From contig NZ_CP119677.1 of assembly GCF_029318685.1 (NCBI RefSeq), positions 4,703,001 to 4,767,000 on the forward strand: a DNA stretch of 64,000 bases. The letters are read 5' to 3'. The notes under the pieces are model-generated. The model did not search any database. It was given only the letters and a program-made list of their open reading frames with translations, and had not been told where the DNA came from. The DNA comes from Ruminiclostridium papyrosolvens DSM 2782. Lineage in GTDB: Bacteria > Bacillota > Clostridia > Acetivibrionales > DSM-1351. The number at the start of each line of letters is the position of its first letter. Position 1 is the stretch's first letter. A program made the translations under genes and the position numbers. Positions 1 through 64,000 of the stretch are shown piece by piece.

Positions 1-1195
1 CCAAAAATGCAATGAGCATTCTGGGAGGCGCAACAACCGTATTATTCAGTGTATGAGCAAAGTATTTTCCGTTTTCACCGTCCACGCGGATTTTCAAACG
101 ACGAGCCTGAGCATCCCCAAGGTTTGAACAGCTTCCAACCTCAAAATATTTCTTTTGTCTTGGGGACCATGCTTCTATATCCACTGATTTAACCTTCAAA
201 TCAGCAAGGTCACCTGAACAACATTCCAGAGTCCTGACGGGAATATCCATTGAACGGAATAAATCAACCGTGTTCTGCCACATTTTATCATACCACATCT
301 TGCTGTCCTCAGGCTTACATACAACTACCATTTCCTGCTTTTCAAACTGGTGTATTCTGTAAACTCCTCTTTCCTCTATACCGTGAGCTCCCTTTTCCTT
401 TCTGAAGCAGGGTGAATAGCTGGTCAGAGTGTGTGGCAGTGAAGTTTCGGGTATTATGGTGTCTATGAACTTTCCTATCATGGAATGTTCACTTGTACCA
501 ATGAGGAACAAATCTTCACCCTCTATCTTGTACATCATTGCTTCCATTTCAGCAAAGCTCATAACTCCCGTAACAACCTCGCTGCGTATCATGAAAGGAG
601 GTATGCAGTAAGTAAAACCGCGCTCTATCATAAAATCTCTGGCATATGAAATTACAGCGGAATGAAGTCTTGCAATATCTCCCATGAGATAATAGAATCC
701 GTTTCCGGCAACTTTTCTGGCACTGTCCAAATCAATTCCCTTTAGCTTTTCCATAATTTCAGTGTGATAAGGAACCTCAAACTCAGGCACTACCGGCTCA
801 CCATAACGTTGAACCTCTACGTTTTCGCTGTCATCCTTTCCTATGGGAACACTCGAATCAATTATATTAGGAATAGTCATGAGAATGTTTTTTACCTTCT
901 CTTCAAGCTCTGTTTCTTTTACTTCCAAGGCTGCAAGGCGTTCAGACTGGGCTGTAACCTGCTGCTTCATTTCCTCTGCCTCAGCCTTTTTGCCCTGAGC
1001 CATAAGTCCGCCAATCTGCTTTGAAATCTTGTTTCTGTTTGCTCTTAAAGTTTCAGCCTCCTGCATTGTACTTCTCATCTCAGCATCCAGAGCGATAACT
1101 TCATCAACCAAACCAAGTTTTCTATCCTGAAATTTATTCCTTATATTCTGCTTTACAATCTCGGGATTCTCTCTGACAAATCTTAAATCTAACAT
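1..1195 (-). CDS. serS: Seryl-tRNA synthetase (3' end outside window)
   Basis: Charges tRNA-Ser with serine in the cytoplasm. The 398 visible residues start at ATG 1195 and are cut at the window edge. Residues 30-100 are the charged, heptad-like stretch of the tRNA-binding coiled-coil arm. The class II catalytic core follows: the GTSEHS serine-binding loop near 233-238, motif 2 (FRKEKG, then RIHQFEKQE) near 264-288, and the start of motif 3 (PPRMLIAFL) at the edge. Full-length family members are about 425 residues, so only some 25-30 are missing. A T-box leader with a serine specifier lies immediately upstream, which independently supports the call. Confidence 0.97.
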   Translation of the reverse strand, partial: MLDLRFVRENPEIVKQNIRNKFQDRKLGLVDEVIALDAEMRSTMQEAETLRANRNKISKQIGGLMAQGKKAEAEEMKQQVTAQSERLAALEVKETELEEKVKNILMTIPNIIDSSVPIGKDDSENVEVQRYGEPVVPEFEVPYHTEIMEKLKGIDLDSARKVAGNGFYYLMGDIARLHSAVISYARDFMIERGFTYCIPPFMIRSEVVTGVMSFAEMEAMMYKIEGEDLFLIGTSEHSMIGKFIDTIIPETSLPHTLTSYSPCFRKEKGAHGIEERGVYRIHQFEKQEMVVVCKPEDSKMWYDKMWQNTVDLFRSMDIPVRTLECCSGDLADLKVKSVDIEAWSPRQKKYFEVGSCSNLGDAQARRLKIRVDGENGKYFAHTLNNTVVAPPRMLIAFL

Positions 1196-1226
1196 CCTGT
1201 TTCCTCCTGTATTAAATATTTTAGTC

Positions 1227-1480
1227 AAAAAAACCTTCTGTCCCAAATAATACTGGGACGGAAGGTATCCGCGTTGCCACCCAAATTGCCGATAAAATTT
1301 ATCGGCCTCTCGACATAAGTACTATAAAGGGTACCAACCTTTCGATTCTTCACCGACAGCTACAAAAGTGGATAGATTCATTATTTCACCGATTTTCACC
1401 ACCCATCGGCTCTCTTGAGAAATAAATAAATCATAGCTTTCATTATCGCTGTTTATTGGTATTTTGATATATTATTCTCT
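1227..1480 (-). promoter_or_regulatory. T-box leader, serine specifier, upstream of serS
   Basis: Read on the minus strand, this holds the conserved T-box sequence GGGTGGCAACGCGG (1282-1269) followed by an intrinsic terminator, a GGGAC/GTCCC-centred hairpin with a T run at about 1266-1227. In Stem I, ACAGC pairs with GCTGT, and a GATTTATTTATTTC/GAAATAATGAATC helix closes the specifier loop. That loop presents TCC followed by A (1372-1370), a serine codon. Uncharged tRNA-Ser should stabilise the antiterminator and switch on serS. The helix assignment is by eye. Confidence 0.94.
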
Positions 1481-1509
1481 ATTATATATATATTTATTAT
1501 AGTTTTCAA
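1481..1509 (-). promoter_or_regulatory. Sigma-A-type promoter for the serS leader
   Basis: On the minus strand, a TTGAAA -35 (1509-1504) and a TATAAT -10 (1486-1481) are separated by 17 nt, just upstream of the first T-box helix. The position is right for transcription to begin at the base of Stem I. Confidence 0.65.
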
Positions 1510-1523
1510 GTATTCATATTGTT

Positions 1524-2084
1524 TTAATCTACCGCTTCGCATTCACGCATAGCAAGAATAGTCTGCTGTATCAGGTAATCCAGTTCCCATCCCAGTAACT
1601 CAGCTCCACGCTCTATAACCTCCCTGGAGCATCCTGCTGCGAAATTGGAAGTCTTATATTTTTTCTTAACCGATTTCAGCTCAAGGTCTGAAACACTTTT
1701 TGAAGGCCTCATAAGAGCAACTGCACCAATGAGTCCTGTAAGCTCATCCACTGCATAAAGAACCTTTTCCATTTGATGCTCAGGCTTGATGTCTACCGTG
1801 AGGGCATAGCCATGACTTGCGGTTGCATGAATAATCAGCGGGTCTATTCCCCTTTCCTTCATGATTTCCTGCTGCTTTATACAGTGCTCTTCAGGATATT
1901 GCTCAAAATCCAAATCATGGAGTAGCCCCACGATTCCCCAGAAATCTTCTTCCTCCGAATAACCCAGCTGTCTTGCAAAATATCTCATTACACCCTCTAC
2001 AACCTGTGCGTGCTTTAAATGGAAAGCATCTTTGTTATATTCCGTAAGGAGTTCCCATGCTTCTTCCCTTGTAGTTGTTCCCAT
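1524..2084 (-). CDS. HD-domain family hydrolase
   Basis: Predicted 186-residue soluble protein. An HxxxA-type helix near residue 23 (HLKHAQ) is followed by the paired LLHDLD motif near 54, typical of metal-dependent HD phosphohydrolases. A later His (HATASHGY, about 86-93) and Asp (AVDE, about 112-115) could complete the metal site. It resembles the short HDIG proteins common in Firmicutes, whose substrates are mostly unknown. It lies between the serS leader and a C-S lyase gene on the same strand, with a 40 nt gap to the latter, and could be co-transcribed with it. I do not assign a substrate. Confidence 0.8.
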   Translation of the reverse strand: MGTTTREEAWELLTEYNKDAFHLKHAQVVEGVMRYFARQLGYSEEEDFWGIVGLLHDLDFEQYPEEHCIKQQEIMKERGIDPLIIHATASHGYALTVDIKPEHQMEKVLYAVDELTGLIGAVALMRPSKSVSDLELKSVKKKYKTSNFAAGCSREVIERGAELLGWELDYLIQQTILAMRECEAVD

Positions 2085-2124
2085 AATTACTCCACCTCTT
2101 CTAAAAAATATATAACTGCGTGTA

Positions 2125-3300
2125 TTATAATCGATTTACGGCAGCTTCAAGCTGTAAAAAAGCCTTTTCAAGTATAACTCTGGGACAGGCAATATTTATT
2201 CTTTGAAAGCCTTTCCCCTCTTCCCCGAACATAGTCCCGCCATCAAGCCACAGCTTTGCATCCCTTACTATAAGTTCTTCAAGTGCTTCTTCCGTTAAGC
2301 CAAGCTCATTAAAATCCAGCCATATCAGATAAGTTCCCTGTGGCTCCACTAGCTTTACCCGTGGCAGTCTTTGGGTAAGGAATTTTCTTACATAAGAAAG
2401 GTTTCCTGCCAGATAAACCTTTAGCTGTTGCAGCCATTCATGCCCATGCTCATAGGCTGCTTTACAGGCAACAATACCCATAGTATTAATCTGACCGTGT
2501 CCTGTCTTGTTTATCTCTATCTTTATTGCTTCTTTAAGCTCCCTGTTGCTTATTATAATGTTGGACGCTTGTAGTCCTGCAAGGTTAAAGGTTTTGCTGG
2601 GAGCGGTACAGGTAATGGTAATATCTGAAAATTCAGGCTTTATATTCGCAAAAACCTCATGTCTGAAGCCGTTATAAATAAAATCTGCGTGAATTTCGTC
2701 AGCTACAACTGTAACTCCATGCTTTTTACATATATCCCCCAGCCTTGTAAGTTCCTCTCTGGTCCACACCCTGCCTACCGGATTATGGGGATTGCACAGA
2801 ATGAACAATTTGACACTGCTCTCTATGATTTTAGTCTCAAAATCCTCAAAATCTATGGAATAGGTTCCTTCATTATATATAAGAGGATTATTTACAAGAG
2901 TTCGACCATTATCACGTATTACATTTGAAAAAGGATAATACACGGGTCTCTGAATCATAACCGCATCCCCCTTAACGGTTAATGCTCTGACTGCCATGGC
3001 AATTGCAAAAACAACACCCGGTGTTTTAACAATCCATGACGGTTGTATTTCCCAATCATAGTTGTCGGAAAACCACTTCTTGAGAACCAGAAAATAATCC
3101 TCCCTTGTTTCAGAATATCCAAAAATACCGTGTTCAGCGGATTTTACAAGGGCCTCTATAACAGGGGCCGGTGTTCTGAAATCCATATCAGCAACCCACA
3201 AGGGTATAGCATCATCAGGCATTCTGTTTCTCCCATGGAAGTCATGCTTTACTGAATTGGTATTTTTCCTGTCAATTACTTCGTCAAAGTTATAGTTCAT
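2125..3300 (-). CDS. PatB/MalY-family PLP-dependent aminotransferase / cystathionine beta-lyase
   Basis: A 391-residue fold-type I PLP enzyme of the MalY/PatB group, which cleaves C-S bonds in cystathionine or cysteine conjugates to pyruvate, ammonia and a thiol. Visible features: the VADMDF segment near 36-41, NPHNPVGRVW near 170-179, DEIHADF at 201-207, and the PLP-binding lysine in SKTFNLAG (about K236). The length is normal. A strong AAGGAGG site sits a few bases before the ATG. The divergent neighbour is cysK, so a role in sulfur amino acid metabolism is likely. Beta-lyase versus aminotransferase activity cannot be settled from sequence alone. Confidence 0.88.
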   Translation of the reverse strand: MNYNFDEVIDRKNTNSVKHDFHGRNRMPDDAIPLWVADMDFRTPAPVIEALVKSAEHGIFGYSETREDYFLVLKKWFSDNYDWEIQPSWIVKTPGVVFAIAMAVRALTVKGDAVMIQRPVYYPFSNVIRDNGRTLVNNPLIYNEGTYSIDFEDFETKIIESSVKLFILCNPHNPVGRVWTREELTRLGDICKKHGVTVVADEIHADFIYNGFRHEVFANIKPEFSDITITCTAPSKTFNLAGLQASNIIISNRELKEAIKIEINKTGHGQINTMGIVACKAAYEHGHEWLQQLKVYLAGNLSYVRKFLTQRLPRVKLVEPQGTYLIWLDFNELGLTEEALEELIVRDAKLWLDGGTMFGEEGKGFQRINIACPRVILEKAFLQLEAAVNRL

Positions 3301-3412
3301 AAATAACCTCCTTTACACTTTAATTAATTCCTTTAATCTTACATTGTTAGAAAATTAAAGTCAATATCCTAGTAAACATATATGAAAAATATAATTATTA
3401 TTTCAAAATATA

Positions 3413-3441
3413 TTGACTTTTGCAAATACGAGGAATATAAT
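3413..3441 (+). promoter_or_regulatory. Sigma-A promoter for cysK
   Basis: A TTGACT -35 (3413-3418), a 17 nt spacer and a perfect TATAAT -10 (3436-3441) precede cysK. About 100 nt of AT-rich leader follows, with an imperfect inverted repeat (GAAATATATG...ATATATATTTC, about 3470-3487) that could be a regulator site. The regulator is unknown. Confidence 0.7.
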
Positions 3442-3549
3442 GATTACATACTAATTATATAGGAAATATATGAAATATATATTTCAATTTCTTATACGCA
3501 TAACACATTGATAATTACATTAAACTAATATAAAAGGAGTGTACTAAAT

Positions 3550-4482
3550 ATGGCAAAAATATATAAAAGTCTTACTGATTTAATTGGAAAAACACCTCTT
3601 CTGGAGCTTTCAAACTATGAAAAAACACACGACCTAAAAGCAACTGTTCTTGCAAAACTGGAATATTTTAATCCGGCAGGAAGCGTTAAGGATAGAATAG
3701 GAAAGGCTATGATTGATGACGCCGAAGCAAAGGGTATTTTAAAGGAAGGCTCAGTAATAATCGAGCCTACCAGCGGAAACACAGGAATCGGTCTGGCATC
3801 TGTTGCTGCTGCAAGAGGATACAAGATTATTCTTACCATGCCCGAAACAATGAGTATAGAACGTAGAAATCTCTTAAAAGCTTATGGCGCAGAGATTGTA
3901 TTAACAGAAGGTACAAAAGGTATGAAGGGTGCTATTGCAAAAGCCGAAGAACTTGCAGCAGCAACTCCAAACAGCTTTATTCCCGGTCAGTTTGTGAATC
4001 CGGCTAACCCCGCTGTTCACAAAGCTACTACAGGACCTGAAATCTGGGAAGACACAGATGGAAAAGTTGATATATTTGTTGCGGGAATAGGTACAGGCGG
4101 AACAATTACCGGAACAGGTGAATACCTGAAATCACAGAACCCAAATGTAAAGGTAGTTGCAGTTGAACCTGCAAGCTCCCCGGTTCTTTCCAAAGGCACT
4201 GCCGGCGCGCACAAGATACAGGGTATAGGTGCCGGTTTTGTTCCCGATACCTTGAATACCAATATATACGATGAAATAATCGCAGTTGAAAACGATGATG
4301 CTTTTACAGTCGGAAGAGAGCTTTCCAGGTCAGAAGGCCTTTTGGTAGGTATTTCATCCGGTGCGGCTCTTTGGGCTGCAACTGAGCTTGCAAAACGTCC
4401 CGAAAATGCAGGAAAGAACATCGTAGTACTGCTTCCGGATACCGGTGAAAGATATCTTTCAACCCCTTTGTTCTCCGAATAA
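3550..4482 (+). CDS. cysK: Cysteine synthase (O-acetylserine sulfhydrylase)
   Basis: A 310-residue PLP enzyme that makes L-cysteine from O-acetylserine and sulfide. The PLP lysine is about K47 in [11 protein letters not shown]. The substrate loop [11 protein letters not shown] follows near 73-83, with the glycine-rich phosphate cradle [10 protein letters not shown] near 178-187. SSGAALWAA and PDTGERYLS close the protein, as in CysK/CysM. Length and start are typical, with AAAGGAG upstream of the ATG. It is a single-gene unit between its own promoter and a strong terminator, opposite a C-S lyase gene. Confidence 0.97.
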
Positions 4483-4510
4483 AAAACCAAATAAATTTAT
4501 AATCACCAGG

Positions 4511-4557
4511 GCAAAAGGCAGAAGAAAGCTACAAAAAAGCTTTCTTCTGCCTTTTGC
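4511..4557 (+). terminator. Intrinsic terminator after cysK
   Basis: A perfect 19 bp stem (GCAAAAGGCAGAAGAAAGC pairing with 4539-4557) with a 9 nt A-rich loop, followed by TTT. It would also form on the minus strand. Confidence 0.9.
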
Positions 4558-4651
4558 TTTATTACGTTTAAACTGTCGCCATTGAAATAACATATTATAA
4601 ATGTTAAAGTATACTCAATAAGTACACAAAGAGACAGCAAATAGTGAGGAT

Positions 4652-5455
4652 GTGAACATATTGGTTGTGTTAATTACAGCAGGGGGAACAACTGAGAAAA
4701 TAGATGACGTAAGAGCTATTTCAAACAACTCCACCGGACGATTAGGAACTGCAATAGCAGAGGCTTATTTGAATTGTAAAAGCATTTCTATAGAAAAGCT
4801 TTACTATGTCTGCAGTAAAAGTGCAGTTGCGCCTTCTTCAGATAAAGTAAGCATAACAAGAATAGATAGTGTAGCACAGCTTGCATCTGCACTGGAAGAA
4901 ATTCTTACCAACCACAAAGTTGATATAGTGATTCATTCCATGGCGGTAAGTGATTATGGTGTTGACTCTGTTACAACTAAGGACAGTATATGCAAATCCA
5001 TAGAGAGCTATATTCTGGATAACCCTGAGAAAATCACAACTCTCCCTCCAAAGGAACTTGCTGCCGGTCTGACTGACTATGCCTTGCGTAATTCAGCAAT
5101 TAATAATAAAAATAAGCTTAGCTCCGATATAAACGACCTTATAATAAGTATGAAGAAAACTCCTAAAATAATTGGAATGATTAAAAAATTTCAACCGGAA
5201 ACAACACTTGTAGGCTTCAAGTTATTGAGCAATGCTACCGAAGAAGAGTTAATAGACATAGGGCACAACCTCCTTGAGAGAAATAATTGTGAAATGGTGC
5301 TGGCAAATGACATGAGGGGAATTACAGGTGACAGTCATACAGGTCATCTGATTTTCAGGGACAAATCTTACCTGACATATCAAACAAAAGCACAGATAGC
5401 GGCTGCAATAGTTGCTCATTCTTTTGAAATTACTATGAACAAAGGGAGAGTCTAG
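4652..5455 (+). CDS. coaB: Phosphopantothenate-cysteine ligase (stand-alone CoaB)
   Basis: Joins 4'-phosphopantothenate to cysteine in coenzyme A synthesis. The N-terminal ITAGGTTEKIDDVRAISN segment is the nucleotide-binding signature of the separate CoaB proteins of some Firmicutes. A conserved SMAVSDY segment near residues 100-106 and KTPKIIG plus LVGFKLL near 170-195 also fit. The start is uncertain: GTG 4652 lies almost on top of the GTGAGGA site, whereas TTG 4661 has about 11 nt spacing and begins right at the beta strand. coaC follows 1 nt after the stop, so CoaB and CoaC are split rather than fused. Confidence 0.9.
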   Translation: MNILVVLITAGGTTEKIDDVRAISNNSTGRLGTAIAEAYLNCKSISIEKLYYVCSKSAVAPSSDKVSITRIDSVAQLASALEEILTNHKVDIVIHSMAVSDYGVDSVTTKDSICKSIESYILDNPEKITTLPPKELAAGLTDYALRNSAINNKNKLSSDINDLIISMKKTPKIIGMIKKFQPETTLVGFKLLSNATEEELIDIGHNLLERNNCEMVLANDMRGITGDSHTGHLIFRDKSYLTYQTKAQIAAAIVAHSFEITMNKGRV

Positions 5456-5456
5456 A

Positions 5457-5993
5457 ATGAAAAATATTATTCTTGGAGTAACAGGGAGTGTAGCAGCCTA
5501 CAAAGCTGCTTATATAGCAAGCATATTGACTAAGCGAGGATACAACGTTGACGTTATTATGACAAAGAGTGCAATGGAATTTGTTACTCCCCTGACCTTT
5601 CAATCACTGACCAAAAACAAGGTTTACTGGAACATGTTTGAGGAGATTACACCAAAGGAAATAAAGCATATATCCCTTGCAAAAAAAGCTGACCTGTGTC
5701 TGATTGCCCCGGCCAGTGCTAATGTGATAGGCAAAATTGCAACAGGTATAGCCGATGATATGCTGACAACAGTAGTTATGGCAATGAATCAGGTTCCAAT
5801 CTTCATTTGCCCTGCTATGAATACCAACATGTACAACAACCCCATTGTTCAGCGGAATATCAGAACTCTTTCGGAACTGGGTTACAGGTTTATTGACCCG
5901 AAAGAAGCTGTTCTTGCCTGCGGTGACCTTGGAAAAGGTGCATTGGCCGATGTTGAAACTATAGTAAATTCTGTGGAAACATATTTTAAATAA
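5457..5993 (+). CDS. coaC: Phosphopantothenoylcysteine decarboxylase (stand-alone CoaC)
   Basis: A 178-residue flavoprotein that decarboxylates phosphopantothenoylcysteine to phosphopantetheine. N-terminal GVTGSVAAYKA is the flavodoxin-like FMN site. The catalytic His is about H71 (KHISLAKKADL), PAMNTNMY (119-126) is the substrate-binding motif, and ACGDLGKG carries the active-site Cys (about C155). All residues needed for catalysis are present. It directly follows coaB and is surely translated from the same mRNA. Confidence 0.95.
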   Translation: MKNIILGVTGSVAAYKAAYIASILTKRGYNVDVIMTKSAMEFVTPLTFQSLTKNKVYWNMFEEITPKEIKHISLAKKADLCLIAPASANVIGKIATGIADDMLTTVVMAMNQVPIFICPAMNTNMYNNPIVQRNIRTLSELGYRFIDPKEAVLACGDLGKGALADVETIVNSVETYFK

Positions 5994-6049
5994 CTCCATT
6001 GGTGGTATATATATTGTACGGCTGTTAAAATAAATCAGGAGGCCTTTCA

Positions 6050-7087
6050 ATGAAGGAATTAATCGATAAACTATACGAAACACAGGAGCTAGAAAGAAGT
6101 GAACTGCTCCTAATACTGAACAATTTCAACGCAGATATGAGTGAATATCTTTTTGATAAAGCACGATTTGTTTCAAAAAAGCACTTTGGTAACTCCATTT
6201 ATACCAGAGGTTTAATAGAATTTACCAATTTCTGTAAAAATGATTGCTATTACTGCGGTATCAGCAGAAGCAATCCAAATGCAGACAGATACAGATTAAG
6301 CATGGAAGAAATTCTCTCCTGCTGCGAAACAGGGTACGAACTTGGTTTCAGAACCTTCGTATTACAAGGCGGTGAGGATGGGTACTATTCGGAAGACAAA
6401 GTTGTTGAAATAATAAAAGGCATTAAATCAGCGTACCCGGACTGCGCTATAACTCTTTCCATCGGTGAACGCAGTTATGAAGCCTACAAAAGATTTTTTG
6501 AGGCCGGAGCCGACCGCTATCTGCTGCGTCATGAGACGGCAACGGACGAGCATTACAATAAGCTCCATCCCGCAGAACTTTCATTGTCTGAAAGAAAGCA
6601 ATGTCTGTATAATCTGAAGGAAATCGGATTTCAGGTAGGAACTGGCTTTATGGTAGGCTCTCCATTCCAGACCATGGAAAACATAGCAGAAGACTTGCTG
6701 TTTTTAAAGGAGTTCAAGCCCCATATGATTGGCATAGGGCCATTTATACCACATAAGGACACACGGTTTTTAAACGAAAAACAAGGTAGTCTTGACCTTA
6801 CACTTTTACTAATAGCAATATTAAGACTTATGAACCCAAAAGCCCTTATACCTGCAACAACAGCTTTGGGGACAATTGATAAAAACGGACGGGAAATGGG
6901 TATTATGGCAGGGGCAAACGTTGTAATGCCAAACCTATCACCTGTTTCCGTCAGAAAGAAGTATTCTTTGTATGACAACAAGATATGCACCGGAGAGGAA
7001 GCAGCAGAATGCAGGTTCTGCCTTCAAAACCGTATGCAGAAAATCGGTTATGAGCTTGTTGTTGACAGAGGAGACTATAAGGAATAG
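6050..7087 (+). CDS. hydE: [FeFe]-hydrogenase H-cluster maturase HydE (radical SAM)
   Basis: A 345-residue radical SAM enzyme that helps build the H-cluster of [FeFe] hydrogenases. Residues 62-69 (CKNDCYYC) are the CxxxCxxC motif for the 4Fe-4S cluster. FVLQGGED near 104-111 and the extended TIM-barrel pattern, with GTGFMVGSPFQT and IGPFIPHKDT, match HydE rather than ThiH/HydG. C-terminal CxxxxxxxCRFC-like cysteines may hold an accessory cluster. A GGAGG site precedes the ATG. HydF and HydG are not in this window. The gene ends at a repeat element (7117-7342). Confidence 0.93.
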   Translation: MKELIDKLYETQELERSELLLILNNFNADMSEYLFDKARFVSKKHFGNSIYTRGLIEFTNFCKNDCYYCGISRSNPNADRYRLSMEEILSCCETGYELGFRTFVLQGGEDGYYSEDKVVEIIKGIKSAYPDCAITLSIGERSYEAYKRFFEAGADRYLLRHETATDEHYNKLHPAELSLSERKQCLYNLKEIGFQVGTGFMVGSPFQTMENIAEDLLFLKEFKPHMIGIGPFIPHKDTRFLNEKQGSLDLTLLLIAILRLMNPKALIPATTALGTIDKNGREMGIMAGANVVMPNLSPVSVRKKYSLYDNKICTGEEAAECRFCLQNRMQKIGYELVVDRGDYKE

Positions 7088-7116
7088 ATAAATAGCAAAA
7101 ATGGGTTGTTTAACCT

Positions 7117-7342
7117 GTACGCAAGTATAAATTGTATCAATGGAAGCTTGGTTAAAGATATTTGCAGATGTTTATCGGCGAACACGGATATTTTACCGGA
7201 AAACTTACACGATGTAAGTTTTAGCGAACAATGAATCATGGACGATGAATGTGAGCGACGGTAAAATATCCTATGATGAGCCGCTAGAAACTCTTGCAAA
7301 TATCTTGGAAGCAATCATTGATATAATTTTATACGGGAGTAC
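7117..7342 (+). repeat. Fold-back repeat copy A (long form)
   Basis: About 226 bp between convergent genes hydE and the PH-like gene. The outer inverted repeat pairs TATAAATTGTATCAATG (7126-7142) with CATTGATATAATTTTATA (7316-7333). Inside, AAGATATTTGCA (7155-7166) pairs with TGCAAATATCTT (7295-7306), and GGATATTTTACCG (7186-7198) pairs exactly with 7259-7271. The centre is a 10 bp hairpin, AAAACTTACA-CGA-TGTAAGTTTT. The flanks ATGGGTTGT (7101-7109) and ACAACCCAT (7375-7383) extend the palindrome further. A near-identical inverted copy is at 40026-40253. It has no ORF of its own. It could be a MITE, a bidirectional terminator or a structured RNA. Confidence 0.85.
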
Positions 7343-7400
7343 ACCGGCTAAAACAGAAAAAATTCTGTTTTGCGACAACCCATTTATTTTTTGCTAAAGA

Positions 7401-7772
7401 TTATTTAAGCAGAGCATTTGCTATGAGCATGTCAAACTTCCTTATATCAACACCTTTTTGCAGATTTATTTTAATATGACCTGCCCTCGTCCACAACTCT
7501 ACTTCCGCATTAAAATCAAGAAATCTGCCTGCATTTTCTGTTGACCACATATTAATGGATGAATACGGTAAAGAGTATACCTCAACCTTTTTACCTGTAA
7601 GTCCCTGTGCGTCCCTTACAATCAGCCTCTTATTGGTGAAAACCGCGGTATCCCGGAATGTTTTGTACGCTGCTACTGCCACTTCTCCCTCAACCATCAG
7701 CTCATTCACATCCTCAGGAATCGGACATTCAGCTATCAGAGTCCATGCCAGAGTACTATTTGTTTCAGCCAT
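7401..7772 (-). CDS. Small bacterial PH-like domain protein
   Basis: 123 residues, no signal peptide or membrane segment. The pattern of a short basic strand (FTNKRLIVRDAQG) followed by YSLPYSSINMWSTEN, then a C-terminal helix (IRKFDMLIANALL), is that of bacterial pleckstrin-homology-like proteins (bPH_1 / PF08000 type). Their ligands are mostly unknown. A GAGGGAAAA ribosome site precedes the start. It is probably a single-gene unit, with a repeat element just past its 3' end. Confidence 0.75.
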   Translation of the reverse strand: MAETNSTLAWTLIAECPIPEDVNELMVEGEVAVAAYKTFRDTAVFTNKRLIVRDAQGLTGKKVEVYSLPYSSINMWSTENAGRFLDFNAEVELWTRAGHIKINLQKGVDIRKFDMLIANALLK

Positions 7773-7865
7773 GCAATTTTCCCTCCTTGTGGTTTACGAT
7801 TTTTTAAAGCCCCTAATAAAAGTGTAATCTATTACCAATATACTATACCGTAAACTATAATTCAA

Positions 7866-8966
7866 TCACCTTACTACTCTTGCACTCTGACCTTTCATAA
7901 CACTCTCAACTTCCTTGAGACTTGCCATTGAGGTATCACCGGGGGTAGTCATTGCGAGCGCTCCATGGGCAACACCATAGTTTACAGCTTTCTGAGCATC
8001 ACCTGTTGTCATCAGACCATAAACCAAGCCTGATGCAAAGCTGTCTCCCCCTCCTACCCTGTCATAAATCTCAAGACTCGGGAATTCTATAGACTTATAA
8101 ATAGTGCCGTCAGCCCAGCATATTGCACGCCAGTCATTAACTGTAGCAGTTTTAACTCCTCTTAATGTTGTAGCAACTACTTTCATGCTGGGATATTCCT
8201 TGACAACCCTGTCTATCATTTTCTTATAGCCTTCTATATCAAGGTCTTTGAGGTTTGTGTCATTGCCTTCAACCTCAAAACCCAGACATTGAGTAAAGTC
8301 CTCTTCATTTCCAATCATAACATCTATATACTTTGCGATTTCCTTGTTTACTTCCTGTGCCTTTTTATTTCCTCCGATGTAGCTCCACAGAGAAGGTCTG
8401 TAGTTTAAGTCATAGGATACAATAGTATTATACTTCTTTGCAGTTTTAACAGCCTCAATAACTACCTCGGGTGTAGTCTCAGATAATGCTGCAAAAATTC
8501 CCCCAGTGTGAAACCATCTTGCCCCCAGTTTACCGAATATATATTCCCAGTCAATGTCCCCTGCCTTCAACTGTGAAGCAGCAGTATTTGCTCTGTCTGA
8601 AACACCGAGGGCAGCTCTGATTCCAAAGCCTTTCTCTGTAAAATTCAATCCGTTTCTTACAGCCCTGCCTATACCGTCAAAAGGTATCCATTTAATGAGA
8701 GAGGTATCAACTCCGCCCTGCAAAATCATATCTTCAATAAGCTTTCCGATATCATTATCGGCAAAAGCAGTAACAACCGCACATTTCATTCCAAAGCACT
8801 TGCGAAGCCCGCGGGATACATTGTATTCACCCCCACCTTCCCAAGCTTTGAATTCTCTGCTGTTTCTTATCCTTCCATCTCCCGGGTCAAGTCTTAGCAT
8901 TACTTCACCAAGAGAAATGCAATCATATGTATAACTTCCTTCAGGTTTTAAGTTCAGAATAGACAT
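7866..8966 (-). CDS. kdgK: 2-keto-3-deoxygluconate kinase (PfkB family)
   Basis: Phosphorylates 2-keto-3-deoxygluconate to KDPG. It is a 366-residue ribokinase-fold protein: N-terminal substrate region SLGEVMLRLDPGDGR, the glycine pair EGGGEYNVSRGL near 43-54, and the C-terminal anion hole/catalytic motif DRVGGGDSFASGL, with the Asp as base. It is somewhat longer than the usual 310-340, as in clostridial homologues annotated as sugar kinases. It lies 31 nt after the KDPG aldolase gene, so the two enzymes act in sequence in hexuronate or pectin breakdown. The substrate is inferred from that pairing. Confidence 0.87.
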   Translation of the reverse strand: MSILNLKPEGSYTYDCISLGEVMLRLDPGDGRIRNSREFKAWEGGGEYNVSRGLRKCFGMKCAVVTAFADNDIGKLIEDMILQGGVDTSLIKWIPFDGIGRAVRNGLNFTEKGFGIRAALGVSDRANTAASQLKAGDIDWEYIFGKLGARWFHTGGIFAALSETTPEVVIEAVKTAKKYNTIVSYDLNYRPSLWSYIGGNKKAQEVNKEIAKYIDVMIGNEEDFTQCLGFEVEGNDTNLKDLDIEGYKKMIDRVVKEYPSMKVVATTLRGVKTATVNDWRAICWADGTIYKSIEFPSLEIYDRVGGGDSFASGLVYGLMTTGDAQKAVNYGVAHGALAMTTPGDTSMASLKEVESVMKGQSARVVR

Positions 8967-8997
8967 AACGGCCTCCTTATTTGCTGTAAAGTCACTA

Positions 8998-9639
8998 TCA
9001 GGCTCTGGCCTGCTTTACCTTTTCAATAAACTGCTTTCCAATAGTAACAATAGACTCATAGTCACCTTTTTTAGCTCCGGCAGTTAAATTTCCGCCGACT
9101 CCAACTGCAACACTTCCGGCTTTTATCCATTCTGCCGTGTTTTCAAGGTTCACTCCTCCGGTAGGCATAAGTTTAATCTGAGGCAACGGGCCTCTGAAAG
9201 CTTTGATAATAGCAGGGCCAAAAAGTTCTCCCGGGAATACCTTTACTATGTCAGCACCTGCTTCCATGCACTCAACAGCCTCTTTAACAGTCATAGCTCC
9301 GGGCATACAAGCAATCTGATATCTGTTACAAACCTGAACCACCTCTTTGTTCAGGCAAGGGCTTACAACGAACTGAGCTCCTGCAAGAATAGCTGCTCTG
9401 GCTGTCTCAGGGTCGAGAATAGTGCCTGCCCCTATGAGAATCTTATTGTCCTTGTTGGACTCTGCCAACTTCTTAATTACATCCAACGCCCCATGTACCG
9501 TAAAGGTTATTTCAATAGCACTTATTCCTGCTTCTACACAGGAATCTGCTATTTTCATAGCCTGTTCAGCGCTATCAGCCCTAACAACAGCCACAACACC
9601 GCAATCGCAAATCTTTTTCAATACTTCATTTTTATCCAT
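8998..9639 (-). CDS. kdgA: KDPG/KHG aldolase
   Basis: A 213-residue class I aldolase that splits 2-keto-3-deoxy-6-phosphogluconate into pyruvate and glyceraldehyde-3-phosphate. The catalytic Glu is about E43 (AIEITFT) and the Schiff-base Lys about K133 (DIVKVFPGELFGP). The phosphate-binding glycines lie in MPTGGVNLENT and VGVGGNL. Numbering matches E. coli Eda closely. It is the first gene of a two-gene operon with kdgK behind a well-formed promoter that overlaps a palindrome. The divergent GntR gene is the likely regulator. Confidence 0.93.
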   Translation of the reverse strand: MDKNEVLKKICDCGVVAVVRADSAEQAMKIADSCVEAGISAIEITFTVHGALDVIKKLAESNKDNKILIGAGTILDPETARAAILAGAQFVVSPCLNKEVVQVCNRYQIACMPGAMTVKEAVECMEAGADIVKVFPGELFGPAIIKAFRGPLPQIKLMPTGGVNLENTAEWIKAGSVAVGVGGNLTAGAKKGDYESIVTIGKQFIEKVKQARA

Positions 9640-9686
9640 AACATTACCTCATCAAAAAATTATTGAATAACTTAACCTTATATATT

Positions 9687-9715
9687 AATATACTAGTATA
9701 CAAGTTGAGTGTCAA
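9687..9715 (-). promoter_or_regulatory. kdgA-kdgK promoter with overlapping palindromic operator
   Basis: On the minus strand, a consensus TTGACA -35 (9715-9710), a 17 nt spacer and a TATATT -10 (9692-9687). The perfect palindrome TATACTAGTATA (9689-9700) covers the -10 and downstream spacer. That is where a repressor would block RNA polymerase. The divergent FadR/FCD-type GntR protein is the obvious candidate, with KDG or KDPG as possible inducer (inference). Confidence 0.75.
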
Positions 9716-9846
9716 TCCACTAAATTTTAATTCAATTACTCTTTAGTTCAACTAAAAGCTTACCGCTGTAAATTGTAAACATGTTGCTTACTGTGCTAAA
9801 ATTGAACAGGAGTTCATTAAAGTTTTAGTGTGCATAGGAGAGTAAC

Positions 9847-10524
9847 ATGAATAGATTTCAAAGAAATGTACTTCCGCTGAAAGAAGTAATTTATATGGAA
9901 GTTAAAAATAAAATACTAAATCTTGAGTATAAACCCGGTCAAATGATTAGTGAGACAGAAATATCCGAACTGCTGAATGTCAGCAGAACCCCCGTAAGAG
10001 AAGTTTTTATACGACTTTCCTACGAAAAGCTTATTGATATATATCCTCAGAAGGGTACCTTTGTATCTCTTGTAGACCTATCCTACGTAAAGGAAAGCGT
10101 TTATATGCGAAACCTTCTTGAATGTCAGATTGCGGGTGAAATAATAGACATCGGAATGAAGGATTTACCTGCTGAAATAAAAAAGAATATACGGTTGCAG
10201 AAGGATTTAGTTGAAAATGAAGGCAATATTGAAGAATTTCTGGAGCTTGATAATGACTTTCACAAGGTTATATTCAAGGCGGTAAACCATGAAACCATCT
10301 GGGATATTATAAGTACAACAAGAATTCACTACAACAGATTCAGACTTTTGACCATGTATGAGCCTGAAATGCTGAAAAGGGTATTCCAGGAGCATTTTGA
10401 CATTATGACAAAAATTGAAGAGGGCGATAAAGCAGGCTGTAATGCATTGCTTAAAAAGCACCATTATAACGGTCTCGAACATGCAGATGTTCTAAAGGAA
10501 AAGTATCCGGGATACTTTCTATAA
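9847..10524 (+). CDS. GntR-family (FadR/FCD) transcriptional regulator
   Basis: 225 residues. Residues about 10-75 form the winged helix-turn-helix: LPLKEVIYMEV, then ISETEISELLNVSRTPVREVFIRL, the recognition region, and the wing QKGTFVS. The rest is an all-helical FCD ligand domain, with the metal/ligand histidine pattern in DNDFHKVIF and EHFDIMTKIEEGD. Divergent from kdgA-kdgK across a 207 nt gap that holds a promoter-operator, so it very likely controls hexuronate catabolism and itself. Effector unknown. Confidence 0.9.
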   Translation: MNRFQRNVLPLKEVIYMEVKNKILNLEYKPGQMISETEISELLNVSRTPVREVFIRLSYEKLIDIYPQKGTFVSLVDLSYVKESVYMRNLLECQIAGEIIDIGMKDLPAEIKKNIRLQKDLVENEGNIEEFLELDNDFHKVIFKAVNHETIWDIISTTRIHYNRFRLLTMYEPEMLKRVFQEHFDIMTKIEEGDKAGCNALLKKHHYNGLEHADVLKEKYPGYFL

Positions 10525-10541
10525 ATTAATTTTTATCTTTT

Positions 10542-10618
10542 TTAACTATACGCCAGTATAAATTGTATCAATGAAAGCAAACATTGATACAATTTTATAC
10601 GGGAGTATATGTGTTAAA
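10542..10618 (+). repeat. Fold-back repeat copy B (short form)
   Basis: The terminal inverted repeats of the long copies (7117, 40026) occur here with only about 8 nt between them: AGTATAAATTGTATCAATG (10555-10573) pairs with CATTGATACAATTTTATAC (10582-10600). TTAAC and GTTAA flanks lie outside. It sits between the convergent regulator and membrane-protein genes. It looks like an internal-deletion derivative, and as RNA would act as a strong hairpin on either strand. Confidence 0.85.
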
Positions 10619-10640
10619 ACAGAAAAACAACTACTTTTCC

Positions 10641-11366
10641 CTACATATTTGCCTTACGGCTTCTGGTTACTTCGAACTTTTCCAGCCAGCCTTTTTTAAA
10701 TTTAAGTGAAATAAATCCGGTAATACTGGTGGCAAGTGCCCCTAAGGAATCAACTATTAAGTCCTTCATAGTATCTGCCAAAGCAGCTCTTCCCATCATA
10801 AGACTTCCGTCTTCATGAGCAAATTTCTGCATGTTAAGCCCCAGCAGTTTATCAAAAGCAAACTCGTATATTTCCCACAATGCACCTATTGCCAAAGCGA
10901 AGGAAAAGGCAAAAACCGCAACAAACAAAGGGCTCAGATTTATTTGCACCTTTTCTGAATCATTCAGAAGCTTTACAATAGAAAATCCAAGTGCACCAAT
11001 CATCGCACCGCTGAAGGTATGAAGTACCGTATCCCAGTGAGGTATCTTATAGTAAAAACTTCTCACCTCTCCTAAGTATATGGCCGCATACAAGAAAAAT
11101 ACAAAGACTATGTGCATAAACCCGGGAATATTTATTTTCCATTTTCTTTCTAACATTGATGGAAGAAACATAATAATCATACCCATAATGCACTGAATCA
11201 GCATAAGAACGTAGTCGCTTCTAAGCTTGACAAAAGCCTGCCCCACAACAGGCTTTGAAGGTGCAGTAATAACATTCACAAGTGAGAAGCCCGTTGACAT
11301 GACCAATGTGGCAAAGACAAACCAAAAAGTCGTCTTTTCCCAATTTATTTTTTTCTTTATAAAAAT
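10641..11366 (-). CDS. Multi-pass membrane protein (DUF2238/YjdF-like), probable ATT start
   Basis: Integral membrane protein with about five or six hydrophobic helices, a KIPHWDTVLHTFSGAMIG segment and a GALWEIYEF motif, resembling the YjdF/DUF2238 group of unknown function. Start choice: the first ATG/GTG/TTG in frame is TTG 11306, which has no ribosome site and would cut the first hydrophobic helix. Upstream the frame is open to a TAG at 11381-11379. An AGTGGGGTGA site lies 5 nt before ATT 11366, giving an N-terminus IFIKKKINWEKTTFWF. ATT initiation is therefore the best reading. If wrong, the gene ends at 11306. Confidence 0.7.
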   Translation of the reverse strand: MFIKKKINWEKTTFWFVFATLVMSTGFSLVNVITAPSKPVVGQAFVKLRSDYVLMLIQCIMGMIIMFLPSMLERKWKINIPGFMHIVFVFFLYAAIYLGEVRSFYYKIPHWDTVLHTFSGAMIGALGFSIVKLLNDSEKVQINLSPLFVAVFAFSFALAIGALWEIYEFAFDKLLGLNMQKFAHEDGSLMMGRAALADTMKDLIVDSLGALATSITGFISLKFKKGWLEKFEVTRSRKANM

Positions 11367-11477
11367 AATATCACCCCACTAATTAATATAACTGTACAAC
11401 ATTTAAAAATATCTTATTGAATACTTTATATCACTGGAATTTAAGGGTCAAGTTTAATTTTTAACAGCTAAAAACAA

Positions 11478-11519
11478 ACCGCATAATACTGCCAACTATG
11501 GATTGACATGATTATGCGG
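11478..11519 (-). terminator. Terminator after the iron alcohol dehydrogenase gene, with conserved loop
   Basis: The minus strand reads GCCGCATAAT...ATTATGCGG with an inner TGTCAA/TTGGCA helix, then TTTGTTTTT. The same arms and the same inner sequence recur after adhE at 12865-12907. Confidence 0.8.
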
Positions 11520-11544
11520 CTCCTTTGTATGAAAATCCTTCAAA

Positions 11545-12714
11545 TTATTTATAAGACTTATTGTATATTTCAACAACATCTTTATCGGATAACTTCACCG
11601 GGTCGCAAGCAAACAAACCACCCATTGTATGCCTTGCATTCTTCGCCAGAGCCTCCATTTCGCTTTTCTCAATACCGTATTCGGACATTTTTAAATTGTC
11701 CATACCGCAAGCTTTTTGAAGCTCTAGGAGGGCTATTACAAAATCCATAGGCTCCTTTGCATCTTTTTTACCCAAGGCTACAGCCATATCAATCATCCTC
11801 TGACTGCACGCACCTGATTTCGCAAAAAATGTATAGTACTCCCTGCTCACCATAATAAGTCCTGCTCCATGGGGTAAATCCGGGTGAAATGCACTCATGG
11901 CATGTTCCAAAGAGTGTTCTGAAGTACAGCCGGATGTGGATTCAACCATTCCCGCAAGTGTATTTGCCAAAGCAACCTTTTCACGTGCCTCTTCATCGGA
12001 GCCGTCATTTACGGCTTTTGAAAGATATTTGCCTAAAAGCTCTATGCTCTTTAAGGCATACATATCACTCATTTCATTTGCAACTACATTAATATAGCCC
12101 TCTGTGCTGTGGAACAGTGCATCAAACCCCTGATACGCTGTAAGATGTGCAGGAACTGTCATCATGAGGTCAGGGTCAACGATAGACAATACAGGGAAGG
12201 TTTTATCATAGCCAAAACCGATTTTTTCATTGGTTTCGTCATTTGTTATAACTGTCCACGGGTCTGCTTCAGTACCCGTACCGGCAGTAGTTGTAATAGC
12301 TACTACAGGCAAAGGGTCAACAGCAACCGGCATACCCTTGCCGGAACCCCCGCCTACATAATCCCAATAATCACCTTCGTTTGAAGCCATTACAGCAATG
12401 GATTTTGCAGAATCAATACTGCTACCGCCTCCAAGACCAATAATGAAGTCGCAGCCACTCTCCCTTGCAAGTTTAGCTCCCTCCATAACATGAGGCTTTA
12501 TGGGGTTTGGCAATATTTTATCAAATAGAATGAATTCAACATTTGCCTTTTTTAGCTCCTCTTCCAGTCTGCCCAGATAACCGTACTTTTTCACAGACGT
12601 TCCGGCTGATGTGACAATTAATGCTTTTTTCCCCGGCAAGGACTGATTATGAAGCTCTGAGAGCTGACCCTTACCAAAAAGTATTCTTGATGGAATAAAA
12701 TAATTAAAACTCAT
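11545..12714 (-). CDS. Iron-containing alcohol dehydrogenase
   Basis: 389-residue group III (Fe-ADH) enzyme, probably reducing an aldehyde or ketone with NAD(P)H. The N-terminal nucleotide-binding GLGGGSSIDSAKSIA lies near 96-110. Metal-ligand residues fall in the TAYQGFDALFHSTEGY region, with histidines in EHSLEHAMSAFHPDLPHGAG. The length is standard. It resembles the NADPH-dependent butanol/1,3-propanediol dehydrogenase subgroup, but substrate cannot be read from sequence. It lies just downstream of adhE on the same strand, with adhE's terminator between them, so it is probably expressed separately. Confidence 0.92.
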   Translation of the reverse strand: MSFNYFIPSRILFGKGQLSELHNQSLPGKKALIVTSAGTSVKKYGYLGRLEEELKKANVEFILFDKILPNPIKPHVMEGAKLARESGCDFIIGLGGGSSIDSAKSIAVMASNEGDYWDYVGGGSGKGMPVAVDPLPVVAITTTAGTGTEADPWTVITNDETNEKIGFGYDKTFPVLSIVDPDLMMTVPAHLTAYQGFDALFHSTEGYINVVANEMSDMYALKSIELLGKYLSKAVNDGSDEEAREKVALANTLAGMVESTSGCTSEHSLEHAMSAFHPDLPHGAGLIMVSREYYTFFAKSGACSQRMIDMAVALGKKDAKEPMDFVIALLELQKACGMDNLKMSEYGIEKSEMEALAKNARHTMGGLFACDPVKLSDKDVVEIYNKSYK

Positions 12715-12864
12715 ATGGTGAAATCCTCCTTAATGCAATATCTCATGTATGAATATCCAATATATTTATACCCTTTAATTCATACTCCAATTACAAAATA
12801 TGTAACTGTGTCTAAAATAATTATAGCATTATAGTTATTTAAAATCGAACTAATAAAAAAACAA

Positions 12865-12907
12865 GCCGCATAGTTACGCCAACTGAAGATTGACATTTAT
12901 ATGCGGC
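12865..12907 (-). terminator. Terminator after adhE, paralogous to the one at 11478
   Basis: The minus strand reads GCCGCATA...TATGCGGC with the inner TGTCAA...TTGGC helix and then a long T run (TTGTTTTTTTATT). Stem and loop sequence are shared with the terminator of the neighbouring dehydrogenase. Confidence 0.85.
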
Positions 12908-12937
12908 CTACCAAATTATATTATAAGGATGTTTTTC

Positions 12938-15541
12938 TTACTTGCCATAGTAAACTTTCAGGTACATATCCTTGATTTCACTTAAAAGTGGGTATCTTGG
13001 GTTGGCACCTGTGCACTGATCATCGAATGCCTGTTCAACCATTTCATCCAAGGTTGCAAGGAATTTTTTCTCATCCACGCCTGCTTCCTTGATAGTCTTT
13101 GGCAATCCTACTTTTGCCTTTAACTCATCTATTTTAACTATAAGCTTCTTAAATTTGTCTTCATCGCTGGAACCTGTAATTCCGATAAAGGATGCTATTT
13201 CAGCATATCTCTTTAGTATTTCAGGATATTTATACTGTGAGAACGCACCCATCTTTACAGGAGCTTCAGCTATGTTGAACTTCATAACTTCAGTAATCAA
13301 AAGTGCATTTGCCACACCGTGAGGCAGGTGGTGGAATGCTCCCAGCTTGTGAGCCATTGAGTGGCAAACACCCAGGAAGGCATTTGCAAATGCCATACCG
13401 GCCATTGTTGATGCGTCAGCCATTTTTTCCCTTGCTATAGGATCTTTTGCACCGTTTTCATATGCTGAAGGTAAGTATTCAAAAATGCTCTTTGTTGCCT
13501 GCAAAGCAAGACCCTTTGTATAGTCTGTTGAAAGCATTGAAGCATATGCTTCAAGGGCATGTGTCAATGCATCTATACCGGAAGCTGAGGTTAAGCCCTT
13601 AGGCATGTTCATCATAAGGTCTGCATCAACTATTGCCATCTTTGGCATTAGTTCATAGTCTGCAAGAGGATACTTTACACCTGTCTGTTCGTCAGTGATA
13701 ACAGCAAACGGTGTTACCTCTGAACCTGTTCCTGCTGATGTAGGAATTGCAACAAAGTATGCCTTCTCGCCCATCTTAGGGAATGTGTATACTCTTTTTC
13801 TGATATCCATAAATCTCATTGCGAGGTCCTGGAAATCAACTTCAGGATGTTCATACATTGTCCACATGATTTTACCTGCATCCATTGCGGAACCTCCGCC
13901 TAATGCTATGATAACGTCAGGCTTGAAATCTCTCATTGCTTCAGCACCAACCTTTGCACAAGCAAGAGTAGGGTCAGGAGCTACATCAAAGAAAGTATGA
14001 TGCTTGATATTCATATCATCCAAAAGATTTGTAACAGCTTTAGTATATCCATTGTTGTAAAGGAATGAGTCTGTAACTATGAATGCCCTTTGCTTATTCA
14101 TTACGGTCTTGAGTTCTTTTAGTGCAACACCAAGGCATCCTTTCTTGAAATAAACCTTTTCAGGCGCTCTGAACCACAGCATATTCTCTCTCCTCTCAGC
14201 AACAGTCTTAATATTAATCAGATGCTTTACTCCGACATTTTCAGAAACGGAGTTGCCGCCCCATGAACCGCAACCAAGAGTGAGTGACGGAGCAAGTTTG
14301 AAGTTGTAAAGGTCTCCGATTCCACCCTGTGCTGATGGTGTATTTATAACAATTCTGCATGTCTTCATTGCTGCAGTAAATTTATCAAGTTTATCCTTGC
14401 TGTTTACAGTATCAATATATAATGATGCAGTATGACCGAAACCGCCGTCTGCTATAAGTCTTTCAGCCTTTAATACAGCATCATCGAAGCTCTTTGCCTT
14501 GTACATTGCAAGTACAGGTGAAAGCTTTTCGTGTGCGAAAGCTTCGGACAATTCAACTGACTCAACCTCTCCTACCAATATCTTCGCTTCAACAGGAACT
14601 TCAAAGCCTGCCAGTTTTGCAATATTGTGAGCTGACTGACCAACGATTTTAGCGTTTAATGCTCCGTTAATCAATATAACTTCTCTTACCTTCTGAGTTT
14701 CTTCCTTGTTGAGCATGTATGCTCCTCTGAGACTAAACTCTTTTTTAACTTCGTTGTATATTTTATCTAAAACGATTACTGACTGCTCGGAAGCACAAAT
14801 CATACCGTTGTCAAATGTCTTTGAAACAATGATTGAACTTACAGCTGTCTTTATATCGGCACTTTCGTCAATTATTGCAGGTACATTACCCGGTCCGACG
14901 CCTATAGCCGGCTTTCCTGAGGAGTATGCAGCCTTAACCATACCCGGTCCGCCTGTGGCAAGTATTATATCAGCTTCCTTCATAACTCTTTCTGAAAGCT
15001 CTATTGTAGGTTCATCAACCCATCCGATGATTCCCTTTGGTGCACCTGCTGCAACAGCAGCTTCCAGTATTATATTTGCAGCCTCAATAGTGGATTTCTT
15101 TGCTCTCGGATGTGGTGAGAATATAATTCCGTTTCTGGTCTTCAAAGCGATAAGTGCCTTGAAAATTGCTGTTGAAGTTGGGTTTGTAGTTGGTACAATT
15201 GCTGCAACAACGCCAAGAGGTTCCGCTATCTTTGTGATACCAAAAGCTTCATCACGTTCAATAACACCACAGGTTTGTGTGTCCTTATATGCGTTATAAA
15301 TGTATTCTGCTGCATAATGGTTCTTGATTACCTTGTCTTCTATAACACCCATTCCGGTTTCAGCCTGAGCCATTTTAGCAAGAGGAATTCTCTTTTTATT
15401 AGCAGCTAGTGAAGCAGCTAGAAATATTTTGTCAACCTGTTCCTGTGTAAATGTTGAATATTCTTGCTGTGCCTTTCTTATCTCTGCCAGTTTATCCAAC
15501 AGAGTGTCAACACTATTTACTACCAAATTTTTCTTAGTCAT
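12938..15541 (-). CDS. adhE: Bifunctional acetaldehyde-CoA / alcohol dehydrogenase
   Basis: 867 residues, normal AdhE length. Converts acetyl-CoA to acetaldehyde and then ethanol using NADH. Residues 1-440 are the CoA-acylating aldehyde dehydrogenase half, with catalytic Cys about C249 (FDNGMICASEQ) and the GVGPGNVPAII nucleotide region. A linker follows (RRENMLWFRAPEKVYFKKG), then the iron ADH half with GGGSAMDAGK, the TSAGTGSEVTPFAV loop and the metal histidines in CHSMAHKLGAFHHLPHG. Such proteins form helical spirosomes. It is the main ethanol pathway enzyme here, and its promoter carries Rex-like sites. Confidence 0.97.
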   Translation of the reverse strand: MTKKNLVVNSVDTLLDKLAEIRKAQQEYSTFTQEQVDKIFLAASLAANKKRIPLAKMAQAETGMGVIEDKVIKNHYAAEYIYNAYKDTQTCGVIERDEAFGITKIAEPLGVVAAIVPTTNPTSTAIFKALIALKTRNGIIFSPHPRAKKSTIEAANIILEAAVAAGAPKGIIGWVDEPTIELSERVMKEADIILATGGPGMVKAAYSSGKPAIGVGPGNVPAIIDESADIKTAVSSIIVSKTFDNGMICASEQSVIVLDKIYNEVKKEFSLRGAYMLNKEETQKVREVILINGALNAKIVGQSAHNIAKLAGFEVPVEAKILVGEVESVELSEAFAHEKLSPVLAMYKAKSFDDAVLKAERLIADGGFGHTASLYIDTVNSKDKLDKFTAAMKTCRIVINTPSAQGGIGDLYNFKLAPSLTLGCGSWGGNSVSENVGVKHLINIKTVAERRENMLWFRAPEKVYFKKGCLGVALKELKTVMNKQRAFIVTDSFLYNNGYTKAVTNLLDDMNIKHHTFFDVAPDPTLACAKVGAEAMRDFKPDVIIALGGGSAMDAGKIMWTMYEHPEVDFQDLAMRFMDIRKRVYTFPKMGEKAYFVAIPTSAGTGSEVTPFAVITDEQTGVKYPLADYELMPKMAIVDADLMMNMPKGLTSASGIDALTHALEAYASMLSTDYTKGLALQATKSIFEYLPSAYENGAKDPIAREKMADASTMAGMAFANAFLGVCHSMAHKLGAFHHLPHGVANALLITEVMKFNIAEAPVKMGAFSQYKYPEILKRYAEIASFIGITGSSDEDKFKKLIVKIDELKAKVGLPKTIKEAGVDEKKFLATLDEMVEQAFDDQCTGANPRYPLLSEIKDMYLKVYYGK

Positions 15542-15654
15542 AATAAGTCACACTCCATATTCTTGAAGTCAAAGTTGATTTGCTTCTGAATCTCCAACCA
15601 ATATTTTTTATAACTCTGGGTATTGTTATTTTTTTAACAACCCTTAATTTCTTA

Positions 15655-15705
15655 GTGTTAATTATTTAACAATTAAATTGTAACCCTTTGTTAATTAATT
15701 GTCAA
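15655..15705 (-). promoter_or_regulatory. adhE promoter flanked by two Rex-like operators
   Basis: On the minus strand, TTGACA (15705-15700), 17 nt, then TACAAT (15682-15677). Just downstream of the -10 lies TTGTTAAATAATTAACAC (15672-15655), 17 of 18 matching the clostridial Rex pattern TTGTTAA-N4-TTAACAA. A second, weaker match (TTGACAATTAATTAACAA, 15705-15688) overlaps the -35. Rex represses fermentative genes when NADH is low, so adhE is predicted to be redox controlled. rex itself is not in the window. Confidence 0.78.
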
Positions 15706-15812
15706 TGTTTTTTTGATATTTTTTTACATTCCACATATTAACAAGTATTGTAAGATACGGTATTTATATTATAAAGAAATAGGAGTGAAGCTATAAACTG
15801 TATGCCCTTTTG

Positions 15813-17030
15813 CTAAAGCACCTCATGCAGTCTGGAGGAATTTATTACTGCAACCGCCTTACTTTTGAGGCGGTTATATATTTCCCCAGCTTTACCGCCT
15901 GTAAAATCTCTGGTCTCAGGCAGATCGTCCTCTATTATAACAAGCTTTTCCGCCTGCTCTGCTGCCTCCAGATTTCTGATATTCTGAAATCCCAAGGGCA
16001 TATTACAGAGTACGGTAGTATGAGCTTTCTCTATATACGCAAGATTCTCGTTAAATAGCCTGTCTGTGATACTGGAGAACGGTTTTTCCACAAGATAATC
16101 TATACCAAATACCTCCGCTGAGGCTATATCACTGTCCCCCTGAAAAAAGACCCCGGCTGATACATAGTACCCCTGTTCGTAGAGCTGTCTTAATACACTT
16201 CCGGCTGTTCCCCCTCCGCCTATAACGTGAAACCTTACGGATTTGTTTTTCTCATTGACCTTATGTATATAAATATCCAGTAAACCTGTTATTCTGTTTT
16301 TGTAAACCAATGCATTTACACCATAAACGCGTGACAAGTTCATAGACGTAAGCACCTCCTCGGGACTTCCGTCTGACACAATTTTTCCATCATTCATAAG
16401 AACAAGCCTTGTACAGTATTTTGCTGCAATTTTCAGGTCATGGATTGCTGCTAACACGGTTTTTCCCTGTTCAGACAGGTCTCTTGCATATTTGAATATC
16501 TGTTCCTGATATGTAATATCCAGACTTGCGGTAGGCTCGTCCAAAAGTATGATATCTGTCTGCTGTGTCAAGGTTTTTGCAAAAAGCACTCTCTGCCGCT
16601 CTCCTCCTGACATTTCGTTTATTGCACAATCCTCCAGCTTCTCAGTATCTGTATACTCCATGTTTTTTCTTGCAATCTTAAAATCCTCTTTGCTCTCTCT
16701 TTGCATCCTTTTTAGATAAGGATATCTTCCCATAAGTACTACTTCCTTTGCGGGAAACGGGAAACCTATCTGGGTATTCTGATGCATCAGAGCAATCTTT
16801 TCCGCAAGACTTTTGTTACTCATCCGGTCTATCAATACTCCGTTAACCTTTACAGTACCTTCTGCCTTATAAATACCGTTAAGACATTTAAGCAGTGTGG
16901 TTTTCCCTGCACCGTTAGGGCCTATGAGACCAACCAGTTCTCCTTCTTTTACCTTAAGGCAAATATTATCGAGTATTCTTTTATTGTTAATCTCATAATT
17001 AAGGTTTTGAATTTCAATAATGCTCTCCAT
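15813..17030 (-). CDS. btuD: B12/siderophore ABC transporter ATPase with extra C-terminal domain
   Basis: 405 residues. Residues 1-255 are a FecE/BtuD-type ATPase: Walker A GPNGAGKTT, Q-loop in LMHQNTQIGFP, signature MSGGERQR, Walker B IILLDEPTASLD, and the H-loop in AAIHDLK. Residues about 270-405 are an added domain beginning VRFHVIGGGGTAGSVLRQLYEQG, a Rossmann-like glycine loop, resembling tails found on some anaerobe corrinoid transporters. The tail's function is not known to me. It starts 1 nt after btuC ends and lies under the cobalamin riboswitch. 16 nt before the stop there is a CGGTTGC-type region but no clear terminator. Confidence 0.88.
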   Translation of the reverse strand: MESIIEIQNLNYEINNKRILDNICLKVKEGELVGLIGPNGAGKTTLLKCLNGIYKAEGTVKVNGVLIDRMSNKSLAEKIALMHQNTQIGFPFPAKEVVLMGRYPYLKRMQRESKEDFKIARKNMEYTDTEKLEDCAINEMSGGERQRVLFAKTLTQQTDIILLDEPTASLDITYQEQIFKYARDLSEQGKTVLAAIHDLKIAAKYCTRLVLMNDGKIVSDGSPEEVLTSMNLSRVYGVNALVYKNRITGLLDIYIHKVNEKNKSVRFHVIGGGGTAGSVLRQLYEQGYYVSAGVFFQGDSDIASAEVFGIDYLVEKPFSSITDRLFNENLAYIEKAHTTVLCNMPLGFQNIRNLEAAEQAEKLVIIEDDLPETRDFTGGKAGEIYNRLKSKAVAVINSSRLHEVL

Positions 17031-17031
17031 A

Positions 17032-18084
17032 CTAGATTACCGCCCCTCCTTCCTTTTTGCTTCTTAGTAAAAGGTAAAGGAAATAAGGTGCTCCCACCAA
17101 CGCTGTTATTATTCCTACTCCAATCTCGTAGGGAATGGCTACCACACGTGATACAAGGTCACAGGCCACAAGGAAAATTGCTCCTCCGATACTGCTGGCA
17201 GGCAGCAGCTTTTTATAGTTTGGTCCAACCAGAAGTCTCATTATATGGGGAACAATCAAACCCACAAAACTTATGGCTCCGCTGACACAAACCGCACTTG
17301 CTGTGGCAACGGAAACCAATATCAGCAGTACTGTTCTGATTTTTCCTGAACTTAATCCTACGGACTTTGCTTCCTCTTCCCCCAGCATAAGAACATTCAA
17401 GTCCCTTGAGAAAACAAACATAAGTGCAACACTTAGTATGATTGGAATTATCACCAGTTGTACGTGTTCCCACCGCCTCCCGTCAAGTCCTCCCGTGGAC
17501 CAGAAAAGAAACTCCTTTACCTGATAATCATAGGACAGAGTAAGGATAATATTGGTTATTGCCCCTATAAAAGTACTCACCGCTATACCGGAAAGCATAA
17601 GTGTAAGTACGGGTACTTTTCCTTTCTGGTAGGACAGCAGGTAAATTACAAATATTGCAATAAATGCTCCCGTAAATGCAAAAAGCGGCATAAAATACAT
17701 GCTTGCAGCAGTTAACCCCAGCTTTATAGCCAGAACAGCTCCCAATCCGGAACCGCTGGATATTCCCAACAATCCCGGATCAGCCATGGGATTTCTGAAC
17801 ATTCCCTGCATTACTGCCCCGGATGAGGCAAGGGCTGTACCTGCAAGTGCAGCTACTACCACTCTGGGGAACCTAACAAGAAAAATTATAGGCTCCTGTC
17901 CTTCAGCAAATGTGGCATGTTTTAATATACCTATATTTTTAAGTATGATTTTAAAGGTATCAAAAAAAGGTACGTTTACCGCCCCTATAGCTGTTCCCGC
18001 AACCATTACAATCAGCAGAAGCAGCAGCATTATCGGTATAAATCCTATATTTGTCAGAGCTTTTTTTATTTTTTTATTTTTCAT
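17032..18084 (-). CDS. btuC: Cobalamin/Fe-siderophore ABC transporter permease
   Basis: 350-residue FecCD/BtuC permease with about ten hydrophobic helices. Signature segments are RFPRVVVAALAGTALASSGAVMQG near 70-93, NPMADPGLLGISSGSGLGAVLA near 98-119, and AISFVGLIVPHIMRLLVGPNYK near 270-291. It forms the channel dimer for the BtuF-delivered ligand. The gene is 12 nt after btuF and is followed at once by the ATPase gene. Cobalamin riboswitch control makes a corrinoid the likely cargo. Confidence 0.92.
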   Translation of the reverse strand: MKNKKIKKALTNIGFIPIMLLLLLIVMVAGTAIGAVNVPFFDTFKIILKNIGILKHATFAEGQEPIIFLVRFPRVVVAALAGTALASSGAVMQGMFRNPMADPGLLGISSGSGLGAVLAIKLGLTAASMYFMPLFAFTGAFIAIFVIYLLSYQKGKVPVLTLMLSGIAVSTFIGAITNIILTLSYDYQVKEFLFWSTGGLDGRRWEHVQLVIIPIILSVALMFVFSRDLNVLMLGEEEAKSVGLSSGKIRTVLLILVSVATASAVCVSGAISFVGLIVPHIMRLLVGPNYKKLLPASSIGGAIFLVACDLVSRVVAIPYEIGVGIITALVGAPYFLYLLLRSKKEGGAVI

Positions 18085-18096
18085 TTTTCCTCCGGA

Positions 18097-19101
18097 TTAT
18101 TTAAACAGTCCCGGATAGGCAACCTTTGAAATATCCTCTACTGCCAGTACAGCGTATTGTGATGTTGATGAAATATGATTATACGGTACTGAAATAACTT
18201 TATTATTCTTTACTGCTTTTATATCTGCCAGTGCCTTATCGCCTTTTATCTTCTCATTCAAAGTATAAAAGCTAACCTTTGCGTCATAGTACCATGACGG
18301 CAGAATAATAATCTGTGGGTTATACTTTATTATCATTTCCTTGGATAATTCAGGCCATCCTTCAAGACCCTCCTTTGACACAGGGTTCATAAGACCGGCT
18401 CTTGTGACAATATCATCAAAATTTGTTCCCTTGCCGCTGGTGGTACCCATTTCACTGTAATCAAGTACTGTTTGCTTCTGGTCATCAGTCATTAGTTCAA
18501 GCCTGTCATTTACAGCCTTTAGCTTCTGCTCCATCCAAGCAATTATATCCTTGGCCTTGGCTGCCTCTCCTACAATTTTTCCTATGAGTTCAAGGTTATC
18601 TTCCACCTGCTTGATATTTGAGGGAGTATTTAGCATAAACACCGTTAAATTCGCATCTCTTAGCTGTTTAATGACATTTGCATCTGCCATTTTATCCAAA
18701 AAAACAAGGTCAGGCTGCAACGCAATTATTTTTTCCGCATTTGATTCAATCCTTTTACCGACTCCTTTAGCTTCATCAGCAATATTGGAAACTTTGGCAT
18801 CGTCTGCATAATAAGTCATAGCCGCAATTCTGCTTTTGTCTACCAGTGACATAAGCATTTCACAGGTTCCAAGTGGCAAGCTTACTATTTTCTCAGGCTT
18901 AGCCTTAATAGTTACCTTTGTGCCTTTTGAATCCTCCAATGTGAGAGGATATTTATCTGTTGCAGTACTTTCTACGGATGTATCTATTGCCTTAGTAGTA
19001 TCAGAAGCCTGCTGGTTTGTATCACTGCTGCAAGCTCCGAAGATTCCGGTAATAAAAATCATTGCAAGTATAAAAGATAAAATTTTCAAATTCCTTTTCA
19101 T
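18097..19101 (-). CDS. btuF: Cobalamin-type ABC transporter substrate-binding lipoprotein
   Basis: 334 residues. The lipoprotein signal is a basic start, a hydrophobic run and the lipobox ITGIFGAC, with acylated Cys about C23. After a Ser/Thr-rich linker comes the PF01497 periplasmic-binding fold: PEKIVSLPLGTCEMLMSL, EKIIALQPDLVFLD, and late NNKVISVPYNHISS. It binds the corrinoid outside the membrane and hands it to BtuC. First gene of the btuFCD unit, directly behind the riboswitch and terminator. Confidence 0.9.
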   Translation of the reverse strand: MKRNLKILSFILAMIFITGIFGACSSDTNQQASDTTKAIDTSVESTATDKYPLTLEDSKGTKVTIKAKPEKIVSLPLGTCEMLMSLVDKSRIAAMTYYADDAKVSNIADEAKGVGKRIESNAEKIIALQPDLVFLDKMADANVIKQLRDANLTVFMLNTPSNIKQVEDNLELIGKIVGEAAKAKDIIAWMEQKLKAVNDRLELMTDDQKQTVLDYSEMGTTSGKGTNFDDIVTRAGLMNPVSKEGLEGWPELSKEMIIKYNPQIIILPSWYYDAKVSFYTLNEKIKGDKALADIKAVKNNKVISVPYNHISSTSQYAVLAVEDISKVAYPGLFK

Positions 19102-19150
19102 TTTACAATATCTCCTAAATATTTATTTTTTTACCCCTTTAAACATAAAA

Positions 19151-19198
19151 GCCCTTCAAACGTTTTGTGTTTAAAGGGCATAATTCCATCTTGGAATT
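19151..19198 (-). terminator. Riboswitch expression-platform hairpins
   Basis: GCCCTTTAAACACAAAACGTTTGAAGGGC folds as a stem (19179-19151) and is followed by TTTT, upstream of btuF. A second small stem, AAATTCCAAGATGGAATT, sits just before it (19198-19182). The first is the likely ligand-controlled terminator. Confidence 0.7.
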
Positions 19199-19204
19199 TT
19201 TTAT

Positions 19205-19395
19205 TAAACACACCCCCTATCACTCGTAGAGTTAACAGTGTACACTTACAGACAGGTATTCTGACTAAGGCATCAACACTCTCCATTCCTTCCCGGTTAA
19301 TGTACCAGTGGATTATATGGAGAACTCCTCCAACACAGCGGCGGGACCGTACAGGGTTCAAACCTGTTTCCCTTATCTGTAGTTCTTATTAAGTT
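19205..19395 (-). promoter_or_regulatory. Cobalamin riboswitch
   Basis: On the minus strand, AGTCAGAATACCTGTCTG (around 19266-19248) is the B12 box. The upstream aptamer elements are present: GGGAAACAGGTTTGAACCCTG, then GTCCCGCCGCTGTG, the usual GCCACTG-like segment ATCCACTGG, and GGGAAGG. With vitamin B12 bound, the downstream hairpin should terminate, shutting off btuFCD. Confidence 0.92.
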
Positions 19396-19404
19396 ATATT
19401 GCAT

Positions 19405-19433
19405 ATATTAATATAAAACAAGTTTAATAGCAA
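19405..19433 (-). promoter_or_regulatory. Promoter of the cobalamin-riboswitch operon
   Basis: Minus strand TTGCTA (19433-19428), 17 nt spacer, TAATAT (19410-19405), placing the start of transcription just before the riboswitch aptamer. Confidence 0.5.
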
Positions 19434-19512
19434 ATCCAAATCAGACACATTATCGTCCAAATTTCTTATTTTGGCGAATCTGTCAATTAAATACAATATT
19501 TATCAAAGTTTA

Positions 19513-20694
19513 TTAATCTTTGATAATCTCCCTTAAAAAGCTTTGTCCCGGAAAAGCATTCTCTGCATTAAATACTTCTGCAATAGTGCAGGCTATATCA
19601 GCAAAGGTTTCTCGTGTCCCAAGATTTACATTCTCTCTTATACCCTTACCATAAATAATTACAGGTATATGTTCTCTTGAATGGTCAGTACTGGGAGTAG
19701 TTGGGTCACAGCCATGATCCGCTGTAATTATCAGTATATCGCTATCTTTCATGGCAGACAAAATTTCAGGCAGTCTGTTGTCGAATTCCTCTAACGCCTG
19801 TTTGTAGCCTTCCGGATTATTTCTATGTCCAAACAACATATCAAAATCTACTAGATTTGTAAAAATCAGGCCATTGTTCTCTTGCTTCATAAATTTTAAT
19901 GTAACGTCAACACCATTCATGTTGTTTTTTGTATGTTCAGCAACAGTAACTCCTTTTTTCGAAAATATGTCTTCTATTTTTCCCACAGCGACAACATCCA
20001 GACCCTTTTTATTCAGAACATCCAGAAGCGTGTCGGACGTGGGCTCCGCAGAAAAATCTCTTCTGTTGGGTGTTCTTGTAAAGTTCCCCGGTTCCCCTAT
20101 AAACGGTCTGGCAATAACACGCCCCACCATATGTTCTCCTTGCAACATTTCCCTTGCCATACCGCAAATACGATACAATTCTTCCAGAGGAACAATTTCT
20201 TCATGGGCAGCTATCTGAAATACACTGTCTGCGGAGGTGTAAACTATAAGTTTCCCCGTCTTCATGTGTTCCTCGCCGTACTCCTTGATTATTTCAGTTC
20301 CCGAAGCGGCACAGTTTGCGAGAACACCTCTTCCGGTAAGCTTTTCAAACTCCTCAAGAACTTCTTTTGGAAAACCGTCAGGATATGTGGGAAAAGGATA
20401 TTCAAGCTGGAGGCCTGCAATTTCCCAATGTCCTGTTATAGTGTCCTTCCCTTTAGAAACCTCCTCCAATCTGCCATAGCTCCCCATAACATTTTCGGGT
20501 GCGGAAATATAGTCTATTCCATCTATTTTTCCAATTCCAAGGCGGCTTAAGTTGGGAAGATTTATTCCATTACATACCTTTACGATATTTCCCAATGTAT
20601 TACTTCCTTTATCACCGTATTCGCCGGCATCCGGAAGTTCACCTATTCCTACACTGTCAAGAACAATCATTATTACTCTATCTATATTTGTCAT
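19513..20694 (-). CDS. deoB: Phosphopentomutase
   Basis: Interconverts ribose-1-phosphate (or deoxyribose-1-phosphate) and the 5-phosphate, linking nucleosides to the pentose pathway. 393 residues, alkaline-phosphatase superfamily. The metal site includes the N-terminal [13 protein letters not shown] (about residues 11-23) and C-terminal [22 protein letters not shown]. The catalytic Thr lies in [14 protein letters not shown] near 86-99. Length and motifs match DeoB throughout. It appears monocistronic here, with no nucleoside phosphorylase nearby. Confidence 0.96.
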
Positions 20695-20927
20695 AATCTA
20701 CTCTCCCGGTTATTTTTAATTTTTACACATACCTATTACTATTATATTAATACCAAATATTTGCTTTTTCAAACATATCACAAAATTATTAAATTAATAT
20801 TATTTCCATATTATTCAAAATTTATACAATTTATATTAAGATTATGGTATAGTTTATTATAGTCCTTACACATAGTATATTTCTGGTCAAAAAACACCAA
20901 CCGAAAAATAAAGGAATGATTTGCATA

Positions 20928-22199
20928 ATGAAAAAAAAGATGATTATCTTCAAACGCACTTTTTACGTATTGTGTATTATGTGCTTACTGCTTTTAGTCA
21001 GCACAATAATAATACTTGCATTAGGCGGTTTCAATATAGGACATTTAAATTCTGCAGCACCAAAGCCCACTGCACAAAGAAGTTTATCGGGTTTATCAGA
21101 GAGCACTGACGATACTGCTGATACCAGCAAATCTCCAAGCACTCCTTCGATACCTCAGTCAATAACAATATCAGCCGTAGGTGATATCATGCTGCATCAG
21201 GGAAACCTTAATAGTGGCTATAACTCCCAAAATAAGACATATGACTTCTCCGGCTTTTTTGAATATGTAAAGCCGTATTTGAGTTCATCTGACCTTACAA
21301 TAGCTAATTTTGAGACGGTTACAGCCGGTTCAGGTATCAAGTACAAAAGTTTTCCTCTTTTTAACTCACCTGACAGTATACTTCCTGCTTTGTCCCAATC
21401 AGGAGTTGACATACTCTCTACCTCCAACAACCATTGTCTGGACTGGGGTATCAACGGTCTTACAAGAACTATTCAAAAAATCAGAGAATATAAAATGGAA
21501 AACATCGGAAGCTCCATTGATGGTAAAGACAAATATGTTATTAAAGACGTAAAGGGCATTAAAGTAGCTATTCTTAGCTATTCCCAGTTCTATAACGGCC
21601 ATGAAGCAAGGTTAAACAGCAGTGATAAATCCAAATATCTTAATATATTAAGCGAAGCCAACCTTCAAAAGGATATAAAGGAAGTAAAAGCACAAGGTGC
21701 TGATGCGGTTATAACTGTCCTTCACTGGGGTGATGAATATATTCGTACGCCAAATACATATCAGACAAATTTGTCAAAAAAAGTTTTATCATGGGGAGCT
21801 GACATAATACTTGGCTCTCATCCTCACGTTGTACAAAAATCAGAAATAGTACAAGTAAACGGTAAAAATAAGTTTGTTATTTATTCTATGGGAAATTTTA
21901 TATCCGGCTACAGACGTACAGACAAAGCAAAACGACTTAATAAAGTCTATACTGAAGATGGGGTTATTGTCACCCTCAAACTTGATAAAGACACAAAGGG
22001 CGGCATAAATATTAAAGATGTGTCTTATATGCCTACATGGATTGATATGTATTCTTCAAAGAATAAAAATATTTACAAAATACTTCCGGCTCCATCACCT
22101 GATGTACAAGCTCCTTATGTAAACAGCAGAAATAAATCCTTTGTAAAGCAGTCATATAATAATACTATGAGCATTATGGCAAAATTTAATGGTAAGTAA
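20928..22199 (+). CDS. CapA-like poly-gamma-glutamate / metallophosphatase family protein
   Basis: Membrane-anchored extracytoplasmic protein. One hydrophobic helix near the N-terminus (LCIMCLLLLVSTIIILAL) is followed by a Ser/Thr-rich linker and a calcineurin-like phosphoesterase fold: SAVGDIMLHQG, ANFETVTAG, STSNNHCLDWG, VLHWGDEY and GSHPHVVQ. This is the CapA/YwtB/PGA_cap family. Polyglutamate synthesis itself is unproven since CapBC are absent. ATG 20928 is chosen over ATG 20916, which overlaps the AAAGGA site. A following LtaS-like gene suggests cell-envelope work. Confidence 0.82.
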   Translation: MKKKMIIFKRTFYVLCIMCLLLLVSTIIILALGGFNIGHLNSAAPKPTAQRSLSGLSESTDDTADTSKSPSTPSIPQSITISAVGDIMLHQGNLNSGYNSQNKTYDFSGFFEYVKPYLSSSDLTIANFETVTAGSGIKYKSFPLFNSPDSILPALSQSGVDILSTSNNHCLDWGINGLTRTIQKIREYKMENIGSSIDGKDKYVIKDVKGIKVAILSYSQFYNGHEARLNSSDKSKYLNILSEANLQKDIKEVKAQGADAVITVLHWGDEYIRTPNTYQTNLSKKVLSWGADIILGSHPHVVQKSEIVQVNGKNKFVIYSMGNFISGYRRTDKAKRLNKVYTEDGVIVTLKLDKDTKGGINIKDVSYMPTWIDMYSSKNKNIYKILPAPSPDVQAPYVNSRNKSFVKQSYNNTMSIMAKFNGK

Positions 22200-22293
22200 T
22201 ATTATTATATATAAATTTACAAATTGAGTGAATTCTTATAGAATATATTAAGGTATTTGTTGTTATAACTAAGAAAGGTAAATTCAAAACGTA

Positions 22294-24081
22294 ATGTTTA
22301 TTAATTTTTATGGTAGAATTTTAAATGCGTTAAAGAATAAACCATACCGGAAGGCAGTAATTGCTTCAATAATTCTGATAATCTTAAATGCATTTAAGAC
22401 AACTCTTTTCAACTACCTCATGCTGCCAAAGACAGGCGGAGGTACGTTAGGTTACAAGTTCTGGATTTCTTTACTTATTTGTGCTATTATTTTTTCCTTT
22501 GTTCTTAGCCTGAAGTCAAAATACGTTTTTTTAATCGTGTATATTATACAAGTGATTTACTGTTTTACAAATATATCCTACTTTCTATATTACCACAGCT
22601 ACTTGCACTTTCTTCAGTGGATTTCCTTGTTCAAGGAAGCTATGATTTCAGCTTCCCACTTTGCAAACCCAATTAGTGTTCATCTTTTGGTAGTTTTTAT
22701 TGATGTTCCTGTAGCTCTTTACATTTTCTTCTTGTGTTTCAAACGGGAAGTCAAAAGTACAAGGCTGCCTTTTTTGCGCAACGCTGTTATTGGCTTGTCC
22801 GCAGTAATTCTTATAGTGATTGAGATATTTAATTTTGCTAACGGTGAGTCTGTTGTACAGTTCATGGAAGACAGGTATACAGGAGAAACCCGAATAGTTG
22901 AAAGGTACGGTACTGTTGTAAACGGTATAGTTAATATAGTTCAAAATAATACTGAAGAAAAGCTGATTAAGCAACTTCACTACGGTAAAAGCATTTCTTC
23001 ACCCAGTTCTGTAACTATTTCAAAAAGTACCTCTCAGCAGCCAAATTATGTTGTAATACAAGTTGAGTCAATGGATTCAAATATTGTCAAACAAAAATAT
23101 AAAGGCTCCTCTGTAATGCCTTACCTTAGCTCATTAATGGATAACAGCGTATATTATCCGTATACTCTTAGCTATCATAAAGGCGGAGGTACCTCCGACG
23201 CTGAATTTTCAGTTATAAACAGTGTCGAAACCCTTGATGCTTTCCCGGCAATCAAGCTTTCTTCATACGGCTACCCCAATTCAGTTGTCTCCAAACTTGC
23301 AAAGGCCTCGTATAACACTATGGCTTTTCATGGCAATGTGGGTACCTTTTATAACAGAAATATAGCATTTTCAAAAATGGGCTTTAACAAGTTTTATGAT
23401 ATAAGCTCAATGAACTATGATGACGAGGGCTGGGGCGCACCTGATGACAAGGTCTTCTCCTTTGCTTATGATAAAATTGAAAAAAGTAAAATGCCTTTTT
23501 ATACACATATTATAACAATGACAAGTCACGGCCCCTTTGAAAGTGCCAGACATTATTATAATAACAAAGCTTACGACGATATAGAAAATGAGATTGTGAA
23601 GAACTACTATAATTCCTTTAGTTACGTTGATAAATCAATAAAGGATTTCGTGGAGAAGGTTCAGGCAAAATACAGCAACACTTATATAATAATTTATGGT
23701 GACCACACTCCCAATGTGAACTCACAGGATTTCGCTCAGGCTTCGTTTATAGAGGGAGACAAATATTTTGAGTTTGTTCCTATGTTCTTGCTTACGCCTG
23801 ACCACAAGAAGTACAAGGAAGATTCTGTTACAGCATCCTTCCTTGATGTCGCTCCAACCATACTGGCAACCTCAGAGCTGTCATATAGTGTAAAAACCGA
23901 TGGAAGGAACCTGTTGGATACAGAAACTGCACCTTCAAATATACCTTTTAAGGGGGGTTCTTTTGACCGCAGCTGGTTGTATAACACCATATCAAATCAT
24001 AAGTATGTGGAGGAAGAACCTTTGTGGCGAAAATACCTGCCATCCTTTATTTCCTCAAGCCTTATTGAACGACATAAATAA
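22294..24081 (+). CDS. LTA synthase / phosphoglycerol transferase family protein
   Basis: 595 residues. Five predicted membrane helices in residues 1-185 are followed by an external sulfatase-type domain that transfers phosphoglycerol (LtaS) or a similar group. The nucleophile Thr is about T300 in YHKGGGTSDAEFS. Metal and substrate residues occur in VIQVESMDS, MTSHGPFESARHY and IIYGDHTPNV. The length is a little short of LtaS (about 650), as in other clostridial homologues. A terminator hairpin shared with the convergent neighbour follows. Confidence 0.88.
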   Translation: MFINFYGRILNALKNKPYRKAVIASIILIILNAFKTTLFNYLMLPKTGGGTLGYKFWISLLICAIIFSFVLSLKSKYVFLIVYIIQVIYCFTNISYFLYYHSYLHFLQWISLFKEAMISASHFANPISVHLLVVFIDVPVALYIFFLCFKREVKSTRLPFLRNAVIGLSAVILIVIEIFNFANGESVVQFMEDRYTGETRIVERYGTVVNGIVNIVQNNTEEKLIKQLHYGKSISSPSSVTISKSTSQQPNYVVIQVESMDSNIVKQKYKGSSVMPYLSSLMDNSVYYPYTLSYHKGGGTSDAEFSVINSVETLDAFPAIKLSSYGYPNSVVSKLAKASYNTMAFHGNVGTFYNRNIAFSKMGFNKFYDISSMNYDDEGWGAPDDKVFSFAYDKIEKSKMPFYTHIITMTSHGPFESARHYYNNKAYDDIENEIVKNYYNSFSYVDKSIKDFVEKVQAKYSNTYIIIYGDHTPNVNSQDFAQASFIEGDKYFEFVPMFLLTPDHKKYKEDSVTASFLDVAPTILATSELSYSVKTDGRNLLDTETAPSNIPFKGGSFDRSWLYNTISNHKYVEEEPLWRKYLPSFISSSLIERHK

Positions 24082-24092
24082 GTATATACAAC

Positions 24093-24124
24093 AACAAGAG
24101 GTAGGGTTTTCCCTACCTCTTGTT
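24093..24124. terminator. Bidirectional terminator between convergent genes
   Basis: A perfect 14 bp stem AACAAGAGGTAGGG/CCCTACCTCTTGTT with a TTTT loop. The right arm is inside the 3' end of the nucleoid-associated gene, whose stop is at 24115-24113, so one hairpin serves both strands. TTTATT follows on the plus strand. Confidence 0.85.
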
Positions 24125-25129
24125 TATTATTTTACCAACATTTTTAATTATGATTGATATGGAGCCGTCCGGGTTATTTGCAAATTCTATCATATCCCTG
24201 TTGTCGTAATAGCTTAGTGGAAAATTTATCTCAATGCCTGTATCCGTCTTGATTTTATGAGTCTTAAATTTTTTCTCTGCCAATTTTTCAGGTACAGTAA
24301 TAGCCTCCTCTGTAAGTCCGGCTTTTTGAATCTCCTGTATGTACTCTTCCCTGACGGCAAGATTGGTTTCAAAAACCTCCTGAGCTATTTCATCCACCCG
24401 TATTTCGTTCTTCTCCTCCAACCCTTCGGATACAACTTTTTTAAGCTTAGCTACCTTGTCAAAATCCTCATCATAGTATTTTTTACTTATCTTCTGTGTA
24501 ACCTTGTCAATAATTTTCAGCTTTTGGTTGTCCGACAAATCAGTTGAACAGTTAATCAGGTAATTGGACAGGTAAAATTCCTTTGTTCCGTTTATTTCGT
24601 AGGCTTTTTCGATGAGTTTTATTTCACCTGTCTCCAGACTGATAAGAACTGCTTCATCAACTTTTTGCCCATCAGAGGGTAAAAGCGTTTTGTGGCGTAT
24701 AATCGTATTTGCCGCCCCCTCTTCCATCTGGCTCACGTAGTGGGTAAATCCTGTTTTATAGTTCAGTTTCAATAACCCCAGATATGGTTCATTACCTGCA
24801 AGAAAATGACAGCATATAAGGTCTCCGGGGGCTATATCAATATTTTTAAGCATAAATTCAAAAGTCATTGCTGCAATGGCCCGGGTTACTTCCATAAAAC
24901 AGCCCGAATCCTCTTTAAGTGCAGCGCACATATCCCTTACCGTATTAACCTCACCTGTAAACTGAGCCTTTTTTAAATTTGTATCCTCAAAGGTTTTGGA
25001 AATATGCTTTTCCAAAAATTCTGCCAATTCTCCGTTTAGCTCAATTTCCTTATCAGAAAGTACCGGGAAATTTACACTGGTGTCTAAAATATGCAGGACA
25101 GCTGTATTTATATGAATACTGTATTCCAT
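24113..25129 (-). CDS. Nucleoid-associated (NdpA/YejK family) protein
   Basis: 338 residues from ATG 25129, which has AAGGAGA at good spacing. An in-frame ATG at 25162 lies before that site and is rejected. The family (PF04245) is known from E. coli YejK as a nucleoid-associated DNA-binding protein. Here the opening IHINTAVLHILD and the mid-section of alternating strands and helices fit, with a C-terminal FPLSYYDNRDMIEFANNPDGSISIII closing segment. No membrane segment. The protein ends inside the shared terminator stem. Its role in this organism is inferred only from family. Confidence 0.8.
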   Translation of the reverse strand: MEYSIHINTAVLHILDTSVNFPVLSDKEIELNGELAEFLEKHISKTFEDTNLKKAQFTGEVNTVRDMCAALKEDSGCFMEVTRAIAAMTFEFMLKNIDIAPGDLICCHFLAGNEPYLGLLKLNYKTGFTHYVSQMEEGAANTIIRHKTLLPSDGQKVDEAVLISLETGEIKLIEKAYEINGTKEFYLSNYLINCSTDLSDNQKLKIIDKVTQKISKKYYDEDFDKVAKLKKVVSEGLEEKNEIRVDEIAQEVFETNLAVREEYIQEIQKAGLTEEAITVPEKLAEKKFKTHKIKTDTGIEINFPLSYYDNRDMIEFANNPDGSISIIIKNVGKIINKR

Positions 25130-25248
25130 AACAAGTAATATCTCCTTTTCATTCGAAGTCAAAACCCGTCCTATATTATATCAAACTTTTAATACAAAAA
25201 ATAATACATATTTGATATAATCTACTTTAGTGAACAGGAGGAATCTAC

Positions 25249-25950
25249 ATGTTTGGAAAAATTAAATCATCTATATATGTTTTAAAAGCAAACAGTGCCT
25301 ATCAAAAAGGTAGTACTCAGGAGGCCATAAGCTGGTTGGATAAAGCCTACAAAACCGGAAGTGCAAAACCCGGCATAGTTATAACTTTAGGCTATCTCCT
25401 TTTAAAGGAAGGGCAGCTTGACGAATCATTAAAGATTTTTAAGGAGCAGCTTAACTATACTTTAAAGATTAAAGATAATGACCTGTACAGTCTCAAATCC
25501 AATTACGCCCTTGCATTGTGGAAAAATGGGGAACTTGACAGAGCTATTGCACTTTATGAGGAGATATTCCCAAATTACAAAAATACAAATGTTTATGGAA
25601 GCCTTGGCTATTTCTATGTCCTTAAAGGCGACCTCGAAAAAGCTCTTAAATTCAATCAAGAAGCTATGGAATACAATAGTACCGGTGCTGTAATATTGGA
25701 TAATATGGGTCAAACCTACTATTTGCTGGGTGAATATGAAAAAGCGGATGAAATATTTAAAAAGTTGATTGCATTGTCGCCAAAGTTCCCGGAAGCATAC
25801 TATGACTATGCACTGGTACTGGAGAAACTGGGAGACAAAGAGCATTGTATAGAAAATCTTAAAAATGCTTTGAATTACAAGCCGAATTTCCTGTCAGGTG
25901 TTACAGTGGAGCAAATTGAGAATAAGCTGCAGCAGGTTCAGGCAGAGTAA
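25249..25950 (+). CDS. Tetratricopeptide-repeat protein
   Basis: 233 residues made of about five TPR helical hairpins, such as QEAISWLDKAYKTG, QLDESLKIFKEQLNY, ELDRAIALYEEIFPN, DLEKALKFNQEAMEY and EYEKADEIFKKLIALSP. The first 15 residues are weakly hydrophobic (IKSSIYVLKANSAY) but do not form a clear signal. It is a protein-interaction scaffold of unknown partner. GGAGG is just before the ATG, and an intrinsic terminator follows. Confidence 0.85.
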   Translation: MFGKIKSSIYVLKANSAYQKGSTQEAISWLDKAYKTGSAKPGIVITLGYLLLKEGQLDESLKIFKEQLNYTLKIKDNDLYSLKSNYALALWKNGELDRAIALYEEIFPNYKNTNVYGSLGYFYVLKGDLEKALKFNQEAMEYNSTGAVILDNMGQTYYLLGEYEKADEIFKKLIALSPKFPEAYYDYALVLEKLGDKEHCIENLKNALNYKPNFLSGVTVEQIENKLQQVQAE

Positions 25951-25971
25951 AATACAGTTTTAACTGCAAAA

Positions 25972-26015
25972 AAGTTTGTAGCATAAACCAACACAAAGGT
26001 TACGGCTACAAACTT
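25972..26015 (+). terminator. Intrinsic terminator after the TPR gene
   Basis: AAGTTTGTAGC (25972-25982) pairs with GCTACAAACTT (26005-26015), followed by TTTTT. Confidence 0.85.
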
Positions 26016-26062
26016 TTTTTATCTATATTGTTTGCGACAGAACTTATAATACTGATATTATT

Positions 26063-26707
26063 TCAATTATTTTTGCTCCCAAATTCTGGAATGTCAAATA
26101 TTCTCCACTCATTATTCACTGATTTTAAATTAAATGTTACTTGAATGCTTTCAGATTCTGTATATGTTTCTTTAATTGAATTGGCTTGCCTTTCAAATAT
26201 GCTGCTACCATTAAAACAACTAATATTTCCATTCGCCTCATAAGTCATGTCATATGCTACTGTAACAGTTATATATGATACAAATGGAACTTTATAAATT
26301 GACATTACGTCAACAGATTTAATTTTAAATTTCTTTATGGCTCCTAACTTTCCTAATCTTTTCTCCATACCAATTTTATACATTTCGCATAAATTGATTT
26401 TTCGTTCCTTGTTGTAATTATTTAATACATAATTTCTCTCGTAAAAATCATTAAATTCCTGTTCCTTTTCTGCTATCAACTTTTTCTGTACATTAATATT
26501 ATAAGTATCGTAACCAAGTGGCAGATTATTTACACTTTCTGTGCACTGTATATAGGTTTTAATGAATTTGACACTATCAGACTTATTATTAAAAAATATA
26601 AGCTGATCGATAATAATATAAACAAGAAGTACAGCTATAACTAATAATATGCTAAAAATAATCCTCTTCTTTTTTTTAGAGTATTTCTTCAGTAACAATA
26701 CAGTCAT
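26063..26707 (-). CDS. Membrane-anchored extracytoplasmic protein of the ABC island
   Basis: 214 residues. A lysine-rich start (KKYSKKKKRIIF) and a single hydrophobic helix (SILLVIAVLLVYIIIDQLIFF) predict an N-in, C-out anchor. The soluble part has no motif I recognise; its last third (SYITVTVAYDMTYEAN, then VTFNLKSVNNEWRIFDIPEF) looks like an NTF2/cystatin-like sheet, as in many small Firmicute surface proteins. It overlaps the ATPase gene by 32 nt, so the two are translationally coupled. It may be an immunity or accessory factor for the secreted 142-residue protein (inference). Confidence 0.7.
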   Translation of the reverse strand: MTVLLLKKYSKKKKRIIFSILLVIAVLLVYIIIDQLIFFNNKSDSVKFIKTYIQCTESVNNLPLGYDTYNINVQKKLIAEKEQEFNDFYERNYVLNNYNKERKINLCEMYKIGMEKRLGKLGAIKKFKIKSVDVMSIYKVPFVSYITVTVAYDMTYEANGNISCFNGSSIFERQANSIKETYTESESIQVTFNLKSVNNEWRIFDIPEFGSKNN

Positions 26708-27386
26708 CCCCCAAATTTCTATCTATGCATATGATACCATCAGCTATCTCTATAATTCTTTTGCAATAGCCTGCTATTTTATTATCATGTGTAACAATAA
26801 TAACAGTGACACCTTTTTTATTTAAATCAACTAACAATCCCATAATCTCATCAGCAGTTTTGCTGTCAAGCGCCCCTGTAGGTTCATCGGCTAAAATAAT
26901 TGACGGAGAATTTACAAGAGCTCTGGCAAGAGCCACCCTTTGCTTCTGTCCACCTGACATTGTACCGACTTTTTGAGTTTCTAATTCTTCAACACCCACC
27001 ATTGCCAGTGCCTCTCTGGCCGTTGTTTTCATTTTAATTAATGGTGTTTTGTTAAAATATAGTGGTGTCAAAACATTTTGCAATGCAGTTTCATCGTTTA
27101 ATAATGCAAAATCTTGGAGTAGGATGCCTATACTCTCATTTCTGAATTTAGAAAGCCTTCCTTCAGACAATTTATTAATTTGCGTATTGCCAAAAAAGTA
27201 ACTACCTTCAGTACTGTTATCTATACACCCGATGATATGCATCAATGTTGATTTGCCAGCGCCAGATGTACCCATTATTGCTATCATTTCGCCTTCCTTT
27301 ATTTCTATATTTATATTATTTAATGCAGTTAACTCGTTAGGCATACCAATATTGTACTTTTTTGTAACTCCGTTTAATTTAATCAT
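26676..27386 (-). CDS. ABC transporter ATPase, MacB/LolD type
   Basis: 236 residues with all nucleotide-binding motifs: Walker A MGTSGAGKST near 39-48, Q-loop GILLQDF, signature MSGGQKQR near 143-150, Walker B IILADEPTGALDSKT and H-loop VTHDNK. This subclass works with FtsX-like permeases (mechanotransmission, peptide or lipoprotein export, immunity). It lies 12 nt after the second permease gene and overlaps the following gene. Confidence 0.93.
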   Translation of the reverse strand: MIKLNGVTKKYNIGMPNELTALNNINIEIKEGEMIAIMGTSGAGKSTLMHIIGCIDNSTEGSYFFGNTQINKLSEGRLSKFRNESIGILLQDFALLNDETALQNVLTPLYFNKTPLIKMKTTAREALAMVGVEELETQKVGTMSGGQKQRVALARALVNSPSIILADEPTGALDSKTADEIMGLLVDLNKKGVTVIIVTHDNKIAGYCKRIIEIADGIICIDRNLGDDCIVTEEIL

Positions 27387-27398
27387 TATATTCGCTCC

Positions 27399-28604
27399 TT
27401 AACTTATTCTTAACATATCAATAGGTTTATTTCTTTTTAATAAAAAGAAGGGTATAATAAATGAAACTACAGACACGGCGATACTTGAAATACAAACTAT
27501 TAATAAACTTTTATCATTCAGAATAAAAAGTGTACTTTCTATTCTTCCAGTACGACGTGTATTAAAATAATGTAAAATTCCTATGAAAAGCAATCCTGAA
27601 AGTACAAAATAAAGCAAGGAGTATATTCCGGTTACTAAAATAGCACGCCTTTGTGTACATCCCGTTATGTAGTAAATTTTAAATTGATTCATGTTTTTTA
27701 ATGTAGTAAGCATACACATAGATATAATCCCACATGAGGACACTAAAAACAACATAATAATAAAAGGCAGCAGTAGTGACATGAGATGCGATATTTCTTT
27801 TTGCTCATCATTAATTAGTTCAGTGTCTGTTTTTGTATATGCGATAGATATTTCCTTTTTTAATTGATTAATTGTATCTTCTGGACATGATTTATCAAGG
27901 TATATGAAAACATTTCCATAAGGTACACTCGATATACTGACTTTTGATAGAGAAGTAACTATAAATAAACCAGTTTCAGTCTGACTTTTATATAAAAGCG
28001 ATAAAGGTAATTCCATATTCAGTGCAGTTAAATTTAGCGACAATACCTTCTCCGGCTTTGACAAAATACCTGTAACCATATAGCTTATTTCTTTTTTTAC
28101 GTTATCTTGTTCCGTAGGTATGTATGCAGTAATTATATCACCTATTTTATATTTGTTTGATAAATATCCGCCGATAACGCAAGGTTCATAACCATTTATT
28201 TTTTGAACATCAAACCATTTTCCCTTTGATAATGGATACTTAATAGCTTTTTTGGATTCATCGTCCATCATAAAAATATTCACTGCTTTATCTTTACTTG
28301 CATCTTTGTTTAGAGACCCAAAACTTCTTCGAATATTGGAAATACCTATAACCCATTTAAACCTTTTTGTTTTTTCTTTTAAGGTATCAGCAAGCTTATC
28401 TGCATTTGTTTCCCTATTTTGATTCATACAATATATTATTCTATAGCTACTATTTTTAAAAGTATTCATAATATTTGTGTTATTTATTGACATGTTTATC
28501 ACAACGACTAATATGACAGAAATGCATGCTAATTCCACAATAAGTATCGAATTTAAGAACTTATTTTTCTTAAACATTTTCATAGCCAGCAAAAATGTCT
28601 TCAA
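27399..28604 (-). CDS. FtsX-like ABC permease (second)
   Basis: 401 residues with the FtsX/MacB topology: one N-terminal helix (LNSILIVELACISVILVVVI), a roughly 220-residue outer domain, then three C-terminal helices (LLLPFIIMLFLVSSCGIIS; GIYSLLYFVLSGLLFIGIL; LLIVCISSIAVSVVSFIIPF). It pairs with the upstream 360-residue permease to make a heterodimer driven by the following ATPase. Unlike some members, there is no fused second FtsX domain. AT-rich, like the rest of the island. Confidence 0.85.
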   Translation of the reverse strand: MKTFLLAMKMFKKNKFLNSILIVELACISVILVVVINMSINNTNIMNTFKNSSYRIIYCMNQNRETNADKLADTLKEKTKRFKWVIGISNIRRSFGSLNKDASKDKAVNIFMMDDESKKAIKYPLSKGKWFDVQKINGYEPCVIGGYLSNKYKIGDIITAYIPTEQDNVKKEISYMVTGILSKPEKVLSLNLTALNMELPLSLLYKSQTETGLFIVTSLSKVSISSVPYGNVFIYLDKSCPEDTINQLKKEISIAYTKTDTELINDEQKEISHLMSLLLPFIIMLFLVSSCGIISMCMLTTLKNMNQFKIYYITGCTQRRAILVTGIYSLLYFVLSGLLFIGILHYFNTRRTGRIESTLFILNDKSLLIVCISSIAVSVVSFIIPFFLLKRNKPIDMLRIS

Positions 28605-28639
28605 ATCATCACCCCATATTTCAATTTATTTGTCGGAAA

Positions 28640-29722
28640 CTACAATAATTTTTGGTTTGCTATTAATGATTTTTTAAATACACTTATTAAAAATGGTGTT
28701 ATTGCCAATATAATAATTGATAAGAACGATATATATATAACTAAGCAGTTGGAAATTGTTATAGATGTTTGACTAAATATACTTACATTTGTTTTTTTAA
28801 GTATCAATAATACAATTAAACTAATAAAATATGATATAGTAAAAAGGAAAGCCATTTGAGAAAATAATAACAATATACTCTTTAAGCGTGAACAACCACA
28901 AATACGAAGTAAAATATAATCCTTTCTTGATTTCTCAATCATATACTTATATAAAAAGGTAAAGTTGAAAATTGCTATTAGTCCTATAAAAATACTGGAT
29001 ACAAGAGGTATAAATAGACTGGTAATAACTTTCTCGGGTATAGATTCCGGTAATATAACCTTTATATTCTTAATATTTGTTTCTAAATACTTCTTTAGCA
29101 TCTCTTTTTGTTTATCTGAAGTACTATCGGGTAAAATTATATCAAAAGCAGATAGAGTTAAAAACTTAAGTCCTGTAGTATATGGTATTTCATCAAGATA
29201 ATAATACTTTCGAATTCCTTTTACTTTAAAGCTTTTATTTTTAATAACCATGTTGTCTCCAATATTATATTGCTCAACATTTGGATTATATCTATTATCA
29301 GGATTTCTAGGTATAACCACATAGCTACCTTTTTCAATATCCTCAAATGAAATAGGAGATCCAAACACATCCTTGGAAAATTTATTCGGATATAAATAAC
29401 CTACAAGCTGTCTGTTATTTGTATTATCAATAAAAAACATAGAAATATTTTCTATATCTGAAATATTATTATTCTTAATAATATTTACAACATTATTTGT
29501 AATCTGTTTATCAAGCTTACATTTTTTCAAATCAGTTTTTATTGTACGCATGCTTGTATATTGTGATACGTAATTTGCTCTAGTATTAATTATCGTTGTG
29601 AAAAAAAACATGTAAGCAAAAATAGTAATTATTTGTACTACAATAAACAGTATAAAAACTAAACGATTTTTTTTATATAATGATACTATTCTATCTATTA
29701 ATATATATATTTTTTTAAGCAT
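28640..29722 (-). CDS. FtsX-like ABC permease (first)
   Basis: 360 residues. N-terminal helix (LVFILFIVVQIITIFAYMFFF), an external domain of about 200 residues rich in Asn/Lys, then helices LFIPLVSSIFIGLIAIFNFTF, LLFSQMAFLFTISYFISLIVLL and LVIYISFLSIIILAITPFLIS, giving the same four-helix layout as its neighbour. The two permeases are too different to be a recent duplication by eye. It follows the secreted-protein gene by 141 nt on the same strand. Confidence 0.82.
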   Translation of the reverse strand: MLKKIYILIDRIVSLYKKNRLVFILFIVVQIITIFAYMFFFTTIINTRANYVSQYTSMRTIKTDLKKCKLDKQITNNVVNIIKNNNISDIENISMFFIDNTNNRQLVGYLYPNKFSKDVFGSPISFEDIEKGSYVVIPRNPDNRYNPNVEQYNIGDNMVIKNKSFKVKGIRKYYYLDEIPYTTGLKFLTLSAFDIILPDSTSDKQKEMLKKYLETNIKNIKVILPESIPEKVITSLFIPLVSSIFIGLIAIFNFTFLYKYMIEKSRKDYILLRICGCSRLKSILLLFSQMAFLFTISYFISLIVLLILKKTNVSIFSQTSITISNCLVIYISFLSIIILAITPFLISVFKKSLIANQKLL

Positions 29723-29863
29723 AATACACTCCCAAGCATATGATTAATAATAAATAAGCAAAAATAAATAGGCAATATTACGATGCCTATTTATTTTTGA
29801 ATCTTATTTATTTTGCTACAAAAACAAAGCACACGATCTCTTAAAAATATGTATTCCTAAAAC

Positions 29864-30292
29864 TTAATTAGTAACCTTCAAATATAGATCCTTATAAACG
29901 CTAGCAGATCTACTAGTTCCATTATATATGCGTGCTAATGAATGACCGGTTGCAGTATCATGGCTTGATATATGACCCATAGATCCTACACTGTCCATTT
30001 GCTCGGACCAATCATATAAAGTTCCAGCTCCGTCTGCAAAATCTATTTCAGTATATACCCATTTACCCTCGCATGCTGCATTTGCACAACCCCAAACATC
30101 GTCATAAGGAAGTATTGATCCCTCATCATATTCTACAAACAGCCTCCAACCAGTACCACTCTTCTCAACATTTGTAGAATCTGTCCTTACAGTGGTATAA
30201 CTATAAGTGTATGCATTTACAAATGTAAAAGAGGTAATAATACAAACTAATACTGCTATACATAAAACTGATTTTTTAAGATTTTTTTTCAT
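29864..30292 (-). CDS. Secreted 142-residue protein, possible bacteriocin-like substrate
   Basis: A classical Sec signal: KKNLKK, a hydrophobic core (SVLCIAVLVCIITSFTF) and a likely cut after VNA (about residue 27). The mature part is about 115 residues, with two cysteines four residues apart (GCANAACEGKW) and a His/Ser-rich segment SSHDTATGHSLARIYNGTSRSASV. That segment resembles, weakly, the C-terminal part of lactococcin 972-type bacteriocins, and the downstream ATPase plus FtsX-like permeases echo the exporter/immunity genes that accompany them. I see no leader typical of class II peptides. Function unproven. Confidence 0.75.
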   Translation of the reverse strand: MKKNLKKSVLCIAVLVCIITSFTFVNAYTYSYTTVRTDSTNVEKSGTGWRLFVEYDEGSILPYDDVWGCANAACEGKWVYTEIDFADGAGTLYDWSEQMDSVGSMGHISSHDTATGHSLARIYNGTSRSASVYKDLYLKVTN

Positions 30293-30332
30293 AATTTTTC
30301 ACCTTCTAAAATTAAGACGTATCTTTTGATAA

Positions 30333-30361
30333 ATAATAACATAGTTCTCATATTTTGTAAA
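30333..30361 (-). promoter_or_regulatory. Promoter of the secreted-protein/ABC operon
   Basis: Minus strand TTTACA (30361-30356), 17 nt, TATTAT (30338-30333), 41 nt before the start codon of the secreted protein, which has a GAAGGTGA ribosome site. Confidence 0.6.
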
Positions 30362-30400
30362 ATTTATATTGTTTCATTTTTTAAAGATAAGCATTTGTAA

Positions 30401-30644
30401 TTGATTGAAATGCAAGTAAATGTACATCCATCAAGCATAAAAGTTACAGACGAATATAAGGGAATCAACTGAGACAAGCAGATAGAAAACCGTAAATTAT
30501 CAATACGTTGCAAAATAGATCATCCATTGCTCATTGTTAAAAAGCGGTTTAGATATAGAGAAGCACATGAACCAATTCCAAGTACTATTCGCCAGTGCAA
30601 ACCTTGTCATGTGTTTGATAACTGAGCGAAGCAAGGACTTTTAA
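30401..30644 (+). pseudogene. IS transposase C-terminal remnant (IS5/IS1182-like)
   Basis: Plus-strand reading gives KVTDEYKGIN, a TGA where related transposases have Trp, then DKQIENRKLSIRCKIDHPLLIVKKRFRY. After a frame change it continues FQVLFASANLVMCL to a stop at 30642-30644. The HP-x-L-I-V-K-x-x-F-G/R-Y and LFASANLVM segments are the conserved C-terminus of IS transposases of this group. A nonsense codon, a frameshift and a missing N-terminal half make it dead. It sits just upstream of the AT-rich ABC island and may mark a past insertion. Confidence 0.8.
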
Positions 30645-30962
30645 ATGGCATAACCGTGCCGTTTTTCAGGAAATATACCCCAAAAGGGGCATATATAAAG
30701 CAAAAAATAGCACCCCCAATGTGCTATTTACTAAAAAACATCTTGAATTCTAAGTGGATACATTAAAAGAGTTCCCTAGCATACCAGTATTCAATTAATG
30801 GATTAATCGTTTCCGTATTCTTGTTTGATGTTTTTGCCTACCAAACCAGCGGTCCGGTTAAATTCTTACTGTTATGCTCTCATATTTTATCTTTATCCTT
30901 TGTAAAAAGTATAAAGATGATTTTCGGATAATTTATCCAAAAATATTTAATTCAACTTCCTC
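30645..30962. other. Non-coding gap beside the transposase remnant
   Basis: The last part of a gap of about 670 nt. I see a minor CCCCAAAAGGGG stem at about 30679-30690 and the hairpin listed at 30705-30729, and no convincing gene. Confidence 0.5.
30705..30729 (-). terminator. Terminator for the SGNH hydrolase gene
   Basis: AAATAGCAC/GTGCTATTT stem with loop ATTGGGG and a T run on the minus strand, about 230 nt past the hydrolase stop. Confidence 0.6.
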
Positions 30963-31655
30963 TTAGAAGCTGAATTCCAGCATGGATTCTAAAATCTTTT
31001 TATGGCCTTCTTCGTTGGGATGAATACCATCTGCACAAATCTGTGTACCGTAGTTCTTACTTAGCAAAAAGCTTTCTCTGATATCTATCATTTTGCAGTC
31101 CATTTGGCGTGAAACCCACTCTACTGCATTGTTATAAGCTTCCTGCCAACGGTATATCCTTGCCACATCACCCAACCAGTGAAGTATATTTTCCTTGTTT
31201 AACCCTTTTGAAATCCAGTTAAAATATCTCTCAGGTTCCAGAGGCGGTAAGTTCATAAGTACCGGAGTTATCCCCTTTTTTCTGAACATCTCCACCATAT
31301 TTTGAAGAGTGTTTTTAAAGCTTTCAATGGAAGTCTTAGGCTGATGCACCAAGTCAGGGTTTTCAGCTACCTCGCTCCAATTAAAATCGCAATCATTTCC
31401 GCCAAATTCTATTATTACAATATTTTCTTTATCGGAAATTAATTTGTCTATAGAATTTGATATTCTGTTCAGGGCCTTAGTGGATGTCATACCGAAGTAT
31501 GCATTATTTTTTACATTAAACCCTGTTATCTGGGCAAAGCTGCTTATGCTGTTATCCTTCATTACCTTGTATTTGCCGTCGTTTTCATCCAGAATAACGC
31601 CTTTTAAAATTGAATCTCCCCAAACAATTATATTTTTATTTGCTGAATTTGACAT
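30963..31655 (-). CDS. SGNH/GDSL-type hydrolase
   Basis: 230 residues, cytoplasmic (no signal). The nucleophile serine is in IIVWGDSILKG (about S16), the oxyanion Gly/Asn block is EFGGNDCDFNW, and the Asp-His pair is in CADGIHPNEEGHK near the end. This is a complete catalytic set for esterase or lipase-like chemistry. The substrate is unknown; cellulolytic clostridia carry several similar esterases. It is a single-gene unit on the minus strand. Confidence 0.85.
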   Translation of the reverse strand: MSNSANKNIIVWGDSILKGVILDENDGKYKVMKDNSISSFAQITGFNVKNNAYFGMTSTKALNRISNSIDKLISDKENIVIIEFGGNDCDFNWSEVAENPDLVHQPKTSIESFKNTLQNMVEMFRKKGITPVLMNLPPLEPERYFNWISKGLNKENILHWLGDVARIYRWQEAYNNAVEWVSRQMDCKMIDIRESFLLSKNYGTQICADGIHPNEEGHKKILESMLEFSF

Positions 31656-31850
31656 AGACGATACACTCCTATTACCTGTAATTATATATCACTAAAATTA
31701 TGTATTATATTATCAATATTTTATTATCTAGTTTTCAATACTATATTACCCGTTTTAGTTCTTCTTGTCAAGGTTTTGTAATAACTATATTGTAATAAAT
31801 AAACAATGTGTTATAATTAAGATAACCATTTATCAGGAGTGATATTCATT

Positions 31851-32429
31851 TTGGACAATATTAAAGTCAATAATATAAAGGAAGAACTTGGCCAATTATC
31901 GGCCTCCCTTGGCTCATACAAAACTGAAAATTGGAGTCAGTTTCCTGCAATAGATTTATATATGGATCAAGTAGTAACTTATCTTGAAAGATTGTTGAAC
32001 ATTTTCGGGGATACTTCCGATTCCAGTAAGACAATTACCTCAAGTATGGTAAATAATTATGTAAAGGAAGGCTATTTAAAACGTCCTGTTAATAAGAAGT
32101 ATGACAGGGTGCATCTTGTGTCTCTTTACATTATGTCAATGCTGAAGCCGGTATTGCCAATTCCGCTTATTGCCCGTTCACTGGGTAATTTTAACGACGA
32201 AGATGAGTACCATAATTTTTATAATGAACTGACAAATCTTCAGGATCAGGCATTTAGCAGTGTTTCTCAAAAGCTACTAACCCTCATTGAGAATGTGGAT
32301 GAAGACGATTACGAAAACTCACTTCGTCTTTTTGCATTACAGCTTTCAAGCGAAGCAAATGCTCATAGGATTGCAGCTGAGAAAATAATGTCCTTGCTGA
32401 ATCAAAATGATAAGACTAAAAGCAAGTAA
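31851..32429 (+). CDS. DUF1836 family protein
   Basis: 192 residues from TTG 31851. The frame is open to GTG 31839, but that codon overlaps the AGGAGTG ribosome site, so TTG is favoured. FPAIDLYMDQVVTYLERLL at the start and MVNNYVKEGYLKRPVNKKYDRVHL in the middle are the hallmark of DUF1836, which contains a MerR-like helix-turn-helix (SSMVNNYVKEG) and may regulate transcription. Its stop codon abuts the stop of convergent ytaF with no bases between. Confidence 0.85.
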   Translation: MDNIKVNNIKEELGQLSASLGSYKTENWSQFPAIDLYMDQVVTYLERLLNIFGDTSDSSKTITSSMVNNYVKEGYLKRPVNKKYDRVHLVSLYIMSMLKPVLPIPLIARSLGNFNDEDEYHNFYNELTNLQDQAFSSVSQKLLTLIENVDEDDYENSLRLFALQLSSEANAHRIAAEKIMSLLNQNDKTKSK

Positions 32430-33053
32430 TTATGCAATTATTTGGTACAATCCTATAACCAGCAACAGTATGCCCGATATGACTGTTGCTTTTTCACCCA
32501 GAAATTTTGATGCATATCGTCTGCCTATTATTGCCCCCACCCATATAGTCATCAGGCTGAAGGCTACTACTGCCGCTGACAAAACAAATGCATTAATTCC
32601 CGATACACCTGCCCCAAATCCCGTACCAATACAATTGGATGCCAGTGCTATGCCCAGAAGTATGGATTCTTTAAGTGATATATCTCCGGAATAGTCTCTA
32701 TCTGCAATACCCGGGTCATCCATTACAGCCTTTATATCGTCTATGTACTGAAGGCTGTTGCCATGAACCTTTTTAGATTTCCTTCTGCTATTCAGATATC
32801 CGATAATCGTGAATAAGCCCATAATAATCACTATAGAACCGCCAATAGTCTTTCCAAGGAAATCGGGAATATAGTTTGTAAGTATGTTTCCAAGCAGACT
32901 GGACAACAGTGTTGCTATACCCGAAAATAAAGCGATTGAAATATTTGACTTGAACGGTACATTTATCTTTCTTGCTCCATATGCCAGACCGATTGCCATA
33001 TTGTCTAAATTCGGTGCCAGGCACAGTAAAAAAATTGATAGAATAACCCCCAC
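32430..33053 (-). CDS. ytaF: Sporulation membrane protein YtaF
   Basis: 207 residues with six hydrophobic helices in two sets of three, separated by a charged cytoplasmic loop (YLNSRRKSKKVHGN to DIKAVMDDPGIADRD). LAPNLDNMAIGLAYGAR and ALASNCIGTGFGAGVSG are the paired repeat motifs of the MntP/YtaF family. It is expressed under sporulation control in bacilli; the transported ion is not established here. No terminator separates it from the DUF1836 gene running the other way. Confidence 0.88.
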   Translation of the reverse strand: MGVILSIFLLCLAPNLDNMAIGLAYGARKINVPFKSNISIALFSGIATLLSSLLGNILTNYIPDFLGKTIGGSIVIIMGLFTIIGYLNSRRKSKKVHGNSLQYIDDIKAVMDDPGIADRDYSGDISLKESILLGIALASNCIGTGFGAGVSGINAFVLSAAVVAFSLMTIWVGAIIGRRYASKFLGEKATVISGILLLVIGLYQIIA

Positions 33054-33177
33054 GGTCTTTTCACCTCAGGATAGTATATTTTCATTTAAACAGAATAGTG
33101 CATGTCCCACAAAAACGTATTATTCTATGTAAATTTTATACTTTTAAGTATTTTTATGTTTTTTATGTTAAAACGTA

Positions 33178-33206
33178 TTGACAACTTTTAAATATGGATG
33201 TAATCT
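33178..33206 (+). promoter_or_regulatory. Promoter of the trp operon
   Basis: TTGACA (33178-33183), 17 nt spacer, TAATCT (33201-33206), about 30 nt before the T-box Stem I. Confidence 0.7.
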
Positions 33207-33234
33207 TATATTAAATTTAATATCTGCCCTTAAA

Positions 33235-33515
33235 ACCGTTGATGTGGAGATAACGGTGATACGTGCACTTACAGAGAGCAAGGGAAGCTGAGAGCCTTGC
33301 AGAACGCAGTACATCAAATGGACCACTGAGGGCGTAGTCAAATGGAAATATCTTTCCAGAGTATTCTACGACGTAACACATGCGTTATTTGTGAGAAATA
33401 TGTTTGTATTTCGTAAGTGTGTAAGATTTATTTACTTACAAAACAAGGTGGCACCGCGGGTGAATTTTTTACACTCGTCCTTGACTATTTCAGTCAAAGG
33501 GCGGGTGTTTTTAGT
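33235..33515 (+). promoter_or_regulatory. T-box leader, tryptophan specifier, upstream of trpE
   Basis: The T-box sequence AAGGTGGCACCGCGGGTG lies at 33445-33462 and is followed by a terminator, a 10-14 bp stem with TTTTTA at about 33471-33515. In Stem I, GTGG/CCAC closes the specifier loop below the helix TGATACGTGC/GCAGTACATCA. The loop shows TGG followed by A (33319-33321), the Trp codon. Shortage of charged tRNA-Trp should relieve termination and switch on trpEGDCFBA. Confidence 0.96.
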
Positions 33516-33557
33516 TTATCAAAGAAAATAAATCTTGCACAAAGAAGGAGTGGTTTT

Positions 33558-35024
33558 ATGTACAAACCAAGTTTGGAGGAAGCAAAACAACTGTCAGCAG
33601 GATATACAATTATACCTGTCAGTTGCGAAATCTTTTCGGATATTAAAACACCAATTGCAGTACTCCAAAGCCTCAGGGCAGTGAGCAGTCGTTATTATCT
33701 TCTGGAAAGCGTTGAAAACGGCGAAAAATGGGGTCGGTACTCATTTCTGGGCTTTGATCCCGTTATTGAACTTTCTTGCAAAGACGGAAACCTTGAAATT
33801 AAGGGCGAGTGTTCAAAAAAGGTTGCCACAAATGATCCCAACAGTCACATCAGAGAAATTCTGAACCAATACAGAAGCCCCAGACTCAGCTTTCTTCCAC
33901 CTTTTACGGGAGGCTTTGTAGGTTACTTTGCATACGATTATATAAAGTATTCCGAAAGAACACTAAAGCTTGACGGAATAGATGACACAAACTTTAACGA
34001 TGTGGATTTAATGCTCTTCGACAAGGTAATAGCCTTTGACCATTTTAAGCAAAAAATTATTGTCATTGTTAATATAAAAACAGATAATCTTGAAGTAAAT
34101 TATGAAAAAGCTTTAAAGGAAATAGACCGTATAATACATTTGATTAAACAGGAAATCCCTAGCGAAAAGACAGTCTCAAAATTATTGTCACCCTTTACCC
34201 CTAAATTCAGCATTGAGGAGTACTCCAAAATTGTAGAAAAGGTTAAGCACCACATTTTTGAAGGCGATATATTTCAGGCTGTTCCATCCAACAGGCAAAC
34301 AGCAGACTTTGAAGGAAGCCTTTTGGATGCCTACAGAACTTTAAGAACCACTAATCCGTCACCATATATGTTCTTTGTAAAGTTTGATGATTTAGAGATA
34401 ACCGGAACCTCACCTGAAACTCTTATAAAGCTTGAAAACGGCAATCTCTCCACCTTCCCTATCGCCGGAACAAGACCCCGTGGGGAAACCGAGGAAAAAG
34501 ACAAAGAATTGATTAGAGGCCTTTTAAGTGATGAAAAAGAGCTATCCGAGCATAACATGCTTGTAGACCTTGGGAGGAACGATTTAGGGAGAATCAGTGA
34601 ATTTGGAACCGTTGAGGTTAAGAATTATCTGAGTATAAAGAAATTCTCCCACGTTATTCATATAGAGTCCAAAGTTATCGGCAAGCTTCGTAAGGATATG
34701 GATCAACTGGATGCCATAACTGCTATCCTCCCTGCCGGAACTCTTTCGGGAGCACCCAAAATCCGTGCCTGTCAGATAATAAATGAAGTTGAGGGACATA
34801 AGAGAGGAATTTACGGCGGTACAATAGGATACATTGATTTTACGGGGAATATGGACACCTGTATTGCAATAAGAACAGCTATTCTAAAGGATAAAAAAGT
34901 ATATGTTCAATCCGGCGGAGGTATAGTTGCAGACAGTGTTCCCGAAACAGAGTACATGGAAACCGTCAATAAGGCAAGCGCCGTAATAAGTGCTTTAGAG
35001 ATGTCCGAAAGGGGGATTGACTAA
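33558..35024 (+). CDS. trpE: Anthranilate synthase component I
   Basis: 488 residues from ATG 33558, which has AAGGAG upstream; a longer in-frame reading from 33417 runs through the T-box and is not real. TrpE aminates chorismate to anthranilate with ammonia from TrpG. The LLES motif near 45 (YYLLESVENG), which binds feedback inhibitor Trp, is present. The chorismate-utilising core carries ITGTSPETLI, LRKDMDQLDAITAILPAGTLSGAPK and the final GGGIVADSVPETEYMET. Stop and trpG start overlap by one base. Confidence 0.96.
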   Translation: MYKPSLEEAKQLSAGYTIIPVSCEIFSDIKTPIAVLQSLRAVSSRYYLLESVENGEKWGRYSFLGFDPVIELSCKDGNLEIKGECSKKVATNDPNSHIREILNQYRSPRLSFLPPFTGGFVGYFAYDYIKYSERTLKLDGIDDTNFNDVDLMLFDKVIAFDHFKQKIIVIVNIKTDNLEVNYEKALKEIDRIIHLIKQEIPSEKTVSKLLSPFTPKFSIEEYSKIVEKVKHHIFEGDIFQAVPSNRQTADFEGSLLDAYRTLRTTNPSPYMFFVKFDDLEITGTSPETLIKLENGNLSTFPIAGTRPRGETEEKDKELIRGLLSDEKELSEHNMLVDLGRNDLGRISEFGTVEVKNYLSIKKFSHVIHIESKVIGKLRKDMDQLDAITAILPAGTLSGAPKIRACQIINEVEGHKRGIYGGTIGYIDFTGNMDTCIAIRTAILKDKKVYVQSGGGIVADSVPETEYMETVNKASAVISALEMSERGID

Positions 35025-35605
35025 TGATTTTATTAATTGATAACTATGACAGCTTTTCTTATAACCTATATCAGCTTATAGGGACTATAAACAGTGATAT
35101 AAGGGTAGTCAGAAATGATGAGATTACCATCGAGGAAATAGAAGCTTTAAACCCTTCACATATTATTCTCTCCCCGGGGCCGGGTCGTCCCTCAGATGCA
35201 GGTATATGCGAGGCAGTAATAAAGCACTTCCATAAAGTAAAACCCATTTTAGGGGTATGCCTTGGACATCAGGCAATCTGTGAAGCCTTTGGAGCTACTG
35301 TTTCATATGCAAAGGTACTGATGCACGGTAAAAAAAGCCTCATACACATTGCAAACGGCAGTGCTGTTTTCAGAGGCCTTCCACCCATTATTGAAGGTGC
35401 AAGATATCATTCCTTGTCAGCAGTACGCAACACTCTCCCCGACGAACTGTTGGTTATAGGAGAGGATGACGGCGGTGAAGTAATGGGCATTAAGCACAGA
35501 GATTATAATGTTTACGGACTTCAATTTCATCCGGAATCTGTTTTAACACCCAATGGTATAAAAATATTGGATAACTTTCTTAGAATAGGCGGTGAGGCAA
35601 ATTGA
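35024..35605 (+). CDS. trpG: Anthranilate synthase component II (glutamine amidotransferase)
   Basis: 193 residues, class I amidotransferase: nucleophile C79 in ILGVCLGHQAI, with the His-Glu pair in LQFHPESVLTP. PGPGRPSDAGI is the oxyanion region. It supplies ammonia to TrpE and may also serve PabB. It overlaps trpE by 1 nt and trpD by 4 nt, so the three are translationally coupled. Confidence 0.95.
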   Translation: MILLIDNYDSFSYNLYQLIGTINSDIRVVRNDEITIEEIEALNPSHIILSPGPGRPSDAGICEAVIKHFHKVKPILGVCLGHQAICEAFGATVSYAKVLMHGKKSLIHIANGSAVFRGLPPIIEGARYHSLSAVRNTLPDELLVIGEDDGGEVMGIKHRDYNVYGLQFHPESVLTPNGIKILDNFLRIGGEAN

Positions 35606-36627
35606 TTCAGGAAGCTATATATCAGGTAATCAACAAACAGGATTTAAACCGTGATAAAACAACACAGGTTATGGAGGAAATCATGGAAGGCCGTGCTACC
35701 ACTGCACAGATAGGCTCATTCCTCACAGCCATGAGAATGAAGGGTGAGACCATTGACGAAATAACCGCATGTGCAACTGTTATGAGGCAAAAGTGCAAGC
35801 GAATCCATCCGCAAAAGGATGTTCTGGATATCGTAGGAACAGGCGGAGACGAGGCCAACACTTTCAATATTTCAACAGTTTCCTCTTTTGTAGTTTCAGC
35901 AGGAGGTGTCCCCGTTGCAAAACACGGAGGACGTTCAGTATCCAGTAAATGCGGAAGTGCCGACCTTCTGGAGGCACTGGGTATTAATATTGCTTTGTCT
36001 GCGGAGCAAAGTGCAGAAATACTGCAAAAAATCGGAATGTGTTTTATGTTTGCTCCAACCTATCATGCTTCTATGAAGTATGCAGCTCCTGTCCGCAAGG
36101 AACTGTCAGTGAGAACTATTTTCAATATACTTGGCCCTCTGGCAAACCCGGCAGGAGCAAATATGCAGCTTTTGGGTGTATATGATGAAAATCTGGTGGA
36201 GCCCCTTGCCAGAGTTCTACTAAATCTGGGCGTTAAACGGGCAATGGTTGTCCACGGTCATGACGGTCTGGATGAAGTAACTCTCTGCAACACCACCACA
36301 ATCTGCGAAGTAAGCAACGGCAGCATTAACAGCTTCTTCCTCTCCCCTGAGCAATTGGGTTTTTCAAGATGCGCCTTAAAGGATTTGGTGGGGGGTGACC
36401 CAAAGGAAAATGCCTCAATAGCTCTGGAGATTTTAAACGGCAGTAAGGGGCCAAAAAGGGATATCGTTGTACTGAATTCGGCACTATGCCTTTATATGTC
36501 TTACAACCAAACTACTCTAAGAGATTGTGTTAAAATGGCTGAACAGCTTATTGACAGCGGTGCTGCAAAGACCCAGCTGGACAAATTTATAGAGCTGTCA
36601 AACAGCTTTAATCAAGAGGTGCCATGA
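35602..36627 (+). CDS. trpD: Anthranilate phosphoribosyltransferase
   Basis: 341 residues. Adds phosphoribose from PRPP to anthranilate. The PRPP-binding GTGGDEANTFNIST near 80-93, the KHGGRSVSSKCGSAD anthranilate region, and VRKELSVRTIFNILGPLANP are all intact. The TTG start overlaps the trpG stop (TTGA), and the end overlaps trpC. Confidence 0.95.
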   Translation: MIQEAIYQVINKQDLNRDKTTQVMEEIMEGRATTAQIGSFLTAMRMKGETIDEITACATVMRQKCKRIHPQKDVLDIVGTGGDEANTFNISTVSSFVVSAGGVPVAKHGGRSVSSKCGSADLLEALGINIALSAEQSAEILQKIGMCFMFAPTYHASMKYAAPVRKELSVRTIFNILGPLANPAGANMQLLGVYDENLVEPLARVLLNLGVKRAMVVHGHDGLDEVTLCNTTTICEVSNGSINSFFLSPEQLGFSRCALKDLVGGDPKENASIALEILNGSKGPKRDIVVLNSALCLYMSYNQTTLRDCVKMAEQLIDSGAAKTQLDKFIELSNSFNQEVP

Positions 36628-37415
36628 TGATATTAGATAAAATTGCTGCCAGTACAAAAATACGTGTTGAAAAACTGAAAAAGGAAGCGCCTTTTGCTTT
36701 GGTAAAGTCTGAGGCATTAAAACTGACAAATAAGAATCCTTTTGCTTTTGAAAAAGTAATAAAAAATGGTGAGCTTACTTTTATATGTGAAATAAAAAAA
36801 GCTTCTCCTTCTAAAGGACTTATTTCTGAGAATTTTCCTTATATTGATATAGCCAGAGAATATGAAGCCGCGGGAGCAGGAGCAATCTCGGTTCTGACAG
36901 AGCCTGAATTTTTTCTGGGTAGTGACCAATATCTGAAAGAAGTAAAAAAAGAGGTGCGTATTCCTGTGCTTAGAAAAGATTTTACCGTTGACTCATATCA
37001 GATTTATGAAGCAGCATTAATTGGTGCAGATTGTGTATTGTTGATATGTGCTTTGCTGGATACTGATACTTTGAAAGAATATATTAAGATTGCTGATAGC
37101 CTTGGACTATCCTGTCTTGTGGAAGCCCACGATGAAGACGAAGTTAATAGTGCAATTGAAGCAGGCAGCAGGATTATCGGCGTAAATAACAGGAACCTGA
37201 ATACCTTCGAGGTTGATATAACAAACAGTGTACGGCTTAGGAAACTTGTACCCAAAAATATAAGTTTTGTATCGGAAAGCGGTATCCGCAATGCTCAGGA
37301 TATATCAGTACTGCGAGAAGTAGGAGCAAATGCGGTTCTCATTGGTGAAACCCTTATGAAAAGCGGTGATACAGGGGCTGAACTGGCAAAACTGCGGGGT
37401 TCTGTAAAAAACTAA
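36624..37415 (+). CDS. trpC: Indole-3-glycerol phosphate synthase
   Basis: 263-residue TIM barrel. Key catalytic Lys in FICEIKKASPSKG (about residues 52-64) and VLRKDFTVD; phosphate-binding GVNNRNLNTF and SESGIRNAQDI. It closes the indole ring from CdRP. ATG 36624 overlaps the trpD stop; ATG 36627 is an alternative. Confidence 0.96.
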   Translation: MMILDKIAASTKIRVEKLKKEAPFALVKSEALKLTNKNPFAFEKVIKNGELTFICEIKKASPSKGLISENFPYIDIAREYEAAGAGAISVLTEPEFFLGSDQYLKEVKKEVRIPVLRKDFTVDSYQIYEAALIGADCVLLICALLDTDTLKEYIKIADSLGLSCLVEAHDEDEVNSAIEAGSRIIGVNNRNLNTFEVDITNSVRLRKLVPKNISFVSESGIRNAQDISVLREVGANAVLIGETLMKSGDTGAELAKLRGSVKN

Positions 37416-37438
37416 ACATTTCTCACGGGAGGATTCTT

Positions 37439-38056
37439 ATGTCTGTAAAAATAAAAATCTGCGGTTTAACAAGACCTCAGGATATTGAATATGTAAATGA
37501 GGCTCTGCCGGATTTTATAGGTTTTGTTTTTGCGAAAAGCAAAAGACAGGTAACTGCTGAAGTTGCAGAAGGGCTTAAAAAACCTCTGGATTCAAGAATA
37601 CCTGCTGTGGGAGTTTTTGTAAATGAGGATACGGATATGATAACCTCCCTATGCAAAAACGGTATTATTGACTTCGTCCAACTCCATGGAGACGAAAGTT
37701 CAGAATATATAGAGTCACTGCGTCAGAAAATAAACAACCCGATTATAAAGGCTGTGAGAGTCAAGGACAGTGAATCGGTAAAAGCAGCCTGTTCACTTCC
37801 CTGCGACTATTTGCTTCTGGATACCTACTTAGGCAATGAGTACGGAGGCACAGGCAAAGCCTTTGACTGGGGGCTGATTTCAGATACAGCCAAACCTTTC
37901 TTTCTGGCTGGAGGAATATCAGCCGGAAATGCAGAGACAGCAATAAGAAATATAAACCCCTACTGTCTGGATGTCAGCAGTGGCGTGGAAACAGATTCCA
38001 TTAAGGACAGAAATAAAATTTTAAATATTGTAAATTTGGTAAGGAGTGTGAAGTAA
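37439..38056 (+). CDS. trpF: Phosphoribosylanthranilate isomerase
   Basis: 205-residue TIM barrel with the catalytic Cys in KICGLTRPQDI and Asp in LDTYLGNEYGGTGKAFDW, then FLAGGISAGNAE and LDVSSGVETD. GGGAGG ribosome site 8 nt before the start; the stop abuts trpB. Confidence 0.95.
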   Translation: MSVKIKICGLTRPQDIEYVNEALPDFIGFVFAKSKRQVTAEVAEGLKKPLDSRIPAVGVFVNEDTDMITSLCKNGIIDFVQLHGDESSEYIESLRQKINNPIIKAVRVKDSESVKAACSLPCDYLLLDTYLGNEYGGTGKAFDWGLISDTAKPFFLAGGISAGNAETAIRNINPYCLDVSSGVETDSIKDRNKILNIVNLVRSVK

Positions 38057-39241
38057 ATGCTAAAAGGCAGATACGGAAAGCATGGCGGGCAGTATGTCCC
38101 TGAAATTTTAATGAACACCATAAACGAACTCGAGGAGAGTTATAACTACTACAAGAATGATTTTGACTTCAACAGGGAGCTTGATACCTTATTGAAAGAA
38201 TACGCCGGAAGGCCCTCCCTTCTCTATTTCGCAAAAAAAATGACGGAGGATTTGGGTGGCGCAAAAATATACCTGAAGCGTGAGGACTTGAATCACACAG
38301 GCTCCCACAAAATAAACAATGTTCTGGGTCAGGTACTTCTGGCAAAAAAAATGGGCAAAAAGCGTGTAATAGCAGAAACAGGTGCAGGACAGCACGGTGT
38401 TGCTACCGCAACCGCTGCGGCTCTTATGGGTCTGGATTGTGAAATTTTTATGGGCTTGGAGGATACCAAGCGTCAGGCTCTTAATGTTTTCAGAATGGAG
38501 CTTTTGGGTGCAAAGGTTCATCCGGTTACAAGCGGAACGCAAACCCTGAAGGATGCAGTTAATGAGACTTTTCGTGAGTGGGCTTCCAGAATGGAGGACA
38601 CAGCTTATGTACTAGGTTCTGTTATGGGGCCTCACCCCTTCCCAATGATTGTAAGAGATTATCAGAGTGTTATCGGTAAGGAAGTCAAAGAACAGATGCT
38701 TGAGAAGGAAGGCAGGCTACCGGATGTGGCTATGGCTTGTGTTGGCGGCGGAAGTAATTCAATGGGACTTTTTTACGACTTTATCGGAGACAAATCCGTT
38801 GAACTGATAGGATGTGAAGCAGCGGGAAAAGGTGTGGACACTGAATTACATGCAGCAACTATTGCAAAAGGACAGCTCGGAATATTCCACGGTATGAAAT
38901 CTTATTTCTGTCAGGATGAGTATGGGCAAATTGCTCCTGTATACTCTATCTCAGCAGGACTGGATTATCCGGGTATAGGCCCCGAACATGCATCCCTGCA
39001 TGACACAGACCGTGCCAAGTATGTTCCCGTAACCGATGCCGAGGCGGTTGCCGCCTTTGAATATTTGTCCAGAACAGAAGGTATCATTCCGGCAATTGAA
39101 AGCTCCCACGCAGTTGCACATGCAATGAAAATTGCACCTAAAATGGGAAATGACAAAATAATAGTCATTTGCCTGTCAGGAAGAGGAGACAAGGATGTTG
39201 CCGCTATTGCAAAATATATGGGGGTGAATATAGATGAGTAA
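38057..39241 (+). CDS. trpB: Tryptophan synthase beta chain
   Basis: 394 residues, PLP enzyme joining indole and serine. PLP Lys about K85 in [15 protein letters not shown]; phosphate site [10 protein letters not shown]; the [17 protein letters not shown] segment is typical of TrpB1. Overlaps trpA by 8 nt, consistent with equal synthesis of the two subunits. Confidence 0.97.
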
Positions 39242-40004
39242 AATAAGTAATGCATTTAAGAATGGCAAGGCATTTATAGGCTTTCTTACAGCAGGTGACC
39301 CGTCACTGGAAAAGACCGAGGAATTTGTACTGGAAATGGTTAAGGCAGGTGCTGACCTTATTGAGATAGGTATTCCGTTTTCAGACCCCATCGCAGAGGG
39401 TGAGGTTATTCAAAGAGCAAACGTAAGGGCATTAGCCAATGGAACTACCATGGATAAAGTTTTTGAAACAGTTAAAAGAATAAGACAAAAGACTCAGGTT
39501 CCAATTGTTTTTCTAACCTATCTTAATCCTGTGTTCACCTACGGTTATGACCACTTTTTCAGACAATGCAGTGAGTATGGTATTGACGGTGTTATAATTC
39601 CTGATATTCCTTTTGAGGAAAAAGGCGAGCTAATTCCTTTTAGTGATAAATATAATGTTGATATTATATCATTAATTGCACCTACCTCCGAGGAACGTAT
39701 AAACAAGTTAGCTTCCTGCGCTAAGGGGTTTGTCTACTGTGTATCCTCAAAGGGAGTTACAGGTGTAAGAAATGAAATAAAAACAGACCTTCAGTCAATT
39801 GTATCCTCTGTCAGGTCTGCCACTAATGTTCCGGTAGCTGTTGGGTTTGGTATATCCACACCTCAGCAGGCATCAGAGATTTCTAAATATGCTGATGGGG
39901 TTATTGTTGGGAGCGCTATTGTGAAAATTATTGAGCAATATGGCAAGGATGCTGCAAAACCTCTATATGATTATGTCAGCAGTATTAAACAGTCTATAAA
40001 ATAA
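39234..40004 (+). CDS. trpA: Tryptophan synthase alpha chain
   Basis: 256-residue TIM barrel that releases indole from indole-3-glycerol phosphate. Catalytic Glu in [17 protein letters not shown] and Asp in [12 protein letters not shown]; phosphate loop GFGISTPQQ. Last gene of the trp operon; a fold-back repeat lies directly downstream and probably ends transcription. Confidence 0.96.
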
Positions 40005-40025
40005 AGTTTTTATGTTTTAACACCT

Positions 40026-40253
40026 GTACTCCCGTATAAAATTATATCAATGCTTGCTTCCAAGATATTTGCAAGAGTTTCTGGCGGCTCATCATAGGAT
40101 ATTTTACCGTCGCTCACATTCATCGTCCGTGATTCATGGTTTCGCTAAAACCTACTTCATGATAGGTTTTCCGGTAAAATATCCGTCTTCGCCTATAAAC
40201 ATCTGCAAATATCTTTAACCAAGCTTTCATTGATACAATTTATACTCACGCAC
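40026..40253 (-). repeat. Fold-back repeat copy C (long form, inverted relative to copy A)
   Basis: When reverse-complemented this is roughly 90 percent identical by eye to 7117-7342: same terminal repeats, same AAGATATTTGCA and GGATATTTTACCG pairs, same flanking TTAACCTGT. The central hairpin here is AAAACCTA-(8 nt)-TAGGTTTT. Relative to copy A, one T-A pair has become C-G on both strands, and another pair C-G has become T-G, so pairing is kept. It sits between the convergent trpA and glycosyltransferase genes. Confidence 0.88.
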
Positions 40254-40289
40254 AGGTTAATAAGAAACTAATTTGCCACAACCCTCTCC

Positions 40290-43178
40290 TTATTTTTCAC
40301 AAACTGCTATCATATTGCTTGCGGTTTTCTTCATTCCTTTTTCTACTTTAAAATTCTCTACGGAATAAAATTCTACCGAATCAAATACCCTATTCAGTAT
40401 TGTGCTGAATTCTTCAAATTCATACTCTTTTATATGAAAAGGATTATGAACATTTCTTCTCATGGCCTTGTTTGGTGTAGATATAATGAACTTCCCCCCT
40501 TTCTTCAAAACCCTGTAAGCCTCTTCTACGTGCTTAGCAGTCATATCAACAGCCAAGTGTTCAAACACTTCAAAAGAAACATATACATCAAATTCCTCTG
40601 CAGCATAAGGCAAACAGGTAACATCTCCCCTATTCCAATGTACATTTGGCTGTCTGTAAGCCCCCTTTGCAAATCGTATATTATCTTCCGCTATATCTAC
40701 CGCCTCCACACTCTTACACAACTTTGCTAAGTACGCAGCACCATAACCAAAGCCACAGGGAGCTTCCAGCACTCTGCTCTCATTATTCATAAAGGTCAAA
40801 GCAAAGGTGTATCTCTCCGCTATTTTAAGGTAAACACGAAGCGGAAGAAATTGTGAAGCCGGTATGCCTCTTTCCCACATATGAGCAAGATAATTCTGCT
40901 CCACTTCTGCTTTGATTTTCATGTCCGGTATAAAGCCTGAAATATTGTTCTTATATATAGCGTCTTTTTTTAAAATACTGCTTGTTATTGACAGGATTTT
41001 ATCAGAGTTTTTACTAATCTTAATTTGCTGAGGAAGTATATATGATTTATTATACAAGTCATACCAGATATTATTTATAATTAACTTTTTGTCCTGATTG
41101 TTATTTAATACAAACTCTATTAATTCATAGCTGTGATACTTCTCCCTTTTGCCTATGATTACTTGGGCAGCAGTAAAATCAAAAGTGTCAAAATCCTTAG
41201 TTTCATAGGAGATAAACTCATTCAATTTGTTACGGATATATTCAAAGGTGGGATTAACCTCGTTTTCCAGAAGTCTTAAAATATCCGCTTTCCCTGAAAA
41301 TTTGTGCCATAATTTTTTATTTTCCTTTATTTGCTTTTCAAGCAGTACAGTTTGTTCCATAATACTGTCCGTATCATATATTTCCTGTAGCTTAATACTT
41401 GTTTTGCAAGGGTTTGACTTCTTTTTTATAATAAGGAGCTTTTCTGTCAAGCCCATATTCTTGTTACATATCAGCTGTCTGTCTTTTAGCATAAGGTATT
41501 CCCCTATTATATTTTTCTCATCAATACTCAATTCACTGTCTTTAAATATTTCAGGAAGAGTAGTAAACAATTGCATAGCAGCATCTCCCGCTTTCCCCTC
41601 CAAATCCTTGTCAAACGGGTAGTTCATAAAGTATGAAACCGGAAGCATTTCCACCAAATCCAAACCAAAAACTTCTAAATTTGTTTCTACAAACTCTCTA
41701 TCCCTTATTACCATATGAGGTGACTTACTTTTTGTCTGCAAAACACTTATGGGGTCAAGTATTATGCAAAATCCGTTATTGTCCAAATGATTAGATATAT
41801 TTTCCAAAACTTTTTTATACTTTATTTCATCTGTTAAATGCAGCAATACATCTCCTGCAAATACTAAATCATATTTTCCGCTATAGTACATTTCATCGCT
41901 TACATCACCATTTTTGAATAAATACTCCGGGTATGTTTTACTCAACTCAGCTACCGACTTCTCTGAAATATCAATGGCTTCATACGCTGTGACTTTATTA
42001 CTATGAAACAGTCCTGTAAAGATTCCGGTTCCCGGGCCCAGCTCCAAAATTCTTTTGCTGTTTATATTATCAATTAATTTATTTATTATTGCATCCAGCA
42101 AATATATTCTGTTCTGGTAAAGAAACTGGTTATATATCTCACCTAAGCCTATAAACCCTACCCCTTCAATGTCAAATCTTGAATTTAGTCTCCTATTCCA
42201 ATAATTCTTATAATCAAAGCCTGTAATGTCTTTGTTTTCGGCTGAAATATCCTCCAGTAAAGATATTATTGATTTTAACTGCATATTCAAAGAATAATTA
42301 TCAATAACAAAATTTCTGTATTCGTTTGAATTATATTCAGCATCACTAATTTTCAAAACAGCTTCATTAACCGTGTTCCATAAATATTTGCGAGGATAAA
42401 TTTCTGATGCACCTGCGAAATTGTGCATAATCGGCTTTATACCTTTGGCCATTGCCTGCATTACACTCATGTTCTGAGATTCCAGTACACTGGTGCAGAG
42501 TATATAGTTTTTATCCTCTAACCATTTATCCAGATTCGTTTGCCAGCCTTCAAAGTTATAGTTTTTTTCCAGTCCCATTTCGGCTACCATTTGTTTGAAA
42601 TACAGTGAGTATCTTGGGTCTTGAAATTGACCCGCAATATAAAAATTATATCTGTTATCACAATCGTATAGGGCTTTAAAGACTTGTAAAAGCAGCATTG
42701 GACCTTTTTTGTAATTAATATATCCTACATAAGCAACATTAAATCCTGAGCTTCTATTTTTAAAATTGAAATGGGATAAGTCTACTCCGTTTGGTATTAC
42801 CGTAGTAATTTTTTCATCTATACCAAAAGTTTTAACTGTATATTTACGTATTGATTCCGATATGAATATGAGCCTGTCAACACAATTCCAATTAACTCTT
42901 GCCGGATAATTTGTAAATGCCTCATAGCTATGCAGTCTGCAAATTATTTTTTTTTCTTTTGCAATATTAAGTTTTCCTGCGTATACCAAAATATCATCAC
43001 ACCATTCAAACCAACAAATATCAGCCCATTTCATCCATTCTTCCAGTTTTTCCATGTGCAACATGCTGACAGTTATTTTTTTTATATCATAATACTCTGA
43101 CAGTTTATTAACTATATCGCCGATGAATTTATCATCGCCTTTTGAAAATATAGCTAATTTTATTTTTTTGTCTCCCAT
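40290..43178 (-). CDS. Glycosyltransferase-methyltransferase-methyltransferase fusion
   Basis: 962 residues from ATG 43178, with GTGGGG spaced before it; ATG 43193 lacks a site. Residues 1-320 are a GT4-type glycosyltransferase (VIPNGVDLSHF, then AYVGYINYKKGP, and SVLESQNMSVMQAMAKG). Residues about 345-510 form a SAM methyltransferase (RILELGPGTGIFTG). A middle segment of about 250 residues has no recognised motif. A second methyltransferase fills 790-960 (RVLEAPCGFGYGAAYL, FDVYVSFEVFEHL). No signal or membrane helix, so it acts in the cytoplasm. Adjacent collagen-like genes suggest it builds or methylates their glycans (inference). Confidence 0.85.
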   Translation of the reverse strand: MGDKKIKLAIFSKGDDKFIGDIVNKLSEYYDIKKITVSMLHMEKLEEWMKWADICWFEWCDDILVYAGKLNIAKEKKIICRLHSYEAFTNYPARVNWNCVDRLIFISESIRKYTVKTFGIDEKITTVIPNGVDLSHFNFKNRSSGFNVAYVGYINYKKGPMLLLQVFKALYDCDNRYNFYIAGQFQDPRYSLYFKQMVAEMGLEKNYNFEGWQTNLDKWLEDKNYILCTSVLESQNMSVMQAMAKGIKPIMHNFAGASEIYPRKYLWNTVNEAVLKISDAEYNSNEYRNFVIDNYSLNMQLKSIISLLEDISAENKDITGFDYKNYWNRRLNSRFDIEGVGFIGLGEIYNQFLYQNRIYLLDAIINKLIDNINSKRILELGPGTGIFTGLFHSNKVTAYEAIDISEKSVAELSKTYPEYLFKNGDVSDEMYYSGKYDLVFAGDVLLHLTDEIKYKKVLENISNHLDNNGFCIILDPISVLQTKSKSPHMVIRDREFVETNLEVFGLDLVEMLPVSYFMNYPFDKDLEGKAGDAAMQLFTTLPEIFKDSELSIDEKNIIGEYLMLKDRQLICNKNMGLTEKLLIIKKKSNPCKTSIKLQEIYDTDSIMEQTVLLEKQIKENKKLWHKFSGKADILRLLENEVNPTFEYIRNKLNEFISYETKDFDTFDFTAAQVIIGKREKYHSYELIEFVLNNNQDKKLIINNIWYDLYNKSYILPQQIKISKNSDKILSITSSILKKDAIYKNNISGFIPDMKIKAEVEQNYLAHMWERGIPASQFLPLRVYLKIAERYTFALTFMNNESRVLEAPCGFGYGAAYLAKLCKSVEAVDIAEDNIRFAKGAYRQPNVHWNRGDVTCLPYAAEEFDVYVSFEVFEHLAVDMTAKHVEEAYRVLKKGGKFIISTPNKAMRRNVHNPFHIKEYEFEEFSTILNRVFDSVEFYSVENFKVEKGMKKTASNMIAVCEK

Positions 43179-43260
43179 AATAACCCCACTCATTATAAAT
43201 ATATCTGTTACTATTTATATGCTGCAAATATGTTACACATAACGTCACTTTTTATTGTTT

Positions 43261-43322
43261 TTTGTTAACATAAGGAACAAATTAAACTATACACCCATAT
43301 ACTGTTAACGTAGCATACTAAA
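43261..43322 (+). promoter_or_regulatory. Conserved upstream block of collagen-like gene 1
   Basis: TTTGTTAACATAAGGAACAA and a second TGTTAACGTAGCATACTA about 40 nt later match the region before the second collagen gene (44945-45006). The CATACTA part fits the -10 of sporulation sigma factors (CATANNNTA) in copy 2 and nearly so here. GTTAAC occurs twice, suggesting a regulator site. Sporulation control is inference. Confidence 0.5.
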
Positions 43323-43375
43323 TCCTTCACTAGTATGTCTATTACCAAAACTTTTAAGGAGGTGGAAATTATAAA

Positions 43376-44776
43376 ATGGCTACTAATGTTATAATAAATG
43401 GCGGTTTTGAAACGGGTACATTTCCTCCCTGGAACGCTTTTAATGCCGTAGTAACAGCCGCTTATAGCTATTCAGGTACTTTTTCAGCACAGCTACTCGA
43501 TGGTGGTACAACATCGACTATTTACCAGATAGTTGAAGCAGATTTTACTGAGCCCTATGAATTCTCAGCTTTCCTCGCAAAAGTAGGGGAATTGCCAAAC
43601 CCACTTACAACTATAACTATAGCTTACTTTGATGCAAGTTATAATTATCTCGGTCTAGGTCTTGTAATAAGTATCGCCCCCGGTACTCTTCCTGATGCAA
43701 CACTGGATAATTGGCAGGAGTTCACAGGCACAACTACGCCTGCACCCATTGGAACAGTGTACACTATCGTATCTGTAAGTAAACAGGGCGAGACGAATAC
43801 AGCCACTGTAGTCGTAGACGATGTATCCTTGATAACTTCGTCCGGACCTGTTGGACCTACCGGGCCGACTGGGCCGACTGGACCTACCGGACCTACCGGA
43901 CCTACCGGTGCTACCGGGGCTACAGGGGCTACTGGCGCTACTGGACCTGCCGGTGCTACTGGGGCTACTGGAGCCACCGGACCTGCCGGTGCTACGGGTG
44001 CTACTGGACCTGTCGGTGCTACGGGTGCTACCGGACCTGCCGGTGCTACTGGTGCTACCGGACCTGCCGGTGCTACTGGGGCTACTGGAGCCACCGGACC
44101 TGCCGGTGCTACTGGCGCTACCGGACCTGCCGGTGCTACGGGTGCTACTGGACCTGCCGGTGCTACTGGACCTACTGGACCTGCCGGTGCTACCGGTGCT
44201 ACAGGGGCTACGGGTGCTACGGGTGCTACCGGTGCTACCGGACCTGCCGGTGCTACTGGCGCTACTGGACCTGCCGGTGCTACCGGTGCTACAGGGGCTA
44301 CGGGTGCTACCGGTGCTACTGGACCTGCCGGTGCTACTGGCGCTACTGGACCTGCCGGACCTACCGGTGCAGGTATCGCTTCTTACGGAAATGTATACGA
44401 ACTTGCAACTATAGCAGATTCGACTGTGGTAGGTGGTGCGGACGTACCATTCAGCAATAACGGTCCTTTGGTTGGAATAACTCACACCCCAGGCCTAACT
44501 ACAATAACTGTTCCATCTGCCGGTGATTATGAAATCATTTACAATGTATCTATCACTGCCGGAGTAGGATCAGCCATCGCTATTGCAGTAAATGGTACTG
44601 TTCAGCCATCAACAGAAATAACAGCCTTGGTTGCAACCGGTGAACTAAGCGGAAATACCATTCTGACTCTAAGTGCCGGTGACGTAATAACCTTGCGTAA
44701 TAACTCTGCTACACCGTTAGTAATGACACTTGCACCGGGTGTCGGTGCTCAAATGGATATACTATTCCTGAATTAA
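43376..44776 (+). CDS. Collagen-like triple-helix protein 1, exosporium type
   Basis: 466 residues. Residues 1-156 are a jelly-roll-like N-terminal domain starting [19 protein letters not shown], as on Firmicute triple-helix proteins (NTTRR-F1 type). Residues 157-330 are 58 uninterrupted Gly-X-Y triplets, mostly Gly-Ala-Thr, Gly-Pro-Ala and Gly-Pro-Thr. Residues 331-466 form a C-terminal beta domain ending [10 protein letters not shown], which resembles BclA-type trimerising heads. No signal peptide, as for spore-surface proteins assembled from the mother cell. Threonine at Y is the usual glycosylation site in bacterial collagens. AAGGAGGTG precedes the ATG. Paralogous with the next gene. Confidence 0.9.
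43844..44365 (+). repeat. 9-bp-period tandem repeat encoding Gly-X-Y
   Basis: 58 in-frame triplets, no interruptions. The units vary at third codon positions (GGT/GGG/GGA, GCT/GCC/GCG) and between GCT ACT and CCT GCC modules. Confidence 0.95.
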
Positions 44777-44794
44777 ACTTAATTTAAGACTATG

Positions 44795-44829
44795 AGGCCT
44801 CCTATACATGCGTTATTGTAGGGGGCCTT
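44795..44829 (+). terminator. Intrinsic terminator after collagen-like gene 1
   Basis: AGGCCTCCTATA pairs with TTGTAGGGGGCCT across a short loop, then TTCTTT. Confidence 0.75.
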
Positions 44830-44944
44830 TCTTTACATATTGAATATAATACAGCTTGCTTATCAATCATCTTTTCTCTTATACAATATATATTATTACC
44901 AACCTATATAAAAATTCCTATAATAATGTCGTAATTTATTGCTT

Positions 44945-45006
44945 TTTGTTAACATAAGGAACAATTCACCTTAGATACCCATACAATGTTAACGTAGCAT
45001 ACTATA
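44945..45006 (+). promoter_or_regulatory. Conserved upstream block of collagen-like gene 2
   Basis: Same TTTGTTAACATAAGGAACAA and TGTTAACGTAGCATACTA pair as upstream of gene 1. CATACTATA here is a full CATANNNTA match, the -10 of sigma-K-type promoters. Upstream -35 is not clear. Confidence 0.5.
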
Positions 45007-45053
45007 TTCTAATATGACTACACCAAGACTTTTAAGGAGGTGACACTAAAGAA

Positions 45054-48470
<3,417 letters not shown>

Positions 48471-48483
48471 TACTATAATTCTT

Positions 48484-48515
48484 AACCGTAGGATGCCCTT
48501 GGGTGTCCTACGGTT
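48484..48515 (+). terminator. Intrinsic terminator after collagen-like gene 2
   Basis: AACCGTAGGA/TCCTACGGTT, with TTTT after; loop of 12 nt. It separates the collagen gene from the GT2-TPR gene. Confidence 0.85.
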
Positions 48516-48601
48516 TTTACTTACCTAACTGGTAAAACTAGAAACATTTTTGCTGTGTCTGAATATAATAATATAACTTCGCGTCGGAAAGGATTGAAAA
48601 A

Positions 48602-49690
48602 ATGATAAGTATCAGTCTTTGTATGATTGTAAAAAATGAGGAAGAAACCCTTGCCCGCTGTTTAGATACTGTTAAGGACATAGTGGATGAAATCAACATT
48701 GTTGACACGGGTTCAACAGACAAGACAAAGGAAATAGCCTCCGGATATACCGACCGTGTTTTTGATTTCCCTTGGACAAACAGCTTCGCTGATGCACGAA
48801 ATGAATCATATAAGTATGCTACAAAAGACTATATCCTGTACTTGGATGCGGATGATGTGATATTGGAAGCAGATCAGGTTAAATTTAAAGAGTTGAAGGA
48901 AACCCTTGACCCGTCCGTAGACTCGGTGTCTATGTATTATGATGCCGGTACGGACGAATTTGGTAATGTTACTTTAAGATACCGACGTAACCGTCTTGTT
49001 AAAAGAGAGAAAAATTTTCGATGGTATGGAGATTGCCATAACTATATAGAAGTCAGCGGAAAAATTATTAATTCAGAAGTAGCTATAACTCATAAAAAGG
49101 TACGCCATTCAGTGGGGCGAACCGTATCCATTTTTGAAACAAAAAAACAGCGTGGAGATGCCTTTAGTGCCAGAGACTACTTTTATTATGGAAATGAATT
49201 AAGAGAAAATGGTCGTTATCAGGAAGCAATAGAAAGTTACGACCAAAACCTTGCTTTAAAACAAGGTTGGGCTGAGGACAAAATATTTGCATGTTTATTT
49301 AAGGGAGACTGTTATAGGTATTTAAATGACAAAGAAAATGAGTTAACAGCTTTATTTCAATCTTTTAATTATGCGCCCCCAAGGGCAGAAGCCTGCTGTC
49401 GTATAGGATACAATTTTCACCGCAGCCGCCTGTATAAAACGGCTATTTTTTGGTATGAGCTTGCAACGCAGCAAGTTCCAGACCCCGACAGATGGAGCTT
49501 TATATATATGGCATATTACACTTGGTATCCGCATTTACAACTATGTGTATGCTACTACAACATAAAAGATATGCAAAAAGCTTATGAGCATAATGAAAAA
49601 GCCGCAGGCTACAGGCCGTCAGACCCCAGCGTTTTGTATAACAAAGAACTGTTTGCAAAAATGATAGAAGAAGGCACAATTAAGCCGTAG
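48602..49690 (+). CDS. GT2 glycosyltransferase with C-terminal TPR
   Basis: 362 residues. Residues 1-200 are a GT-A fold family 2 transferase: SLCMIVKNEEETLARCL at the start, VDTGSTDKT, and the metal-binding DADD (YLDADDVI, about residues 81-88). The rest is TPR-like (YQEAIESYDQNLALKQ, AYEHNEKAAGYRPSDPS). Such GT2-TPR proteins accompany surface and spore glycoproteins. It follows collagen-like protein 2 by 131 nt, so it is a candidate for glycosylating the threonines there (inference). It ends just before repeat copy D. Confidence 0.88.
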   Translation: MISISLCMIVKNEEETLARCLDTVKDIVDEINIVDTGSTDKTKEIASGYTDRVFDFPWTNSFADARNESYKYATKDYILYLDADDVILEADQVKFKELKETLDPSVDSVSMYYDAGTDEFGNVTLRYRRNRLVKREKNFRWYGDCHNYIEVSGKIINSEVAITHKKVRHSVGRTVSIFETKKQRGDAFSARDYFYYGNELRENGRYQEAIESYDQNLALKQGWAEDKIFACLFKGDCYRYLNDKENELTALFQSFNYAPPRAEACCRIGYNFHRSRLYKTAIFWYELATQQVPDPDRWSFIYMAYYTWYPHLQLCVCYYNIKDMQKAYEHNEKAAGYRPSDPSVLYNKELFAKMIEEGTIKP

Positions 49691-49712
49691 ACAATAGGTT
49701 GTTTGTAATTAA

Positions 49713-49779
49713 GCAGTATAAAATATATCAATGATATGCAAACAGCTTGGAAGCAATCATTGATATATTTTTATACGGG
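49713..49779 (+). repeat. Fold-back repeat copy D (short form)
   Basis: GCAGTATAAAATATATCAATGAT pairs with ATCATTGATATATTTTTATAC. The inner part GCTTGGAAGCAATCATTGAT matches the right end of long copy A almost exactly. Located between the convergent GT2-TPR and aldo/keto reductase genes. Confidence 0.8.
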
Positions 49780-49788
49780 TTTGATAAC

Positions 49789-50706
49789 TTACGGGAGTTT
49801 ATTTCCTGCCGCCAGATATATCTCATACCACTCCTGCCTTGTAAGCTCGATTGTTGATGCCTTGCAAATATCCCTGAGACGGGAAACATTGGTTGTACCC
49901 ACAATAGGCTGCATATTGGCAGGGTGTCTCAACAGCCATGCAATAGCTATTGCTGTATTTGTAACACCTTTATTCTGTGCCAGTTCATCTATTTTTTTAT
50001 TGAGCTCGGGGAATTTATCATTGTTTAGAAAAACTCCCTCAAAAAAACCGTATTGGAAAGGTGACCATGGCTGGATTGTAATGTCATTTAGCCTGCAATA
50101 GTCCAGTATACTACCGTCTCTGTCAATAGAGCCATCCACTTTCATGTTTACATTGAATCCGGCATCTATCATTCCGGTATTTGTAATACTAAGCTGTAGC
50201 TGATTGATAACTATTTTCTGATTAAGGTATTTTTTCAGCAGTTCTATCTGCATTGGGTTCTGATTGCTTACTCCGAAATTTCTTACCTTTCCGTTACTTT
50301 GGAGAATTGAAAAGGCTTCAGCAACTTCTTCCGGTTCAACAAGGGCATCCGGACGATGCAGAAGCAGGACATCTATATAATCTGTCTGCAATCGTTTTAA
50401 ACTTCCATCAACAGCCTCTAAAATATGCTCTTTTGAAAAATCAAAGTACCCTTGCCTTATACCGCATTTAGTCTGAATTATAAACTTCTCTCTTATGCTT
50501 GGACACATATCAACAGCCTGTGCAAATACTTCTTCTGATTTCCCTCCACCGTAGATATCAGCATGGTCAAAAAAATCTATCCCCTCTTCCAAAGCAGTAT
50601 TTATTAGGTTAGCAGCTGCTTTTTCAGACAGTTCGTTTATCCTCATACAGCCTAAAGAAATTTCAGAAGCAGTAAGTGCTCCGTTTCCAATGCTAATTCT
50701 TCTCAT
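49789..50706 (-). CDS. Aldo/keto reductase
   Basis: 305-residue NADPH-dependent TIM-barrel oxidoreductase of the YdhF/YeaE-like group. Active-site set Asp-Tyr-Lys-His: FFDHADIYGGGKSEE (about 45-59), IIQTKCGI (about 79-86) and YIDVLLLHRPD (about 111-121). C-terminal LLRHPANMQPIVGTTNVSRL binds the cofactor. Substrate unknown. A GAGGATGATT site precedes ATG 50706. Monocistronic. Confidence 0.92.
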   Translation of the reverse strand: MRRISIGNGALTASEISLGCMRINELSEKAAANLINTALEEGIDFFDHADIYGGGKSEEVFAQAVDMCPSIREKFIIQTKCGIRQGYFDFSKEHILEAVDGSLKRLQTDYIDVLLLHRPDALVEPEEVAEAFSILQSNGKVRNFGVSNQNPMQIELLKKYLNQKIVINQLQLSITNTGMIDAGFNVNMKVDGSIDRDGSILDYCRLNDITIQPWSPFQYGFFEGVFLNNDKFPELNKKIDELAQNKGVTNTAIAIAWLLRHPANMQPIVGTTNVSRLRDICKASTIELTRQEWYEIYLAAGNKLP

Positions 50707-50788
50707 AAAATCATCCTCCTGATGAATTAAAATAATACCTGAATTCTACACCTTAAAGTAAACTTTAAGTCAATACTACTATTGTGTA

Positions 50789-50838
50789 CAAAAAATAGCT
50801 GCTCCAAAACCTTTTTCTTTCCGGTTTAGAAACAGCTA
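50789..50838 (-). terminator. Terminator after the hexokinase gene
   Basis: Minus strand TAGCTGTTTCTAAACC pairs imperfectly with GGTTTTGGAGCAGCTA, then TTTTTTG. Confidence 0.8.
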
Positions 50839-50863
50839 CTTTAAATAATAAAATTTATATGAA

Positions 50864-52159
50864 TTATTGAGTTACTGCAAAAGCAGCAGCTATTGCAGCA
50901 CCTAAACCTGAACCATCTTTTACCAGTTTTATTTCAATATTGGATGCATCCTCCCCAAGAGCTTCTTTGAATGCTTCCTCCATCAGATTAGGAACGTTAG
51001 GCATCTTTTCATATATAGTTCCGTCTATTGCAATTACATGCTTGTTTTTTACAGAAGTACCGTTGTTTTCCTGATGGAACAATATCCCCATGTGGGAAAC
51101 TGCCACAAGCCTTACTGCTCTTTTTAAAATAGCTTCGGACAGCTTCTTTATTACCTCGGCGTCTTCTAATGTACAATTGTATTGCTCTTGTGTTTTGGAT
51201 GGATACAAAATAAAATTCTCAACCATTAATGCATTAATACTCTGATTGAAAAATGCATCAGCATTAACAGCTTCTGATGTAAAAATTGCTTTATTTTTAT
51301 ATAAATCCAGACAAGCCTCTTTTAAAATACTTCCCATGTAGTAACCTGAAACCATTTTTTCAAGGAGCTGTGTTCCCGGCACCTGACTGTTTTTATCTAT
51401 TATCTCATCATATTTAGTTACGGGAAGTCCTACATTGTAACTGGCTGATTCAGTATTTACTATCATTTTTTTGCCATTAAGAGGATGGTTGTTTTCCAGA
51501 TAACAGGTATTATGTCCTGTCCCCATTATAGAGCCAATATCAGCAGTCTGATAACCGTACATGGCTACCAGCAAGGTACCTACAGTATCATTTAGTATGG
51601 CAACGGGCTTAACATTTACGTTTTTAGCCTGCAATGCCTGTTCAAGCAGTTTGTTTACATTGTTGCCCTCAACTCCGGAGGTGGTTATTTCCTTGGTCCA
51701 CTGAATGAGGTAAGCGTCATTTATTCCTTCCTGCCTGCATGGAAATGAAAATGTGTTTCCCAGATACAAAGCTTCTTCCGGCTCAAGCAATTTCCCTATA
51801 CTTTCAGCCATAAAGCCAAAGAGCTGCTTTTCATCAATATCTGACTTTGTAAGGTCATAATTTTCTTCTTTATTAATAAGCTTATGCTTTATTTCAGCAA
51901 CTTTCTCAAAGCTTCCGTTACTAATTTTAAACTTGGTGCATCTAAAATTAGTACCGCCCATGTCGATGGCCATAAAAGTACCCTGTTCTTTTCCCGTAGG
52001 CTTTCCAATAAATGAAGGAATCATTTTAAGACAGGTTTTTTCACCATTCAAGCTTTTTTCCATAGTTTCCTTAAACAAGTTTGCTATACGCAGCATGTTT
52101 TCTCTTTCAACCTCAAAATCGTTAATAACATCTTGTATTATTTCAGATTTGAACCCCAT
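50864..52159 (-). CDS. Eukaryotic-type hexokinase
   Basis: 431 residues. It matches the hexokinase fold of yeast and animals, rather than the ROK or glucokinase types usual in bacteria: MAIDMGGTNFRCTKF (phosphate 1, about 62-76), NTFSFPCRQ with sugar-binding SFP, the IQWTKE loop, LNDTVGTLL with the catalytic Asp, MGTGHNTCYL, and GSGLGAAIAAAFA (phosphate 2) at the end. No membrane anchor. All catalytic residues are present. Family members are rare in bacteria. Lineage by ancient transfer versus retention cannot be judged here. It would phosphorylate glucose released from cellodextrins (inference). Confidence 0.88.
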   Translation of the reverse strand: MGFKSEIIQDVINDFEVERENMLRIANLFKETMEKSLNGEKTCLKMIPSFIGKPTGKEQGTFMAIDMGGTNFRCTKFKISNGSFEKVAEIKHKLINKEENYDLTKSDIDEKQLFGFMAESIGKLLEPEEALYLGNTFSFPCRQEGINDAYLIQWTKEITTSGVEGNNVNKLLEQALQAKNVNVKPVAILNDTVGTLLVAMYGYQTADIGSIMGTGHNTCYLENNHPLNGKKMIVNTESASYNVGLPVTKYDEIIDKNSQVPGTQLLEKMVSGYYMGSILKEACLDLYKNKAIFTSEAVNADAFFNQSINALMVENFILYPSKTQEQYNCTLEDAEVIKKLSEAILKRAVRLVAVSHMGILFHQENNGTSVKNKHVIAIDGTIYEKMPNVPNLMEEAFKEALGEDASNIEIKLVKDGSGLGAAIAAAFAVTQ

Positions 52160-52222
52160 TATGCACCTCTCAAATTTATATTTTACTTATTATACTGATT
52201 GTATTTTAACTCCGAAACGCGG

Positions 52223-53068
52223 TCAAGCTTGAATTACACCATTTATATAAGACATTGCCTTGAGAAGTTCATCGGTTTTCTCATTCTGATAAAATAACTC
52301 AAAGGTCTTCGTAGTATAAAACATGTATTTCAGTACCATACCCTTATCCGTAGATTCAAGGGATACGTTTTTTACTGAAGTTAAAGGTATGAATATCAAA
52401 TCTCCACATATATCCTTGTCATCCATTGGTTCAAACTTTTCCTTGAAAACTACCATCTCACTATTACTTACAATGGAATAGTGTGTTTGAGTACTGACTT
52501 TCCTGAATATTGACCAGTATCTGTCATATACTCTTTTTTGATAAAGTTCGCACACGGATACCTGATTTTTAAATAATGCTTGAGTTGTCAGGGCTTTGCC
52601 TATATACTCCCGTTCATCACTATTGTTCTCAAACAAATTAACTGTTTCTTCTGTAACTCTTCCATGAATGATAAGCTTCCGCAATTCCTTTACCAATCTG
52701 TCCATAATTTCTTCTGCAAAAGAATCGAAAAAAATTCTTTCCCTGCCTTCTTCCTTATAGTAAAGATTAAGACAAACAGGCTTGGGAAGTCCTTCTATAA
52801 CTATGTAATTGATATCGTTATATTCAATGGCATGTTTTGATATGTTCCCATTTACTTTTTTTAAAACAATAATTCTATCTTTGTATAGTAACAAAAATTT
52901 TTCAAATGCATTATTCTTTTCGTTAGTAAGAGTAGAACACATTAATATATTGATAGGGCTGAGTTCACCCTGAATCAATATATTATAGTATTCCTCATAT
53001 TCACTTTTAAGAAGTTCTATATCATTCTCAATAAAGTCTTTTGCATTTGACCCATCGGTATAAAACAT
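52223..53068 (-). CDS. Conserved hypothetical protein, possible tandem PH-like
   Basis: 281 residues, no membrane segment or signal. I recognise no domain with confidence. It has alternating charged helices (SFAEEIMDRLVKELRKLI) and two strand-rich parts, with FLLLYKDRIIVLKKVNG early and LIFIPLTSVKNVSLEST then YMFYTTKTFELFYQNEKT late. This pattern is reminiscent of a PH-like fold. GAAGGAGTG ribosome site before the ATG. Confidence 0.7.
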   Translation of the reverse strand: MFYTDGSNAKDFIENDIELLKSEYEEYYNILIQGELSPINILMCSTLTNEKNNAFEKFLLLYKDRIIVLKKVNGNISKHAIEYNDINYIVIEGLPKPVCLNLYYKEEGRERIFFDSFAEEIMDRLVKELRKLIIHGRVTEETVNLFENNSDEREYIGKALTTQALFKNQVSVCELYQKRVYDRYWSIFRKVSTQTHYSIVSNSEMVVFKEKFEPMDDKDICGDLIFIPLTSVKNVSLESTDKGMVLKYMFYTTKTFELFYQNEKTDELLKAMSYINGVIQA

Positions 53069-53160
53069 ATTTTCACTCCTTCTGCAGCCGGGATTTTAAA
53101 ACCCTAGTAAGTATAATTGTACAAAATTATATAATATTTGTAAAACAAAAAATATGTCAG

Positions 53161-53940
53161 TTATTTTTCCTTTGCATATTTGATAAGCCCTTCTGTAATA
53201 CCTGCTACCATTTTGTTCTGATAATCATCTGTATTAAGTAGCCTGTCTTCCTCCGGGTTAGTCATAAAACCCATTTCCAGAAGGATTACAGGTACCTTTG
53301 ACCAATTAAAGCCTGTCATTTCAGATGTCTCTTGGATACCTTTTGATTTGGCTTTTGTGCTTTCCAGTACACCTGCCAGAATAAGTTCCCCTGCTTTTTT
53401 GCTCTTTTTCAGAAGCTCTGTATCCTTTATATACTTGTTTCCGGGTATCATCATAAGTACACCGGACACACTGCTGTCATTAGTACCATTCCCGTGTATG
53501 CGTATGGTAAGGTCCACGTTAGAGGAATTCCAGAGTTTTGCCCGTTCTACATTTGTAAGTCCGCATACCTCGGTTTCCCTGACCATAATTATTTTTGCAC
53601 CTTGTTTTTCCAAGGATTCTCTGAGCTTTTTGGATACGGTCAGATTCAGGTCTGCTTCTGTTACCTTTGTTACTACACCCACTGTACCACTGGCAACTGC
53701 AGCTTTTTGAATTTTAGCACCGGGAGCTATAGGGTCAGTTTGTTTTTTGTCCACTGTGTTTTTGCCATGTCCCGGGTCAATACATACGGTCAAGTCTTTA
53801 AGTGGAGTACTGCTAACCGTCTGAACTTCTTTATCCGGTTGCTTTATTGTATGCTCAATTATTCCGGCACGACTGGCAACAACATAGCCTAAAGCTACAG
53901 AAACCGCTAAGGCTATTAGGTATAATTTTATATTCCTCAT
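53161..53940 (-). CDS. N-acetylmuramoyl-L-alanine amidase (CwlD-like)
   Basis: 259 residues from ATG 53940, which has AAGGAG; ATG 53973 lacks a site. One N-terminal helix (LYLIALAVSVALGYVVAS) secretes or anchors it. Amidase_3 zinc fold: IDPGHGK, with the first His, KLRESLEKQGAKIIMVRETE, the TIRIHGNGTNDSSV His, and VILLEMGFMTNPEED with the catalytic Glu. It cuts the peptide from glycan in peptidoglycan; CwlD does this in spore cortex. The spore role is inference. Confidence 0.9.
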   Translation of the reverse strand: MRNIKLYLIALAVSVALGYVVASRAGIIEHTIKQPDKEVQTVSSTPLKDLTVCIDPGHGKNTVDKKQTDPIAPGAKIQKAAVASGTVGVVTKVTEADLNLTVSKKLRESLEKQGAKIIMVRETEVCGLTNVERAKLWNSSNVDLTIRIHGNGTNDSSVSGVLMMIPGNKYIKDTELLKKSKKAGELILAGVLESTKAKSKGIQETSEMTGFNWSKVPVILLEMGFMTNPEEDRLLNTDDYQNKMVAGITEGLIKYAKEK

Positions 53941-54042
53941 AATAAAAACTCCTTGTTCTTTTTTAGTATACATAGTAGTTTTTGTATTTTTATCTTATTT
54001 TATTATAAAAAAAGATATTACAACAGTCATTTTCACATTAAG

Positions 54043-54075
54043 CAAAGAACCAATCACAATAGTGATTGGTTCTTT
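54043..54075. terminator. Hairpin between the chemoreceptor and amidase genes
   Basis: CAAAGAACCAATCA pairs with TGATTGGTTCTTTG, loop CAATAG. The T run is on the plus strand, but the minus strand can also form it past the chemoreceptor stop. Confidence 0.7.
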
Positions 54076-54114
54076 GTTTTTATATATTAATTTATCAATT
54101 TTATTTCTAACAAC

Positions 54115-56322
54115 TTACTCTGTCTTAAATTTAGAAATCTGACTTCTTAACTCATCTGACAGGTCATTAAGGTTCTTGGCATGATTTGACAAATCCTCTG
54201 CCGCTGCCATCTGCTCTTGAGTGCTGGCTGAGATTTCTTCAGTGGTAGCTGCTGATTCTTCAGCCACAGCTGAAATATTCTCCATGGATTCCATTACTTT
54301 TTCCTTAGACACCATTATATTCGCAACTGATTTTTCAGTTCTTTCAATATTTTGAATAACTTCATCCATAGCACTAAATACAGTTTTAAACAATTCCTGA
54401 GTATTATTTACTGCAGTTATCTGTTCACTTACTACCTCATTTGATTTAAGAACTTCCTGTACAGTATCATTTGTTTTTTGTTCAATATCAGCAATAATAC
54501 TGTTGATACTTCCGGTAAACTCTTTTGACTGGTCAGCCAGCTTCTTAACTTCGTTTGCTACAACTGCAAAGCCTCTGCCTGCCTCTCCTGCACGCGCCGC
54601 TTCAATTGCAGCATTAAGTGATAAAAGGTTTGTTTGCTCGGATATATTTACCATCATTTTAAGTATTTTTTGTATTTCTTTCATACTTGAACTTAAATCA
54701 TTAATGTTATCAGAAACTTTAGACGTAGTTTTGCTTACATGACTTGACTTAGTGTTAAGCTCTCTGATAGTCTCCGTCGCTGTTTTGTTCAACCCGCTGA
54801 TTTCATGTGCAATTGATGTAACCTTGGACACATCCTCTTCAACATATACAATACCTTCAGCAAGTTTGTCCATATGGCTTACGCTTTCATTTATCTCTTC
54901 AGCCTGATCTGTAGAACCCTTTGCTATCTGCTCTATTGTAAGGGCTACCTGTTCAGAAGAACTATAGGCTGTATCAGAGGCCGTTGCTATCTGCTGCGCA
55001 GAATTGAGCACTCCTTGCGAAGATCCCCTTACACTAGCTACCAGCTTGTTTATATTGGTTATCATCTCATTAAAGTTATTACATACATCAGAAATTTCGT
55101 CGTTTTCATTGTCATTTATTAATCCTGTCAAATCGCCTTCTTTTGCTTTCTTCATGGCAGCTGTAAGCTTTTCCAACGGTTTGGATACACTTTTTGCTAT
55201 TACATTACATAGTACTATAGCTATAAGGAAGCAAATAATTGCGATTATAATTGTTTTGGTTCTGAGGCTGTTTGCTTCATGGTTTAAGTATGAATAAGGT
55301 ACAACTGATGCAAGATACCAGTCTTTACCAACTATTGACGTATATGTAATCAAACTTTTACTTCCGTCAATCTTCAAATCCATATGTCCGCTCTTGTCAC
55401 CGGCCTTTAAGGCCTTGGTGATGTTATCTGCCAGTTTTTTGGAGTCATCATTGGATTTGTTTAACGGATACTTGTCTTCCACTCTTGAAGATACGATATT
55501 CCCCTTTGAGTCTACTATTAAAATCGGAAACCTCTTACCATTGTCATCTTTTCCGGTGTCCATATCTTTATAGCTGTCTGCAAGAAAATTCACCTTAGGT
55601 ATAACAACCACCTTTGCAATCTCCTTGCCATAGAGTGTTGATTTCACACTACCTACAATACCCATATAGGGTTTGACTTTTCCATTGTCAGTGACTTCAA
55701 TTTCAGCCCATTTCTGCTTATTTTCCGCCAGTTTTATTGCTTTTTCTTTGTTTACTTCAAGGTTGTTACCCGTATATACCTGTGATTTAGAATAATTATC
55801 ACCATACATAAAAGTACAGTTTAATACATCTGAAACAAGGGTGAACTTATTACCTAAAATTGAAGCTAATTCTCTGTCTTTAGTCAGCTTATCGTATTGT
55901 TCGCCTGACTCATAGTCGCTAAGTATTTTTTGAACTGCGGTACTCATACCAATATCGTTTATATAGCCTTCCATGGCTTTTATCTGACTGTTTAATACTA
56001 CACCTGTCTGTTCAATTGTTTCTAAAGAATAAGTTTTTACATTTTTATCAATTGTGTTGGTTGAGCTCGTATAAGAAAATATACCCGTAACTAAAAGCAT
56101 AACCATCAGAAGTAAATTGAAGGACATTATTAATCTATTCTTTATCCTGAACCTTCTCAGAAAAGCAGAATTACCCGAAAACGTGTTACCTATAGTTCCT
56201 TTGGCTTTACCTGGTTTATCTATCGGCCTTTTCTTTAGCAATTTCTTTACAGTCGATACCACAGCCGATATAGCCAAAGAAAGAAATGACTTGATTCTCT
56301 TACCGATAATGTTAATTTTCAT
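54115..56322 (-). CDS. Methyl-accepting chemotaxis protein with extracellular dCache domain
   Basis: 735 residues. An unusual basic N-terminal stretch of about 60 residues ([15 protein letters not shown] to [14 protein letters not shown]) precedes TM1 ([21 protein letters not shown]). An external Cache-type sensor runs from about 95 to 345. TM2 ([19 protein letters not shown]) leads into a HAMP domain ([20 protein letters not shown]). The signalling coiled coil has the highly conserved hairpin [25 protein letters not shown]. It signals to CheA/CheW. Ligand unknown. Confidence 0.93.
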
Positions 56323-56350
56323 ATGCTTACCTCCACAATTTAAACTTGTA

Positions 56351-56494
56351 CTATAACGATTTTAAGTCTTCTACAATTATTTTATCTCTGTTGTCATAAC
56401 TCCATAATATGACATGTGGAACATTAGCGAAGTATTCAAAAAAGCCAAAAATATCAGAATACTCAATATTTTTTACATTTCTATCATACTTCAC
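56351..56494 (-). CDS. Possible 47-residue small protein upstream of the chemoreceptor
   Basis: The reading frame GTG (56494) to TAG (56351-56353) encodes a natural-looking 47-residue chain ending [11 protein letters not shown], with [14 protein letters not shown] in the middle. It is not low-complexity. It ends 28 nt before the chemoreceptor ATG, on the same strand. No ribosome site is visible at GTG or at TTG 56497. The frame is open upstream to a TGA near 56524, and one base removed would join it to ATG ACT AAA at 56525. It may be a short gene, a gene remnant with a frameshift, or a shared leader. Confidence 0.4.
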
Positions 56495-56659
56495 CAAAGG
56501 TATTTTATCAAGTACATTTAGTCATATATTAACAATTACGGATAATTTGTCAGATTAATTTTTTGTCTAAAATTACTAAATTTTTTATAATTGTAAAATA
56601 TTTTGTAAAATTTATGGTAACTTTATAGGTAAACACTAGGAATTTTTTTCCAACCAAGG
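56495..56659. other. AT-rich gap before the small ORF
   Basis: Part of a 337 nt gap without an obvious annotated gene. Minus strand CTGACA, about 16 nt, TAATAT near 56556-56528 may be the chemoreceptor promoter. A TAAA-N15-GCCGATAA flagellar promoter is not seen. Confidence 0.4.
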
Positions 56660-58036
56660 TTAATTCAGTTTTAAATTGTACTCACCAACAAGAATATATT
56701 CGGGATCTTTTATTCCAAGTCTCAGCACATCCCCCTCCTTCAGTTCATCCAAACTATAATCTATTGACTGTGGAATTCCTTCTTTGAGATTTGTAGAGTA
56801 TCCCCCTCCCTTTTCCATACCGAAAATATTCACTTCTCTGAATTCTGCATTAAACATTAGCATGTTTTTATCCGGGTTTTCAAATGTAAAATGTATTCTC
56901 AAAGCACCGTTTTGGTTTCCGTTTTCTATCTTTTCAACTTCATTTATAATCATAGTTGAATTCTTGAATTTCACCCTTTTATTTATTGTGAGCCGTTCTC
57001 CTGCTTTCGGTATTTTCAGTGCAACTTTTTTCATTTTCTCCTGACTCTTTACAATTAAATAAGGTATTTTCAGTGTCAGGTCTTTTTCTTGTGGGAGCAC
57101 ATTGAAATAGAATTTGTTGTTAACACCCATAAACCCATCGGGAAGTGTATAAGTATGACTTGTTTTGTCTGTTTCCAGTATCAGATCCTTTTTTTCATAG
57201 CCCACACCGTACTGACTGGTAAAAGAAGATATTGTCAGACCGCTTTTGTTAACAGGGTACAGCTCTACAAGAAGCTTATTGTCTTGGAGTCTGGATACTG
57301 CTGTTATAGATATATTGTTTTTGGTAACTGTCGGCCCTATCTCATCCAAAGTGTCATAGCCTTGGGGAACTTTCAGCCTGAACTGTACCGCAAGATTATA
57401 TTTTTTATAGTTAAATGTATAGGTATTTTTTGTACTTAAATTATCCTGTTCTATTTGGTAATCTGCCCAAACACCTTCTGTTCTTCCTCCACCTCCGATG
57501 CTGCTTCCTGAAGGAAGATACTCTTTTCCGTTTACAGATATTACTAAACTGTTTTTATCGGTATTTATGTCCTTTTCAATATTGGATAAGTCCTTTTTCT
57601 CATGGAAATTCTTCAACTTAACATAGCAATTCAAAGAAAGATTATTCTTCGTTGCAATGACACTGTTTATTGTAAGAATTGCCTGACTGTTTTCGGAACT
57701 TATATCGTGTCCGTCTATGACATATTGAATACTCTGGTTATCTTCCGTAATCCCGTATCCCGGTATAAATCCAAACAGCCTCCCCATAGCATTTACCACA
57801 TTGTCAAAGCCTATTGAAAATACTGAAACTGCAATTATTAGCACTGCTGCTGCTATGGCCGATAAACCTCTGTTTACAAAAGGCTTCCGCCTCACTATTC
57901 CTGCTTTTGAATAAGTAGATTTTTTTATCCTTTCAAGGCTGTTGGAATCCGGTTTAAATCTTAAATCCTTTTCAAGGAGCTTGTCTGTTTCCTGTATGTC
58001 AAGTAAATCTAATGTCTTCAATATTTTTTTATCCAT
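56660..58036 (-). CDS. DUF4179 protein, likely anti-sigma partner
   Basis: 458 residues. A cytoplasmic N-terminal part of about 60 residues (LLDIQETDKLLEKDLRF, then SNSLERIKKSTYSKAG) is followed by one membrane helix (GLSAIAAAVLIIAVSVFSIGF) and a large external beta-rich domain, the DUF4179 type. These proteins sit beside sigma-70-family genes and act as transmembrane anti-sigma or sensors. The start ATG is 1 nt after the sigma factor stop, so they are coupled. The signal is unknown; in cellulolytic clostridia some such systems sense polysaccharides, but this one lacks a visible carbohydrate module. Confidence 0.82.
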   Translation of the reverse strand: MDKKILKTLDLLDIQETDKLLEKDLRFKPDSNSLERIKKSTYSKAGIVRRKPFVNRGLSAIAAAVLIIAVSVFSIGFDNVVNAMGRLFGFIPGYGITEDNQSIQYVIDGHDISSENSQAILTINSVIATKNNLSLNCYVKLKNFHEKKDLSNIEKDINTDKNSLVISVNGKEYLPSGSSIGGGGRTEGVWADYQIEQDNLSTKNTYTFNYKKYNLAVQFRLKVPQGYDTLDEIGPTVTKNNISITAVSRLQDNKLLVELYPVNKSGLTISSFTSQYGVGYEKKDLILETDKTSHTYTLPDGFMGVNNKFYFNVLPQEKDLTLKIPYLIVKSQEKMKKVALKIPKAGERLTINKRVKFKNSTMIINEVEKIENGNQNGALRIHFTFENPDKNMLMFNAEFREVNIFGMEKGGGYSTNLKEGIPQSIDYSLDELKEGDVLRLGIKDPEYILVGEYNLKLN

Positions 58037-58037
58037 G

Positions 58038-58601
58038 TTATTTTCCCTCCATTTCTTGGGGCTTTTCCATATTACCCACTATTGTCCTTAGCTTGGACAA
58101 TCCTCTTGACAGTCTTTTGTCTATTGTATTTTGTTTAATTCCCATCAGTCCGGATATTTCCTTGGAATTCTGCCCAAGGTAGTATTTTCTGATAAATATT
58201 TCACTATCAGGTTCACCCAAGGCCTTTATAGCTCGAATAAGCATATCTTTGGTCTCGGCATCCATTTCATCTTCAGCAGTATAATCTTCCAAATCTTGTG
58301 TTTCCAGCGAAACAAGATTTGTCACATGCTTTCTATTTTTTCTAAACAAATCTATTGCCCTGCGTTTAGAAAGAACAGCAATATACGCCTTCAGGGTTCC
58401 TTTTTTAAGGTCTATTACACTTCTGTTTTGATATACCTCATAGAAAACCGAGCTGACACATTCTTCTATGTCCTCTATTGAAAAGCATTGACTCAGCTTG
58501 TTATATATAATTGTATAAACCAGACCTGAATAAGTGTCAATGAGCTTCTCCAGACCCTTTTCAGGTTTGTTTTTTAATAAATCCAGTATTTTTTTATCCA
58601 A
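58038..58601 (-). CDS. Sigma-70 family (ECF-type) sigma factor
   Basis: 187 residues. Region 2 from about 15-95: IDTYSGLVYTIIYNKL, DIEECVSSVFYEVYQNRS, and the DNA-melting KAYIAVLSKRRAIDLFRKNRK. Region 4 at 120-180: ALGEPDSEIFIRKYYLGQNSKEISGLMGIKQNTIDKRLSRGLSKLR, a complete helix-turn-helix. TTG start with GGGAAGG spaced 8 nt. The next gene is its probable anti-sigma factor. No clear autoregulatory AAC/CGT promoter was seen upstream. Confidence 0.9.
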   Translation of the reverse strand: MDKKILDLLKNKPEKGLEKLIDTYSGLVYTIIYNKLSQCFSIEDIEECVSSVFYEVYQNRSVIDLKKGTLKAYIAVLSKRRAIDLFRKNRKHVTNLVSLETQDLEDYTAEDEMDAETKDMLIRAIKALGEPDSEIFIRKYYLGQNSKEISGLMGIKQNTIDKRLSRGLSKLRTIVGNMEKPQEMEGK

Positions 58602-58701
58602 ATCCTGTACCTTCCCTTCGAAATTGAAACCGGTTCACTTATTAGTTCGCAGCTACTATTTAAAATCTGACACAAAACCTTTAAAATTATTCTATAAAAA
58701 A

Positions 58702-58723
58702 AGCAGCCCTATAATGAGCTGCT
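58702..58723 (-). terminator. Terminator after the alarmone synthetase gene
   Basis: Minus strand AGCAGC...GCTGCT stem with an unpaired TCATTATAGG loop, then TTTTTTTATAG. Confidence 0.8.
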
Positions 58724-58747
58724 TCATCTCTTTTGATATCAGTATTT

Positions 58748-59440
58748 CTATAAATCACCCTTGTTTAATTCTTCTATTGATTTATAAATGCTTTGCATTT
58801 TAAGATCTGTTTTTGCTATAGTATCTGCGCATTCCTGAAGTTCATGTGCAACTGAAAGCGGTACGGTATCATTGGTTTTATATCTAAGCTGATGCTCAAG
58901 ACTGGCCCAGAAATCCATCGCCATTGTTCTTATTTGTATCTCTACAGGTACTATTTCCTTCCTGTCAGAGAAAAATACAGGAACTGATACAACAAGATGC
59001 AAGCTTCGATAGCCATTCTCTTTTGGGTTTTGAATATAGTCTGTTACTCGCAGCAAAACAATATCATCCTGCTGTGTAAGCATTTTTGCAATCATATATA
59101 TATCATCAATATAATAACATACCACTCTTATTCCGGCGATATCATTAAGGTTTTCTTTAGCCGAATCCAGACTTATCTCATGCTCTCTTCTGCTTAGCTT
59201 TCCAAAAATACTGTTTATTGATTTTATACGGCTTTGCATATGATGTATAGGGTTCCTTTTATGTATAACCTGAAACTCATCATCAAGAATTTCTAATTTT
59301 GTACTTACCTCACGTATCGCTGATTGATACAAATGCTGCATCTCAAAAAAAGATTTTTTAAGGCTGCCAATATCTTCTCCGGTAAATAATTGTTCCAAAC
59401 CGTTTAAGGAGCTGATAGTTGCGGTTTTTTTCATTATCAT
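58748..59440 (-). CDS. Small alarmone synthetase (RelQ/YjbM type)
   Basis: 230 residues, a stand-alone RelA/SpoT synthetase without HD hydrolase or regulatory domains. Makes (p)ppGpp from GTP or GDP and ATP. The conserved core is IAGIRVVCYYIDDIYMIAKML near 97-117, NPKENGYRSLHLVVSVP with the G-loop pattern, and VEIQIRTMAMDFWASLEHQLRYK, including the catalytic Glu-Gln pair. A basic helix RIKSINSIFGKLSRRE precedes it. MIMKK gives two close ATG choices, 59440 and 59434. Upstream TTGACT/TATAGG could be the promoter. Confidence 0.92.
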   Translation of the reverse strand: MIMKKTATISSLNGLEQLFTGEDIGSLKKSFFEMQHLYQSAIREVSTKLEILDDEFQVIHKRNPIHHMQSRIKSINSIFGKLSRREHEISLDSAKENLNDIAGIRVVCYYIDDIYMIAKMLTQQDDIVLLRVTDYIQNPKENGYRSLHLVVSVPVFFSDRKEIVPVEIQIRTMAMDFWASLEHQLRYKTNDTVPLSVAHELQECADTIAKTDLKMQSIYKSIEELNKGDL

Positions 59441-59754
59441 GCTTAATTGTACTCTCCTTTGTATTCGATAGGCTAGTTACCTATACCATGCGTACATTTG
59501 ACAGTCAAAACTGTCTCTACATATATTATATCGGTACAAAGTAAAATAAGTATGAAAAATATATGAATATTTTTAAATAAACTAAATGTTTTTCTACTCA
59601 GGAAGTTTTTTCTAGCTGCCCTTATTTCCTTGCTATAACTGGAAAGGTATGTTTATTGCACTTTTCAGTTATTTCGGGGTATAATTATGTATACTAATTT
59701 TAATAATTTTTCATCATAATTTTAATCACTTAATAATAAATTTATCTGATATCG
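59441..59754. other. Intergenic gap between divergent alarmone synthetase and hydrolase genes
   Basis: AT-rich, 314 nt. Contains a GACAGTTTTGACTGTC inverted repeat (about 59499-59514) and an ATAGG...CCTAT repeat that may serve promoters of either gene. No gene seen. Confidence 0.5.
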
Positions 59755-59778
59755 GTGGAGATATGGCGGGAGATATCC

Positions 59779-60750
59779 ATGAAAATTTTTGTAAAAGCAG
59801 GTATTATAATTTTATTATTGGCTTTTGTTGCGGTTCTGGCTGCCGGTTTTTATTTTTATGATCTTTCGGTTGCCCGCACAAAAAAAACATTTTTGGCTGA
59901 AGATGCAGCTCTTAAAAAGTCCGTTATGGTAACCACTGAAATTGAACTTAAAAAAACGTCATCAGAATTTACAGATGATGTTGACTGGTTGAGCAAACAA
60001 GCCTATGAGACAGTTGGTATTGTATCTTTTGACGGGCTGAACCTGCAGGGATACTATATCAGCGCGGAATCCCCATCCGTGAATACAGTTATATTGTCTC
60101 ACGGTTATTCCTCAAAGGGGCTGTGGATGGGTTTATATGCCAAGCTGTATAATATGTTGGGTTATAACGTTCTTATGCCTGACAGCAGAGGCCACGGCAG
60201 CAGCGAAGGAAATTACATAGGATTTGGCTGGGTAGACAGAAAGGATTATTTGAAATGGATTGATTTCGTCATTAAAAAAACAGGCCCTGATACCAATATA
60301 GTTCTTCATGGGGTCTCCATGGGAGGAGCAACGGTTCTCATGACCGGCGGAGAGAACCTCCCCTCCAATGTAAAGGCCATTGTATCTGACTGTGCCTATA
60401 CCTCGGTGAAGGATGAACTCTCCTATCAAATGTCAAGGATATATCATCTTCCGTCTTTCCCTCTGCTTAATGTCACTAGTCTTATTACCAAAATAAAGGC
60501 AGGGTTTACTTTTGAGGAAGCTTCCGCTCTTAATCAGGTAAAAAAAAGCAAGACCCCTACACTTTTTATTCACGGCGGTAATGATGAATTCGTTCCTACC
60601 AGTATGGTAAACCAGTTGTTTGAGGCGTGCAGAAGTGAAAAAGAGCTTTTCATCGTCCCCGGTGCCGGCCACGGAGCTGCATTAGATGCAGACCCCGACG
60701 GTTATATTGCCAAGGTAAAGGATTTCACAGAAAAATACATTAACAAATAA
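59779..60750 (+). CDS. Alpha/beta hydrolase, membrane-anchored or secreted
   Basis: 323 residues from ATG 59779, which has GGGAG at proper spacing; GTG 59755 is in frame but unsupported. An N-terminal hydrophobic segment (AGIIILLLAFVAVLAAGFYFY) acts as signal or anchor. Catalytic Ser in VLHGVSMGGATVLM, oxyanion HGYSSKGLWMG, Asp in GGNDEFVP and His in GAGHGAALD. Same family as YqkD/YtmA-type extracellular hydrolases of unknown substrate. Monocistronic on the plus strand. Confidence 0.88.
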   Translation: MKIFVKAGIIILLLAFVAVLAAGFYFYDLSVARTKKTFLAEDAALKKSVMVTTEIELKKTSSEFTDDVDWLSKQAYETVGIVSFDGLNLQGYYISAESPSVNTVILSHGYSSKGLWMGLYAKLYNMLGYNVLMPDSRGHGSSEGNYIGFGWVDRKDYLKWIDFVIKKTGPDTNIVLHGVSMGGATVLMTGGENLPSNVKAIVSDCAYTSVKDELSYQMSRIYHLPSFPLLNVTSLITKIKAGFTFEEASALNQVKKSKTPTLFIHGGNDEFVPTSMVNQLFEACRSEKELFIVPGAGHGAALDADPDGYIAKVKDFTEKYINK

Positions 60751-60754
60751 TCCT

Positions 60755-62302
60755 TTAAGGTACTTCCATTTCAAATGACACGCAGAAGTTTGGAAGCGGT
60801 TTCCCGCTGTTATATCCCACAAGGGGGTCTGAATCCTTCAGAAGTCCCCACCTGCATGTGCCTCCTGTTCTCTTTGTTCCGGCTGTCAAAGCGTATCCCA
60901 CCTTGACTCCCGTTGACGGCACATCTCCGTCACAGGTTATTTTCACGGAATCACCTGTTATTTCAACTGATTGTATGGTTATTCTCTTACTTTGTGTGTA
61001 TACTTCAAAGCCTTTTCCGTTTTTCCATTCTGTCAGGGTGCTTTGATTTGGCTCAGGTAGCGTAGTATCCCAAACCAGTGGCCCTACCGGCACATGGAAC
61101 TTCACTGTTATAACATTTCCGCTTTTCTCTACCCTTGTAGGCTGTAGAGGCTGCCAATCATGTCCACGGACTACTCTTTCGTAATAAACCTTGGCATACT
61201 GCTCTCCTAAATGCTGATATCCGTTTGCTGTCAGATGGACTCCGTCAACGGCATATTCTCTTTGATAGTTTGGCCCTACGCAGACCATGTCGCCGGGATA
61301 ATCCAAGCCTGCCTTCCATTGTATCAGTGTAGATGTGGCAGTTCCCACACTTCCGCAGGAGTTCTGCTGAACAATGAACATGGGTATATTCTGTGTCTGT
61401 CCTGTGATAGCCTTAATATCCTCATTGTAGTCTGCCCATAATTTACGGAGCTCATTTTCATAGTTTGTGTTGCCTGCATCCCTCTCACCATGTGTCATTA
61501 TAACAGCACCTACTCCATAGGTTTTGCCAGCCTGTTGTGCAAGGCGTTTTATTGCTTGGACTTCAAATATAGTAGCTGTATATGCACGTCCTGAATAAGT
61601 GGTTTCGGGTGCACCTTTACTGAGGGCATCAATACCCTGTCCTGTTTCGCCAATGGCAGTATGTACTGAAACATAGTCTTTTCCCGAAGCATTTCTTACC
61701 AGAGCTGTGATTTGGTTAGCCATTGCTGTATGTGGCGTTTCTCCGAATATGTTCCCCGGGTATGCACCTCCGTAGTAATAGCCGTACTCCCTCACAGGCT
61801 CAACCAGAGGAATCATCCTGAACAGGCTATTATCTGGGTCAAATGGAGGAAAATTAACCTTTTCCAGTGAAAGCTTCAGGTTGTTAAAGGGCTGTTGGGT
61901 CGTAACCGGAGGATTTCCTTCCGCACCGACCGCAAGGCTTTGTCCCGTACCTATAATTCCTGCCCAGTCCCAAGGGATTTTAACATTGCTGATAGATTCC
62001 ACGGGAAATTTGCTAATTAGTCCAAGTAAATAGCTTTTCAACAAAGCATAATCCAGAACATCAACAGCCCCATCCCCGTTTAAATCGGCATACCTAAAGC
62101 GGTCGCCTCCCGGGAATCCTTTTTCGTTATCCAACAAATAAATTTTAAATGCTGCGAGGTCTAGACCGTCAACACTGCCGTCGCCGTTCAAATCTCCATA
62201 AATATCCGATGCAGCAGCATTGGATATGGAAATATTACTTGTGACAGAGCAGATAAGAGCGAGAATTGTTAAAAAGACAAGAACCCTTCTTGTTTTTTTC
62301 AT
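60755..62302 (-). CDS. Cellulosomal SGNH-type carbohydrate esterase with N-terminal dockerin
   Basis: 515 residues from ATG 62302, with AAGGA about 10 nt upstream; GTG 62311 lies on it and is rejected. Signal peptide to about residue 30 (VLVFLTILALICSVTSNISI). Residues about 38-100 are a type I dockerin of two calcium loops: DLNGDGSVDGLDLAAFKIYLL and DLNGDGAVDVLDYALLKSYLL, whose recognition positions (Gly-Leu, Val-Leu) look like the C. cellulolyticum type. The catalytic part has GTGQSLAVG (nucleophile Ser), THGERDAGN and DGVHLTANGYQHL, giving Ser-Asp-His for a sialate/acetylxylan-like esterase. Most dockerins are C-terminal, so this order is unusual. Confidence 0.88.
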   Translation of the reverse strand: MKKTRRVLVFLTILALICSVTSNISISNAAASDIYGDLNGDGSVDGLDLAAFKIYLLDNEKGFPGGDRFRYADLNGDGAVDVLDYALLKSYLLGLISKFPVESISNVKIPWDWAGIIGTGQSLAVGAEGNPPVTTQQPFNNLKLSLEKVNFPPFDPDNSLFRMIPLVEPVREYGYYYGGAYPGNIFGETPHTAMANQITALVRNASGKDYVSVHTAIGETGQGIDALSKGAPETTYSGRAYTATIFEVQAIKRLAQQAGKTYGVGAVIMTHGERDAGNTNYENELRKLWADYNEDIKAITGQTQNIPMFIVQQNSCGSVGTATSTLIQWKAGLDYPGDMVCVGPNYQREYAVDGVHLTANGYQHLGEQYAKVYYERVVRGHDWQPLQPTRVEKSGNVITVKFHVPVGPLVWDTTLPEPNQSTLTEWKNGKGFEVYTQSKRITIQSVEITGDSVKITCDGDVPSTGVKVGYALTAGTKRTGGTCRWGLLKDSDPLVGYNSGKPLPNFCVSFEMEVP

Positions 62303-62473
62303 GATATACACGTCCTTTTTGCAATTTTGTTAATTCTTTGTTTCGTATACATTAAATGTATTTATTTACATATTCTATTTTCAGTGCAATTTATCCTTTA
62401 AAGTTGTTTATTTATTGAATTACGCCTGCTGGTGTGATATATTATTTACAAACAGATGATTGGAGTTGGAAAG

Positions 62474-62482
62474 ATGAAGTAA
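62474..62482 (+). CDS. Candidate two-residue leader peptide (Met-Lys)
   Basis: ATG AAG TAA with GGAG 8 nt upstream, inside the ABC-F attenuator leader. It is too short to be proven from sequence. Confidence 0.35.
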   Translation: MK

Positions 62483-62635
62483 TATTTCTTGCTGATTTAA
62501 AGCATAACCAAACAATATTTTTTTGGGAGTAATCCCTTGTTTTGTTGTGTACGCAAGAAAGTTATTTATTTTTTCGGCTCATTCCATATATCCTTTAATC
62601 CCCGTCCTCGGAAGACGGGTCCTTGTTGTATTTTT

Positions 62636-62671
62636 ATGAGCTGCAAAAAATTTAACTTTTTTGCAGCTCAT
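62636..62671 (+). terminator. Attenuator hairpin before the ABC-F gene
   Basis: A 15 bp stem ATGAGCTGCAAAAAA/TTTTTTGCAGCTCAT, loop TTTAAC, then ATTTTTTGC. It ends about 25 nt before the ATG. Confidence 0.9.
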
Positions 62672-62696
62672 ATTTTTTGCATAGGAGGATATTTTT

Positions 62697-64000
62697 ATGT
62701 CTTTAATTAACGTTACTAATCTGACTTTTGCCTATGACGGCAGTTATGATAATATATTTGAAAATGTAAGCTTCCAGATAGATACTGACTGGAAGCTGGG
62801 CTTTACCGGGAGAAATGGCAGGGGAAAAACTACCTTCCTCAATCTCCTGTTGGGCAAGTATGAATACAGCGGTAGTATTTCATCAAAAGCTCCCTTTGAG
62901 TATTTCCCTTACGAGGTTAAAAACAAGGAAAACAATACCATAGATGTTATAGAAGAAATCTTTCCCAATTATGTTCTATGGGAGGTTATGCGTGAACTGT
63001 CGCTATTGGAGGTTGACGAGGATGTTTTATACAGGCCTTTTAGTACTCTGTCTAACGGAGAGCAGACAAAGGTTATGCTTGCAGCACTTTTTCTCAAAGA
63101 GAACAGTTTTTTGCTTATTGATGAGCCTACAAACCATCTGGATATAGATGCCAGAAAAGTTGTCAGCGATTATCTTCGAACAAAGCATGGTTTTATTTTG
63201 GTTTCACATGACAGGGCTTTCCTTGATAATTGTATTGACCATGTTCTTTCAATAAATAAAACAGATATTGAAATTCAGAAGGGAGATTTTTCTTCCTGGT
63301 GGGCAAACAAAGAACTGCAGGATAGCTATGAACTGGCAGAAAACGATAAGCTAAAAAAAGATATCAAAAGACTGTCAGAGGCTGCAAAGCGAACAGCCGA
63401 TTGGTCTAATAAAGCAGAAGCCAAAAAGATTGGCTTTGACCCTGCCATCACTGAAAAAAATATAGGACGCAGGCCATATCAGGGAGCTAAAGCAAAAAAA
63501 ATGATGAGCCGTTCAAAGTCCATACAAGAAAGACAGCAATCGGCTATCGAGGATAAATCCAAGCTGCTAAAGAATATTGAAAGCTCTGAAAAACTAAAAA
63601 TTTCACAACTGAGTTTTCACACAGACAGACTTGTTGAATTGGAAAATGTCTCTGTTTTTTATGGAGATAAAACAGCTTGCCATGACGTGACTTTTACCAT
63701 AGAGCAAGGGGACAGAATAGCCCTGACAGGTAAAAACGGTTCAGGCAAATCAAGTATTATTAAGCTTATCTGCGGTGAAGACATTAATTATACCGGAACT
63801 TTCAGGAAATCAAACCAGCTGCGGATTTCTTACGTGTCCCAGAATACGGCACATCTTTACGGAAATTTAAAGGAGTATGCCACAGCCAACGAGATTGACG
63901 AAAGCCTTTTCAAGGCTATTTTACGTAAGCTTGATTTCTCAAGAATACAGTTTGAAAAAGATATTTCTGATTTCAGCGGAGGACAAAAGAAAAAAGTCTT
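62697..64000 (+). CDS. ABC-F ribosomal protection ATPase, Lsa-like (3' end outside window)
   Basis: 434 codons visible, starting ATG 62697 with AGGAGGAT. Two ATPase modules in one chain without membrane helices. First module: Walker A GRNGRGKTT, signature FSTLSNGEQTK, Walker B FLLIDEPTNHLD and H-loop LVSHDRAF. A linker of about 80 residues rich in Lys and Gln (KSIQERQQSAIEDKSKLLK) is the antibiotic resistance domain. The second module starts DRIALTGKNGSGKSS and is cut near its signature (DFSGGQKKKV). The N-terminal sequence MSLINVTNLTFAYDGSYDN fits the Lsa/Vga family, which releases lincosamide, pleuromutilin and streptogramin A drugs from ribosomes. Resistance itself is inferred. Confidence 0.88.
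   Translation, partial: MSLINVTNLTFAYDGSYDNIFENVSFQIDTDWKLGFTGRNGRGKTTFLNLLLGKYEYSGSISSKAPFEYFPYEVKNKENNTIDVIEEIFPNYVLWEVMRELSLLEVDEDVLYRPFSTLSNGEQTKVMLAALFLKENSFLLIDEPTNHLDIDARKVVSDYLRTKHGFILVSHDRAFLDNCIDHVLSINKTDIEIQKGDFSSWWANKELQDSYELAENDKLKKDIKRLSEAAKRTADWSNKAEAKKIGFDPAITEKNIGRRPYQGAKAKKMMSRSKSIQERQQSAIEDKSKLLKNIESSEKLKISQLSFHTDRLVELENVSVFYGDKTACHDVTFTIEQGDRIALTGKNGSGKSSIIKLICGEDINYTGTFRKSNQLRISYVSQNTAHLYGNLKEYATANEIDESLFKAILRKLDFSRIQFEKDISDFSGGQKKKV

Follow-up and report, generated by a model that had tools for sequence, protein, structure and literature searches.

The four fold-back sequences found in the window, a stretch of 64,000 nucleotides that corresponds to positions 4703001-4767000 of the Ruminiclostridium papyrosolvens DSM 2782 genome (G000; one contig, 5.03 Mb), are copies of a single repeat family, which we interpret, with a probability of roughly 60%, as a dispersed non-coding MITE-like fold-back repeat that bears a terminator and is built on a fold of the TwoAYGGAY type (Rfam RF01731). 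Most likely, the element is a mobile or once-mobile repeat that brings, or replaces, a putative two-way terminator. The middle of its long hairpin would be a structured segment homologous to RF01731, and its outermost arms would be a GC stem, often with an A-rich and a T-rich side, i.e., a hairpin that resembles a terminator whichever strand is read. Such a repeat, located just 3′ of stop codons, would stand in for the ordinary terminator, and since one two-way terminator could then serve two genes, it would survive best between convergent genes. We infer that the arms actually terminate transcription, that an enzyme supplied in trans mobilised the repeat in the past, and that some of its reversals came about by inversion between the arms, others by repeated insertion. 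If the arms do terminate, the element would be a mobile two-way terminator carrying a structured RNA inside. With the terminator reporter available for R. cellulolyticum (PMC9045158), this could be put to a direct test in a laboratory species of the genus.

All four copies listed in the initial annotation are present in the window, and the terminal inverted repeats that it described do define one real family with the hallmarks of a MITE (short, non-coding, many copies). Copy 1 lies on the plus strand; the annotated ends, 7117-7342, delimit its fold-back core, but the whole unit extends beyond them to 7103-7381 and includes an outer stem, GGGTTGT...ACAACCC, at 7103-7109 and 7375-7381. Copy 3 (40026-40253, minus strand) is also full length. 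By sequence comparison, copy 2 (10542-10618, plus strand) is internally deleted with its ends kept, and copy 4 (49713-49779, plus strand) is internally deleted and degenerate, again with kept ends; at the site of copy 2, the orthologous copies in three relatives (G002, G006 and G008) are full length, and in G005 the place is taken by a plain hairpin that resembles a terminator. The outer arms are incomplete in copies 2 to 4. Copies 1 and 3 fold with energies of -88.3 and -88.5 kcal/mol (z-scores of -9.3 and -8.7), a stability that none of 200 shuffled sequences attained, and the list of open reading frames contains none of 80 or more amino acids inside either of them.

Each of the four copies is indeed situated between two 3′ ends (4/4 gene pairs convergent). 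According to Pfam, the neighbours are a radical SAM and a bacterial PH protein for copy 1, a GntR-FCD protein and a protein whose sole match, to UbiA, is below threshold for copy 2, TrpA and a glycosyltransferase-methyltransferase for copy 3, and a GT2 protein with TPR matches and an aldo-keto reductase for copy 4. The gene names given earlier fit these assignments, HydE being a putative identity of the radical SAM protein. The window also harbors a T-box leader (1251-1455, minus strand) and a cobalamin riboswitch (19234-19423, minus strand), both detected with Rfam, as well as an open reading frame of 1138 amino acids at 45054-48470 with an antisense frame of 885 amino acids across much of its length.

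The initial annotation recognised no described family in these repeats, but the core of copy 1 (7153-7308, plus strand) matches RF01731 with 49.1 bits, the gathering score being 43. Among the 16 full-length loci of G000, three reach this score (49.1, 44.9 and 43.4), four more come within 2.2 bits of it (40.8-42.8), and nine are missing from the matches at E≤1, which makes the family here borderline by score. Copy 3 itself did not appear among the Rfam matches at E≤1; its RF01731-like segment, at approximately 40055-40219, was delimited by alignment to copy 1. A covariance-model search revealed the homology from the other direction as well: when 28 RF01731 loci from other genera were searched with the genus-only model R1, built from 31 copies, 10 had matches at E≤1, seven of them below 0.002 and the best at 1e-12, although in one of the ten (L263) the R1 match lies elsewhere in the locus than the Rfam match.

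The repeat shares with RF01731 the two-hairpin core, the order of the helices and one AYGGAY-type loop. It differs in that it is embedded in a longer hairpin with terminator-like arms, and in its other loop. In an alignment of 67 full copies, from which shortened and split copies were excluded, the second loop reads ANGGA in 66 copies, whereas the first loop does so in none (0/67) and retains GGA in just six. As judged by these alignments and by the covariance-model matches in both directions, the core of the repeat is homologous to RF01731, and because the first loop has lost ANGGA while the second has kept it, we regard it as a divergent homologue and not as a canonical member.

The conserved loop evokes a different reading, which we consider quite unlikely, namely that the repeat is a distributed CsrA decoy, in which terminators release 3′ ends with an ANGGA hairpin loop and CsrA is titrated by the joint action of some 20-30 such ends. 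Binding of CsrA to RF01731 was predicted by Gardner and Eldai (PMC4333381), the loop is almost invariant in our alignment, and csrA is present in G000. Across genomes, csrA is found in 14/14 complete RF01731-positive and in 73/223 complete negative genomes (Fisher p = 4e-7, kinship ignored). However, this link is unspecific: FliM, encoded by a flagellar motor gene, is found in all 20 RF01731-positive genomes, and among FliM-positive genomes, RF01731 is present in 3 of 16 that lack csrA and in 17 of 93 that have it (p = 1.0), the three positive genomes without csrA being incomplete assemblies (80-88%). The co-occurrence, equalled as it is by FliM, was thus dropped as specific support. A decoy function also fits poorly with the loss of the motif from the other loop, with the persistence of shortened copies that have no core, and with the finding that there is no preference in orientation or in strand stability. 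The CsrA sponges of the CsrB/RsmZ type likewise expose GGA in hairpin loops, but the present repeat has one conserved ANGGA loop per copy and is dispersed at gene ends instead of forming one gene, and its CsrA binding is putative. CsrA decoying is a possible, putative function, compatible with the loop and with a csrA gene in the genome.

For the reading as a terminator-bearing mobile repeat, the placement of the copies is informative. Searches of G000 with a full and a short copy yielded 34 sites after three weak matches had been set aside: 805403, which falls within a gene, and 1415421 were judged to be due to chance, and 3780353 to be a mini form without core; site 1387918 was counted even though it is a remnant. 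Sixteen of the sites are full length by our own criterion. Many of the short copies keep only the ends, as though the middle had been deleted between two GGAAGC repeats, and we infer that this is how they arose. Gene neighbourhoods, based on genes called from codon statistics over 644 kb, were convergent at 22 sites and codirectional at 12, with no copy between divergent genes or within a gene, whereas 436 element-free gaps comprised 47 convergent, 321 codirectional and 68 divergent ones. This corresponds to a binomial p of 4e-11 for convergent enrichment when compared to 69 of all 471 gaps. Where the flanking genes are codirectional, 10 of the 12 copies are found 17-59 bases 3′ of the upstream stop codon. 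The proposition that convergent placement is unlikely to be due to chance is borne out as a strong enrichment (22/34 vs 47/436); it is no rule, since 12/34 sites are codirectional and "every copy between convergent genes" holds for the window only. In four related genomes, one of which (G006) is represented by a sample of its loci, 83 unsplit copies are distributed similarly (57 convergent, 22 codirectional, three divergent and one unresolved), and four copies split by an insertion sequence, as judged by their outer genes, are convergent and codirectional in two cases each.

The 34 sites are unevenly spread over the chromosome, in that no counted copy is found over 1.53 Mb between 1.39 and 2.92 Mb of G000 (p = 0.0003 vs a uniform distribution). 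Relatives have copies at places orthologous to this interval, and G002 has no such gap.

Beyond the ends given in the annotation, the copies have GGGYTGTYGCAAAA...TTTTGCRACARCCC-type arms, which in many cases are preceded by an A-rich and followed by a T-rich tract. The letters of the arms differ by site, yet the two sides of one copy match each other. The own arms of a copy pair with -23.0 kcal/mol as compared to -19.5 kcal/mol for swapped arms (permutation p = 0.0002, for the 88 of 124 copies that are anchored at both ends, the 36 unanchored ones being excluded; orthologues are included, such that the p-value overstates independence). The match could stem from selection for pairing, or one arm could have been copied from the other. 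A GC stem is present in the outer arms of 64 of the 88 copies and absent in 24. Among the 64, the A-rich side is seen in 29, the T-rich side in 25 and both in 14; chance would give about 0.21 per side if A or T makes up 33%, and such sides are only moderately frequent. A terminator scan at copy 1 gave no terminator, but its loop limit of 8 bases excludes a structure of this kind. The initial annotation had offered a choice between a MITE and a recruited two-way terminator; the features of both are present, such that this is no either/or, with the terminator role being putative. The position of the copies at gene ends is the one to be expected of two-way terminators. What is new in this respect is that the arms of a copy pair with each other despite their variation between sites, as would those of a two-way terminator.

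This is reminiscent of the SPRITE repeats of pneumococcus, of which 30 copies have been described, half of them (15/30) in convergent positions, and which are terminator-like and were proposed to be co-opted terminators (PMC3049150). Compared by description, SPRITE consists of an 18 bp duplex with a U-rich tract behind it, whereas the present hairpin encloses a structured core of about 150 bases.

We at first favoured the idea that the arms are pre-existing terminators which the element had entered, as hairpins with the same top are found in place of a copy at two sites: G002 at site A and G005 at site B each have a plain hairpin with arms of this type. This interpretation was weakened because the hairpin top is rare elsewhere, with two exact occurrences in G000 and a few inexact ones in the stretches covered (e.g., 2925712 and 4439841), and because five G000 positions without a copy carry different hairpins.

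The fold of the core is strongly preserved. Two-sided compensatory changes that keep the pairing were found at 18 of 43 base pairs, as opposed to a mean of 2.8 in shuffled alignments, and none of 500 shuffles reached as high a value. Natural substitutions cost 2.7 kcal/mol on average, while random ones of the same kind cost 16.1 kcal/mol, and the values for the opposite strand (3.5 and 16.9 kcal/mol) are much alike. The 211-base core is approximately 0.92 identical between species, compared to 0.59-0.71 at fourfold sites of neighbouring genes. Recent turnover may explain this high identity, yet could not alone account for the sparing of the fold.

As to the strand on which the fold is maintained, RNAalifold gives -28.6 for the RF01731 strand and -15.3 for the other. 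We considered strand-specific selection on an RNA, for which GU outnumbers AC in the alignment (75 vs 12 cells), but a single pair accounts for 38 of the GU cells. Counted as pair types, the ratio is 21 to 10 (p = 0.07), and for pairs present in the folds of both strands it is six to three. A test of stability per copy showed no difference between the strands, and the idea was dropped.

A DNA query detected the element in 8 of 10 other members of the genus and in 0 of 108 genomes outside it. The exact core pattern occurs in R. papyrosolvens C7, with flanks that match G000 loci. For 22 sites of G000, an orthologous copy was found in at least one of four relatives. Orientation was the same in 26 of 44 comparisons and reversed in 18, and 12 of the 22 sites show a reversal. 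That sites are common to related species while the orientation is so often reversed is a new observation, and if the arms terminate, these reversals between species amount to a natural experiment on the relevance of the strand. Identity was 0.925 for orthologues in the same orientation, 0.927 for reversed ones and 0.916 for other pairs (p = 0.10 and 0.07). In full-length orthologous pairs, which overlap where they belong to one site, rare variants are shared at 0.61 per pair, as compared to 0.27 by chance, with p = 0.005 each for the 23 same-way and the 18 reversed pairs. Because reversed pairs, too, share rare variants above chance, this suggests that some of the reversals happened in place.

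With respect to places without a copy, inspection by eye recognised none at site A in G003, G004, G007 and G010, and arm-like fragments in G001 and G009. Of six G000 positions at which relatives hold a copy, five have different hairpins and the sixth a mini form, again by eye. A terminator scan of two no-copy loci in G000 found a terminator at the place in one of them and none in the other. Comparison of filled with unfilled sites gave no target-site duplication that could be delimited: the hairpin at the place differs between the two, and no such pair was clean.

These comparisons also bear on the possibility that the repeats are MITEs of a purely parasitic kind, which gene 3′ ends alone tolerate and which have no role for the host, their high identity reflecting recent turnover. 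Convergent enrichment alone is what tolerance would predict, an argument also made for repeats of pneumococcus (PMC3049150); forms with internal deletions are common, and orthologues are barely more alike than paralogues (0.925/0.927 vs 0.916). We nevertheless consider this unlikely, as the excess of shared rare variants, which holds for reversed copies as well, lets some copies appear old, and as fold-sparing substitutions together with self-pairing arms point to selection on structure, even though mobility itself could demand the fold.

Regarding mobility, the split copies of G008 at first looked like an autonomous transposon, but their insert is an IS3-family element with ends of its own. 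This element, about 1.7 kb long and with the ends TGATATGCTCCC, is found in the central loop of four copies (L148-L151), at about the same point of the loop in all of them and in both orientations, which is reminiscent of palindrome-targeting insertion sequences such as those that target REP. Among the matches listed, there was no autonomous partner with the ends of the repeat, the halves separated by 1.7 kb being the four split copies of G008. In another genome (G004:C4:136554-136942), the halves of a divergent copy are about 170 bases apart, perhaps due to another nested insert.

The insertions in the loop bring to mind a structured DNA site, cruciform or REP-like, that acts at the DNA level, e.g., at supercoiled convergent ends. 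REP sequences are much shorter than the present repeat. They are also far more numerous, with over 100 per genome (PMC2817692), but REP and BIME elements are, like the present repeat, extragenic palindromes and targets of the IS3 family, specifically of IS1397 and ISKpn1 (PMC1525189). Action as DNA would agree with a fold that is kept equally on both strands. We view it as highly improbable, however, given that the family to which the core is homologous has been described as an RNA and that the RNAalifold energies favour the RF01731 strand, though the test per copy does not.

Reading the element as a mobile, terminator-bearing repeat raises the question of whether RF01731 has a similar nature elsewhere. 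The family was reported in 2010 and, in the text accessible to us, is still termed an RNA of unknown function, with no tested function given and no description of it as a dispersed repeat. RF01731 matches were present in 20 of 291 genomes of the class, 13 of which had at least two copies. This is an undercount, with at most nine candidates scored per genome under strict filters and with three carriers of the element (G002, G005 and G008) giving none. In each of 10 genomes with two fetched loci, the loci have 109-290 bases in common at 70-96% identity (in one of them, G251, what matches is a third copy within the locus). Between genera, two pairs of loci had no stretch in common, while one pair of species within one genus shared 285 bases at 96% identity. 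On this small sample, RF01731 looks like sets of lineage-specific dispersed repeats, with copies that are alike within a genome, which is a new aspect of this family. If it is a dispersed repeat, the question becomes how it spread and why it resides at gene ends, and not which single gene it regulates. Placement in 30 fetched RF01731 loci, based on a cruder gene call, is less strict than in G000 (10 convergent, 16 codirectional, two divergent and two unresolved).

A joint version of these ideas, which appears to us very doubtful, is that the TwoAYGGAY RNAs of Clostridia are mobile, lineage-homogenised hairpins used as terminators, whose GGA loops serve as small CsrA decoys. If true, dozens of gene ends would together make up a regulatory sponge, with a selfish repeat as its carrier. 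As a separate observation, one of the fetched loci (L103, 2815-2977) contains a sub-threshold match to a PyrR binding site (51.4 bits vs 54).
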